From a virus, in the IMG/VR virus record IMGVR_UViG_3300032893_000134, positions 1-40,757 of that record: 40,757 bases of DNA, one strand, 5' to 3'. Each line of letters opens with the position of its first letter. Position 1 is the first letter of the stretch. Below the pieces are notes generated by a model that saw nothing but the letters and a program-made list of their open reading frames with translations, was not told the DNA's origin and did no database searches. Made by a program: the position numbers and the translations under genes. Shown here in pieces: positions 1 to 40,757 of this stretch.

Positions 1-127
1 CCCCGTAGATTGGCTCAATTGGTACGCTATTTTTATCCGCTTCGCTCATTCCGCACCCCCATCGCTCTTAGTGGGGGAGGCGGGGAGAGACGCGGCAAAG
101 GCATCCCGCGAACCCCAATCGCCGGCC
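1..127. repeat. Terminal direct repeat, copy 1 (genome closure)
   Basis: These 127 bases are identical to the last 127 of the window. 127 is the largest k-mer in common assembly settings, so this is most simply the overlap left when a circular or circularly permuted genome is assembled, not a biological end. The gene order supports closure: the stop of the 46-789 gene and the start of the XRE gene meet as ATGA inside the repeat. Confidence 0.95.
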
Positions 128-789
128 GGAAAAAATACTTTGACCCATGGAAAGTGAATTGGCCTTTCTGGATTGGATTTGTGATCCCAGCCGCGCTCCA
201 CTTTGACGATGTTGCTTTTCTCCGACGCCGGGGGCGCTGCTGTGGGGGAGACGGCGATATCGGCGCGCAGTATTTCGATTTGCCGCTGAACAATGCCGAT
301 CAACTCCTTGGGTTTCACCAAACACATATCCGGCATGCCTTCGGGTGAGTCGCGATCAGGAATTTCGCAAACGGCTTGAGTGATGCCTGCGGGCAACCAT
401 TTCAGCCACTTTTCGAGCGGCACCATGACGAACTCCGCGCCCGGCTTCTCGGTGGGGTGGGTGCGATCCGCGAGCTTTAGCGTCATACCCGCCAGTTCTT
501 CCAGCATGTCGATGGCAAGCGCCAAGTCCTCTCGATGCGGCCAAGGCGCGTCATTCAGAACGCCGAATACACCTTGAAAGCGCTCGTGTCGCAGCCAATC
601 AAGCGCAGTCTTGGCGGCTCGTTTGGCGAATTCAGGGTGCAACTGCCCTTCTTCTACCGCCTCCCCCTCTGCCGCCTGTGGCTTGAGGGAGGCGAGGAGA
701 TCGGCCTTGTCGATGCCGAAAGCGCTATTGCAGTTTGCGCCGAATGCCCGGTCCCACCAAGCGGAAAGTTGCTCATGCGTGAAACTCAT
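46..789 (-). CDS. Early-operon protein of unknown function, 247 aa
   Basis: I do not recognise this protein. The first 150 residues are rich in Trp, Glu and Ala and read as helical (SFTHEQLSAWWDRAFG at the start). The middle carries a TEKPGAEFVMVPLEKWLKWL stretch of the kind seen in variable phage accessory proteins. The start overlaps the upstream stop as TAATG. The stop overlaps the ATG of the XRE gene as ATGA, read across the contig junction. It is a member of the long leftward early operon; no signal peptide or membrane segment is seen. Confidence 0.8.
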   Translation of the reverse strand: MSFTHEQLSAWWDRAFGANCNSAFGIDKADLLASLKPQAAEGEAVEEGQLHPEFAKRAAKTALDWLRHERFQGVFGVLNDAPWPHREDLALAIDMLEELAGMTLKLADRTHPTEKPGAEFVMVPLEKWLKWLPAGITQAVCEIPDRDSPEGMPDMCLVKPKELIGIVQRQIEILRADIAVSPTAAPPASEKSNIVKVERGWDHKSNPERPIHFPWVKVFFPAGDWGSRDAFAASLPASPTKSDGGAE

Positions 790-1166
790 TATTTCGGCTC
801 CTTTGACTCACCGCGCGCAGCATCAATTGCAGCGCGGCATTGGTCTAACATCGTGGGTTGCTCGCTCAGCGGAATGGGTGACGCGATGTACCAATTTATG
901 CGAGCTTTTCTCCTGTCATTGACCATGACACAGCCCCCGCAATTGTCGGCAATAAATGCAAGGCGAGCGGTGTCGGCAGAGGCGCTATCGGTCTTGATGG
1001 AGGCGAGGGCTGCGCGTAAGCGTTGCGCCGCATCCCGCTGAACTGCATCGGATTCATAAAGCCCGATACTGTTGTCGTAGGCTGCGCCCTGTTCAAGGAT
1101 GCTTGCCGCGTGTTCGGCAGCTTCGCGCAGGCCCTGTTCAATCTGCTCTCTCGATAAAAGGCTCAT
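789..1166 (-). CDS. Early-operon protein of unknown function, 125 aa
   Basis: No family is recognised. The N-terminal half is an Ala/Glu-rich helix (REQIEQGLREAAEHAAS). The centre has a compact FIADNCGGCVMV segment with one CxxC-like pair, and the C-terminus returns to an amphipathic helix (LDQCRAAIDAARGES). It overlaps the upstream gene by 4 bp and the downstream gene by 1 bp, so it is almost certainly translationally coupled. Small Ala-rich proteins like this are common in phage accessory cassettes. Confidence 0.8.
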   Translation of the reverse strand: MSLLSREQIEQGLREAAEHAASILEQGAAYDNSIGLYESDAVQRDAAQRLRAALASIKTDSASADTARLAFIADNCGGCVMVNDRRKARINWYIASPIPLSEQPTMLDQCRAAIDAARGESKEPK

Positions 1167-1495
1167 TGCGGTTCCTTAAGAGCGGCGTCGATGGCGGCAA
1201 CACGGCCAGCGGCAGTTGATAAGTCGGCATCCAAGGCAACGGGAATTGCAACGTATGCCTCATGCTCATGTCGAATCCAGCGCGCGTTTTTGATGCCGAA
1301 TTGCAGCCTCCGCGCATCCCTCTCGCTCGCCTCCAGCCGATCAAGCAGGGCCAGGATTTCGGGCGGTTCGGTTGCTTCGGCGTATGCAAGATTTACCTTG
1401 CTCATTTCTTCCAAGGAAATCTGACCGGACTGGTATTTTTTCTTCGAAGTCAACCAATCTTCCGCCAGCCGCCGAAGTTCTTTAAGGTTGGTCAT
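1163..1495 (-). CDS. Ea22/Ead-like early phage protein, 110 aa
   Basis: The segment ALLDRLEASERDARRL near residues 48-63 resembles the heptad-rich core repeated in Ea22/Ead-like phage proteins, whose role is poorly defined. The C-terminal half has a VAIPVALDADLSTAAGR segment. It begins by overlapping the stop of the zinc-finger gene upstream by 4 bp and ends overlapping the next start by 4 bp. The Ea22-like label is an inference from one short motif. Confidence 0.7.
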   Translation of the reverse strand: MTNLKELRRLAEDWLTSKKKYQSGQISLEEMSKVNLAYAEATEPPEILALLDRLEASERDARRLQFGIKNARWIRHEHEAYVAIPVALDADLSTAAGRVAAIDAALKEPQ

Positions 1496-2004
1496 TTTCT
1501 ATTCCTTTGTGGTTTGCGCTTGTTGTTGGCTTGCTCTTTCCAAGTCGCCCAACGGCAGTTTCTTGGGGAGTAATTGCCGTTATTGTTTCGTCTGTCTAAA
1601 GTCAAATCCGCGCGATATCCATTAGCAAGTGCCCATTTCTCAAAACTCTTAAAGCTATCTCGCCATGATGCGCAGACTGATATACCTCTAGCCCCATAGT
1701 TCCGAAACCCGTGCTGAGCGCTGTTCAAGCAGCGTTGTTTCATTCCTTGCCAAATGTAGTAAAGCCGCGTTACTTTCCCGCCTTTAGCTGCGCCGTGTGT
1801 CACATTCCACTCACCGGAGCGCATCTGACAACCACAGCCTTTGGTTCTTCCGCTGACAATCGCGCTGTAAATAATTTCTGATTCTTTCCCGCAGTCACAT
1901 ACGCATAAAAACATGCGCCTTTGATCTTTATTGCAGCCGACAAATGCCAGAACGCGAAGCCTCCCAAAGCGTTTGCCGGTTATGTCTTTTATGGGAGGAG
2001 CCAT
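1492..2004 (-). CDS. Zinc-finger, homing-endonuclease-like phage protein, 170 aa
   Basis: Residues 1-60 hold a GxRFGRLRVL strand followed by a C-x-C-x-CG...GCGC cysteine set (CVCDCGKE and KGCGC), likely a zinc ribbon. The second half matches a motif series I know from many phage proteins: W..MKQRCLN, YGARGI.VC..W, SFK.F, then LDRRNNNGNYSPRNCRWAT and a terminal QANNKRK. Relatives are usually annotated as HNH/AP2-like DNA-binding or homing-endonuclease relatives. The usual IDR-type motif reads LDRR here, and no full HNH triad is evident, so catalysis is uncertain. The gene sits inside the early operon without disrupting the overlap pattern. Confidence 0.75.
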   Translation of the reverse strand: MAPPIKDITGKRFGRLRVLAFVGCNKDQRRMFLCVCDCGKESEIIYSAIVSGRTKGCGCQMRSGEWNVTHGAAKGGKVTRLYYIWQGMKQRCLNSAQHGFRNYGARGISVCASWRDSFKSFEKWALANGYRADLTLDRRNNNGNYSPRNCRWATWKEQANNKRKPQRNRK

Positions 2005-2342
2005 TATTTCTTGAGCGCAATTAGCGCGGAAAGGACGGCGACGCGGAAGGCGCGCATGGGATCGTTGTTGTGCGCATCAAATCTTTGAACATTCCATGCA
2101 CCCATTACCATGCTGGGGCCGTGGTTTGCTTCCGCCCAATCTTTGCTGCCGATCACGCGCCAACCCGCAGGCCACAGCACCCGCACCATGATTTCCGTAC
2201 AGGCTTCGGTGGATTCGTGGAGCCAGCAAGAGCGCGTGCCGTACAAGATTTCCCCGTCGCTAATAACGCAACTTTTCTTCCAAGCGAAATCTTCCGGCAG
2301 CACCTTCGCCGCCTCCCTTGAAAGGGATTCGAGGGAGGTCAT
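2004..2342 (-). CDS. Conserved early phage protein, 112 aa
   Basis: I do not recognise a named family with certainty. The layout (N-terminal helix, a central WRVIGSKDW strand region and a C-terminal RAFRVAVLSALIALKK helix) resembles small phage proteins of the ABA-sandwich kind that carry the AFRVA.L.AL ending. The start overlaps the upstream stop by 4 bp and the stop shares one base with the next start, fitting translational coupling in the early operon. Confidence 0.7.
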   Translation of the reverse strand: MTSLESLSREAAKVLPEDFAWKKSCVISDGEILYGTRSCWLHESTEACTEIMVRVLWPAGWRVIGSKDWAEANHGPSMVMGAWNVQRFDAHNNDPMRAFRVAVLSALIALKK

Positions 2343-2539
2343 GGAAGTTTCCCCAGCTTGTCAATGGCCGCGTTGTGACTCAAAGCTTTCTCAAAGAATC
2401 CGTTAATCACCAGTTGAGATAGCTTGTCTTGTAAAAGCGCAAGCGCCACTTCTTCTCGTGTGCCACCATAGACACCAGTGAATACAGCGCCGTTCAGCAG
2501 CGCGCTTTGCGTTTTCGTTAGCGTGATAGTCACTTTCAT
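2339..2539 (-). CDS. Small early-operon protein, 66 aa
   Basis: Family unknown. The start MKVTITLTKTQSALLNGAVF reads as a beta strand followed by a helix, like the opening of ribbon-helix-helix proteins, but the rest does not confirm that fold. Overlaps of 4 bp on both sides support it as a real member of the operon. Confidence 0.65.
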   Translation of the reverse strand: MKVTITLTKTQSALLNGAVFTGVYGGTREEVALALLQDKLSQLVINGFFEKALSHNAAIDKLGKLP

Positions 2540-2835
2540 CCCGCCTCTCCTTTAAACACTTCGGGGAAGGCGGCGTGGAAATCGGCAACCAATTGCAGGC
2601 AAGCGCGTTTCGCGTGGTAGTAGCCGCTTTCCTTTTCAACTCGTTTCTCGCAAATCTCCACGCACTTGCGAACGGCGCTCGATTGGCCGGCTTGGTAGAA
2701 ATCCCAGGCCAATTGCACTTTGCCGTCTTGATATTGACCAGGCCACGCAAATTCTGGCGTATTAGGCCATCGCTCCAAAGAGAGTTCGTATGGCCAATCG
2801 CCCATGATCTTTTCGAAGTCCTCCCGGCTACTCAT
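2536..2835 (-). CDS. Early-operon protein of unknown function, 99 aa
   Basis: The protein is acidic at the N-terminus (SSREDFEKIMGDWPYELS) and rich in Trp and Tyr. Residues 45-85 form a probable helical hairpin with three Cys (VRKCVEICEKRVEKESGYYH, then RACLQL). Similar small phage proteins with the AWDFYQAG pattern are widespread but have no assigned function. It is coupled by 4-bp overlaps to both neighbours. Confidence 0.7.
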   Translation of the reverse strand: MSSREDFEKIMGDWPYELSLERWPNTPEFAWPGQYQDGKVQLAWDFYQAGQSSAVRKCVEICEKRVEKESGYYHAKRACLQLVADFHAAFPEVFKGEAG

Positions 2836-3455
2836 TGCGGCACCTTGGGGCGACGGTATGCGACGATATTCATGCCGCTATTTGGCGTGCATTCGTGCCG
2901 CCAATGTGCTTGACAGCATTCCGTGGCATGGTCGCGGATCACCATGGGCGGACTTCTTTCCTGATCGCCGTCCAGTTTGACCTCCACGGCATCCCAGTCC
3001 TTGACCGGACAACTACCGCCTTTATGCTCAATCCACGGATTCTCCTCCCCCGCGAACTGCGCTAGTTCGGTGGGGGTGGGGAGACGGTATTTTTCGTAAG
3101 AAACCGGTCTCTTATCTTTTACGTCAAAACCACGCAGCCATCCATCTTCGTCAATCCGCGCAAAAATTGTCGTGTATTCTTTGCCGCTAACGTTGCCAAA
3201 TCCAATCACCAAATCCCCCGGCTTCAACTCGGGTGCCGCTGCGGGCTGTTCTACCTCCGTATGCAGGGTATTGGCCTGCAACTGATCGGCGGCTCCAGAC
3301 ACCGCAGCAGCATCCGTGGGCGCGTTGAATCCGTCGCGCCAAAACTTTTCCTTCTCGCTCTCGTACTCCTTGCGTTGATACGGCTTGTCAGAGCCGACGC
3401 GGCCCAAACCCATTTCTCCGGACATGTCGATGAGGGTGGTTTCTATGCTGCGCAT
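2832..3455 (-). CDS. Modular early phage protein with C-terminal HKGG-SCPV domain, 207 aa
   Basis: It has two parts. Residues 75-130 form a small beta-rich module (GDLVIGFGNV, then WLRGFDVKDK). Residues 140-207 match a recurrent phage C-terminal module: W.EHKGG.CPV, V.V..DG, H.....HW and finally I.AYRRP. That module is fused to many different N-termini in phage accessory genes and its function is unknown. It overlaps the next gene by 4 bp; its start lies inside the end of the upstream gene by 13 bp. Confidence 0.75.
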   Translation of the reverse strand: MRSIETTLIDMSGEMGLGRVGSDKPYQRKEYESEKEKFWRDGFNAPTDAAAVSGAADQLQANTLHTEVEQPAAAPELKPGDLVIGFGNVSGKEYTTIFARIDEDGWLRGFDVKDKRPVSYEKYRLPTPTELAQFAGEENPWIEHKGGSCPVKDWDAVEVKLDGDQERSPPMVIRDHATECCQAHWRHECTPNSGMNIVAYRRPKVPQ

Positions 3456-3712
3456 GACGTCTCCGAGGGTTCTTGCTTGGAAGGAAGAATTACAGGTTCT
3501 CTACCGTTTTGCTGATACGACAGAAGCCGCATTGCCATCTTGCCGGGAAACCATGCTGTTACATCGCGACCGCTTTTATCCCAAGTGCGCGACATGGTTT
3601 GCACTCTCTTAGCCGTGATCCGAGCGGCTCGGGTGACTATCTTTGATTTTTCGCCTTTCCGATTAAAGCATGTCCATACCTGATAGGTAGCTACTCCATT
3701 GTATTTGATCAT
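3443..3712 (-). CDS. Basic early-operon protein, 89 aa
   Basis: No family is recognised. The protein is basic (KGEKSKIVTRAARITAKRVQ) and its N-terminal region reads as beta strands (YNGVATYQVWTCFN). It is the second gene of the leftward early operon; its ATG overlaps the stop of the small HTH gene as ATGA. A nucleic-acid-binding role is possible from charge alone. Confidence 0.7.
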   Translation of the reverse strand: MIKYNGVATYQVWTCFNRKGEKSKIVTRAARITAKRVQTMSRTWDKSGRDVTAWFPGKMAMRLLSYQQNGREPVILPSKQEPSETSCAA

Positions 3713-3873
3713 TTCCCAGCCTCCATAGCCTTTTTGATCTGCCCAATACGGGCGTTACTGACCCCCATCTTGCGCGCCACATCAGCCTGACGCATACCTG
3801 ATTTCAAGAGTTCAATGATCCGAGTACGCTTGCGCTCGAATTGCCTAAGATACTGTTCACGAGGAATCGCCAT
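3709..3873 (-). CDS. Small helix-turn-helix regulator, first gene of the early leftward operon, 54 aa
   Basis: Translation gives MAIPREQYLRQF followed by a clear HTH core, IIELLKSGMRQADVARKMGV and SNARIGQIKKAME, of the sigma-region-4/Psq type. At 54 residues it is barely more than the HTH, as in Cro-like factors. The stop overlaps the next start as ATGA. There is no Shine-Dalgarno sequence in front of the ATG, and the predicted promoter places +1 at or next to the ATG, so the message is probably leaderless. The candidate operator between the -35 and -10 suggests autoregulation. Confidence 0.75.
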   Translation of the reverse strand: MAIPREQYLRQFERKRTRIIELLKSGMRQADVARKMGVSNARIGQIKKAMEAGK

Positions 3874-3879
3874 GTCAGA

Positions 3880-3908
3880 ATTAGAGCACAGAAAAAATAT
3901 TTGTGCAA
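3880..3908 (-). promoter_or_regulatory. Leftward early promoter, probably giving a leaderless mRNA
   Basis: On the minus strand TTGCAC (3908-3903) is followed after 17 bases by TCTAAT (3885-3880), a 5/6 match to the -10 consensus. The expected +1 falls at 3873-3875, and 3873 is the A of the ATG of the HTH gene. Confidence 0.5.
3886..3906. promoter_or_regulatory. Candidate operator: inverted repeat in the early leftward promoter
   Basis: GCACA at 3886-3890 and TGTGC at 3902-3906 form an inverted repeat with an 11-bp AT-rich spacer. One arm overlaps the -35 box and the other abuts the -10 box, so a bound dimer would block the promoter. The arms are only 5 bp, so this is suggestive only. Confidence 0.35.
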
Positions 3909-3924
3909 CATCTTATTTAACCCC

Positions 3925-3954
3925 TTGACTTTTGGATCGGGCAGGCGCAATATC
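3925..3954 (+). promoter_or_regulatory. Weak candidate rightward early promoter
   Basis: TTGACT (3925-3930) is a 5/6 match to -35. The best -10 at 17-18 bp is poor (CAATAT or AATATC, 3/6). Position supports it: it faces the 3992 gene from the divergent intergenic space. It may need activation by a phage or host factor. Confidence 0.35.
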
Positions 3955-3991
3955 CTTCTACCCCAACGCAGCAACGATTAGGAGAAGGAAA

Positions 3992-4276
3992 ATGGCAGCG
4001 CGATATAAGAACCGTGATTTTCAGCGCACGTACGAAACTATGCTTACTCTTGCGCAAGACAAGGAGAGCGAGCTTTATCACAACGGACAGCAGCGTCGTG
4101 GTGCTGGACATCGTTGCGCGTTTTGGGATGGCTATAACGGCATGAAGCGTAGCGCAAATGTGACGCCTCAATCCCAAAGCGCCGTTTGTTTTCAAGCCGG
4201 CAAGGAGTTTGCCAAGAAAAATCCTGGCGTACCTCTTGGCGCTCCGGTTACGCCTTTTTCCGCAATATCTAACTAA
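3992..4276 (+). CDS. First gene of the rightward early operon, unknown function, 94 aa
   Basis: The start was chosen at the ATG preceded by AGGAGAAGGAA. The N-terminus is basic (AARYKNRDFQRTYETML), and the centre has RRGAGHRCAFWDGYNGMK. That GA.HR..FWDGY pattern, followed by an AGKEF helix, recurs in small phage proteins of unknown function. A reading frame extending 20 codons upstream lacks a ribosome-binding site. Confidence 0.75.
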   Translation: MAARYKNRDFQRTYETMLTLAQDKESELYHNGQQRRGAGHRCAFWDGYNGMKRSANVTPQSQSAVCFQAGKEFAKKNPGVPLGAPVTPFSAISN

Positions 4277-4294
4277 CCCACCCCGCGAGGCATC

Positions 4295-4591
4295 ATGAGC
4301 GAGCATACTAAAACTCCTTGGCATCTGGATAAATACGGCCACTTATTTGATTCCGAACTTCAAGAGGTAATGACGCGCGGCATGACCACGCTTGCCTCGG
4401 GTAGTCCGGCATCCATAGCCGAGGCGAAAGCAAATACGGAATTCATCGTCCGCGCCTGCAACTCCCACTATGATCTGCTGGCGCTGTACGAGCGGTGCCG
4501 CGATTGCTATGGCGATCTGCCGCACAGCATTCAATTGCTGGTGGATGCGGCGCATTCCATCCTCATCAAGCCGGAGGCGAGCCATGGCTGA
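4295..4591 (+). CDS. Conserved TPWHLDKYG-type phage protein, 98 aa
   Basis: It opens with SEHTKTPWHLDKYG and contains ANTEFIVRACNSHYDLLALY, a signature of a common phage family without assigned function. The C-terminus IKPEASHG is encoded by the direct repeat that also forms the start of the next gene. It overlaps the next ORF by 8 bp. It is paralogous in style to the two following proteins (LLA-L core, KAEASHG-type tails). Confidence 0.8.
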   Translation: MSEHTKTPWHLDKYGHLFDSELQEVMTRGMTTLASGSPASIAEAKANTEFIVRACNSHYDLLALYERCRDCYGDLPHSIQLLVDAAHSILIKPEASHG

Positions 4592-4600
4592 TACCAAGCA
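4572..4600 (+). repeat. Gene-junction direct repeat, copy 1 (29 bp)
   Basis: Twenty-nine bases, starting CGGAGGCGAGCC and running through the next start codon to ACCAAGCA, recur exactly at 4852-4880. Each copy contains the GGAGG ribosome-binding site, the end of one gene and the start of the next. Confidence 0.9.
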
Positions 4601-4871
4601 TATGAGCGATACACCGCGCACTGACGCGCTATACGAAAAGATGGCAGGCAAGGGCGCATTTGAGGAGCATATTGCGCTTGGCAATTTTTGCTGCCAATTG
4701 GAGCGCGAGAATGCTGACCTGCTGGCGGCGCTGAAAGTCCTTCTGTACGAATATTCGCTGCAAATGGAGGACGAAAACTTGAAGGGCGATCCTGACTTGG
4801 ACTTCGATCAGTTCGCCGAAGTCATCCAAGCCCGCGCCGCCATCGCCAAAGCGGAGGCGAGCCATGGCTGA
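4584..4871 (+). CDS. Phage accessory protein, MADTKHMSDTPRTDA start, 95 aa
   Basis: The ATG at 4584 was chosen because GGAGG lies 6 bases upstream; the inner ATG (MSDTPRTDA, the start usual in this family) has no such site. Residues 1-6 (MADTKH) come from the junction repeat and appear to have been added in front of the normal family start. The rest is helical (FCCQLERENADLLAALKVLL) and ends IAKAEASHG. The function is unknown. Confidence 0.75.
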   Translation: MADTKHMSDTPRTDALYEKMAGKGAFEEHIALGNFCCQLERENADLLAALKVLLYEYSLQMEDENLKGDPDLDFDQFAEVIQARAAIAKAEASHG

Positions 4872-4880
4872 TACCAAGCA
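4852..4880 (+). repeat. Gene-junction direct repeat, copy 2 (29 bp)
   Basis: This is an exact copy of 4572-4600. It encodes the last residues of one gene (EASHG) and the first of the next (MADTKH). Confidence 0.9.
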
Positions 4881-5253
4881 CACACCGGGGCCGTGGCAGT
4901 GGTTTGAACGCGAGCGCGGTCCGTATCTCGCTACGCCTGACCGTGGGCACCTTTATGTGATGGGTCTTGCGCGAAAGGGCATGCAGGGCGCGACGGTGCG
5001 CTTTGCCACATGGCATGGCATCGAATCTGGTGCCGAGCGTGAGCGCCTCGGTGGGATCATGGAGGACGGCATCAGGCTGCGCAACGGCGAACTGCATCCG
5101 GATGCGCGTTTGCTTGAAGCCGCGCCCGATCTACTGGCGGCGCTGAAAGCCGTGAAACGTCGCCTTGATGGCAATGGCATGTCCGGTCGTCAATTGCCGG
5201 AATACAACTTGATCAGCGCTGCCATCGCCAAAGCAGAAGGGGGCGCATCATGA
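4864..5253 (+). CDS. Conserved HTPGPW-type phage protein, 129 aa
   Basis: The HTPGPWQWF opening and the LLEAAPDLLAALKAVKRRLDG segment near residues 83-101 are hallmarks of a widespread phage family of unknown function. It ends AAIAKAEGGAS. A GGAGG site lies 6 bases upstream of the ATG within the junction repeat. It overlaps the next gene as ATGA. Confidence 0.8.
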   Translation: MADTKHTPGPWQWFERERGPYLATPDRGHLYVMGLARKGMQGATVRFATWHGIESGAERERLGGIMEDGIRLRNGELHPDARLLEAAPDLLAALKAVKRRLDGNGMSGRQLPEYNLISAAIAKAEGGAS

Positions 5254-5639
5254 ACTGCCTCCCCAAGCCCATCAGCCACGGTGCAATTCCCGAGCATCTG
5301 ACGCCGCAAGCCCCTGGACCCGTGCGCCCGAACTTCCAAAAGGTCGCCATCGACATCGCCGCCGAGCGCTTGGCTGATGCCGTGATCGAGGCCGAGGAGA
5401 AGTGGGGCGAGCTACAAACCCGCTTCACCGATCTGCGCGCGCTCAAGCCCGCCACCGCCGCGCTCATCTTCGGCAGCGAAGAAAACTGGAAAGACGCGCT
5501 GTCCCGCGTCGGCGTTGCCACCGGCCGCGCGCTGTCTGCCCTTGAAGCTGCGCGGGCGCGCGCCGGGCAGGCGCTGAATATCGAGCAGGTCGGCAGGCCG
5601 ATTGCCGCCGGGTCCCGCGTGCAATGGACCGGGGATTGA
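5250..5639 (+). CDS. Helical early protein of unknown function, 129 aa
   Basis: After a Pro-rich N-terminus (NCLPKPISHGAIPEHLTPQA) the protein is mainly long helices (KVAIDIAAERLADAVIEAEE; ALSALEAARARAGQALNIEQ). No family is recognised. It is coupled to the upstream gene by an ATGA overlap. Confidence 0.7.
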   Translation: MNCLPKPISHGAIPEHLTPQAPGPVRPNFQKVAIDIAAERLADAVIEAEEKWGELQTRFTDLRALKPATAALIFGSEENWKDALSRVGVATGRALSALEAARARAGQALNIEQVGRPIAAGSRVQWTGD

Positions 5640-5641
5640 AC

Positions 5642-5989
5642 ATGAAACGCCACCTCCGAACCCTCCTGCAATTCGTGCACGATTGGGTGCCGCTGATCCT
5701 GTGTACGATTGCCGCATGCCTCTCCGGCTGTTCCGTCCCCGCCGACTACTGGAAACGCACCGGGGAACCGTATCAGGTCGTTTCTATCGAGCGCGTAGAC
5801 GTGCTGCCCAAGTTCTGCGCGCAGCACAAAGCCGGATGCAGCTACCGAAACGACGACCTGAAAATAGCGCGCATCTATATCCTGAAAAAATTGCCACCAT
5901 GGGAGGATGCATGCGTCGAGAAGCACGAACGGAAAGAGGCGGATGGATGGGCGCATGCAGTGGATGCGCGGAGTGATTGCGATTGGTAG
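5642..5989 (+). CDS. Predicted outer-membrane lipoprotein, 115 aa
   Basis: Starting at 5642, with GGGGA 6 bases upstream, the protein has a lipoprotein signal: Lys/Arg N-region, hydrophobic VPLILCTIAACLSGC, lipobox LSGC with Cys30, then Ser at +2, which favours outer-membrane sorting. The mature part has a C-terminal CVEKHERKEADGW-AHAVD segment. Relatives I recall carry HExxH there; here the second His is Glu, so metal-dependent activity is doubtful. It lies far from the lysis genes, so an Rz1 role is less likely than surface modification or exclusion. Confidence 0.7.
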   Translation: MKRHLRTLLQFVHDWVPLILCTIAACLSGCSVPADYWKRTGEPYQVVSIERVDVLPKFCAQHKAGCSYRNDDLKIARIYILKKLPPWEDACVEKHERKEADGWAHAVDARSDCDW

Positions 5990-6009
5990 GTTAACTTAGG
6001 AGAAATAAA

Positions 6010-6246
6010 ATGAAACTGCTTGGCTTTGTGCTGGTGATCCTTGGCGTTTGTTTCGGCGTTTATATGGGCATCTGGTGGGCGTTGATTGGCGGTATCGTGC
6101 AATTCATCGATGCTGTGCGCGCGCCCGCTTTGGTGCCGCTGGATATCGCGCTGAGCATTGCGCGTGTCCTTTGTTGCGGCGTGATCGGCTCCCTTTGCGC
6201 ATGGCTGGGCGTTATCCCCGGCTATGCAATGCTGACCACTCGCTAA
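6010..6246 (+). CDS. Small membrane protein with two or three helices, 78 aa
   Basis: Strong hydrophobic segments lie at residues 3-22 (LLGFVLVILGVCFGVYMGI), 23-34 and about 50-75 (IARVLCCGVIGSLCAWLGVI). An AGGAGAAATAAA site precedes the ATG. It lies between the lipoprotein gene and the recombination genes; inner-membrane location is expected and the function is unknown. Confidence 0.7.
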   Translation: MKLLGFVLVILGVCFGVYMGIWWALIGGIVQFIDAVRAPALVPLDIALSIARVLCCGVIGSLCAWLGVIPGYAMLTTR

Positions 6247-6254
6247 CGACCAAC

Positions 6255-6325
6255 GGGCAGCCCCACATAGCGGGCTGACGACCGCTGACTCCAATCCCGG
6301 AGACTGCTGAAATGCGGGGCTGCCC
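6255..6325 (+). ncRNA. Candidate structured RNA (three-way junction) in the leader of the exonuclease gene
   Basis: GGGCAGCCCC (6255-6264) pairs perfectly with GGGGCTGCCC (6316-6325). Inside, AGCGG/CCGCT (6269-6273, 6282-6286) and CTCC/GGAG (6289-6292, 6299-6302) form two further hairpins. The element fills the 96-base gap between the membrane-protein stop and the YqaJ start. There is no U-run after the outer stem, so it is not a plain terminator. It could control exonuclease translation or be a processing site. Confidence 0.4.
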
Positions 6326-6342
6326 ACCTTATTAGGAAGAGC

Positions 6343-7014
6343 ATGACGATTACCTATCACGATGACGTAATCCAAGGCTCCGAAGAATGGGCCGCGATGC
6401 GCTGCGGTCTACTCACGGCCAGCGAAATGCATCTAATCATCACGCCGACCTTGAAAATCGCCAGCAACGAAAAGGAGCGCACGCACCTATACGAATTGCT
6501 CGCCCAACGCGTAACGCAATATGTCGAGCCGCGCTACATCGGTGACGATATGTTGCGCGGCATGGACGAGGAAATCGAAGCGGTCGCCATGTACGAACTG
6601 CACTATGCGCCGGTTGATCGTGTCGGGTTCATCACAAACGACAAATGGGGATTCACCATTGGCTATTCCCCGGATGCGCTCGTAGGCGATGATGGTCTAG
6701 TCGAATGCAAGTCCAGGCGCGCAAAGTTTCAGGTGCAGACGATTTGCGATGGCGTATTGCCGCCGGAGTTCTTGCTGCAAGTGCAGACCGGGCTGCTTGT
6801 CAGCGAGCGCGCATGGCTGGACTTCATCAGCTATTGCGGCGGATTGCCGATGTACGTCATGCGCTGCTATCCGGAGTTGGAGGTGCAGGAGGCGATTGTC
6901 TTTGCGGCTACGGAGTTTGAAGGGCGGTTGGCGCGGAACATGGAGCAGTATTTATTTGCCAGCCGGGATTTGCATAAGACGGAACGCAAGATTATCGAGG
7001 ACATGCACCTATGA
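6343..7014 (+). CDS. YqaJ-family (lambda exonuclease-like) recombination nuclease, 223 aa
   Basis: It is a PDDEXK-fold 5'-3' double-strand exonuclease of the phage recombination type, acting on DNA ends in the cytoplasm. The YqaJ pattern is clear: GSEEWAAMRCGLLTASEM near residues 12-29, then the catalytic set D111 (GYSPDALV) and E121-x-K123 (LVECKS), then a FLLQVQTGLLVS helix. At 223 aa it is near lambda Exo in length. It is followed by a zinc ribbon and the conserved 181-aa protein that usually neighbours it. The ATG has GGAAG upstream. Confidence 0.9.
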   Translation: MTITYHDDVIQGSEEWAAMRCGLLTASEMHLIITPTLKIASNEKERTHLYELLAQRVTQYVEPRYIGDDMLRGMDEEIEAVAMYELHYAPVDRVGFITNDKWGFTIGYSPDALVGDDGLVECKSRRAKFQVQTICDGVLPPEFLLQVQTGLLVSERAWLDFISYCGGLPMYVMRCYPELEVQEAIVFAATEFEGRLARNMEQYLFASRDLHKTERKIIEDMHL

Positions 7015-7199
7015 AAGATTTGCCAAAGGGGTTTGATTGTAAGACTTGCGGTAAATTTCACAGGTTTGATCCCTATGTTTTCGCGCATAGTCGTGATTTA
7101 CTGGTTCACACGTGCGATAACTGCGGCGCAAAACATGAAATAATCATGTTTCATGCCACGCAGAAGAAAAAAGGGAAATTGCCAAAGGTGAAAGCATGA
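7011..7199 (+). CDS. Zinc-ribbon protein, 62 aa
   Basis: Two CxxC knuckles (CKTCGKFHRF near residue 10 and CDNCGAKHE near residue 35) define a small zinc ribbon with a basic tail (KKKGKLPKVKA). It overlaps the nuclease stop and the next start by 4 bp each, so it is made with the recombination proteins. It probably binds nucleic acid or stabilises that complex. Confidence 0.8.
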   Translation: MKDLPKGFDCKTCGKFHRFDPYVFAHSRDLLVHTCDNCGAKHEIIMFHATQKKKGKLPKVKA

Positions 7200-7741
7200 G
7201 CAACATGGCAGAAGCCATCATCCCAAAATCGGACCAGATGAACACCGACGATTTGATCGCCGGTCCCATCACGATCAAAATTTCCGACGTGATTATCCGA
7301 GGCGGTCAGGAGCAGCCGGTATCCATTCACTACGAGGGCGACAACGGCAAGCCCTACAAGCCCTGCAAAAGCATGTCTCGCGTGCTGGTAGCTGCATGGG
7401 GCGCGGATGCCAAGGAATACGTAGGCCGCTCGCTCACCCTGTACCGCGATCCGTCCGTCAAGTGGGCGGGAATGGAAGTCGGCGGCATTCGCATTTCGCA
7501 CATGACGAACCTCGAAGCGCCGATGACGATGGCGCTTACGGCTACGAAAGGCTCTCGCAAGCCCTATACCGTCAAGCCGATGGAAACCGGCCCTGCGCGA
7601 GATTGGGCGCTCGAAATCGCAAAGGCTGCGACTATGGATGAATTGGGCGCGGTCTGGAAAGCGTGTCCGGACAAGAAGCTGTATCTTGCTGCGAAGGACG
7701 CGCGCAAGGCTCATTTGGAAAAGGGGGGGGTGCCGGAATGA
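7196..7741 (+). CDS. Conserved recombination-cassette protein next to YqaJ, 181 aa
   Basis: The core (AEAIIPKSDQMNTDDLIAGP, then YEGDNGKPYKPCKSMSRVL, GRSLTLYRDPSVKWAGMEVG and RISHMT) matches a phage family regularly found beside YqaJ nucleases. No biochemical role is established to my knowledge. The beta-rich N-terminal 120 residues suggest an OB-like fold, and the position is that of an annealing or ssDNA-binding partner; this is inference. The start is fixed by an ATGA overlap with the zinc ribbon. Confidence 0.75.
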   Translation: MSNMAEAIIPKSDQMNTDDLIAGPITIKISDVIIRGGQEQPVSIHYEGDNGKPYKPCKSMSRVLVAAWGADAKEYVGRSLTLYRDPSVKWAGMEVGGIRISHMTNLEAPMTMALTATKGSRKPYTVKPMETGPARDWALEIAKAATMDELGAVWKACPDKKLYLAAKDARKAHLEKGGVPE

Positions 7742-8025
7742 ACTGCAAACCGGGTGACTTGGCAGTAATCATGCGCAGCCAATTTGAAGAAAACCTTTAT
7801 CGCTTTGTATGGGTGCGAAGGGCTGTTCCAAAAAGCGAATGGACATCCCCTTCTTTGCTGGAGTGGGAGTGTGAAAGTGCAGGATCGCCGCTTAGCTTTG
7901 AATGGTCAGACGGGAGCGGTACTGGAACGACGATGAAATTGGACATTTGTGATCGCAACCTCAAGCCCATCCGCCCCGACGCCGCCCCCGAATCCGTGAC
8001 CCGAGAGAAGGAGCTTTCAGAATGA
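7738..8025 (+). CDS. Conserved MNCKPGDLAVI-type phage protein, 95 aa
   Basis: The start overlaps the preceding stop as ATGA. The sequence MNCKPGDLAVIMRS, a W-rich centre and the ending CDRNLKPIRPDA are typical of a small SH3-like phage family of unknown function. In-frame sequence upstream of this ATG belongs to the previous gene in another frame. Confidence 0.8.
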   Translation: MNCKPGDLAVIMRSQFEENLYRFVWVRRAVPKSEWTSPSLLEWECESAGSPLSFEWSDGSGTGTTMKLDICDRNLKPIRPDAAPESVTREKELSE

Positions 8026-8294
8026 GTGCTGATTGGGTTCAGCAAGTAGGTGAAGCGCATACGCCAAATGAAATGCGCGCCGAACTTGCGCGTTTGGCAC
8101 GAGAAGATTCATTGGTGCGTGCGGCATTCAATCACGCCGAATACATCGGTCTTTCAGGAGAGGATAAATACCTTTTGTTGGCTTATAACGCGATGAAGCA
8201 TAGAAATCAACTTATGCGCCAACTTTATGCATGGACAATGAAAAATCCAATGCCAAGTCTTTTTGTTGATTTGAGGGTGAATGATGAGAACTGA
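8022..8294 (+). CDS. Early-operon helical protein, 90 aa
   Basis: The protein is all-helical by appearance (VQQVGEAHTPNEMRAELARL; KYLLLAYNAMKHRNQLMRQL). No family is recognised. It overlaps the upstream gene by 4 bp and the next by 14 bp. Confidence 0.7.
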   Translation: MSADWVQQVGEAHTPNEMRAELARLAREDSLVRAAFNHAEYIGLSGEDKYLLLAYNAMKHRNQLMRQLYAWTMKNPMPSLFVDLRVNDEN

Positions 8295-8466
8295 CCACGC
8301 CCACGCCGATCGCCAGCAACTAATCGCCAACTCCTGGCCCCACAACTCGCTAGAAGCCAAGCGCAGGCGAGCTATTGAGTACCTAGGCGAAAAATGGGTG
8401 CTGCATCAGAAACACGCGGTCAAGAAAAATCCGACGCCGGGGATTTTGGTTAGGGTGCTGTCGTGA
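8281..8466 (+). CDS. Small basic protein near the end of the rightward operon, 61 aa
   Basis: His- and Arg-rich, with an EAKRRRAIEYLGEKWVLHQ helix; relatives with EAKR.RAI.YLG.KW..H are found at the same place in other phages. GAGGG lies just upstream. Two adjacent ATGs (8281 and 8284) are possible starts. The function is unknown. Confidence 0.7.
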   Translation: MMRTDHAHADRQQLIANSWPHNSLEAKRRRAIEYLGEKWVLHQKHAVKKNPTPGILVRVLS

Positions 8467-8528
8467 GCAAGCCATCCAAACGGGAGCGCCGGGAAGGGCG
8501 CGAAAGAAAACGCTATCCCACAAAATAA
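8463..8528 (+). CDS. Possible 21-aa basic micro-ORF
   Basis: GTG overlaps the preceding stop as GTGA and encodes MSKPSKRERREGRERKRYPTK, half of it Arg or Lys. It stops just before the terminator at 8524-8551. The position and overlap favour translation, but the length gives little statistical support. Confidence 0.3.
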   Translation: MSKPSKRERREGRERKRYPTK

Positions 8529-8551
8529 AAAAGCCCGGCACTGCGCCGGGC
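8524..8551 (-). terminator. Intrinsic terminator of the leftward late operon
   Basis: GCCCGGC (8533-8539) pairs with GCCGGGC (8545-8551). Read leftward the stem is followed by TTTTTTAT. It lies 25 bases past the last late gene. It has no T-run rightward, so it does not stop the converging early operon. Confidence 0.85.
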
Positions 8552-8576
8552 GAAGGAACTACAGGAGGAGACAAAC

Positions 8577-8873
8577 TTAAGCGGATGCGGCGGCGGCTTG
8601 CTGCACATCGGCAACCGGCGGCGGGAAAGATTGATTCAGCGAGTTCATCAGCGCCACGGTGCCGTTGATGTAGTCTTTCAGATGGTTGGAATGATCCGGG
8701 TTCGCCTGGATCATCTGCCCGATTGCCGGAGCGGCAGCCACAAGCCCGGAAATCACAGCCGCCTGTTTCTGCGGTCCAGTTTTCCCGGCGATATTGGCGG
8801 TGGCGTTTTCGGCGACTTGGGCCAGTCCGAAAATCAGCGGCAAGTATTGCGAAAGCAGGGCAAGAAATTGCAT
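8577..8873 (-). CDS. Last late gene, hydrophobic helical protein, 98 aa
   Basis: The N-terminus MQFLALLSQYLPLIFGLAQV is hydrophobic. The middle (AAVISGLVAAAPAIGQMI) is an Ala-rich helix and the tail is Pro/Ala-rich. It follows the holin candidate by one base. The lysis context suggests a lysis accessory or small structural protein, but no family is recognised. Confidence 0.7.
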   Translation of the reverse strand: MQFLALLSQYLPLIFGLAQVAENATANIAGKTGPQKQAAVISGLVAAAPAIGQMIQANPDHSNHLKDYINGTVALMNSLNQSFPPPVADVQQAAAASA

Positions 8874-8874
8874 G

Positions 8875-9159
8875 TCAGTTTCCTTTCAAAGTGCGATGAG
8901 TGGCAAAAGATGCTGCGATGGTCAACAACGAAAATAGCCAGTGCTGTTGATGTTGATCGAGTACGGAGTTTAGCTGCGGCAAGAGTTCAACGGCGGCCGG
9001 CGCAAATGCCGCCAGGGAAATCAGGATTCCTGCCGCCCATTTCCAGAGAAATTCAGCATTGGCGACGAACCGCTTAACCTCCGGCGAAACATCTACGTCA
9101 GGAGCCATGGAAACGGGCTTAGGCGGCTCTGCGGGGGCTTCGGTGGTATCAGGCATCAT
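8875..9159 (-). CDS. Putative holin, 94 aa
   Basis: There is an acidic, Pro-rich N-terminal segment of about 40 residues, then two hydrophobic helices at about 43-60 (AAGILISLAAFAPAAVELL) and 73-87 (WLFSLLTIAASFAT), ending basic (HRTLKGN). Size, two helices and the position directly after the endolysin, overlapping it by 11 bp, fit a class II holin that permeabilises the inner membrane. No family match was tested. Confidence 0.65.
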   Translation of the reverse strand: MMPDTTEAPAEPPKPVSMAPDVDVSPEVKRFVANAEFLWKWAAGILISLAAFAPAAVELLPQLNSVLDQHQQHWLFSLLTIAASFATHRTLKGN

Positions 9160-9688
9160 TCACTCCCAAGGCGGCTTTAGAAAGGCTCCAAAGGGCTTTC
9201 CGGTCCGCCAATCCGGTTAAGCCGCCGTTGATACCGCGCGTAATCGCTTCAAATAATCCCTGATCGGCAAGCGGATTCAGGCCATGCGCTGCCCAAAACC
9301 ATGCCGCCGACATAGCCGCCCAATCCGGTTGCGCCAGATCATCGGGATTCGACAGGAAATCATGATCCAGCGCCATTGTGACAGCGGCATAATTTGCGCG
9401 GCCGGTAATCTGAATCAGCCCGCGCCCGCGATACCGATAACCGTCTCCTGGCACATTATTTCCAAGGTCGGCACGCCCCTCATACGTCAATTGCCGTGGC
9501 GTCGGCCCCCATAGCTCATGCAGGAACACAAACCGGCAAGTCTCATGCGCGATCTGCGCCAGAAACGCCGCCTGCCGCTTTGGCGTATCAATGTTGTATG
9601 TCGCCATTGCCGCAGTCAGGGGATCGGCAAAGATGCGTGCGTTTATGACATTGCAGCCGGTCGCGTCTTGCAGGAGGTCGGGGGTCAT
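9149..9688 (-). CDS. Endolysin, GH19 chitinase-like muramidase, 179 aa
   Basis: It cleaves peptidoglycan glycan strands at lysis. The start at 9688 (MTPDLLQDATGC) is set by an ATGA overlap with the gene before. AFLAQIAHETCRFVFLHELW around residues 41-60 carries the GH19 catalytic Glu49, and GDGYRYRGRGLIQITGRANY at 81-100 is the family signature. There is no signal peptide, so export needs a holin; candidates lie on both sides. Confidence 0.92.
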   Translation of the reverse strand: MTPDLLQDATGCNVINARIFADPLTAAMATYNIDTPKRQAAFLAQIAHETCRFVFLHELWGPTPRQLTYEGRADLGNNVPGDGYRYRGRGLIQITGRANYAAVTMALDHDFLSNPDDLAQPDWAAMSAAWFWAAHGLNPLADQGLFEAITRGINGGLTGLADRKALWSLSKAALGVNDA

Positions 9689-9867
9689 TTGTGCCCGGCG
9701 TACACAAAGAGAATGAACGCTCCTATCCCGCCTAAAACACTGACGGCAAGCCCCCCGAGCGTCCATTTGCCCAAGTCGGCAAATTTATCGTCCATCCATT
9801 CCTTGATGGCTTCTTTCATGGCGGCTTTGATTTCGGCCGGAGTAATGTCAGGCATGCCCAGCACCAT
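9685..9867 (-). CDS. Single-helix membrane protein of the lysis cassette, 60 aa
   Basis: A charged amphipathic N-terminal half (PAEIKAAMKEAIKEWMDDKF) is followed by one membrane helix (LGGLAVSVLGGIGAFILFVY) and a short GHK tail. Phage proteins with this layout next to endolysins are annotated as holin-associated or antiholin-like. It overlaps the endolysin by ATGA. A second start (MPDITPAEIK, 9855) is possible. Confidence 0.7.
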   Translation of the reverse strand: MVLGMPDITPAEIKAAMKEAIKEWMDDKFADLGKWTLGGLAVSVLGGIGAFILFVYAGHK

Positions 9868-9904
9868 AAACGAACGTCCTAACCATATCCGTAATCCCTA
9901 AAGA

Positions 9905-9989
9905 CTATTGCGCCGCAATAGGGACTATGCCAACATCATCCCTGTCATCTTTGACAGGGGGCCTAAGTCCCGGTACTCGCACTACCGGG
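9905..9989. other. Run of three perfect hairpins in the lysis-region gap
   Basis: Three inverted repeats follow one another: CTATTGC/GCAATAG (9905-9921), CCCTGTCA/TGACAGGG with a 4-base loop (9940-9959) and CCCGGTA/TACCGGG (9969-9989). A fourth, the terminator, abuts them. This is the largest gap between sizeable late genes (9868-10113). A 21-codon GTG frame on the minus strand (9963-10028) has no ribosome-binding site and is not called. Confidence 0.6.
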
Positions 9990-10025
9990 GGCGCGGTACT
10001 TGCAAAGCTGCGCGCCCTTCTTTTT
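9989..10025 (+). terminator. Rightward intrinsic terminator
   Basis: GGGCGCG (9989-9995) pairs with CGCGCCC (10011-10017) and is followed by TTCTTTTT on the plus strand. No plus-strand gene ends here, so it probably stops read-through from the converging early operon or ends an antisense RNA. Confidence 0.65.
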
Positions 10026-10036
10026 CACGTTGCTGA

Positions 10037-10108
10037 CTACTGATACCGCAAATAGGCAGTGGCTATGATAGTAACAATCGCAATTGCCAATATCAATACT
10101 TTGTCCAT
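10037..10108 (-). CDS. Membrane microprotein, 23 aa
   Basis: MDKVLILAIAIVTIIATAYLRYQ is almost entirely one membrane helix flanked by a charged start and a basic end. It starts 5 bases after the stop of the upstream signal-peptide gene. Its ribosome-binding site is weak. It could be a lysis regulator; the call rests on composition and position only. Confidence 0.4.
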   Translation of the reverse strand: MDKVLILAIAIVTIIATAYLRYQ

Positions 10109-10113
10109 GATTT

Positions 10114-10428
10114 TTAGTTCATCTGCGTAAACTGCGACGGCGTGAATGCAGCGCCGTAGGATGTACTCTGCAACTGCACTGCGCTTGCCTGGATATCGTC
10201 TTTAATACAGAGCTTGACGTTCGCGGCCGTGATCCCGCTGGCATTGGCGGGCTGCGAAAACAAGCCACCTGCCGGCCGCGTTTGAATGGCATAAGCGTTG
10301 TAAGCAAAACACCATTGCTGTAACAAGGTATCGGTGTTGGAATCCGTGGTAAACGTATACGTTCCCGCATGCGCCGCCACGGAAAAAAACATCGCAATCA
10401 GGCTGACAAATTTAAGAATTCTTTTCAT
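10114..10428 (-). CDS. Secreted small protein of the fibre region, 104 aa
   Basis: A classical signal peptide (MKRILKFVSLIAMFFSVAAHA, cleavage after AHA) precedes a mature domain of about 83 residues with two Cys (QWCFAYNAYAIQ; KLCIKDD) and an Asn/Thr-rich sequence. No family is recognised. It is the last of four consecutive late genes with signal-peptide-like starts. Confidence 0.7.
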   Translation of the reverse strand: MKRILKFVSLIAMFFSVAAHAGTYTFTTDSNTDTLLQQWCFAYNAYAIQTRPAGGLFSQPANASGITAANVKLCIKDDIQASAVQLQSTSYGAAFTPSQFTQMN

Positions 10429-10490
10429 GGCCGCTGCTCCATTGACGTGATAATATGGTCATGTCGTGAGTTCTGGAGTTTGTTGCACAG

Positions 10491-10524
10491 CGCCCCAAGG
10501 TTGCCGCCTTGGGGCGTTTCGTTT
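10491..10524 (+). terminator. Rightward intrinsic terminator between fibre genes
   Basis: CGCCCCAAGG (10491-10500) pairs with CCTTGGGGCG (10507-10516), followed rightward by TTTCGTTT. Leftward there is no T-run, so late transcription should pass. It is the second plus-direction terminator opposing antisense read-through. Confidence 0.65.
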
Positions 10525-10527
10525 CCG

Positions 10528-11454
10528 CTATAGCCGTAGGTACAGAATATCGCCATACGCTCGCACCTGCCCGGCGCTAAACGTCTGATTTGTGTTCAAG
10601 AACAAATTTGCCGTAGATGTGACTTTGACGTAAGTAGCAGGCACCGTTAGTGTTTGTGTTCCGCTGGTGGTAGTCAGGTTAAGAGCCTCGATGGTGATTG
10701 CGCCAGTACCTACCGTGATCCCCGTCGCTGTGCCGCCAGCCTGCGTCAGGAGCGCATTATTCGCCGTTCCGAGAGCGCATTGCAGGACAGTGACGCTAGC
10801 GGCTGCCAGGGCATATTGGCAGCTACTCATGACCAGATATAGGCCGGGAGAGAGCGAAACGGACGTGATATTGGAAACAACGGTAGTCGCAGTGACAACG
10901 CTACTGCCAGAAGCGACAGTGGTATCCGAGACAAAACCTACCGAAGTGGAGGCCGGGGCGATACCGTTGGTATTCGCCGTGATTGAGCCGGCAGAAACAA
11001 CGCCCGCATTGAACGTGGAGCTAATAACCGAGACAGTGCCGGCAGACAGGCTCAGTTGCGCCGCCACGCCGCCGCCGCCAATCGTCAACGTACCCACGTT
11101 GCCTGAGCCGGTATTGATCGTGCCATCGGTTGCGCTCGTGCCTTGGATATACGTGCCACCAGACAGGAATTTTGCATTGGCTGGCAGTGACACGCCCGCA
11201 GACGCGCTTACCGTACCCGCGCCGTCCGTGGTGAACGAACTATTGCAAATGAACGCCCCCGCAGAGGCATAAACCACGCCGCCGTTATTTGAGCAGGTGG
11301 CAGCCGGTGGGGTGGAACCTCCGGAACCTCCGCCAGCAACCGCGCGCAAAGCCGCATTAGCCGGGTCAGGCAGCAAAAACGAACTAACGCATGCCGTGCA
11401 AGCAATCAGCGCCAGGACGCCAAGCAGCCGGCGAAATTCTTTCGTATTGATCAT
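10528..11454 (-). CDS. Fibre-like protein with signal peptide and C1q-like end, 308 aa
   Basis: The N-terminus (FRRLLGVLALIACTAC, then PDPANAALR) has both a lipobox-like LIAC at residues 16-19 and an ANA cleavage site at about 35. Residues 40-180 are Gly/Ser/Thr-rich short-strand repeats typical of fibre shafts. The last 120 residues (SPGLYLVMSSCQYAL ... TSTANLFLNTNQTFSAG) look like a jelly-roll C1q/TNF-like head used in receptor binding. It overlaps the upstream gene by 4 bp. Confidence 0.7.
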   Translation of the reverse strand: MINTKEFRRLLGVLALIACTACVSSFLLPDPANAALRAVAGGGSGGSTPPAATCSNNGGVVYASAGAFICNSSFTTDGAGTVSASAGVSLPANAKFLSGGTYIQGTSATDGTINTGSGNVGTLTIGGGGVAAQLSLSAGTVSVISSTFNAGVVSAGSITANTNGIAPASTSVGFVSDTTVASGSSVVTATTVVSNITSVSLSPGLYLVMSSCQYALAAASVTVLQCALGTANNALLTQAGGTATGITVGTGAITIEALNLTTTSGTQTLTVPATYVKVTSTANLFLNTNQTFSAGQVRAYGDILYLRL

Positions 11455-11846
11455 TGTCCGGCCCCCGCAGTGCAGCGAAACGTTGATCCGGTAGTCGAGG
11501 CAATTACAGACACGGCAAGCTGTGACGGCAACGTAAATACTTCAACCGTGTTCGGCAGCATTTCCATATTGTTTCCAATGCTGGCAGCCGTGGCTGCGGT
11601 AATCGTCGTGCCAAAACTAATTGTCACAGGCGGCCCCGCAGTGCCGGTCGTCGTGTCGCGCACTTCAAATCGATAGCTGTTGGTCGTGCCCTGCGTGATC
11701 GAATCGCACGTCAACGCCTGCGCCGATCCAGTTACCGCAATGCTCTTGGTGGACTGCCCGGCAAGCGGCTGGAAAGGCTGTGAGACAGCTTGCCCGTATG
11801 CATGGCCGCACAAAAACAGCAAAACAAGCAAAAGTTTTTTCATCAT
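11451..11846 (-). CDS. Secreted or surface protein of the fibre region, 131 aa
   Basis: A strong signal peptide (MMKKLLLVLLFLCGHAYGQA) precedes a beta-rich, Thr/Ser-rich domain (KSIAVTGSAQALTCDS; YRFEVRDTTTGTAG) ending near a single Cys. Tail-associated beta domains look like this, but no family is assigned. It lies 10 bp downstream of the head-binding fibre gene. Confidence 0.7.
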   Translation of the reverse strand: MMKKLLLVLLFLCGHAYGQAVSQPFQPLAGQSTKSIAVTGSAQALTCDSITQGTTNSYRFEVRDTTTGTAGPPVTISFGTTITAATAASIGNNMEMLPNTVEVFTLPSQLAVSVIASTTGSTFRCTAGAGQ

Positions 11847-11856
11847 GTTTCCTTAA

Positions 11857-13362
11857 TCAATTGTCCTTGCCACGGCGATCCAGCCATCCTTTTGTTACCA
11901 CGTTTGTTGCATCATTTGCGCCGGATACACTTGTACGGTAACGAACCTGCGCGCTAGTGTTCGTTTTGATATACAGTTCCCCGCCAAAGTGCGCGCTGCC
12001 GCCCGCGCTGGTCAGGTTGAACGTGAAGGCTGTCACGCTAGGCGTTGTGTCCGTCTGATCTAGCGATGTCCATAGCACAAATCGATTGCTGGTCGTGTCT
12101 GATTCGTCATCGGCAATCCATGCCTGCACTACAACCCCTGTCGGCACCGTAAACGTTCGGGTAATCGCGCTCGTGCCGGGGTTCAGGATGTTTGCTACAT
12201 CATTGACGCCGACATCCCAAGTGAACAAATCGCCTAGTTGCGCAAAAGGTCGCCAATGCAAAGTGGAGTCTGTAAGTCCCGATCCGATGCGCCGGAATAA
12301 CGTGTAGTTTGTCGGCATCGTCGGAGAGGTCGCGCTAAGACTGCACAGGATATCGACAACGCCGGTATCCGGCCGCTGAATCTCGAAAAAGTGATACCAC
12401 GTGTTGATGGCAATGGAGCCTGTATCCAGGCAACCTACACCGCTCCCCAGCGTCCATGCGGAAGTTGTTTTCGTGTAGGACGATGCCAGCGTCATCATGG
12501 AGGCGTTCGTAGAATCTGCCGCCACGCCGGGCGCGATGACCATGGACCCGGAACTAGCCGCCGCATTCGACATCGTTAGGCCGGCCAGATAGTCGCGCAG
12601 CACAATGATTGCGGACGTATTGACTTGCGGCCGTCCGCTTGTGTCATAACTAACTGTAGTTCCGGTGCCCGCCTGGATAAAGCGCGGGATGGAAATATTC
12701 GTAGGCGACAGCAGGCCATAGGAGACAGCGGAAAGCGGCGTTTGCAGCGTCAGGCCGCCGTCATTGATCGTCGTCACCGTGGTAAGCGTCGTGCCGTTAT
12801 AGGCCGCCGTGTTCACCGTGGCGTATTTCGTTCCTACGGCATCAACAATTTGCAGGCGCAGACCGGCGGAAAACACAGACGTTTGATCGCCGGCCAATGT
12901 AAACGAGGTCGCGCTAACAAAGGTGGGCGCTGGACCGGCTACCCACTGCGATTGCGTAACCGTTGTATCGTTGATGCCCTTGATACCGTCAATCGTCCAG
13001 ATGGGCGACGATGGAGGATCAGTATCAGTTGGCGACGCCAGCACCGCCTTGTAAGTCTGCCCAGCGGTAAAGAAAATCCCGTTTGCTGGCTCGCCCAAGG
13101 AATTCAGGACGATAGGGTTAGGATTGGCGACTAAGCCGGTGGCGTCCGTGTATGTGTTTTGCTTTGTGCTGGTGGACCCCGCCACATACCAAAAGAGTTG
13201 ATAGCCAGAAGCTGGCGCGCCAGTCAGATCGACATATTGCGGCTTGGGGCCGCCAAGCGAGGAGGGATTGACCGCCGCCCATCCGACAGCCGGCAGCAGC
13301 AGGCAGGCCAGGAAAATTAGGCATAGAATGCGCTGCATGAGATTGGAACAGTTTTTAGCCAT
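11857..13362 (-). CDS. Tail fibre with head-binding domain and N-terminal signal peptide, 501 aa
   Basis: The ATG at 13362 was chosen; upstream codons overlap the preceding gene. Residues 1-31 (N-region, then ILCLIFLACLLLPAVGWA) are a Sec-type signal. Residues 35-130 (QYVDLTGAPASGYQLFWYVA ... NSLGEPANGIFF ... IWTIDGIKGI) match the head-binding domain of P22-like tailspikes and fibres. The rest is beta-rich with no catalytic motif seen. A signal peptide on a protein that must join the virion in the cytoplasm is unexpected. Confidence 0.8.
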   Translation of the reverse strand: MAKNCSNLMQRILCLIFLACLLLPAVGWAAVNPSSLGGPKPQYVDLTGAPASGYQLFWYVAGSTSTKQNTYTDATGLVANPNPIVLNSLGEPANGIFFTAGQTYKAVLASPTDTDPPSSPIWTIDGIKGINDTTVTQSQWVAGPAPTFVSATSFTLAGDQTSVFSAGLRLQIVDAVGTKYATVNTAAYNGTTLTTVTTINDGGLTLQTPLSAVSYGLLSPTNISIPRFIQAGTGTTVSYDTSGRPQVNTSAIIVLRDYLAGLTMSNAAASSGSMVIAPGVAADSTNASMMTLASSYTKTTSAWTLGSGVGCLDTGSIAINTWYHFFEIQRPDTGVVDILCSLSATSPTMPTNYTLFRRIGSGLTDSTLHWRPFAQLGDLFTWDVGVNDVANILNPGTSAITRTFTVPTGVVVQAWIADDESDTTSNRFVLWTSLDQTDTTPSVTAFTFNLTSAGGSAHFGGELYIKTNTSAQVRYRTSVSGANDATNVVTKGWLDRRGKDN

Positions 13363-13387
13363 CGTAATTGCGCCTGTGGTTTGGTCT

Positions 13388-15565
13388 TTACTGAGCCGCA
13401 CTGCCCGCCGCGATACCAGCCCCAATGAGCAGAGGCCGGCCACCTTTGTTAAGCAAATCTCGTATTTTTGCGGCAGATTGCTCGGGCGGCTGTGTGGCAA
13501 GTTTCGCCGCTAACGCTTCTTCCACTGCTTTTTGTTCTGCCGCTGATTGCAATGGTTTGGTTGCATAGGTATTCACATATGCGCCTAAACCTGGAACTTT
13601 GCCAATCTTTGAAAGCAGGTTCATTGCCGCGCTGGTCGTATTGGAATTATTGACAGCAGAAGCCGCCGGTTGCGCTTGAATATAAGACGCCACGCGACCA
13701 ATCCGCCCAAGGTCTGCAATTTCTTGTTTGGTAAAAAATGCTGGCAATTTATCGGCCAAAGCATCTAGCGCTTTGTTATAGGCAGATTGAGAAAAAACGC
13801 CAACTTCATCAGAAGCCCCATTGAGCGCCTTGGTTTTTAGGTGATCAAGAATTTGACTTTTTATTTGCGCAACTGCGGAAGGAGATTCCGTGCGCAACAC
13901 TTGTGATAGTTTCATCAAGTCATTGCGGTTACCGTTCAAGATGAACTGCTGAAAAAACTTATCCGGTTCCATGCCATTGACAGCAGCATCCAAAGCCGGA
14001 ATCTGTTTTTGCAATTCCATTCGCGCGGCATGCGCGGTTCGAGCGGCACGAAAAGCCGCTAAAGCATCTTCGCCAAGATTATGCGTTTCGGAAAGCGGCG
14101 CATTGTCCAATTCCTTGCGCACCAAATTTACAGCGTAATTTGCATCTTTGTTTGGCGATTGGCCCATGCGATACAAGGCTTTCACGATAGATTCTTTCGT
14201 GTCTACCGTGAAAGGAATTTTCCCCATCGCCAAATCATTAAGAATGTCACGCGCAGCACCAGGCAGGGAGCCGGTTGCGTGTTCTTCTGCAAGAACGCGC
14301 CCGGCATTTTCTGTGGCCGCACGAACATCCAAAGGTGCAGCGCGACCTAGATTATCTGTAGCCTTTTTATACAAATCGCCAACCAGCGTTTGCCGTGCGG
14401 TATCCCCGGATTTGAGCGCATTCAATGTCGCTTCTGATACCTGATAGGCACCCGGTGAGCCAAGCGCGCCACGCGTATTCAGTGCGCCAATCAGTTGATT
14501 GTTTTGAGCGTTAAACCTAGCGGTAAGAGGCTCTCCAGCGCCAACAATCCCGCGCAAATTCTTTTCTTGCGCAAATGCCATAGGTTCACGACTCAATTGG
14601 GCGGCGGTAGGCTCAATGTTCAAAGCGGAAAATTCTGCCTTACGCGCAATTTGCGTTGGATCAGTAATGTTTCCTGTCTTAAGCGCGTCTTGGACTTCTG
14701 TTTTTATTTTTTGTTTAATGGCGTCCGGAATAGTTGCCGCATCAACGCCCTGCCGTTGGAAGGCTTCATTGATGACGCGATCGGCCTCTCGGCTGGCCCC
14801 CGGATCGGATAGCGTCAATTTCAGCCTATCCAGTACCGGCCCCATTTTTTCTGCAACGACTTGAATTGTTTTTCCAATTACCGGACCAAGCGCAGCGCCA
14901 GCCAATGTTCCAGCCCCTACTTGCGTGCCTTTTTGAGTCCAGTAATCACCCTCAGAAGTAACCGGCTGGATGGCGGCCGCAACCGCGCCTTGCTTTGCGC
15001 CAGACATAGCCAATTGCCTTGCGGTACTTCCAGCGCCCCCGCCAGGAATCAACTTATTACCAGGACCAAGCACATTTCCGACAAAGCGCGCGGCGTCAAA
15101 ACCGGGTTCCGGCTTTTGTCCGGTGATAACGCTAGTTAGCGTTGGTGCGGTCATCGCTTGTCGTGCCTGTTCGTACTCTGCATTTGATTGCCGAATGTTC
15201 TTGTCAATGCCGCTCGGCATCGCCAATAAGTTGCTGGCCTTAATGTATTTTCCAATTACCGGCGTGTCATATAGCGCCTGCGTAGCCGCATCCAACCCGC
15301 CCATGGCACCAGCAGGAACTAAATGTGAAAGCAATTGCGCCGGCCCATCAATTGTATCCTTTAGTCCTTTGGCGATGCGCATGGGAACGCTTGAAAGCAA
15401 TTCAGCGCGTCCTTGCCCCTGCTCTGGATCGGCTAGTTTTGGAGTCGCAGGCTCGGAAATATTGACTAAACCTCGCTTGATGGCTTCATCAAGCATGGCC
15501 TTTTTTTCCGGTGGCAAAAGGCCGCGCTTATCAGCCTCTAGCATCAAATCCAGTTGACCGGGCAT
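13388..15565 (-). CDS. Ejection (internal virion) protein, 725 aa
   Basis: It is the largest of three ejection proteins. The N-terminus (DKRGLLPPEKKAMLDEAIKR) is helical. Residues 150-250 are Gly/Ala-rich with small hydrophobic stretches (GAGTLAGAALGPVIGKTI) as in proteins that line the DNA channel through the host envelope. The C-terminal 400 residues are long helices, ending LLIGAGIAAGSAAQ. The order after gp7- and gp16-like genes fits the P22 plan. No transglycosylase motif was recognised. Confidence 0.8.
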   Translation of the reverse strand: MPGQLDLMLEADKRGLLPPEKKAMLDEAIKRGLVNISEPATPKLADPEQGQGRAELLSSVPMRIAKGLKDTIDGPAQLLSHLVPAGAMGGLDAATQALYDTPVIGKYIKASNLLAMPSGIDKNIRQSNAEYEQARQAMTAPTLTSVITGQKPEPGFDAARFVGNVLGPGNKLIPGGGAGSTARQLAMSGAKQGAVAAAIQPVTSEGDYWTQKGTQVGAGTLAGAALGPVIGKTIQVVAEKMGPVLDRLKLTLSDPGASREADRVINEAFQRQGVDAATIPDAIKQKIKTEVQDALKTGNITDPTQIARKAEFSALNIEPTAAQLSREPMAFAQEKNLRGIVGAGEPLTARFNAQNNQLIGALNTRGALGSPGAYQVSEATLNALKSGDTARQTLVGDLYKKATDNLGRAAPLDVRAATENAGRVLAEEHATGSLPGAARDILNDLAMGKIPFTVDTKESIVKALYRMGQSPNKDANYAVNLVRKELDNAPLSETHNLGEDALAAFRAARTAHAARMELQKQIPALDAAVNGMEPDKFFQQFILNGNRNDLMKLSQVLRTESPSAVAQIKSQILDHLKTKALNGASDEVGVFSQSAYNKALDALADKLPAFFTKQEIADLGRIGRVASYIQAQPAASAVNNSNTTSAAMNLLSKIGKVPGLGAYVNTYATKPLQSAAEQKAVEEALAAKLATQPPEQSAAKIRDLLNKGGRPLLIGAGIAAGSAAQ

Positions 15566-16887
15566 TACAGTCCTAGCTCCCGCTTCAGTTCAGCATCCGA
15601 AAGTTTTGATACATCAGCACCGCCACCAGTAGCGCCGCCAATTTTCCCGCTAATAGCGGATTTGATCTGCGTTGCAGCCGGACCAGCTTGCATTTTCAAT
15701 GAATCAATAGCCTTTGCGCGGTTTGCTCGCTTTTGCTCAATTGTCGCCCGATCATCGCCCTCGCCCGGCATGGGGAAATATTGCTTTTCCGCATTCGTAA
15801 ATTCGCTTTGACTGATAGACGCGCCAGATTCAACGCGCAACACAGCATTAACGAAATCACGCCTTGCCTGCTCGACTCGCCTCTGTTCCGAACTTGGACC
15901 GCCAACAATTCCAGGCAGAGTATTTACAACCATTTCAGCAGCACCGCCAACCAGCGGAATATTTCCGGCAGCTTGCTTGATGACTCCGCGATTATTAAAT
16001 CCAGCCGCTTCCAGTTGATTCAAAATATCGTCAGCACGTTGCGCGCGCAGGGCCATGCCGGCAGCCTTCCCTTGTGACTCGGTGAGCTTTCCAGTGGGGA
16101 CAATTGGCGCGCCAGTCTGATCGGTAATCGGGATTGTCTTGCCTGTCCGCTTGTCCACAATGACGCCCTGCTCAGGCAAAACTTGCCCTTGCGGTTGGCT
16201 CTTTTCAAAGTTGAACCTTTCGCGCGCAAGACTGAGGTTTCCGCCTTCAATGCCGATGCGTTGTTGCCCCTGTTTTTCTTCCACAATGTTATGCCGTCCG
16301 CGCTCGGCAAGATCGGCTTTTTGTTGCACCATTGTGTTGTATTTGTCCATCCCTTCAAGATATTGGGTTTTCCATCCTTGAAACGCATTAGGATCGTCTG
16401 GCACTTGTTTTAAAAGCGCATCCAATGGGCCAATGGTTTTCAGATGTTCGCCAAGAACTGGACTATTGTATTGAGCAGCTAATGCAGCGCGCGCTTGATC
16501 TGGCGTTTGAGTACCAGCCACGATAGGCTTAAATGCATTCCATTGCTTATCAAAAATTTCAGAATGCGTTTTGTCAATGTCACCTTGAATTTTTTTGTTT
16601 TCAAGATTTGCTTTATCAAAAGCCATCGCGGCTTTATATTGCCCGCGCTGCGCAAGCAAATCCCGAATCTTCGCCGCGTCACCGCCGCCCTCTTGCCATG
16701 CCTGACGAACAGCCTGATCGTCTGCCAGTTGCTGCTGGGCCTGCTGCATTTGAATGCCTTGCATTTGATTTTGCCCAACCAGCGCCTTAAGTTGCACTGC
16801 CTTTCCATAAGACGACAAAGGATCGTCTATTTGAATAGGCGTAGGCGGCCGTATCCCGCTAGTAATGATGGACGGATCAATAGCCAT
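15565..16887 (-). CDS. DNA-transfer (ejection) protein, 440 aa
   Basis: After a short leader, residues 30-110 are Gln-rich coiled coil (QMQGIQMQQAQQQLADDQAV). The RVESGASISQSEFTNAEKQY segment, followed by FPMPGEGDD near residues 350-380, is characteristic of phage and prophage DNA-transfer proteins. It ends in the acidic helix LSDAELKRELGL. The stop and the next start share a base. Confidence 0.8.
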   Translation of the reverse strand: MAIDPSIITSGIRPPTPIQIDDPLSSYGKAVQLKALVGQNQMQGIQMQQAQQQLADDQAVRQAWQEGGGDAAKIRDLLAQRGQYKAAMAFDKANLENKKIQGDIDKTHSEIFDKQWNAFKPIVAGTQTPDQARAALAAQYNSPVLGEHLKTIGPLDALLKQVPDDPNAFQGWKTQYLEGMDKYNTMVQQKADLAERGRHNIVEEKQGQQRIGIEGGNLSLARERFNFEKSQPQGQVLPEQGVIVDKRTGKTIPITDQTGAPIVPTGKLTESQGKAAGMALRAQRADDILNQLEAAGFNNRGVIKQAAGNIPLVGGAAEMVVNTLPGIVGGPSSEQRRVEQARRDFVNAVLRVESGASISQSEFTNAEKQYFPMPGEGDDRATIEQKRANRAKAIDSLKMQAGPAATQIKSAISGKIGGATGGGADVSKLSDAELKRELGL

Positions 16888-16889
16888 AG

Positions 16890-17828
16890 TTAGCCCAATC
16901 CTCCAAACCCATCCGGGCCGCCGATCTGGTTAGATGTAAAACCAGTTCCTGCGCTCAAATTGTTTTGAGACAGAATGCTCTTGAGCAGTTGCGAATTGTT
17001 GTAATTGTTGTACAGGTTACCCAAACTCGTACCGACTCCGCTATAGGCGTTTGCGCCCCCGACGATGCCGGCTGCCGCTGCATTTCCGGCTCCGGTAATC
17101 AAGTTACTTGCTGCATTCGCATAGTTCCCGGTCGCCAAATTCTGCCCGGCCGCCGCATTCAATCCTACTGCTTGTTGCCCGCTCAAGAATCCGTATTGCT
17201 GCGCGCGATTGGATTGGATGTCAGACACGCCGGCCTGCGTCTTGCTGGTGCCGTAGTCATTGGCAAAGCGCGTCAGGGCTTTCAAGGTCGCGCCCGAGTC
17301 ATAGCCGCCATTGGCGAGCGCGGAATTCTGGATTGCGCGGTTGCCCTGATTCAGCCCGAATTGCAGGCCATTTGCATATACCGGGTCTTGGTTGATCAGG
17401 TCTTGCGTAATCGGCTTCGTGAGCGCCCCGTAACCAGGCGCGTTGGAATCAATGTTCATTGCCCCCGCAGAGGCGATCTGATTCCGCAAGTTCTGCCATT
17501 GCTGCGTATCCGTGGTAGCGCCGCCCGGAGCGCCATAGCCACCCTGCGCGGCATAGGCAGCCCACAGCGGATTGCTCCAGTCGTTTTTGTAGCCTCCCGG
17601 CGTGCCGCCCAAGCCAAGCTGACTCAGCAGCGCCGCATTAGCGAGATTTCCGCCAGTCGCATAGGGAGACAGGCGGCCGATCTGATCAGCCAATTGCTGC
17701 GCTTGCAAGGTCTGCGCCTGCTGCGACGCGCCGATTTGCGCGCCAGCCGCATTCGCAGCCGCGCTTGAGCTAAGTGCAGCAGCGCCTAAAGTAGCGCCAC
17801 CCGCAATCAATGCACCGGTAATGCCCAT
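16890..17828 (-). CDS. P22 gp7-like ejection protein, 312 aa
   Basis: The sequence is rich in Ala, Gly, Asn and Gln. It opens with a membrane-active segment (GALIAGGATLGAAALSSSAA) as in gp7-type proteins that enter the host envelope with the DNA. The RAIQNSALANGGYDSGATL and LATGNYANAASNL stretches recur in relatives. It lies directly after the DUF2824 gene as in P22 (14-7-20-16). Confidence 0.85.
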   Translation of the reverse strand: MGITGALIAGGATLGAAALSSSAAANAAGAQIGASQQAQTLQAQQLADQIGRLSPYATGGNLANAALLSQLGLGGTPGGYKNDWSNPLWAAYAAQGGYGAPGGATTDTQQWQNLRNQIASAGAMNIDSNAPGYGALTKPITQDLINQDPVYANGLQFGLNQGNRAIQNSALANGGYDSGATLKALTRFANDYGTSKTQAGVSDIQSNRAQQYGFLSGQQAVGLNAAAGQNLATGNYANAASNLITGAGNAAAAGIVGGANAYSGVGTSLGNLYNNYNNSQLLKSILSQNNLSAGTGFTSNQIGGPDGFGGLG

Positions 17829-17829
17829 G

Positions 17830-18336
17830 CTATTCCTTTCCGATGCCCATTAACAGGCGATCATCTATCACGCCGTTAAACGAAAAACTTTTAGGCGATC
17901 TGCCTTCCAACTTGAAACCGCACTTTTCAAAAACGCGGATCATCGCTTTGCGACGGCACGCCGGTAACGCCTGCATTTTCAAGCAGGAGGTATTCGCAAA
18001 CATCCAATCCATTGCATGCTTGAGAATATCTGTGCCGTTTCCGCGCGCGTGCGGGAGAATGTTCAAATGCGGGTTCCATGTCACCGGATTGATGGGCATG
18101 AATGTAGCGATACCAGCAAGTTGCCCATCGATCAGCGCTGCCATGTGATAAATCTTTGGGTGCATCAGAATGGGGATTTCTTCCGGCTGGTCCCAAATAT
18201 GCGGCTTGATTTCCGGATGATTCCAGACGTAGGCAACAATCTCGGGGTCTAACGTTCTTTCAATCGTCAGATGCTTATCGATGATCAAACCTTCGTCATA
18301 AGTCGGATTGATCAGGCAGCAAGCCAGCGGCATCAT
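17830..18336 (-). CDS. P22 gp14-like protein (DUF2824, GNAT-like fold), 168 aa
   Basis: The ATG at 18336 overlaps the preceding stop as ATGA; a GTG nine codons upstream is less likely. The sequence resembles an acetyltransferase fold (MAALIDGQLAGIATFMPIN; LPHARGNGTDILKHAMDWMF; IRVFEKCGFKLEG), as in the DUF2824 proteins next to gp7 in P22-like phages. In P22 gene 14 affects virion assembly and ejection; enzymatic acetyltransfer is not established. Confidence 0.75.
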   Translation of the reverse strand: MMPLACCLINPTYDEGLIIDKHLTIERTLDPEIVAYVWNHPEIKPHIWDQPEEIPILMHPKIYHMAALIDGQLAGIATFMPINPVTWNPHLNILPHARGNGTDILKHAMDWMFANTSCLKMQALPACRRKAMIRVFEKCGFKLEGRSPKSFSFNGVIDDRLLMGIGKE

Positions 18337-18602
18337 ACCGGCGTCCCCGTTGCATCCACCCACACATCCGGGCCAATCGACTTAAGCCATATCGGCTTGC
18401 CTAGCGTAGTATCTCCATAGGGCATCCATAGCCAGCGAAAATCATTGTCTGTCGGCCGCTCCGCTGTCGTGCCGCTTCGCGTGGCGCTATTCAGAATTGC
18501 AAACACCGTGGAAAAAAACGGGGGCCAACCCGGATTCTGGCTAGTTGCGCCTTGATCCACCGCACCAGTCGGTGGCTTATTGATGATTGCGGACTGTGCC
18601 AT
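18333..18602 (-). CDS. Small virion-region protein, 89 aa
   Basis: The sequence (AQSAIINKPPTGAVDQG; PGWPPFFSTVFAILNSATRS; FRWLWMPYGDTTLGKPIWL) is typical of a small conserved phage protein between gp10- and gp14-like genes, roughly where P22 has its tail needle. It is far too short for a needle. A TTG two codons upstream is an alternative start. Confidence 0.7.
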   Translation of the reverse strand: MAQSAIINKPPTGAVDQGATSQNPGWPPFFSTVFAILNSATRSGTTAERPTDNDFRWLWMPYGDTTLGKPIWLKSIGPDVWVDATGTPV

Positions 18603-18604
18603 GG

Positions 18605-20257
18605 TCAATCCGCCGGGTTGATGGAGGCGCTAATCAGCGCGAACTTGACCGGATCGGACATGCTCAGACGCGGCGTAAAAGCGCGCGTAGTGCCCAGCAT
18701 GTCCCACTCCACCACATCCTTGTATTCGCCTACCTTGCCGAGCGGGCGCAACATCTGCGCACCCCAAGTCTGGCCGTTGTCGCGCGATACTTCTAGCCCG
18801 ATTTGCGGATTGCTTCCAGGGTCTACAGCATTCCCCTCACCGACAGCGATATCAATCCGGAAACGATTCACCGTGAAGCGGTCGCCATCGGATGCGCGCA
18901 CGGTTTCGCCGGTCAACTGAATTTCAATTGGATTTCCATTATCCGTGACGCTTTCTGGATTCAGGCGGTATAGATTGCCATTGGCATAGTCCGCAATGAT
19001 CGTATCGGACAGGAATTCAAACCCGAATTCTCCTAGGTCTCGCAACAAGCCAAACGACTTCCACGGCGACCAAATTTTAGTTGAACCGTCATAGCCCCAC
19101 GTAGCATTTGCGCTAGGAAAGTTACAGATCAGCATCGGATGCCCGCCGAGCATGAAACTATAGAAGCTGGCATCGGCTACGTTTGCATAACCGTTGATGA
19201 TCTTGTCCAAATCTGGATTTGACAGCGGCTGCGGAAGATATCCGGCAATCTCCGCAATCATTACCTGATTTAAGCGATTTCGCATCAGGCAAGCAATCGT
19301 GTTGCCAAAGCGCGCCACGCCAAAACGGGCCGCCAATCCCCACTCTGAGGTTGTCCCCTGCACTTCGCTGTACAGGAAATCCAGGCCGCCGGAGACGCCC
19401 CAAAATTCGCAATGCGCCGTACACATCAGAAATAATTGCCCGTTGCTGGTCCAGATGGCATTCATCGGGTCCGGATGATCTTCGGCGCTGGCAAAATTCA
19501 GCGCATAGCCATTTAATCCATCAGCCAGCGCAGACGCATAGAAGCGCCGCGTATCCTGCGATTGGATAGCGAAAGACTCAGCCAGGAACGTCACCGTGCA
19601 AGGATTCGCCGGGAATGCCGGAGAAGTCACTTGCGCAAATTGCGTGATCGTATAGGTGCCAACTGGAGACGCCGATCCTCCGGGGTCTACATCCATTTCA
19701 AATGTAAATGTAGATGCGCCGGTAACCGTAATCGTATAGTTGCCGACGTAGGCGGCGGGCGTCTGCCCGGCAAGAGAGACGATGTTTCCACTGACGAGAT
19801 TATGAGGCGCTGCGGTCGTTAATGTTGCCGTGCCGCCGGTATAGGTAATGCTGCTGATCGTCTGCGGAGTCGCACCACCTGGGATCGCGATGGTTGAATA
19901 GATATAGCCATACGTGCCATCGACTATCATCAATTGCACGCCGTTATCCGACATGCTTACGCGGCCTGACGTAGTATTGAGCATGCCAAGATTTACTTTG
20001 GTGCCCGAGTTATCCACGGACCAAAGTACGCCTCGATGCACGACATACGCCAGCACGCCAGTTTGAATCCACCAGCCACCGCGCGGGGGAGTATCGCCAA
20101 AAGAGGTAAACAGATCGCGCCCCGGCCGGCCTAGCGCGATGATGGTTGATTTTTCTCCCTGCGGGCGCGTCTCCGCATAACAGTTGACCGCCAGTTTGGC
20201 TGTTATGTAGGGAGTGCTGCTGCGTAAACCCTGGCCGAGCATGGAGACGCGGGGCAT
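18605..20257 (-). CDS. P22 gp10-like tail accessory factor, 550 aa
   Basis: It closes the portal channel below gp4. The N-terminus (QGLRSSTPYITAKLAVNCYA, then GRPGRDLF) and the C-terminal half (DRFTVNRFRIDIAVGEG; EVSRDNGQTWG; RAFTPRLSMSDPVKFALISA) are typical of this family. Residues about 130-205 hold an extra beta-sandwich (GTATLTTAAPHNLVSGNIVS ... NYTITVTGASTFTF) of the kind seen as an inserted Ig-like domain. Confidence 0.9.
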   Translation of the reverse strand: MPRVSMLGQGLRSSTPYITAKLAVNCYAETRPQGEKSTIIALGRPGRDLFTSFGDTPPRGGWWIQTGVLAYVVHRGVLWSVDNSGTKVNLGMLNTTSGRVSMSDNGVQLMIVDGTYGYIYSTIAIPGGATPQTISSITYTGGTATLTTAAPHNLVSGNIVSLAGQTPAAYVGNYTITVTGASTFTFEMDVDPGGSASPVGTYTITQFAQVTSPAFPANPCTVTFLAESFAIQSQDTRRFYASALADGLNGYALNFASAEDHPDPMNAIWTSNGQLFLMCTAHCEFWGVSGGLDFLYSEVQGTTSEWGLAARFGVARFGNTIACLMRNRLNQVMIAEIAGYLPQPLSNPDLDKIINGYANVADASFYSFMLGGHPMLICNFPSANATWGYDGSTKIWSPWKSFGLLRDLGEFGFEFLSDTIIADYANGNLYRLNPESVTDNGNPIEIQLTGETVRASDGDRFTVNRFRIDIAVGEGNAVDPGSNPQIGLEVSRDNGQTWGAQMLRPLGKVGEYKDVVEWDMLGTTRAFTPRLSMSDPVKFALISASINPAD

Positions 20258-20265
20258 CTAAATCC

Positions 20266-20664
20266 TTATGACGGATTAGGCGACAAACGCACTTTAAGAG
20301 GCTCGCCAGAGCGCGACACGGCGGCGATATCGCCTTCGCGGCACATCAGGTAGCGCTTGCCTTCAATCTCAATGGGTTCGCCACCGGAATTGTATTTGCC
20401 GAACAGCACCCAATCGCCTGCTTTGACTGCCGTTGGCACGACATGACCATGCAGCGTATTGCCGCTAGCATCCAGATAAGTGCTGTAGATGCGACCGGGG
20501 CCGACTGCGACAACGCGACCCGAGGGGAATTTTTTTGCATCGCCGGTCAGCACGATGCCGCCCGCGCTTTTTTCTTCCGTCAGTTGTTCGATGATGACGA
20601 TATCCTGAATTGCGCGCAGGGGGAATTCTTCGGGCTGGGTCATGGGGACAACGTTACTTTGCAT
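20266..20664 (-). CDS. groES: Phage GroES-like co-chaperonin, 132 aa
   Basis: The Cpn10 fold is clear: PLRAIQDIVIIEQLTEEKSA then GGIVLTG (mobile-loop region), FPSGRVVAVGPGR, KAGDWVLFGKYNSGGEPIEI and KRYLMCREGDIAAV. It should cap the host GroEL chamber and help fold virion proteins, as T4 gp31 does for its capsid. It is longer than bacterial GroES (about 97 aa), with extra residues before the mobile loop, in the central GRIYSTYLDASGNTLHG insert and at the end. CAGGAG precedes the ATG. Confidence 0.92.
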   Translation of the reverse strand: MQSNVVPMTQPEEFPLRAIQDIVIIEQLTEEKSAGGIVLTGDAKKFPSGRVVAVGPGRIYSTYLDASGNTLHGHVVPTAVKAGDWVLFGKYNSGGEPIEIEGKRYLMCREGDIAAVSRSGEPLKVRLSPNPS

Positions 20665-20682
20665 GGTTTCTCCTGTTAAAAT
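20654..20682 (+). promoter_or_regulatory. Candidate extended -10 promoter of the HNH gene
   Basis: TG-T-TAAAAT (20674-20682) is an extended -10 with a 5/6 core. The -35 region 17 bp upstream (TTACTT) is poor, as allowed for extended -10 promoters. It faces the only plus-strand gene in the late region. Confidence 0.4.
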
Positions 20683-20686
20683 GACA

Positions 20687-20720
20687 AAGCCGGACCGCGT
20701 TGGTAGCGCGAGCCCGGCTT
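20687..20720. other. Hairpin in the gap between GroES and HNH genes
   Basis: AAGCCGG (20687-20693) pairs with CCGGCTT (20714-20720), with inner CGCG/CGCG arms. Leftward it is followed by TGTCATTTT, giving a weak attenuator ahead of GroES; rightward it lies in the HNH leader. Confidence 0.4.
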
Positions 20721-20731
20721 CTGACCAATCA

Positions 20732-20747
20732 GTGAAGGGAGTTTCAC
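20732..20747 (+). promoter_or_regulatory. Ribosome-binding site held in a hairpin loop (HNH gene)
   Basis: GTGAA (20732-20736) pairs with TTCAC (20743-20747), leaving GGGAGT, the Shine-Dalgarno sequence of the 20751 start, in the loop. Folding could modulate initiation. Confidence 0.4.
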
Positions 20748-20750
20748 GTC

Positions 20751-21239
20751 ATGGCTAAGCCGAATATTACCGCAGAACGTCTGCGTCAGTTGCTGCACTA
20801 CGATCCCGAGACGGGAATTTTTACGTGGCTTATTGATCGCACAACCATCAAGGCCGGTGAAATCGCCGGAACCTTTGATAAAAGTTGCGGATACATCAGA
20901 ATTCGCGCGGATGGGAAAAAATATCTTGCCCATCGGCTTGCATGGTTGTTTATTTATGGCAAGTGGCCGAAAAATGGCATTGATCATAGAGACGGCAACA
21001 CGCAAAATAATCGATGGAATAATTTGCGCGATGTTACGCAATCCGTGAACATGCAAAACCAACGTAAACCACGAGGCAAAAACAAATTTCTTGGCGTTAG
21101 TCCAAATGGAAAACGCTGGAAAGCGCATATACAGGTTCATGGCACTAGGATTCACTTGGGAACCCACGATACGCCAGAACAAGCGCAAACTGTTTATCTT
21201 GAGGCCAAGCGCAAACTTCACGAAGGCAACACTCTTTGA
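20751..21239 (+). CDS. HNH-AP2 homing endonuclease, 162 aa
   Basis: Residues 1-50 begin AERLRQLLHYDPETGIFTW, typical of this family. Residues 55-100 carry the HNH_3 core (AHRLAWLFIYGKWP, then IDHRDGNTQNNRWNNLRDV, with D-H...N...N). Residues 108-155 form an AP2 DNA-binding domain (KFLGVSPNGKRWKAHI, then HLGTHDTPEQA). It is on the opposite strand to every neighbour, between gp4 and groES, which marks it as an inserted selfish gene with its own promoter. Confidence 0.92.
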   Translation: MAKPNITAERLRQLLHYDPETGIFTWLIDRTTIKAGEIAGTFDKSCGYIRIRADGKKYLAHRLAWLFIYGKWPKNGIDHRDGNTQNNRWNNLRDVTQSVNMQNQRKPRGKNKFLGVSPNGKRWKAHIQVHGTRIHLGTHDTPEQAQTVYLEAKRKLHEGNTL

Positions 21240-21258
21240 TGTTACATAAGTCATTGAT

Positions 21259-21957
21259 TTAGAAGCCTTTGTATAGGAAGGCGTTTGAAATGTTTGACGA
21301 CCTGTCGAAAGGTGTGACGGCTTCCATCACAAATTCATTAGTGCTCGCCAACCTGCCTTGCGCTTCTTTCGCGGCGCGCTTGACATCCGCTGGAACCGGG
21401 GCATTACCTTTGAAGCTAGGCCAAATATCTACGGAAAGCATATCGACCATGAATTTTTCGTAACCAGCCGGAAGCACAATATTGCTGGTCAAAGTCATCG
21501 CCGCCGGAGTGATCAACTGGCGCGCGACAATCGTACAAAGGAATGCGGCATATGGCGTAGTGTAGAAATGAAACTCGCCATCGGGAAAGCTGGGGTTATA
21601 CCAGCACTGATTAGGAATGCCTTGGGCCGCTTTAAACTGGATGGCGTCGTATTTTTGCTGATCGATCAGATCGACATCGTAATCTATGTTCGATAGCGTC
21701 AGATAAATTGAATCAAGAGAAACCGGGCGTCCATCCGTCAAAAGCAACGCCGTCGAATAAGTATTCACGCTTGGAGTCATGGTGAAACTATCGTTCGACG
21801 TGTTGTAGATCATCAAGTCATCATTCGCATACGAATCCATCATGCGTTGAAACCTGCGCAACGCAAGTTGCATACTTGCGTTGTCGATTGTTTCATCAAT
21901 ACCTTTTATGGTTGACCCATAAAACGCATCCTGAATGATGACGGAAACAGTGGTCAT
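21259..21957 (-). CDS. P22 gp4-like tail accessory factor, 232 aa
   Basis: It binds the portal after packaging and starts tail assembly. The sequence (VIIQDAFYGSTIKGIDETID, then LRRFQRMMDSYANDDLMIY, LPAGYEKFMVDMLSVDIWPS and KRAAKEAQGRL) fits gp4-type factors. It lies between the coat and gp10-like genes as expected. The downstream order is interrupted by the HNH gene. Confidence 0.85.
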   Translation of the reverse strand: MTTVSVIIQDAFYGSTIKGIDETIDNASMQLALRRFQRMMDSYANDDLMIYNTSNDSFTMTPSVNTYSTALLLTDGRPVSLDSIYLTLSNIDYDVDLIDQQKYDAIQFKAAQGIPNQCWYNPSFPDGEFHFYTTPYAAFLCTIVARQLITPAAMTLTSNIVLPAGYEKFMVDMLSVDIWPSFKGNAPVPADVKRAAKEAQGRLASTNEFVMEAVTPFDRSSNISNAFLYKGF

Positions 21958-21960
21958 GCT

Positions 21961-22533
21961 TTAGTCAACTTTCGGCGGACGACCGGGGCCGCGTTTTTCG
22001 GTGTTTGCAATGCCCATTTCGGCCAGTGCTTTTGCAACGCCTTCCGCGATTTTCTTTTGCAGGGCGGCCTCGTCGGCGGCCCGCTGTTCCGCTTGTTTGC
22101 GGGCCTGTTCTTCACGCGCGGCGGCAGCTTCTTGTGCTTGTTCGGCGGCGGTTTTGGCGTTTTGCTCATCGATCAATCGTTGCGCTGGAGACTGATTTAG
22201 GCGCAATGTTTCCTCGAAAGACGGCGCGCCAATGTAACCGAATGCAGCGGGCGTGCTTTTCCATTCCGGCCCGAGCGCTTTATCTTCGCCTTCGGAATTC
22301 ACCAGCCGCGTCACAATGCGCGTGCCAGGGCCTTCCGGTTGCGCATAACGCATCGAGGGATAGGGAGTGAAAACGTAAGGCGGCTCCTTCATTGGCTTGC
22401 CGGTCACTTTGTCTTTTGGGCCGTAGTAACGGCGCGTAGGAGTCTCCCATTCTTCCTCGGGGGCGGCGGCAGGCTTGACAACCGAGCTATAGTCGATTTC
22501 AAGCGGTTGTACAGTGACGGTATCGTTTTCCAC
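21961..22533 (-). CDS. Coat-downstream protein with AT-hook-like tail, 190 aa
   Basis: The start is GTG at 22533, which has AGGAG 5 bases upstream; the longer frame crosses a hairpin. Residues 30-110 are Pro/Tyr-rich (PPYVFTPYPSMRYAQPEGPG). Residues 115-175 are a Gln/Ala/Glu coiled coil (EQARKQAEQRAADEAALQ), and the end KRGPGRPPKVD is an AT-hook-like DNA-binding motif. Proteins like this follow the coat gene in related phages; the role is unknown. Confidence 0.7.
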   Translation of the reverse strand: MENDTVTVQPLEIDYSSVVKPAAAPEEEWETPTRRYYGPKDKVTGKPMKEPPYVFTPYPSMRYAQPEGPGTRIVTRLVNSEGEDKALGPEWKSTPAAFGYIGAPSFEETLRLNQSPAQRLIDEQNAKTAAEQAQEAAAAREEQARKQAEQRAADEAALQKKIAEGVAKALAEMGIANTEKRGPGRPPKVD

Positions 22534-22541
22534 GGTTTCTC

Positions 22542-22577
22542 CTAAAAGTACGGGTGAGCCGCAGTGACCCACCCGTA
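22542..22577 (-). terminator. Attenuator-like hairpin after the coat gene
   Basis: Read leftward, TACGGGTG and CACCCGTA (arms 22570-22577 and 22549-22556) form an 8-bp stem followed by CTTTTA. It sits between the coat stop and the next ribosome-binding site. The short T-run suggests partial termination, which would keep coat expression above the downstream genes. Confidence 0.5.
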
Positions 22578-22584
22578 TACAGCG

Positions 22585-23835
22585 TTAAGCGCCTACCTGC
22601 TGAACGGCCTGTTCTGGGTATGGAGTCGCCCACCCATAAAGTGCATCCACGCGATTACCGACCGTATCAGACGAAATCGCGGCCTGACGGAAAGTGCGCA
22701 GCGAAAATCCTTCGTAGCTCTGCACGCTTCCCCAGCCGCCGAACATGGCAAGGTCTTGCATGCGAACCACTGCCAGTTCAAACGCATCCGGATGCCACGC
22801 CAGATTGCGCGCATAGGCCGTCGAAGCGCTGCCGCTGATGGTCAAGTTCTGCGAATCTGCCGCGACGTTGGAGGCGTTTTGGAAGGGGCCGCCGTAGATG
22901 ATTGCAGGCGTGTGCTGAATCGTCATGTTGCCAGAAGCATCCGACACACCGGGCGAAACGACCGTGAATTGCAGCAGATCAAAGGTTTGCGAGCCGGTTT
23001 GCTGACGGTTCACCGGGTTCACGCCGTACACACCGGCAATCGTGAAGTTGTCGCCAACGTTCAGACGCTGCGCAGCGGCAGAAGTCCATCCCTTCGTAAC
23101 GAGGGTGCCGATGTTCGCCCAGCCGGTAGACAGCCCTTGCGCGCCGTTGGTTTGCGGAGAACCGCCCAGCGCGCCCACAGTCTGCCGTGCGATGTTTTGC
23201 GACATGCCGATCTTGAGGCCGATGGTGTTGGTCGCATCCACAAAAACGCCTTCTTCGTACTGCTTGGCGATCAGGTTTTGCGCCTGGAAGAAGCCAGTCA
23301 GCGCGGCGACCTGCGCGGCGGTCGAAGTCGGGTCCATGACGAAATAACGTTCGCCATCGCGAGGGACGGAAAAATTATCCATCTTGCGGCCGATATCGAA
23401 CAGGAACGTCTGCGTGTTCGGCGCGGTGCCAGCAGTGCCGGTCAAGGGACCAACCGTGTTTTTGGCATTGATGTAGCCGTCCACGTCGATTTGCGTTGCC
23501 AATTGCAGCATCGCGGGCATGATGACGCGCTTGGAGAAGTCCTGCTCCTTCAAGGTCATGTCGGCAGAAGTAAACGCCGTATCGACGTGCTTTTGCGAGT
23601 TCACGACCAAAGGAATGCTGGTTTCCGTGTAGTCTTGCGCCGAAAACGCTTGACCATTGGAAATCAGCGTGCGCCAGGGGCGACGGATGTTGATCGTATC
23701 ACCGATCTTCATATCATCCTTGGCGAATTCCTTTTGATACTTACGGGAGACACGCTTGCCAAGCACAATCTCGTTATTGAGACTGCGCAGGCATTCCATC
23801 GTGTACATCACCGGGTTCTGAAAGATGTTGCTCAT
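22585..23835 (-). CDS. Major coat protein, P22 gp5-like, 416 aa
   Basis: The HK97-fold coat of the P22 type is recognised from the N-terminal VMYTMECLRSLNNEIVLGKR and DDMKIGDTINIRRPWR segments, the FTSADMTLKEQDFSKRVI helix region and the C-terminal SFRTFRQAAISSDTVGNR-like end. Its length is close to P22 coat (430 aa). It follows the scaffold gene with a 4-bp overlap, ensuring coupled synthesis. Confidence 0.92.
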   Translation of the reverse strand: MSNIFQNPVMYTMECLRSLNNEIVLGKRVSRKYQKEFAKDDMKIGDTINIRRPWRTLISNGQAFSAQDYTETSIPLVVNSQKHVDTAFTSADMTLKEQDFSKRVIMPAMLQLATQIDVDGYINAKNTVGPLTGTAGTAPNTQTFLFDIGRKMDNFSVPRDGERYFVMDPTSTAAQVAALTGFFQAQNLIAKQYEEGVFVDATNTIGLKIGMSQNIARQTVGALGGSPQTNGAQGLSTGWANIGTLVTKGWTSAAAQRLNVGDNFTIAGVYGVNPVNRQQTGSQTFDLLQFTVVSPGVSDASGNMTIQHTPAIIYGGPFQNASNVAADSQNLTISGSASTAYARNLAWHPDAFELAVVRMQDLAMFGGWGSVQSYEGFSLRTFRQAAISSDTVGNRVDALYGWATPYPEQAVQQVGA

Positions 23836-24734
23836 TTAGCGGATCGTCCTTTCGGCATGTGCTTTTCCGCCCAGGCAAAATATTGCGTAGGATCAGACGG
23901 CGGCCCATTACTGGACGCAGCTTTTGCCTGAACCGTTTTACCTGGAGCGGGCGCGTTGGATGCTTTCGGGGGAGACGCCTTGAGCGTGGCCGATAACTGA
24001 CCTAGAATGATGCCATGATCAGCAGGATCATTATTAGCCCAAAACTGTTGCGCTAATTCCGGCTGCTTGGCAATGTGATAAGCGATCAGCGGACCATCCG
24101 GCATTTTCTTAATCAGATTCAGCACGCCTTGCGGCACGCTTACATCAGCATCTGCCATGGTTTCGTGATAATCCGGGATAGTTTTTGCTATCTCGGCTTC
24201 ACGGCTCGCATAGGAGCGTTGTGCCGCCATTTCAGCCTGTGCGGCTGTCGTCTTGGCTTGCGCTTCCTGTTGCGCCTTCGTGGATTCCTCGATCAGCTTG
24301 CGGGCTGTTTGCTCTGCGCGATATTCCGCGCGTGCTTCTACAAACTGCTCGTAACTGTCGAATTGATCCCGCGTCGGTTCGCCTGATTTCGCAGGGGCTG
24401 CGCCATTGGATCGGCCTTCCAGAAGCGCGAGGATGCGCTTATTCTGTTCGGCCAGTTCATCGGCACGTTTACGCTCGGCATGCTTGTCTGCGGTCAGTTC
24501 ATCGATCCGCTTTTGCACGCCGCGCGCCTGCTTTTCGCTGCGCTTCTGCCTTTCGGCTTCGGCTTCACGCTGCACACGCTCATTCTTTTGCTCGTCGGTT
24601 TCTTCCCCAACGTTTTCCGATGCGCCCGTGGCACCAGCATTTTCCGGAGGCATTGCTCCGGCTTCGGGCAAAGCGGCGGCATTATCCTGTGTCGCGTCAG
24701 GGGCTACTACTTCGGTACTAGTTTCTTCCGACAT
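23832..24734 (-). CDS. Scaffolding protein, 300 aa
   Basis: It is acidic and disordered at the N-terminus (EETSTEVVAPDATQDNAAAL). A long coiled coil spans about 45-105 (QKNERVQREAEAERQKRSEK; DELAEQNKRILALLEG), then another helix of Ala/Gln/Glu. The C-terminus is short and basic (EKHMPKGRSAK), as needed for coat binding. The position between portal and coat is decisive. A TTG three codons upstream is an alternative start but lies too near GGAG. Confidence 0.88.
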   Translation of the reverse strand: MSEETSTEVVAPDATQDNAAALPEAGAMPPENAGATGASENVGEETDEQKNERVQREAEAERQKRSEKQARGVQKRIDELTADKHAERKRADELAEQNKRILALLEGRSNGAAPAKSGEPTRDQFDSYEQFVEARAEYRAEQTARKLIEESTKAQQEAQAKTTAAQAEMAAQRSYASREAEIAKTIPDYHETMADADVSVPQGVLNLIKKMPDGPLIAYHIAKQPELAQQFWANNDPADHGIILGQLSATLKASPPKASNAPAPGKTVQAKAASSNGPPSDPTQYFAWAEKHMPKGRSAK

Positions 24735-24816
24735 GGAAATCAAATCTCCAAGAGCGCCACAAGGGCAACCCGGTCATAGGCAGGCCGGTACGCCTATTGC
24801 AAAATCGTTCTGCTGC

Positions 24817-25539
24817 TTACTGCAAGTTCACCATCAGCGAGGAAAGCTGAATAGTTTCAGTGCCGGTAGCCTTGGTGCAGGTAACAACAACTTCGGTTTC
24901 CAGTTGCTGATAAGCGCGCGCCAAAGTGGTATAGGCAGTGCCGGAAGTGCCGAAGAAGCCGGTAGTACCGGAACCCAAGCCTTGCAGCGTCGCGCCGTCG
25001 CCTTCGCCCTCAAACGCCGCTTCAAAGTTATAGTTCGCCACGTTCGCCAGCGAAGGAGAGGCAAAGAACAGGTTCCCCGTAAGGCCGTTCATGCGGCAGT
25101 TCATCGTTTTGGCATTGGCACTGTTGGTCATGTTTGCCGATGCCTTGAGTTGGCATCGGAAATTGGCCGGCAGCGAGTTCGGGGCCAGACGGAACGAAAA
25201 CAGCACTTGCTCAGAGGTCGAGTTCGCCGAATCGATGGTGACGCCGTTGAAAATCAGTTCGCCATTCATATTCGGAATGACCATATCCGACTGCACGCCT
25301 ACCGCGTTTTGCGTAGTGGCCTGAATCTGCGCCCACACGTTCACATCCGGGCGATAGGATTGCGCGGTCGTGGTGGTGCCGTTGGACGATGCGGAAAACG
25401 GTCCGCTTTGGGTCGCGGAAAGCAGGATGGTGACGGAGCCGCCTTGCAGTTGCGGGGCCACGCACAGGTTCTGGTTTGCCAACAGCGGAAACGCCGTGGT
25501 GGTGGTGCCGGACGAAACGCGGTAAATGGTAGTGCTCAT
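24817..25539 (-). CDS. Virion-region beta-rich protein between portal and scaffold, 240 aa
   Basis: No P22 counterpart exists at this position. The protein is Thr/Ser/Asn-rich and beta-stranded (IYRVSSGTTTTAFPLLANQ; GGSVTILLSATQSGPFSAS; FRCQLKASANMTNSANAK), with a FEAAFEGEGDGATLQGLG segment. It could be a head-decoration protein; this is inferred from context. AAAGGAAAC precedes the ATG. Confidence 0.7.
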   Translation of the reverse strand: MSTTIYRVSSGTTTTAFPLLANQNLCVAPQLQGGSVTILLSATQSGPFSASSNGTTTTAQSYRPDVNVWAQIQATTQNAVGVQSDMVIPNMNGELIFNGVTIDSANSTSEQVLFSFRLAPNSLPANFRCQLKASANMTNSANAKTMNCRMNGLTGNLFFASPSLANVANYNFEAAFEGEGDGATLQGLGSGTTGFFGTSGTAYTTLARAYQQLETEVVVTCTKATGTETIQLSSLMVNLQ

Positions 25540-25614
25540 TGCGATGTTTCCTTTCAGGGTTGGTAATGCAATGTCGGCCCACTGGCCTTGGCTAAACAGC
25601 CGTTAACGATGGCA

Positions 25615-27921
25615 TTACTGCCCATCGGGGGTACTACCTTTCGATTCCTGCTTTTCTTCCGCCGCGTTGTCGTCGGACGTGACCGGCGCTGTAGCGGCAA
25701 TGTGAATCTGTGCGCCTGCATTGATTTGCGCGACTTCAAGCGCGGTTTCCCGCTGGATCATCGCTACCTGGATCGCTTTTTCAGCGTCAATCCGCGCCTT
25801 CTCAAGCTCAAGTTCGGCATCGCGCTGTGCCTGCGCGCGTTTGGTTTCGGCGTCCAGTTCGGCGGCAATCGCGCGCTGGCGGGCGTCGAATTCGGCCTCG
25901 TGCGCACGAACCTGCGCATCAGTCGCGGCAATCTGCTTGCGGGCTTCGGCATCGACTTGCGCGGCCTGAATCTTCAATTGCGCGCCGGATTCCAGGGTTT
26001 TTACCTTGTCGTCCATTGCCTGCATCGTTTCCTTGGCCTGCTCCAATGCCTGCTGCAACTGCTGAATCTGCGCGATGGCTTGCGGATCGGGCGGCGCTTT
26101 GCCTTGCTGCTTGGCCTGCATCTGCGCCTGCACTGGCGGCGGCAGCATGATTTGCATGCGATCTGCAATCACGTCCGCATCGGGGATGTCTTGCGCGCGG
26201 ATTACGAGGTCGCCAGCTATTTGCATGAGCGGCGGGTAAGCGGCAACTAGATCGGACAGCAAAGATGCGGTTTCTTGGCGCTTGGTAGCGTAGCCGGGGC
26301 CTGCTTGCGAGGTCACGGCGTAATCATGGCTCTTGACGCCGCTGATGTTGCTTTCCTCGATGGCTTTTAGCGCTTGCGTTACCGGATCAATGCCTTGCTG
26401 GTTGATTTTCACTTCGCGGCGGATTTCGTCCAGTCCGACGATATGCACGACACGTTCGGTATCGTAGTAGGACGGAATGCATTCCAGAATGATGCGGCCG
26501 GTCAATGCGATGGCGCGAGACAAATTATCGACGTAGTTAAACGTCGCGTTGTTGCCCTGCTGCTTGCGCTCGTTGATCGCGCGCCCGCTGATTTCCTGGC
26601 CTTTCTGCCCCAGCGATTGCTCATACATGCCAATGGTGCTTTTGATCATCTGCACCATCGTTTGGCACCACTGGATATAACCAGCATCCGGCACGCTCGG
26701 TTCATTGCGTTGCGGCGGCTGTAATCCTGCGGGTGTCTCGCCATCTTCCATAAAAGCGTTGTACGGAAGATAGGAGTAATTCTTGATGTTCGCCTCTTTC
26801 CAGAAATTCTCATAGCCTTTGACTTGCTCGGCAGTGATAATCCATGGCGTGCGAGGCGTGAGCGCGAGGCGGATGGCCTGCTGCGTCATGCCGAAATTCA
26901 GCATCGATTGCGCATCCCGCGCATGCCGGGTCAGACCTTGATAGATGCGCTTGCCATCCAGCATCAGATCGTCGCCAACCGTGCCGACAACCGGAATCAT
27001 CGTGCCCGGCCAGTCGTATTTTTCCAGCACTTGCTGACCGCCTGCGATTTTGTACCACTCGACGGACCAGGAATCGCACTCGCGCTCTTTGGCTATCGTC
27101 ACACCTTCGGGCCATTCATCCTCGGACGGCATTTCGTCTTTCCAGCCTTGTGAGCCGTCAGACATCAGCACCATTGTGCGTTTTGTGCACACACGCCGGT
27201 AGTAATCCGCGACGATGACCTTATCTTTCGCGGGCATCCAAAGCGTATCAGGCGACTCAAAACTTATTGGCTCTGCATTCGGCCATTGACGCTCAAACTC
27301 GCCTTTGCTGACGATTTCGATAACGAACGCATACATGCGATCGGAGCCGTCCGGCTGCTGGTAGTCCGTGTCCGCAAATACCGTATTGCTATCGAGAATC
27401 GGCTTGATGACTAACTTTTGGTCGAAGCTTTGGTCATCCAGATATTCAGAGCAAATGCGCCACCAGCCACGGCCGCCGACGACTGACTGCTGGAACCCGT
27501 TATCGTAGGCCGCATCCGCTTTCGAGTCGTACTCAATCGCGCGGGTCATGCCTTGCAGGATCTCGGCGACTTCCTTGGACGCATTGCCGCCGGCCGGGTG
27601 AATCCGAATGCCGGGGCGATTCTGCCGCTGGTCGTTGACTACCTGCGCGACAAATTGTTTAAGCTGGTTGAATTCAAGGCAGATTTCTTTGTTCTGCGTG
27701 CGCTCGCGGCGGACGGTATCGGGCCACTGCTGACCGGGCGAATAGACAAACAGCGTGTCCGTGCGCTGGCTGTCGTGATTGTCCTTATCGTCCTCCTGGA
27801 TGCGCTGGAAACGTTCTTTAGCCTCCTCCAGCACATCGGGATAGCCTTCGCGCGGCTTGATCGTTTTCTTGGAATTCGCGTCAACTACCGCGTCTACCGG
27901 ATTAACGTATTCAGTTGCCAT
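25615..27921 (-). CDS. Portal protein, P22 gp1-like, 768 aa
   Basis: It is the twelve-subunit DNA channel of the head. The sequence from EAKERFQRIQEDDKDNHDS and DTLFVYSPGQQWPDTVRRER through LEFNQLKQFVAQVVNDQRQN is the P22-like portal signature, with WWRICSEYL, the FADTDYQQPDGSDRMYAFV segment and the EISGRAINERKQQG motif later. Residues about 600-740 form a very long Ala/Gln/Glu coiled coil, equivalent to the P22 barrel. It overlaps the terminase gene by 11 bp. Confidence 0.93.
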   Translation of the reverse strand: MATEYVNPVDAVVDANSKKTIKPREGYPDVLEEAKERFQRIQEDDKDNHDSQRTDTLFVYSPGQQWPDTVRRERTQNKEICLEFNQLKQFVAQVVNDQRQNRPGIRIHPAGGNASKEVAEILQGMTRAIEYDSKADAAYDNGFQQSVVGGRGWWRICSEYLDDQSFDQKLVIKPILDSNTVFADTDYQQPDGSDRMYAFVIEIVSKGEFERQWPNAEPISFESPDTLWMPAKDKVIVADYYRRVCTKRTMVLMSDGSQGWKDEMPSEDEWPEGVTIAKERECDSWSVEWYKIAGGQQVLEKYDWPGTMIPVVGTVGDDLMLDGKRIYQGLTRHARDAQSMLNFGMTQQAIRLALTPRTPWIITAEQVKGYENFWKEANIKNYSYLPYNAFMEDGETPAGLQPPQRNEPSVPDAGYIQWCQTMVQMIKSTIGMYEQSLGQKGQEISGRAINERKQQGNNATFNYVDNLSRAIALTGRIILECIPSYYDTERVVHIVGLDEIRREVKINQQGIDPVTQALKAIEESNISGVKSHDYAVTSQAGPGYATKRQETASLLSDLVAAYPPLMQIAGDLVIRAQDIPDADVIADRMQIMLPPPVQAQMQAKQQGKAPPDPQAIAQIQQLQQALEQAKETMQAMDDKVKTLESGAQLKIQAAQVDAEARKQIAATDAQVRAHEAEFDARQRAIAAELDAETKRAQAQRDAELELEKARIDAEKAIQVAMIQRETALEVAQINAGAQIHIAATAPVTSDDNAAEEKQESKGSTPDGQ

Positions 27922-29257
27922 GCACCGGGTACGCCACAGTAGAAGGCATCAGGTCATGCACGGTCAACGGCGTATCGGTACGCTGCTTGACGATGCCCGG
28001 AAACAGTTCCGACATGGCCCACACGAAGGCATCTGCGCGATTCGGGGACTTTTCGCCCATGTAGCCATTCGTGGTCATGCTGGTTAATTCCTCCTCAAGA
28101 TCGGGGAAATTACCCGCGAACCTGATTTTTCCATCTTCGGTTAATGCGCTGATCGGCTCGGCACGCACGACCTTTCCGCGCGAGGCGTTCACGAGTTTTA
28201 CTGATGCTGTGGGCTTGGCCGTTTTTAAGACGAAACGCACCATATCGCCGCCGAAGTTCTTTTCGGCAATCATCGCGTCTGCTTGGTGGTTGTCGTACAC
28301 GCTGGCAGCCACGCGGCCCCAAGTTTGCGGGCCAGCCTTGACGGTGGCATCCTCCAGCACGTAAGCCTTGCCATCCAGGCCCATGCCCGCACAGATGATG
28401 CCGATTTCGTCATTGCCCGCGTTTTCCGTATCACCCGATCCGCTCGGGTCAATCGCCACCACAACGCGGCGCATGTCCGGCAGGTTTTCGAGTACGCGGT
28501 TTTTGTCGATGCTCTCGATTGACCAGAGCGCCCCAGCCGTGATATCGGCAAATCGGCCTTCAAGGAAACGCTGCCGCATGCGCACCGGCAAACGCTCCAA
28601 CTCGCGCAGGTAGTCGGCCGGCAAATTCTGCGTGTTGTCCTTCGGATTCATATACATCAACGCATATGCATCCGGGTCAATCAGCGCTTTACCCGATTCG
28701 CCTTCGATCTTGCGCACGAATTGCTTGTAAGACCAGTGCGCTTGCGACGGCGGGTTTTCGTCGTAATAGGCTTTAAGGCGCAATTCTTTTTGCTGCCCGC
28801 CTAGATCGTAATAGCACTTTTGCGCCAGTCGAGTAAGCGCCGTGTTTACCGAACTTAGCGGTATCTGGCTGCATTCGTTAAACGCCATGGTGGCGTATTC
28901 CTGGCCGAGAATCTTTTCTGTGCGGTCCTTATCGTCCAAACCGCCAAACCACACTTGCGCATCATTCTGAAAACGCGCGAAGAAATCCGTTTTGTTGATT
29001 TCGTAATCGACAGTTGGATAACACAGTTCCATCATTTTGGGCCATGTGTCCATGACGATGGATTGTTTGACTGCGGTAAAGCGAAACCGAAAGATGGCGT
29101 GCCGGGAGCGCGGAGAGGCGATTGCACGCATTCCGATGGCGCGGCAGATGACGAATGTTTTTCCGCTGCGAGAGCCGCCAGCAAGCATGACGTGCTTTGG
29201 AGCTCCGCCTAGCAGGCTCCAAGCCTCTTGCTGCTTGACGGTGAGGGAAAACGTCAC
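27911..29257 (-). CDS. terL: Terminase large subunit, 448 aa
   Basis: It is the ATPase-nuclease that pumps DNA into the head. Walker A is GGSRSGKT at 27-34; Walker B with the catalytic Glu lies in MAFNECSQ near residue 130. The RNase H-like nuclease starts at VVVAIDPSGSGD (about 265), with a second acidic cluster at MIAEKNFGGDMV and the last near SPNRADAFVWAMS. It overlaps both the small terminase (4 bp) and the portal gene. Confidence 0.95.
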   Translation of the reverse strand: MTFSLTVKQQEAWSLLGGAPKHVMLAGGSRSGKTFVICRAIGMRAIASPRSRHAIFRFRFTAVKQSIVMDTWPKMMELCYPTVDYEINKTDFFARFQNDAQVWFGGLDDKDRTEKILGQEYATMAFNECSQIPLSSVNTALTRLAQKCYYDLGGQQKELRLKAYYDENPPSQAHWSYKQFVRKIEGESGKALIDPDAYALMYMNPKDNTQNLPADYLRELERLPVRMRQRFLEGRFADITAGALWSIESIDKNRVLENLPDMRRVVVAIDPSGSGDTENAGNDEIGIICAGMGLDGKAYVLEDATVKAGPQTWGRVAASVYDNHQADAMIAEKNFGGDMVRFVLKTAKPTASVKLVNASRGKVVRAEPISALTEDGKIRFAGNFPDLEEELTSMTTNGYMGEKSPNRADAFVWAMSELFPGIVKQRTDTPLTVHDLMPSTVAYPVHGN

Positions 29258-29628
29258 AGGACGTTTGTATCAGCCTGCGCGACTACCAAGGTCAGTTTGC
29301 CGCCATCAGGGCCGCCAAGATTCACAGCCTGGGCTGCCTTGCCATCCAAGCGATCATGCAGTTCCTTGAAGCCAGCCATGAACGTAGGCGAATTCACTGG
29401 CTCATTCAGTAGCATCTTGAGAAACCGATAGTTGATCCGGTTAATCGTGCGCTTTGGCTCGGGATGCTTTTCGCCTTCCTTGAGCGGCTTTTCCTTGCCG
29501 ATCCGCTCGGACATCAGCATCAGCGAGATACGGCCTAGACCCTTGGGAACGCTAAAACTCTTGAACTTGGAGAGCGCTTCCTGCGACATTTCTTCGCCGG
29601 TCGCGTCCTCGTTGATTTCGGTATACAT
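29254..29628 (-). CDS. Probable terminase small subunit, 124 aa
   Basis: The assignment is mainly by position, directly before terL with a 4-bp overlap. The ATG at 29628 (MYTEINEDATGEEMSQEALS) was preferred to a TTG twelve codons earlier. The basic middle (KPLKEGEKHPEPKRTINRIN) could bind DNA. The end (FKELHDRLDGKAAQAVNLGG) matches a C-terminal pattern common in phage terminase small subunits and DUF5681-type proteins. P22-type pac sites lie in this gene; none is identifiable here. Confidence 0.65.
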   Translation of the reverse strand: MYTEINEDATGEEMSQEALSKFKSFSVPKGLGRISLMLMSERIGKEKPLKEGEKHPEPKRTINRINYRFLKMLLNEPVNSPTFMAGFKELHDRLDGKAAQAVNLGGPDGGKLTLVVAQADTNVL

Positions 29629-29690
29629 GTTTCGGGTGCCTTTGCGAGTGGCTAGAAAGCGCAAGCATGCGGGACCGCCGCAAGTCGGGG

Positions 29691-29706
29691 TGTTTCACGT
29701 GGAACT
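29691..29706. promoter_or_regulatory. parS-like ParB-binding palindrome
   Basis: TGTTTCACGTGGAACT matches the bacterial parS consensus TGTTTCACGTGAAACA at 14 of 16 positions. It matches the common natural variant ending GGAACA at 15 of 16. It lies in the 76-bp gap between the 52-aa gene and the small terminase gene, not inside a coding sequence apart from two bases of a stop codon. No ParB or ParA gene is present. Confidence 0.7.
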
Positions 29707-29863
29707 ATTTCTTTTTCGGCATTGGCGCAGCAGGTTTCTTTGCTGCTTGGCGCTGCTCGGAGTACCCGATCGCGACGGCCTGCTTGATCGGCTTCCCCGC
29801 CGCAATTTCCGTGGCAATGTTCTTGCTGCGCGCCGCATTGCTAATCGATTTAATGAGAGGCAT
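29705..29863 (-). CDS. Conserved MPLIKS-KQAVAIGYS phage protein, 52 aa
   Basis: PLIKSISNAARSKNIATEIA and GKPIKQAVAIGYSEQR fit a very common small phage protein whose function is unknown; it ends in a Lys/Ala/Pro tail. GGAG lies 7 bases before the ATG. An in-frame extension to 30007 exists but lacks a ribosome-binding site and shows no family similarity. Confidence 0.85.
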   Translation of the reverse strand: MPLIKSISNAARSKNIATEIAAGKPIKQAVAIGYSEQRQAAKKPAAPMPKKK

Positions 29864-30013
29864 AGCTAACTCCAAAATCATCCGCGCCCGCTGGCGCAAC
29901 ATAGGCTGAAGACTCTGCCCGGAGGGGACGCCATCTGCACGTCGCGGATTGCGGCCGTTATTCGCCCCACTAGGACCGCGCTGGGTGGTGCCCGTGCTTC
30001 CCAGCATGCGGGC

Positions 30014-30041
30014 AAAAAATAACCGCCGGGGGAGGCGGTTA
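30014..30041 (-). terminator. Intrinsic terminator ending the late leader (tR'-like)
   Basis: Leftward, TAACCGCC and GGCGGTTA (8-bp perfect stem, loop of 6) are followed by TTTTTTG. A second hairpin, GGTCCG/CGGACC (30045-30062), precedes it. It lies between the late promoter and every virion gene, so late expression must read through it, which suggests antitermination. The 150 bases from here to the 52-aa gene hold nothing else I can assign. Confidence 0.85.
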
Positions 30042-30082
30042 TAAGGTCCGAGGGGACGGACCGGAGAAGGTGAGAAAAGGGT

Positions 30083-30190
30083 TGTTGGTGGCCGGTGCTG
30101 ATCCCGGCTTAGCGGCGTGACACCCTGATTCGAGTGCGAGAACTCAACCGCTTTCGTACAAAAACGCATCAGCCTGCGCATTCACCAACA
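30083..30190 (-). ncRNA. Structured phage RNA in the late leader
   Basis: TGTTGGTG (30190-30183) and CACCAACA (30090-30083) close a 108-base element on the minus strand. Inside are GCCGG/CCGGC and GAG/CTC hairpins and the block GTGAATGCGCAGGCTGATGC next to the 5' arm. From memory this block and the 3' part GGGATCAGCACCGGCCACC recur in lambdoid prophages and resemble the isrK/C4-type phage RNAs; the identity is unverified. It lies just before the leader terminator, so it would be a stable end of the short late-promoter transcript. Confidence 0.55.
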
Positions 30191-30301
30191 CGGCTGCGGA
30201 CTATTTGATTGGCGGGTAGCCGACCTACAGGGTCGCCGAATGCCGCAAATCTATGCTCTTGCAAGCTCCACAGTGCAAGCTGTGGCAATCCGCATGCGTC
30301 T

Positions 30302-30377
30302 TGGTGCCACCGGCACGGACTCGAACCTGCAACCACACCCTTACGAAAGGAGTGCTCTACCTTTGAGCTACGGCGGC
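30302..30377 (-). tRNA. tRNA-Thr (anticodon CGU), slightly irregular
   Basis: Reading leftward from 30377 the acceptor stem GCCGCCG pairs with CGGTGGC, followed by A and an encoded CCA. The D arm is GCTC-AAAGGTA-GAGC and the anticodon loop TTCGTAA (CGU, reads ACG). The T arm is GCAGG-TTCGAGT-CC(G)TGC. Two defects are visible: a T-T mismatch in the anticodon stem and one extra G in the 3' side of the T stem. It may still fold or may be decaying. It lies in the late leader, about 120 bases after the promoter. Confidence 0.8.
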
Positions 30378-30497
30378 TAAATTGTCGCCATGGTTGTTCG
30401 ATCCATTGCTAAAAACTCCTATTTCAGAGACGCCAATCCCATAAAACAGGATTATCTCGCATGGCGTACCAATTGAGCGCAGCGCCGAATTAACGCG

Positions 30498-30526
30498 AAA
30501 ATATAGCAATCGTTATGCCGTGTCAA
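30498..30526 (-). promoter_or_regulatory. Late promoter (pR'-like)
   Basis: A perfect -35 TTGACA (30526-30521) overlaps the stop codon of the Q-like gene. The -10 is TATTTT at 17 bp or TATATT at 15 bp. It drives leftward transcription into the tRNA, the structured RNA, the terminator and the virion genes. The 120 bases between it and the tRNA hold only tiny frames (12 and 9 codons). Confidence 0.75.
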
Positions 30527-31005
30527 GCGACTTCTGTCATTATTCTTGCGTCATACGCCATCGGCATACGCTCGCCCACGCGCCGCGCCCAATCCCAAGT
30601 CGAATCCAGCATCGCCAAGCTCGCCGCATATCCCCGCGAATTCGACAGGTGCGCCCGTTTACCGTGCCCCCCGCATACCTCGCAAGCCGCATCTTCCAGC
30701 ATCGGCGCATCCGGCAGCGCGATGTGGCCTAGCCCGTGGCATGCCTCGCATTCGGGCGATAACCACCACAGGAGCGCGCTCGTTACGTCGCCAATCTGCA
30801 AGGTGACGCGCCTGCCGATGCGCCGCTGGATCAGCAGAGTTAGCTCTGTCATGCGGCCCAGCGGCTTTTTACCGGCTTCCCACTCGGCCAGTACGGTGAT
30901 TGCCAAGCCGGGGAACTGGTCTTTGTGCGTGGCGTAGGCGCTGGCGATCAGGACGGTTTGATCTACGTGGCCGGCACCGACTGCGGTAACGAGCCTTTCA
31001 AGCAT
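30523..31005 (-). CDS. Putative Q-type late antiterminator with zinc finger, 160 aa
   Basis: Two knuckles, C86-x2-C89 (CEACHGLGH) and C108-x2-C111 (CEVCGGHGKR), form the DnaJ-like CxxCxGxG zinc motif seen in several lambdoid Q antiterminators. The flanks are helical (LIQRRIGRRVTLQIGDV; LAMLDSTWDWARRVGERM). The place is decisive: last gene of the leftward delayed-early operon, directly before a strong promoter whose first transcript meets a terminator. If it is Q it would modify RNA polymerase at that promoter. Binding to the site is not shown. Confidence 0.65.
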   Translation of the reverse strand: MLERLVTAVGAGHVDQTVLIASAYATHKDQFPGLAITVLAEWEAGKKPLGRMTELTLLIQRRIGRRVTLQIGDVTSALLWWLSPECEACHGLGHIALPDAPMLEDAACEVCGGHGKRAHLSNSRGYAASLAMLDSTWDWARRVGERMPMAYDARIMTEVA

Positions 31006-31129
31006 TCGGCACCGCCGTTAACGCAAAACTCCCATCCTTAAGCTCGTACAGGCTCCAGGAGCAATGCGTCACTTGCCCGGCAATCCCATACATCCGCCCT
31101 AGACTGTCTGCAATGCGTTTGAGTCGCAT
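30998..31129 (-). CDS. Small protein upstream of the Q-like gene, 43 aa
   Basis: ATG at 31129 follows GGAGGAAAC, one of the best ribosome-binding sites in the window. The product MRLKRIADSLGRMYGIAGQV, then THCSWSLYELKDGSFALTAV, is basic at the start. It overlaps the end of the glycosyltransferase gene by 31 bp and the start of the Q-like gene by 8 bp. Family unknown. Confidence 0.65.
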   Translation of the reverse strand: MRLKRIADSLGRMYGIAGQVTHCSWSLYELKDGSFALTAVPNA

Positions 31130-32487
31130 GTTTCCTCCCATAGACGCCAGATCGCATCAGCAACAGCGGGGCCGGGCGAACCGAAAAACTTTTTCTTGAG
31201 TATATCGAAGTCCGGCACATCCGGCACCCAATGCGGATGCTTGAGAAACGCAATCGCGTTTTCCGCGTAGGTCTCACGCGACTCGGCAATCAGGTAGGTA
31301 TCTTCACAGCCCGAGCGCTCGATCAGCATTGCGCCAACCCGCGAAGGAATATCATCGCCGCGCACGGTAATCGTTGGAATGCCCGCGATGAATGCATCCA
31401 TGATGCTGTTCGTTCCGCCAAATGGGAAAGCATCCAAGGCGAATGAGCATTTCGCCAGCCGGTCCAGATAAACCTGATAGGACGTGCGCGGATAGATGCG
31501 CGCTTTTGGAAACCACTTGCGAATCTCGTAATCGACCATCGCATGCTGTAGGTCGGTCTGGTTCGGAAAGAAGTGAAACACAACCTCTGGAACAGCCGTT
31601 TCAATCTGCTTCAGCGCACGCATGAATGGCGGAATCAGCTTTTGCGCGATGGATGGCACGGCGACGCTGTAGCGCTGCGGATCGCGCTTTGGAACCGTGA
31701 AATCCGAGCGCATGGTGTGTATGCCGGTGCCATCGGGGAGCGCGATTACCCGCTCGCTGTAATTCGCTGTGTCGCCTACAGTGGATTTTTCCGTCAGCAG
31801 ATAGTCGATGTATGGCGATAGCGAGCTAGCGGGGTGCCCTGGAAACATGATTTGCACGGGCGCAAGACGAATGTTCGCCAGCGTAGTTGTCCATGTCGCC
31901 ATGCCAATGGACGGGAACAGAATGATGTCCGGCGATTCGGCGTGAATTATTTCTACGATCTGGTCAAACTGCAATTCTTGATCGGGCAGATGCAACAAAC
32001 GTTCAAATACATGAAAAGCGTCCGGGTCGCTTGCATCGCCGCCATACATGGCTACCGTCTCAAAGCGCTCTTTCAGACTTGCCAATATCGGCGCATAGCA
32101 GCGGTACATGCTGTGATTCGTGCCGAACCATTCCAGCGGGATCAGGATTTTCGGGCGCGCTTTTGCCTCTGCCGGGCGCGTGCATTCTGGCACATCCATG
32201 CTGGCAAGCGCCATGTCACGAAACCACTTGTTTATGGTGCGCTTGATGGCGTGTTTGTTTGGCGCGTCAGTGTACGTGCAATACATGTAGACCTCGCCCG
32301 CGCTTTTGACGGCCTCAAAGGGAATGCCGTATTGCGCAAGCTCATCATGCAAGCCCATCAGCTTGACGCGCTGATCGTAGGCGGCTTGGCTGATGATAAA
32401 CGGTTCGGCCATCGCCGCTAGTATTTTTGTAATGATGATGGCGGGATGCGGGCCGACTGGCTGCTCGCCGTCTGCGTTCTCGCTCAT
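31099..32487 (-). CDS. GT41-like (OGT/HMW1C-type) glycosyltransferase, 462 aa
   Basis: The C-terminal catalytic half shows the GT-B pattern of GT41 enzymes: LFPSIGMATWTTTLANIRLA, PVQIMFPGHPASSLS and YIDYLLTEKS in the donor-site region, then CSFALDAFPFGGTNSIMDAF (about 347-366) and TITVRGDDIPSRVGAMLIER, which contact the nucleotide sugar in relatives. The first 130 residues are unassigned. It would transfer a sugar to protein or another surface acceptor in the host cytoplasm. The ATG at 32487 overlaps the stop of a membrane microprotein as ATGA. No tetratricopeptide repeats are present. Confidence 0.75.
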   Translation of the reverse strand: MSENADGEQPVGPHPAIIITKILAAMAEPFIISQAAYDQRVKLMGLHDELAQYGIPFEAVKSAGEVYMYCTYTDAPNKHAIKRTINKWFRDMALASMDVPECTRPAEAKARPKILIPLEWFGTNHSMYRCYAPILASLKERFETVAMYGGDASDPDAFHVFERLLHLPDQELQFDQIVEIIHAESPDIILFPSIGMATWTTTLANIRLAPVQIMFPGHPASSLSPYIDYLLTEKSTVGDTANYSERVIALPDGTGIHTMRSDFTVPKRDPQRYSVAVPSIAQKLIPPFMRALKQIETAVPEVVFHFFPNQTDLQHAMVDYEIRKWFPKARIYPRTSYQVYLDRLAKCSFALDAFPFGGTNSIMDAFIAGIPTITVRGDDIPSRVGAMLIERSGCEDTYLIAESRETYAENAIAFLKHPHWVPDVPDFDILKKKFFGSPGPAVADAIWRLWEETCDSNALQTV

Positions 32488-32576
32488 GCCATCACCATAA
32501 ACCAAATGATCAGCGTAGCCAAATTGGTGATAATCGCCAGGATGCACAGGCGGGCGGCTAGTTTGTCGGCGGACAT
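32484..32576 (-). CDS. Membrane microprotein coupled to the glycosyltransferase, 30 aa
   Basis: MSADKLAARL is followed by one hydrophobic helix (CILAIITNLATLIIWFMVMA) that runs to the C-terminus. Its TGA overlaps the glycosyltransferase ATG as ATGA, which supports both starts. An in-frame ATG six codons upstream (32594) is an alternative. It may anchor or regulate its neighbour; that is inference. Confidence 0.55.
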   Translation of the reverse strand: MSADKLAARLCILAIITNLATLIIWFMVMA

Positions 32577-32610
32577 GGGATGGAAGCCTAGCATTCAGGG
32601 TGCCTGCGAG

Positions 32611-32808
32611 TCAAGGAGCAAAGATTTTCGCGGCGGTCGCAAAGGCCGCCTGCAACTTTTCTTCGCCACCGACCGCAGCCACCAGTTCTTCCCGCGAGAT
32701 CGACAGCACAAACTCTGTCGTCCTTGATTGCGCGGGCTTCTCTAACTCCCACTGTCCATCAATGAGATTGAGCGTGTAAAAGTGCTTGATAGGACCGAAT
32801 TCGTTCAT
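32611..32808 (-). CDS. Small protein of the leftward operon, 65 aa
   Basis: The N-terminal half reads as strands (GPIKHFYTLNLIDGQWELEK) and the C-terminal half as a helix (REELVAAVGGEEKLQAAFAT). No family is recognised. It overlaps the upstream gene by 4 bp. Confidence 0.7.
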   Translation of the reverse strand: MNEFGPIKHFYTLNLIDGQWELEKPAQSRTTEFVLSISREELVAAVGGEEKLQAAFATAAKIFAP

Positions 32809-33053
32809 GGCGTCTCCAAGTTGTAGCGGGCCGCAATCTGGCGATTTATCTCCTCGATCACATGCTCGCTTGTCCAGCCGTACGTAACGAAATCACGTTT
32901 GCCGCCGAGTACGTGATCACGGGCTATCTGCATGCAATCCTCCGCCACCAGCCGCGCGAAGGCTTCGAGTCGCTCAGTCGTAGCCTCGCAATTGCCGCCA
33001 TCGCTGACGAATATCCCAGCCTCCTCCACCATCCTGCGAAGCTCTGCGTTCAT
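32805..33053 (-). CDS. Helical protein of the leftward operon, 82 aa
   Basis: The ATG at 33053 is fixed by ATGA overlap with the microprotein upstream; the longer frame merely reads through that gene. Residues 1-60 are amphipathic helices (AELRRMVEEAGIFV; RLEAFARLVAEDCMQIARDH), a pattern found in many short phage proteins of unknown function. It ends VIEEINRQIAARYNLETP. Confidence 0.7.
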   Translation of the reverse strand: MNAELRRMVEEAGIFVSDGGNCEATTERLEAFARLVAEDCMQIARDHVLGGKRDFVTYGWTSEHVIEEINRQIAARYNLETP

Positions 33054-33160
33054 AACATCACCATCCGGATAATAGTGAATAGCCCAGCACCAAAGAACCA
33101 ACCTAGAAGGGCCCCTAAAACAATGCCGATGATCGTGTGCGTCCAGTGTTCCGCGTTCAT
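33050..33160 (-). CDS. Membrane microprotein, 36 aa
   Basis: MNAEHWTHT precedes a Gly-rich membrane helix (IIGIVLGALLGWFFGAGLFT) and a short basic end. Both its start and its stop overlap neighbours as ATGA, so the frame is well supported despite its size. Function unknown. Confidence 0.6.
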   Translation of the reverse strand: MNAEHWTHTIIGIVLGALLGWFFGAGLFTIIRMVML

Positions 33161-33420
33161 TTGGCGCGCTCCTTTAGCATCATATCAGCGTATGCGTATG
33201 CGTCGGGCACTATCTCACTGGCAGCGTAAATACCTTTCATTTGCGGGGCCATTTTCGACATATAACCGGCGATCATTCCCTGCATCGCCTTCGCCGCGAA
33301 GTAGTCCCGCAGCGTCATGCCTTGAGACTTACCAAGCGCGCGCATAATCCCGGTTGCATCGTCAATAATCGGAACATTATCACTAGGAAAAGCCGCCCCG
33401 CCGTCCTCTAAGTTGCTCAT
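33157..33420 (-). CDS. Conserved GMTLRDYFAAKAMQ phage protein, 87 aa
   Basis: The GMTLRDYFAAKAMQG core with a preceding GGAAFP segment and the ending AYAYADMMLKERAK define a very common small phage protein of unknown function. It overlaps both neighbours by 4 bp. Confidence 0.85.
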   Translation of the reverse strand: MSNLEDGGAAFPSDNVPIIDDATGIMRALGKSQGMTLRDYFAAKAMQGMIAGYMSKMAPQMKGIYAASEIVPDAYAYADMMLKERAK

Positions 33421-33611
33421 TTGAGTTCCTCCTGGTAGTTACAACGATGCCCGCACACCTGCGGGCGCATCAACTTCGCCACGTCAAGCAAATCCTCCAC
33501 CTTGCCATCACGCCAGTCCTCGCGATGATCGTAAGGACTGCTCTTTTGCTCAAGCACTTGCAGGATAACTTTGTCCTCATGCGCTTTGAATCGAAACGAA
33601 ACTATGCTCAT
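33417..33611 (-). CDS. Small protein of the leftward operon, 64 aa
   Basis: A beta-rich start (SIVSFRFKAHEDKVILQVL) leads into an acidic stretch (HREDWRDGKVEDLLDVAKLM) and a C-terminal pair of Cys (VCGHRC). No family is recognised. It is coupled by 4-bp overlaps. Confidence 0.7.
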   Translation of the reverse strand: MSIVSFRFKAHEDKVILQVLEQKSSPYDHREDWRDGKVEDLLDVAKLMRPQVCGHRCNYQEELK

Positions 33612-33862
33612 ACGCCCTCCGGCGGGGTGGTAAACAACGTATCAAACTCCTCCGTGCGATACGGACTGTACTCGATGTAATCGCCAAGCTTCCACGTATC
33701 GCGGATGTCTTTTCTGCGCACCCAAAAAGTGCGCGATAGAACGCCAGACGCAGGTTTTGGCGCAGGCTGCACAGCCAAATGACCCTGTAGCTCGAAAAGT
33801 AGGCGTTCTAGCTTTTCGTCCCAGGATTCGCAGAGTGCGTGGTAGGGCAGGGGTTGGGTCAT
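33608..33862 (-). CDS. Protein of the leftward operon, 84 aa
   Basis: The N-terminus contains a helix (CESWDEKLERLLFELQGHL), then a Pro/Ala linker, then a WVRRKDIRDTWKLGDYIEYS module with three Trp/Tyr that could be a small beta domain. Family unknown. Confidence 0.65.
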   Translation of the reverse strand: MTQPLPYHALCESWDEKLERLLFELQGHLAVQPAPKPASGVLSRTFWVRRKDIRDTWKLGDYIEYSPYRTEEFDTLFTTPPEGV

Positions 33863-34125
33863 GGGGCCTCCGGTGGGGTGGGTTTCAGCGGAAGCAGATC
33901 GCCAGCGCGATAGGCTGCCAGATGGAACGCGGCGTACAGGCGCATCAGGTCGCGCGGCATACTCTGAAAAATTGGAACATCGACATCATCCCCATCATTT
34001 CTACCTTGATGCTCGCCATTTAAAAGATCAAAAGCTTGACTCAACTCTCCGCGCTTTACATACCCCACAACATGCGCATCGCCGCACCGCACAACTTCCA
34101 GTAAATCTTCTTCAATCATATCCAT
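33859..34125 (-). CDS. Acidic protein of the leftward operon, 88 aa
   Basis: It is strongly acidic (DMIEEDLLEVVRCGDAH; NDGDDVDVP) with a C-terminal helix (MRLYAAFHLAAYRAGDLL). GGAGG precedes the ATG. No family is recognised. Confidence 0.7.
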   Translation of the reverse strand: MDMIEEDLLEVVRCGDAHVVGYVKRGELSQAFDLLNGEHQGRNDGDDVDVPIFQSMPRDLMRLYAAFHLAAYRAGDLLPLKPTPPEAP

Positions 34126-34147
34126 AATTTCCTCCGGGTAAAAATTC

Positions 34148-34438
34148 TCACGTCACAGGGTCATTGACGATTTGCGGGCGTGGCACAAAGAACCTGGCCT
34201 CCCGCCCGCAAGTCCTACTAAGTCGCGCGCCGATATAGCCTGCCTCGCGCTCTGAATCGCAATACAGCCTGCGCACATATGGCGTGATTGTCTCGCCCTT
34301 GACCGGCTCAACATACGACTTCGCAACCGGCGCGCCAGGGCGATTGCATATCCAATAGCCAACCGCGCAGGCACTACCGAACGGCGACAGCGACAGAAAT
34401 TCGTGAAACGCGCAATCCTTGCATAGCTTAATGCTCAC
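34148..34438 (-). CDS. Cys-rich zinc-binding phage protein, 96 aa
   Basis: GTG at 34438 was chosen because AAGGAG lies 6 bases upstream; the longer frame runs through the iteron array, whose 8- to 11-bp spacing is not in codon register. CKDCAFHEF, C...WICNRPG, YCDSER and TCGREARFF give a metal-binding set typical of small phage zinc proteins. Function unknown. Confidence 0.7.
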   Translation of the reverse strand: MSIKLCKDCAFHEFLSLSPFGSACAVGYWICNRPGAPVAKSYVEPVKGETITPYVRRLYCDSEREAGYIGARLSRTCGREARFFVPRPQIVNDPVT

Positions 34439-34456
34439 GTCATGCTCCTTGTGTTG

Positions 34457-34634
34457 GTTAGTAAGTACTAACACTTTCCGCCAATCCGCCAATCTCCGCC
34501 AATCATCCGCCAATACCCCGTACGCATTGCGGTTGGCCCTCCGCCAATCCGCCAATGCGGAGGGGGGTATAAGGGGGGAGAGAAGGAAGAAAATTGTAAA
34601 ATTTACACATCCGCCAATCTGCCCCTCTGCCAAT
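34457..34634. other. Iteron array, probable replication origin
   Basis: Seven exact CCGCCAAT copies (34478, 34486, 34496, 34507, 34541, 34549, 34611) and one CTGCCAAT variant (34627) lie in the same orientation. An AT-rich tract (34579-34609) falls between copies six and seven, like a DNA-unwinding element. A perfect palindrome, GTTAGT-AAGT-ACTAAC, flanks them at 34457-34472. The array abuts the stop of the replicative helicase gene. This matches iteron origins of plasmids and phages. Confidence 0.7.
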
Positions 34635-34639
34635 GCCTT

Positions 34640-35830
34640 TTAAGCCCATAGAATCTCCTTGTCTTTGTAGTTCAATCGAACCGCCTGCACCTTTATGTCA
34701 CCAGCATGGCGCATTTCCTCGACCATCCGTTTAAACCGCGTCCGGCCTGTTGGACCCTTCAGGCTTTCAGGAAACTCAGCATGTGCGCTTAGGACGTGAT
34801 AGGCGGTTCTCTGACCGGTCGATGCCGCCGGGACGGATATCCCCTTGGAAATGCAGTCCCGAAGGCACTGAAGGATTCCTGAGCGTTCCTGGCGCTCCCG
34901 GTGGCGGCGCTCAAAGATGGATTCAGCGGCAACCGTTTCGCCCAAGAAAAGATGCGCGCCGTCGTCCCAGGCAAAACGGATGGTTTGATCCGGAATGCCG
35001 AGATTGGATTTTTGCAGGTCCAGCAGGAGAGAGCCGGTTTTCTCCGTGGCTTCGTCTGAGCGTTTGGACTCGGGATAGAGATACCAGCGGGCGCGGACGC
35101 TATTATGCCAACCTGTGGTGCCCGAATAGCCTTCGGATGTGGTTTCCGTGCTGCCGGCGGTCGCGCGGTTAACGTGGCCGATCAGCACGACTGCGCCGGA
35201 GTAGGGGTCAATCAGGCTGATTAATTGATTCACGAAACGTTTTACATCGTTGCGCGCGCTCTCCCCGCCGCCGAAAGTATCGGAAATGCCATCGACAAAT
35301 AACACCTGCCGTTCCGTTGATTTAAAGCGATGCGCCAATTCCGCGAATGCTGGCGTGTAGGTATAATCGGATTGCGGCTGTAGCTGCCAAAGCACGGTTT
35401 CCTTGCCTACGAGGTCGATGATGTCCAGCCAGCCGCGCAAAGCCGCCATATCAACGTCCAGGTGCTTGCAGATGCGATATAGACGCCAGTGCAAAACGCT
35501 CTCGCGGTCCTCGCATGACATGTACATAACGCGGCAGCGTCGGACAGGCAGCCCAAAGAACGGGATTCCGAGCGCCATGCAAACGGAAAGATGCAAGGCA
35601 ATACCGGACTTGCCGACGCCGCCATGCCCGGAAAATAGCGTGGCATAGCCAACCGGCAGCCAGTCAGGAATAATGAACTTCGGCGGCTCTGGTTCGCGCT
35701 CTGAAAGGGCTTCAAGGTCAATAGGATCAGGCCATAGGCGCTCGATAGCAACGCCCGTACCCGTAGGAGGCGACACCCCATCATCCTCCGGCCAGCGTCC
35801 CACTGGCGGTTCTTCTTGGGCGAAGGTCAT
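34640..35830 (-). CDS. RepA-type hexameric replicative helicase (AAA_25), 396 aa
   Basis: It should unwind DNA at the phage fork. Walker A is GHGGVGKS at 68-75 (LFSGHGGVGKSGIALHLSVC). Walker B is in RQVLFVDGISDTFGGGE (about 173-190), and the sensor-like VVLIGHVNRA follows. The N-terminal 50 residues are a flexible acidic leader and the C-terminal 100 are helical, possibly a winged-helix end. Its stop lies beside the iterons. It overlaps the methyltransferase gene by 4 bp. Confidence 0.85.
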   Translation of the reverse strand: MTFAQEEPPVGRWPEDDGVSPPTGTGVAIERLWPDPIDLEALSEREPEPPKFIIPDWLPVGYATLFSGHGGVGKSGIALHLSVCMALGIPFFGLPVRRCRVMYMSCEDRESVLHWRLYRICKHLDVDMAALRGWLDIIDLVGKETVLWQLQPQSDYTYTPAFAELAHRFKSTERQVLFVDGISDTFGGGESARNDVKRFVNQLISLIDPYSGAVVLIGHVNRATAGSTETTSEGYSGTTGWHNSVRARWYLYPESKRSDEATEKTGSLLLDLQKSNLGIPDQTIRFAWDDGAHLFLGETVAAESIFERRHRERQERSGILQCLRDCISKGISVPAASTGQRTAYHVLSAHAEFPESLKGPTGRTRFKRMVEEMRHAGDIKVQAVRLNYKDKEILWA

Positions 35831-36285
35831 TTAATAAACGCCAGCCAATGCGTCTTGCTCGCCTTACCGGATGGATGCCCAAATAAAGCAGGGTGGCCAG
35901 CGAGTTCTATAATCTCGCGCACTTTGATTTGATGCTCATTCCATTTGAATATTAGAGTTCCATTAGGCTCAAGCACGCGGAAGCATTCCTTAAAACCTTC
36001 GCGTAAATCATCCTGCCAAGTCGATAACAGGCGTCCATACTTTTTTGCCATCCAACTATTTCCGCCTAGCGATTTCATGTGCGGCGGATCGAAAACAATC
36101 ATCTTGAAAGTCGCATCCGCGAATGGCATTGCACGAAAATCCATCTGAATCGTCGGATTGATGGAGAGCGCGCGACCGTCACATAGCACATGTTCTTCAA
36201 CACGAATGTCGGCAAAAACAACATCAGGATTGGCGCGGTCAAACCAAAACATGCGCGAGCCGCAACAAGCGTCTAAAATTCGCAT
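35827..36285 (-). CDS. SAM-dependent DNA methyltransferase-like protein, 152 aa
   Basis: MRILDACCGSRMFWFDR opens with a SAM-binding motif I; MIVFDPPHM (D66-P-P-H69) is motif IV; LREGFKECFRVLEPNGTLIF is motif VI-VIII-like. This compact family is common in phages near replication genes. Target base and specificity are unknown; DPPH resembles the amino-methylating DPPY group. AAGGAGG precedes the ATG, which overlaps the upstream stop as TAATG. Confidence 0.8.
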   Translation of the reverse strand: MRILDACCGSRMFWFDRANPDVVFADIRVEEHVLCDGRALSINPTIQMDFRAMPFADATFKMIVFDPPHMKSLGGNSWMAKKYGRLLSTWQDDLREGFKECFRVLEPNGTLIFKWNEHQIKVREIIELAGHPALFGHPSGKASKTHWLAFIK

Positions 36286-36458
36286 TACGCCTCCTTGCGT
36301 GGACTGCCGCGCTTCTTCCCGGACGGATACACAATAGCCGCATGGACGATCCAATCCCGCCCATGCCGAACGCCTGGAATCCGTTTCTCTTTCAGTAGTT
36401 GCCTGACTCGCTGTTCGGTCAGTTTAAGTTTTGTCGCCGTTTGGGATACAGTAAGCAT
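36285..36458 (-). CDS. Excisionase/MerR-like HTH protein, first gene of the replication operon, 57 aa
   Basis: MLTVSQTATKLKLTEQRVRQ then LLKEKRIPGVRHGRDWIV is a winged HTH_17 (DNA-binding excisionase) domain, followed by a basic tail KKRGSPRKEA. With no integrase in the genome, excision is unlikely; control of the divergent promoters around 36520-36600 or a replication role fits better. It shares a base with the methyltransferase start. Confidence 0.8.
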   Translation of the reverse strand: MLTVSQTATKLKLTEQRVRQLLKEKRIPGVRHGRDWIVHAAIVYPSGKKRGSPRKEA

Positions 36459-36523
36459 CTGGGCAGCATAATTGCTTTTCGGCGCGTGCGCAAGGAAATG
36501 TTACGCGGCGCGGCAACAATGAC

Positions 36524-36529
36524 ATTATA
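36524..36529 (-). promoter_or_regulatory. -10 box of the leftward replication operon
   Basis: A perfect TATAAT on the minus strand lies 66 bases before the HTH start, within an AT-rich patch. No good -35 is found at 16-18 bp, so activation by a bound factor at the nearby inverted repeats is possible. Confidence 0.45.
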
Positions 36530-36545
36530 ATATTTTCAAAGGCCG

Positions 36546-36559
36546 TTGCGATAGCGCAA
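36546..36559. promoter_or_regulatory. Inverted repeat, candidate operator
   Basis: TTGCG-ATAG-CGCAA lies between the leftward -10 and the rightward -35. A second repeat, TCGCC-AACC-GGCGA (36574-36587), sits in the spacer of the rightward promoter. Both have perfect 5-bp arms and 4-bp centres. Confidence 0.4.
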
Positions 36560-36566
36560 ATACTTC

Positions 36567-36595
36567 TTGACATTCGCCAACCGGCGACGGATACT
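36567..36595 (+). promoter_or_regulatory. Rightward promoter of the 36638-37994 operon
   Basis: A perfect -35 TTGACA (36567-36572) is followed after 17 bp by GATACT (4/6). The spacer holds an inverted repeat, and a TTTGGCGG sequence like an inverted iteron (36612-36619) lies just downstream, so the origin-binding factor might also act here. Confidence 0.65.
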
Positions 36596-36637
36596 TATCG
36601 CACGCCGAACGTTTGGCGGATAACTAGGAGAGTCAAA

Positions 36638-36856
36638 ATGAACGGAAAGCGCCGTCAACGTAAGCAAGCAAAGACCTTCGGCAACATCGCATCGGCTGTT
36701 GCTGCCACGACCACGCACATGCAGACTGCGCGTGGCATGAAGGAGCGCGGTGAAGGCGCTGAGGCCGTGAAATACCTCACGCAATGCGGGTGGCATCATG
36801 AAACCGCACACGGCTATCTGTATCCCGATCCACGCAATCGTTCGCTGCTTGCTTAA
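36638..36856 (+). CDS. Basic small early protein, 72 aa
   Basis: It is Lys/Arg-rich at the start (NGKRRQRKQAKTFGNIASAV) with a helical middle and a GWHHETAHGYLYPDPRNRSL end. AGGAGAG precedes the ATG. Family unknown. Confidence 0.65.
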   Translation: MNGKRRQRKQAKTFGNIASAVAATTTHMQTARGMKERGEGAEAVKYLTQCGWHHETAHGYLYPDPRNRSLLA

Positions 36857-36902
36857 CCCCCGCCGGATACTAGCGGTACTGAAGCGCAACTAGAGGGAAA
36901 AA

Positions 36903-37157
36903 ATGAATATCACGCCGCAACGCATGACCAATGAATCGCAGGAAGAATACCGCGCACGTCGCGCTTCCGAGAATGAAGCCGTGAAGTTGTATTTGTACGG
37001 CCCGAAAGTTTCTGCGTGTGATCTGCTCGGTAGATTCTTTATGGTGCGCCGCAAGCCTTTGTCTACGCGGCCATCCCGTCGCTCCCATCCGCGTATGGGA
37101 AAAGCCGCGCTGAAAGAACTAAAGCGCGCTCGGCACACTAACCACCCCGCCTCCTGA
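36903..37157 (+). CDS. Basic early protein, 84 aa
   Basis: The N-terminal half is a charged helix (ESQEEYRARRASENEAVKLY); the C-terminal half is strongly basic (MVRRKPLSTRPSRRSHPRMG; ALKELKRARHTN). It may bind nucleic acid. AGAGGG precedes the ATG. Family unknown. Confidence 0.65.
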   Translation: MNITPQRMTNESQEEYRARRASENEAVKLYLYGPKVSACDLLGRFFMVRRKPLSTRPSRRSHPRMGKAALKELKRARHTNHPAS

Positions 37158-37185
37158 GCGGCGGTAAATAGGAGAGAGGGATGCA

Positions 37186-37470
37186 ATGACGGAAGTTACG
37201 CATATCGTTACGCTTTATCGCGCCACGATGAACAGCGCAGGTGTACGACCTGAGCAATACGAAGTCCAGGGTGACGACATTCTGCGTCAAGTAGACTCGG
37301 GAGGAAGGTATTGCCCTCCTGCCAAACTTTCCGAAATCGGCCCCAACGGCAATGACTGGCGTACGCGAGGACTTTTTGCTAAACGCGCGGATGCTATTGC
37401 CGCATACCGTGCGGTCGAACAACAACGCCTCACCCTTGCGCAAACACAATTGCAGGAGTGGACGGTATGA
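37186..37470 (+). CDS. Early protein of unknown function, 94 aa
   Basis: A strand-rich N-terminus (EVTHIVTLYRATMNSAGVRP) leads to a long C-terminal helix (RADAIAAYRAVEQQRLTLAQ). Similar phage proteins that start with a THIVT-like strand are unassigned. GGAGAGAGG lies upstream. A 14-codon frame overlaps its stop and is not called. Confidence 0.65.
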   Translation: MTEVTHIVTLYRATMNSAGVRPEQYEVQGDDILRQVDSGGRYCPPAKLSEIGPNGNDWRTRGLFAKRADAIAAYRAVEQQRLTLAQTQLQEWTV

Positions 37471-37522
37471 TCTGGCGCTTGGAGACTAACCCGTCCCTCT
37501 GGCGCGGTTGAGGGAGCGAGAG

Positions 37523-37696
37523 ATGACGAATTGGGAAGAATACGAAACCGGACCATTTTGCCGTCACTGGTCATCGCCTAGTGTCTGCGAAGAAAAATGC
37601 GCTGCGTGTGGTCACGCATGCACAGATCATGACGTTGATACTAGCGAATGCATGGAAGACCATTGCGATTGCAAACAATGGCAAGAGTCGGACTAA
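37523..37696 (+). CDS. Cys/His-rich zinc-binding protein, 57 aa
   Basis: Ten Cys or His among 57 residues (FCRHW, VCEEKCAACGHACTDHD, ECMEDHCDCKQW) strongly suggest a bound zinc cluster. ATG at 37523 is preferred to an upstream TTG. Function unknown. Confidence 0.7.
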   Translation: MTNWEEYETGPFCRHWSSPSVCEEKCAACGHACTDHDVDTSECMEDHCDCKQWQESD

Positions 37697-37727
37697 CAAC
37701 ATTCACCCCGCACTGACTGGAGAGAAA

Positions 37728-37994
37728 ATGGCGAAGTTGAAAAGTGAACCGCGTGCAGCCATGCGCGCGAAATTGTTTAAAAAACAGAAAGGACGGTGTG
37801 CGTATTGCGATCAACAGTTTCCGCTGGCATCACTAACGCTTGATCATTACTTGCCTGCAAGTGCTGGCGGCATGAACACCGAAAGCAACTTGCGACTTTC
37901 TTGCTCGCCTTGCAATGGTGAGAAACGGGATATGCTGCCTTACGATTGGATCCTGCATCAGGCCGCAAAACTTACGAACCAACCGCGAGACTAG
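37728..37994 (+). CDS. HNH endonuclease, 88 aa
   Basis: ATG at 37728 follows GGAGA. CAYCDQQF, then LTLDHYLPASAGG, ESNLRLSCSPCNGEKRD gives the full C-x2-C, D-H, N, C-x2-C-N HNH set over residues 25-75, close to the minimal McrA-like domain. The small size and phage context suggest a homing or packaging-type nuclease. It converges on the 38017 gene with 22 bp between them. Confidence 0.88.
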   Translation: MAKLKSEPRAAMRAKLFKKQKGRCAYCDQQFPLASLTLDHYLPASAGGMNTESNLRLSCSPCNGEKRDMLPYDWILHQAAKLTNQPRD

Positions 37995-38016
37995 GAGGGG
38001 CGATGAACGAAATAAG

Positions 38017-38451
38017 CTAGTAAGCCCGATCAAGTTCCGAAATCAGGCGTCCGATCCGCTCCTTAGCGCCGGACGCTTTTTCTTTGTTGATGCTCAGTGG
38101 TTCGCGGCCTTTGGAAATGTCGCTGAAAAGCACATAGGCGAGCCGAAGATCGCGGTCCAGGGCTTCCAATACGTCGCGGCTGGCGAAGGGCTTGCGAATG
38201 GGCGAGCGGCCTTTTATAAGCGATTCTCTCGGCGGGAACAGTTCGGCTAAGTCAATCCCTATGACGTCCGCAATCGCGCCCGCTCCACCCTCGCACGCGA
38301 AACAGTGAATCAACACGGTGCCGTCCGGCTCCTCTCGGATCGTCAGGGAAGTAGGATTTTTTCCATTGTGCAGTGGGCAGCAGGCACGCCACTTGCCTTT
38401 GCCGTTTGGACGGACGCGTTCCAAGCGGGATAATAGGGCTTCGACGGTCAT
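38017..38451 (-). CDS. CHC2 zinc-finger domain protein (primase-like fragment), 144 aa
   Basis: C25-P-L-H28 and C50-x2-C53 (RACCPLHNGKNPTSLTIRE; VLIHCFACEGGAGAIADVIG) form the CHC2 zinc domain that opens DnaG primases. The following 90 residues are helical and no TOPRIM or RNA-polymerase domain is present, so it cannot prime alone. It may recruit host primase or bind single-stranded DNA. It is the last gene of the long leftward early operon. No terminator is evident after it. Confidence 0.85.
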   Translation of the reverse strand: MTVEALLSRLERVRPNGKGKWRACCPLHNGKNPTSLTIREEPDGTVLIHCFACEGGAGAIADVIGIDLAELFPPRESLIKGRSPIRKPFASRDVLEALDRDLRLAYVLFSDISKGREPLSINKEKASGAKERIGRLISELDRAY

Positions 38452-38624
38452 GTACGACGCCTCCGGTAATTAGGGTCGGTTCTAATCTTAATCAAAAACA
38501 CATGCGCCTTTTTCGCGCATTCCGGCCCGCAATACTTCTTCGGCCTGCCAATGCGATTCGGCGGCGGTAAAGGGCCGTTGCACCATGAACAGGTCGTGTA
38601 GGGCATGGGGAATGATTTTGTCAT
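38448..38624 (-). CDS. Small Cys-x2-Cys zinc-finger protein, 58 aa
   Basis: The frame MTKSFPMPYTTCSWCNGPL then RPKKYCGPECAKKAHVFLIK gives CxxC and CxxxC knuckles in a basic protein. It joins both neighbours by ATGA overlaps: the VRR-NUC stop at its start and the CHC2 ATG at its stop. A longer frame over the same bases is a shadow. Confidence 0.75.
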   Translation of the reverse strand: MTKSFPMPYTTCSWCNGPLPPPNRIGRPKKYCGPECAKKAHVFLIKIRTDPNYRRRRT

Positions 38625-39160
38625 GATTCCAATATTTCGCGAACTTGTTCAACATTCGTTGCAAATCCACCGATGCCGCCAGAATCTTTCACAATCTGGA
38701 TATAGGCGCGCTGGCAATACTCCCGCTCAGTCCGCACGCCACGCCAGCCCGGAGCCTTAAATTCAATCACGCACAATTTCCCAGGCTTTTTGATGCACTG
38801 CGTATCAACCACACGCGGGTAAATGTGCTTTTCTAGCTCCTCGCACCAAACGCGCTCATAAACCGTGTTCATGCGGATGAAACGACCTTCTTCTGCCATC
38901 GTTCCCGAGTTAAACCGAACGATCAGGCTAATGTCAGGGCGCGACCTCAAGTAGGCTATGCCAGCGTCTTGCGCCTCGCCTTCCGGTCTGCCATTTGGCT
39001 TTGTCCGCTTGGCATGAATTCGGTCTATATCGACGCCAGGAGCCTCCGCAAGCGCCCGCGCATCGTCGGATAGGGGTTTGGGTGCAGCGGCTGCCAGGAA
39101 CGCCATGGAGGCGGCATTGGCGCGTTTTTGGGCGGATAGAGATAGGCGACCGCGTTTCAT
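38621..39160 (-). CDS. VRR-NUC nuclease, 179 aa
   Basis: The PDDEXK-type VRR-NUC core shows E62 (EGEAQDAGIAYLRSRPDI), D119 (RVVDTQ), E133-x-K135 (LCVIEFKAPGW) and Q150 in REYCQRAYIQ, then GGIGGFATNVEQVREIL. In phages such enzymes are thought to resolve branched DNA or trim recombination intermediates. The first 55 residues are basic and disordered. ATG at 39160 shares a base with the stop of the microprotein upstream. Confidence 0.88.
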   Translation of the reverse strand: MKRGRLSLSAQKRANAASMAFLAAAAPKPLSDDARALAEAPGVDIDRIHAKRTKPNGRPEGEAQDAGIAYLRSRPDISLIVRFNSGTMAEEGRFIRMNTVYERVWCEELEKHIYPRVVDTQCIKKPGKLCVIEFKAPGWRGVRTEREYCQRAYIQIVKDSGGIGGFATNVEQVREILES

Positions 39161-39243
39161 CACCGCATCCCTTTCACCGCCCCATAGGCGGCGAGAAAAA
39201 TGCACAGCGCCACGAGGGCGCGCCATATCAAGACGCGGTTCAT
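39160..39243 (-). CDS. Membrane microprotein, 27 aa
   Basis: MNRVLIWRALVALCIFLAAY then GAVKGMR forms a single membrane helix with basic ends. Its start overlaps the ASCH-gene stop as ATGA and its stop overlaps the VRR-NUC start as TGATG. The double coupling argues for translation. Function unknown. Confidence 0.55.
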   Translation of the reverse strand: MNRVLIWRALVALCIFLAAYGAVKGMR

Positions 39244-39914
39244 GGCTTCACCCGCTTGAATTCGACCACCCAGACCCAAGGGTTGGCATCCCATGCGCCG
39301 GCGCCGTTGATCTGGTTCCATAGCTGCGCGTATGCTTGCCGGAAACTGCCGGCCTTATAAGGCGTCATCTGGCCAGGTGGGGGCGTGATGTATGGTGCGA
39401 CAACCCCTTCGGCAATCGCATCCGCCTCGCTGATGTCCTGCAAGCGCTCCACGCGCACGCCGGTGATTTCAAGCTCAAGGCGGCAGGCCCAGCGCGGCAT
39501 GAAAATCGACGGCTTCCATTTGAAGCCAGGCGGCATGGTTCGCGTCTCCGTCGCCCGATAAAGCGCGCCCTCGGGATCGTCTGGCGAGTCCTCGCGCCAT
39601 GTCTCGCGCACCCACAGGCGATCGCCGGGCTTGCCGTAGGAGCAGCGAATCGCATACCAGTCATAAATCGGATCTTCGCCCCTGAAAGGCCAGCGTCTCA
39701 GTTGCTTGACAGGCTGTCCAACCGTGTGCTCCTCTGACCACCGAAATATTCCAAGCCCGTCGCCAGTATTCATGTTGGACATTTCCTGGGCAAAGGTCGC
39801 CCACTCCGGCGGCAAGTTTTTGCCATCTTTGGCGATGCGCCTCGTCTGCGTCTTGCTGCCGTCCAAGCAGGCGCGCACCATCGGCGCTAACATGAGGATT
39901 GGGCGTTCAGCCAT
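39240..39914 (-). CDS. ASCH-domain phage protein, 224 aa
   Basis: The pattern ILMLAPMVRACLDGSKTQTR, RCSYGKPGDRLWVRETW, FKWKPSIFMPRWACRLELEI, RVERLQDISEADAIAEGV and NPWVWVVEFKRV is a common phage ASCH (PUA-like) protein. The fold binds RNA or modified bases; its phage role is unknown. It overlaps the upstream gene by 8 bp. Confidence 0.88.
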   Translation of the reverse strand: MAERPILMLAPMVRACLDGSKTQTRRIAKDGKNLPPEWATFAQEMSNMNTGDGLGIFRWSEEHTVGQPVKQLRRWPFRGEDPIYDWYAIRCSYGKPGDRLWVRETWREDSPDDPEGALYRATETRTMPPGFKWKPSIFMPRWACRLELEITGVRVERLQDISEADAIAEGVVAPYITPPPGQMTPYKAGSFRQAYAQLWNQINGAGAWDANPWVWVVEFKRVKP

Positions 39915-40434
39915 TGCCGCTCTCCTTCAGGGCGCGAGAGGTTGCCTCCTGTTCAGCCTTATCCCGATCAGCAGGCCACAGGGTTGCGCCGGTCTTTTGC
40001 CATTCCCACCACTTCACGCCTTCAACAAACGCTTTGACGAAAGCATCCCTGAGCCATTGGGAGGGATCGGCGGAGAGGGCGGCACGAAGTGCAGGAAGAA
40101 TGACACTTTGTCCGCGTGAGCCGATTTGATTGCCGACACGCGGGGTTAGGTATTCTTCAGCGAGCTTGAGCGCCCCCTCCAACTGCGCCACCCTCTCAGC
40201 TAGGCGGGCGGAGGATTGTTCGGAGGCGATGGCGCGCTTCTCCTGCCGAAATGCGGCCAAAGTGATTTCTACGCATGCATCGGATTCCGCGCGCAATTCG
40301 CCCCAAACTTCAATGGCGCGATCTGCAAAAATACCTTGTGCATCGCCGATGTCGAAACCTCGATCAAGCGCCTCCTTAAAAGCTTTCGCCGCCTGATCGG
40401 CTTTGCCATATTTCGTCTCGTTCTGGGCTGTCAT
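39907..40434 (-). CDS. Helical early-operon protein, 175 aa
   Basis: ATG at 40434 overlaps the XRE stop as ATGA. The protein is largely helix: residues 55-100 form a coiled coil (REKRAIASEQSSARLAERVA-like region, LEGALKLAEEYL), and the C-terminal third is Trp-rich (FVKAFVEGVKWWEWQKTG), a pattern seen in variable phage accessory proteins. No function is assigned. Confidence 0.75.
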   Translation of the reverse strand: MTAQNETKYGKADQAAKAFKEALDRGFDIGDAQGIFADRAIEVWGELRAESDACVEITLAAFRQEKRAIASEQSSARLAERVAQLEGALKLAEEYLTPRVGNQIGSRGQSVILPALRAALSADPSQWLRDAFVKAFVEGVKWWEWQKTGATLWPADRDKAEQEATSRALKESGNG

Positions 40435-40679
40435 GTCCAAAGTCCTTTCAGAAGATGCTTCGGCGTGGTGCCAAGTGCCCGCGCCAATTCCTCAATCTTG
40501 TGAAGCATGAATCGCTGCCGCCCCGCCTCGAAATTGACAAGGCTCGTGCGCGTCATGTTCAAGCGCTTGGCAATCTCTCCCTGTGTCAGTCCGAGCGTTG
40601 ACCGGATATAGGCGCAGCGCGTGCCGATGGCCCCGTAGATTGGCTCAATTGGTACGCTATTTTTATCCGCTTCGCTCAT
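40431..40679 (-). CDS. XRE-family HTH regulator, 82 aa
   Basis: Residues 20-78 form a Cro/C1-type HTH: TRCAYIRSTLGLTQGEIAKR then LNMTRTSLVNFEAGRQRFML and ELARALGTTPKHLL. It is short, with no protease-sensitive C-terminal domain, so it resembles Cro or an antitoxin-like regulator more than CI. It lies mid-operon, far from a promoter, with its start inside the terminal repeat. Confidence 0.88.
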   Translation of the reverse strand: MSEADKNSVPIEPIYGAIGTRCAYIRSTLGLTQGEIAKRLNMTRTSLVNFEAGRQRFMLHKIEELARALGTTPKHLLKGLWT

Positions 40680-40757
40680 TCCGCACCCCCATCGCTCTTA
40701 GTGGGGGAGGCGGGGAGAGACGCGGCAAAGGCATCCCGCGAACCCCAATCGCCGGCC
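40631..40757. repeat. Terminal direct repeat, copy 2 (genome closure)
   Basis: Exact copy of 1-127. Joining the ends gives a circle of 40,630 bp and restores an uninterrupted gene overlap. Confidence 0.95.

Follow-up and report, generated by a model that had tools for sequence, protein, structure and literature searches.

What switches on the late genes of this phage, and what is the RNA that precedes them? The window, i.e. the whole stretch of DNA that was analysed, is a viral record, 40,757 bases long, that we take as a complete circular map because it carries an exact 127-bp direct terminal repeat (1-127 and 40631-40757). It encodes a P22-like podovirus, as indicated by Pfam matches for portal (PF16510, E = 6e-148), coat (PF11651, E = 2e-35) and terminase (PF03237), and the large ORFs between 32.5 and 8.6 kb lie on its minus strand. 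The initial annotation had proposed that late control follows the logic of phage lambda. We consider it probable that a switch of the lambda type, with a distinct kind of Q, controls the late genes here, and that the leader doubles as a gene for a tRNA and a trans-acting RNA of two domains.

Gene order at the start of the late operon

All the features of the locus listed in the initial annotation were found, and all lie on the minus strand. The last gene of the early operon (30523..31005) encodes an orphan Q-like protein of 160 aa with two CxxCxGxG zinc knuckles (CEACHGLG and CEVCGGHG). Its stop codon overlaps a perfect TTGACA (30526-30521), confirming that the zinc protein ends at a -35 box. 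The putative pR'-like late promoter (30498..30526) has two options for the -10 element: TATATT (30505-30500) with an extended TGC and a 15-bp spacer, or TATTTT (30503-30498) with a spacer of 17 bp. We infer that transcription starts near 30491-30493. About 470 nt separate this start from a tR'-like intrinsic terminator (30013..30042) with a 9-bp stem (hairpin 30042-30019), six T and a free energy of -13.4 kcal/mol; position 30014, where the initial annotation had begun the locus, is its end. The leader contains a tRNA-Thr(CGT) with encoded CCA (30302..30377) and a folded RNA, so that each of the elements said to precede the virion genes (tRNA, folded RNA and strong terminator) is present. There are no virion genes between promoter and terminator. 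The first late ORF (29705..29863, minus strand) has a phrog_2423 domain, its start at MPLIKS being deduced from a relative; the 158-aa ORF listed upstream of it spans the terminator and is probably not the real gene. A putative small terminase, the large terminase (PF03237) and the P22-like portal (PF16510) come after (25615..29664, minus strand).

Two minus-strand hairpins with six T were among the best sites listed by a stricter terminator scan of the window: the one at 30019, at the start of the late operon, and a second at 8533, directly after the final late gene. A match to ncS54 at the terminator was weak, below threshold, and was discarded. Just upstream of the Q-like gene, the early operon also holds a gene for a glycosyltransferase family 41 / HMW1 domain-2 protein (31099-32547, minus strand), which is unusual for a phage and is kept in the relative described below.

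Conservation of the promoter and terminator

We ranked promoters with our own position-weight scoring, which rewards an extended -10 and covers both strands. The late promoter came first among all sites of the window, making it the top-scoring sigma-70 site of the genome, and no better-scoring promoter was found downstream in the late direction. A simple consensus scanner returned 2 promoter-like sites in the window for 3.5 expected, i.e. no excess. Since this scanner alone gives no significant result, the case for the promoter is made by its rank and its conservation.

Relatives were sought among viral contigs by their large terminase, and 29 were found. One of them, L024 (a contig of 41,099 bases, terminase 75% identical), has a homologue of the 160-aa protein that is 53% identical over its whole length and lies in the same genomic place; the protein is absent from all other relatives with enough upstream sequence. 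The order of zinc protein, promoter, leader, terminator and late operon is kept in L024, with a different spacing between gene and promoter: a 63-aa ORF sits between them, and the zinc-protein gene does not end at the -35 box. The L024 leader is short, lacks the tRNA and differs from that of the window, and a covariance model scan found no RNA cassette (domain B, see below) in L024 or in other relatives scanned. TTGACA, TTGCTATATTTTCGCGT and TAATTCGGCGCTGCGCTCAA are retained, and the equivalent promoter likewise ranks first in the 40 kb scanned. The L024 terminator (-20.4 kcal/mol, seven T) is the strongest of its genome in the same scan and precedes the homologue of the window's first late ORF. 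That promoter and terminator were kept while the leader and the coding context of the -35 box changed is what speaks most strongly for a Q-pR'-tR'-type switch, which is the likely reading of these sequences, with the orphan protein as putative Q. A different arrangement was seen in another terminase relative without this Q (L029, 3062-4533), where an unrelated ORF, a terminator and an HNH gene precede TerS in that order; this is possibly a replaced Q module.

The proposal of lambda-like control thus stands in part. Its layout (zinc protein as last early gene, promoter, short leader, terminator, late operon) holds and recurs in L024. The suggestion that the binding site lies in the promoter spacer, as described for known Q proteins, whose binding element is between -35 and -10 and for which a -10-like sequence early in the transcript causes a pause (PMC6606751), is doubtful. 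The spacer upstream of the extended -10 (before TTGC) is identical at 3 of 11 positions between the window and L024 and is the least conserved part, and the most conserved stretch, nearly invariant, runs from about -15 to +20; a spacer site is for this reason not supported. We found no convincing -10-like pause sequence in the early transcript of the window.

The conserved block TTGCTATATTTTCGCGT-TAATTCGGCGCTGCGCTCAA (30473..30509, minus strand) aligns with L024 over 38 columns at 97% identity (E = 1.9e-11) between flanks that are otherwise divergent, and is the likely region of Q loading or pausing. This footprint of promoter and start site is drawn from two genomes, the window and L024, since a single homologue with the full architecture was found. 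The promoter half of the block occurs in no other viral contig searched. Comparison with the L024 leader also revealed a second short block in common, GGCGTCTCTGA (30424..30434, minus strand). A 17-mer of the start block, TTCGGCGCTGCGCTCAA, was dropped as a wider marker, its matches in other contigs lying only within unrelated sequence. We also noted an exact repeat of 15 bases, GCTCAATTGGTACGC, at the leader start (30478-30464) and at the beginning of the gene for an HTH regulator (40643-40657; E = 0.017), which may be due to chance and is treated as such.

An orphan protein with zinc knuckles

Is the 160-aa protein a Q? No match to PF03589 or to another Pfam Q family was found up to E = 1, and its sole Pfam matches, DnaJ_CXXCXGXG and zf-nanos, are both below the cut-off. 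Matches to PHROG Q-like families are weak (E = 0.02 and 0.055) and involve the knuckles only. We rejected the better one, PHROG 6060, as evidence for Q: it is unspecific and also matches 13 of 14 control genomes. Comparison with ten proteins of the lambda Q family by hhalign gave a probability of 77% over 39 columns, again knuckles only, with a profile of two sequences and correspondingly low power. The CxxCxGxG motif is common to DnaJ too. A Foldseek search gave no useful match from a poor predicted structure (pLDDT 49). L024 was the only genome to turn up when further homologues were sought in phages with tblastn and in viral and genome contigs with sequence patterns. The absence of a close Q sequence, remarked on from the outset, is borne out by Pfam, tblastn and the pattern scans. 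Because there is no Pfam Q, the profile and PHROG matches are confined to the knuckles and the structure model is poor, we call the protein Q-like by its position and motif only; on these sequence grounds it would not be a member of the lambda Q family.

Four weak matches emerged when 399 genomes, all of the same bacterial order, were searched with a profile of the Q-like protein. Among them, L372 (1444-2109, minus strand) codes for a protein of 221 aa that has a similar RWWL..CxxC..CxxC stretch and whose gene is followed by a terminator; it may be remotely related to the Q-like protein.

The zinc protein could instead be a transcription activator, or some other accessory at the late promoter, and not an antiterminator. 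Activators can control phage late genes, which makes this a general possibility, and a similarity to Q confined to a common zinc motif would suit it as well. Yet the terminator before the late operon is retained in both the window and L024, and a perfect -35 with an extended -10 is needless at an activator-dependent promoter. We regard such a role as quite improbable and keep to antitermination by a Q-like protein.

Two covarying RNA domains in the leader

The leader folds better than its dinucleotide shuffles, both as a whole (z = -3.3) and without the tRNA (z = -3.55), with none of 100 and none of 200 shuffles as good. A BLAST of the leader against phages returned short, highly similar blocks in unrelated phages, which are the two halves of one element, domain B (30078..30194, minus strand). 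It consists of a closing stem of changing sequence (P1 and P1'), a hairpin P2 (GCGCA-GGCUGA-UGCGC), an insert that differs among copies and usually spans 30-110 nt, and a hairpin P3 (GCCGG-AGAUCAGCA-CCGGC). The loops L2 and L3 are complementary (GCUGA/UCAGC, both in the window copy) and would form a kissing loop. P1, P2 and P3 already appear in the unconstrained minimum-energy fold of the window.

We searched for each half separately. An exact 21-mer of the 5' half was found in at least 119 viral stretches and in 80 genome stretches, mostly from Gamma- and Betaproteobacteria, and a pattern of the 3' half with five free loop bases gave at least 120 matches. Both patterns together yielded 242 distinct copies with both halves, including a handful of doubtful, most divergent ones that were dropped from later analysis. 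The covariance model R1, built from 33 diverse copies with the window left out, recovers the window copy (30194-30078) with 74.6 bits (E = 5.5e-18), every model pair being standard. In the same alignment, the 23 pairs are formed in 95.9% of cells, versus 25-49% in slid controls, and two-sided changes occur at 13 of them versus 4.7 in shuffles (0 of 500 as high). The outer, variable P1 shows up to 72 two-sided changes at one pair among 237 copies. This covariation is free of selection bias because outer P1 was in neither search pattern; variation in P2 and P3 is hidden because each formed part of one. The kissing loop is altered on both sides, from GCUGA/UCAGC to GUCGA/UCGAC, in L222, L223 and L249.

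Upstream of domain B, and directly 3' of the CCA of the tRNA, lies domain A (30196..30298, minus strand), a covarying stem GCGGATTG/TAGTCCGC that closes a variable branched region. In the form found in the window (CGCAU-NNNNAUUG...CAGUNNNN-AGCCGUG), the stem is 98% paired in 11 distinct versions versus 79% when shuffled, and it is also present in the minimum-energy fold of the window. When all copies are considered, 41% have a complementary run of at least 7 in their own upstream sequence, versus 9% when the upstream sequence is taken from another copy. For the central strand, pairing seems possible with a partner on either side, upstream or downstream, which would permit a switch. We rejected the idea that domain A is tRNA-like: T-arm-like motifs occur in 7% versus 4% of controls.

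Distribution and neighbours of the RNA

The leader cargo had been considered unusual. It turns out to belong to a very widespread family of phage RNAs, often in the same position. We clustered the neighbours of 204 loci with enough flanking sequence. A Q-type gene lies upstream on the same strand in 27 of them, from three mutually unrelated families: lambda Q (PF03589, 11 loci), PF06530 (7) and a third family (9). The first two are confirmed as Q; the third has no Pfam match and is presumably DUF1133-like. The other same-strand upstream genes include NinG (11), RusA (8) and cI-like repressors (29). For the remaining 177 loci, the nearest four ORFs upstream include no Q-type gene, and a cI-like gene precedes many copies. 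Genes found downstream in the same orientation code for lysozymes, Rz, holins, endolysins and small terminases; a lysis or TerS gene follows in 29 of the 204 loci, 19 of which also have the Q-type gene upstream. A tRNA lies within 300 nt of 13% of copies versus 1.9% of random positions, and of the 35 tRNAs located within 1 kb, 33 share the strand of the element. Terminator-like sites occur within 120 nt downstream of 16% of copies versus 4% by chance.

Some copies stand elsewhere. Those of Klebsiella phage KlebP_265 and Salmonella phage STGO-35-1 are, together with tRNAs, oriented against the structural genes around them. In phage P1, a B element (69814-69922 of the record, 70.7 bits) follows tRNA-Asn and tRNA-Thr in the C1-controlled ban operon. 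Of 5,426 complete E. coli genomes, 1,555 match a 41-nt core of the element by BLAST (E ≤ 1, with partial alignments among the weakest); many of these matches are on records of the size of P1 plasmids, and among the matches listed almost all are unannotated. Since the copies in KlebP_265, STGO-35-1 and P1 stand apart from Q leaders, we conclude that the RNA is a gene in its own right, often but not always carried in a late leader.

This raises the strongest alternative to the switch: the promoter-terminator pair would be an independent gene for a tRNA and a non-coding RNA, placed by chance before the late operon, with another late promoter in use and the zinc protein doing something else. The cassettes apart from any Q leader in these three phages speak for it, as do the promoters found directly upstream of some B-element copies. 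We disfavour it, and think it unlikely, because L024 keeps the promoter block, the strong terminator and the zinc protein without tRNA or RNA cassette; nor is there a better-scoring promoter downstream for the late genes to use. The strongly structured RNA between promoter and terminator might also be a cis antiterminator, put- or nut-like, that carries the polymerase past the terminator, with the zinc protein a helper or unrelated. However, promoter and terminator persist in L024 without the RNA, other copies of the RNA run against structural genes or belong to the ban operon of P1, and its copies are followed by terminators more often than by chance. We find this reading hardly credible and retain the Q-operated switch.

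Three further arrangements were observed. In L132, L141, L180, L187 and L192, the B element begins right at a promoter with a palindrome in the -35/-10 spacer, which suggests that a repressor may control the RNA. Two or three B elements with different inserts lie close together in L071, L106, L176, L343 and L366. In L135, an int-alpA RNA (RF02996; 264-330, minus strand) directly adjoins a B element.

A model of the late switch and its implications

From the anatomy of the locus, the conservation of promoter and terminator, and the fold and distribution of the RNA, the following course of events can be proposed. RNA polymerase would initiate at the strong promoter that adjoins the end of the Q-like gene; as long as Q is lacking, it would halt at the terminator about 470 nt on, leaving a short leader RNA. 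The promoter should work without Q, and this RNA would for that reason be made ahead of the late genes. As the Q-like zinc protein accumulates at the end of the early operon, it would load on polymerase near the start, probably via the -15 to +20 block, and the Q-loaded enzyme would pass the terminator into the 21-kb operon for head, packaging, tail and lysis. Processing would release the tRNA and the A-B RNA from the leader, as it does the StxS leader sRNA, and both would serve in infection. The A-B RNA would act in trans, with the kissing P2-P3 pair as scaffold and the insert as its likely variable contact.

The switch would add a Q-like protein that has nothing but its zinc motif in common with known families, and a defined promoter block that can be tested. 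The RNA weighs more, given its clear covariation, its occurrence in phage P1 and at least 119 viral stretches, its near lack of annotation among the matches listed and its scores below Rfam thresholds. Where it lies between Q and lysis genes, it would turn many phage late leaders into RNA genes, and not plain untranslated regions. The function of STnc100-type RNAs (see below) becomes testable in model phages such as P1.

Comparison with known systems

The locus is like the lambda Q-pR'-tR' region in having Q as the last early gene beside a strong promoter, then a short leader and an intrinsic terminator before the late genes. The lambda leader is about 190 nt; that of the window is longer, its lysis genes are at the far end of the operon, unlike in lambda, and its conserved DNA surrounds the start site and not the spacer. 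Paired CxxCxGxG knuckles occur in both lambda Q (PF03589) and the 160-aa protein, but the latter lacks a PF03589 match or any similarity outside the knuckles. A tRNA next to the B element and on its strand, as in the window, is also found in the ban operon of P1 and in Erwinia phage Gungnir39, whereas the P1 cassette has a promoter under other control (the C1 operator).

An Rfam scan of the window and of other copies found no match at or above any family threshold, and a literature search for the core sequence returned nothing. The nearest family is STnc100 (RF02076). A second P1 copy scores 33.4 bits against it (cut-off 47) and 25.5 bits with R1, and is hence matched by both models. STnc100 is a prophage sRNA with eleven copies in EHEC EDL933, one of them seen on a Northern blot (PMC5331693); it was detected in outer membrane vesicles (PMC12370729), is related to PasD and is frequent beside other prophage sRNAs (PMC13192938). 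STnc100 and PasD resemble the B element in the GGUGAAU after P1, the succession of hairpin, variable part and hairpin, the closing CACC, and a prophage location near tRNAs (PMC13192938). They differ in the sequences of P2, L2 and L3, and B elements have a far wider host range; the window and further scanned copies score below the RF02076 gathering threshold.

In position, the counterpart is StxS, a leader sRNA of Stx phages between PR' and tR' that is processed by RNase E and regulates stx1B and rpoS (PMC7873438). Like the window RNA, it occupies the region between late promoter and terminator, and it is stable and made without Q (PMC7873438); the likeness is drawn from the published description, and StxS has known mRNA targets while the window RNA has none known. 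Because STnc100/PasD and StxS were already described, we regard the leader RNA as a new, much broader branch of a known kind of RNA. More tentatively, at somewhat less than even confidence, these RNAs in phages of Beta- and Gammaproteobacteria may form a single superfamily, with STnc100 and PasD as an enteric branch of it: a fixed kissing-loop scaffold with a hypervariable insert, made with tRNAs from repressor- or Q-controlled promoters and acting in trans during infection, with late leaders as standard carriers.
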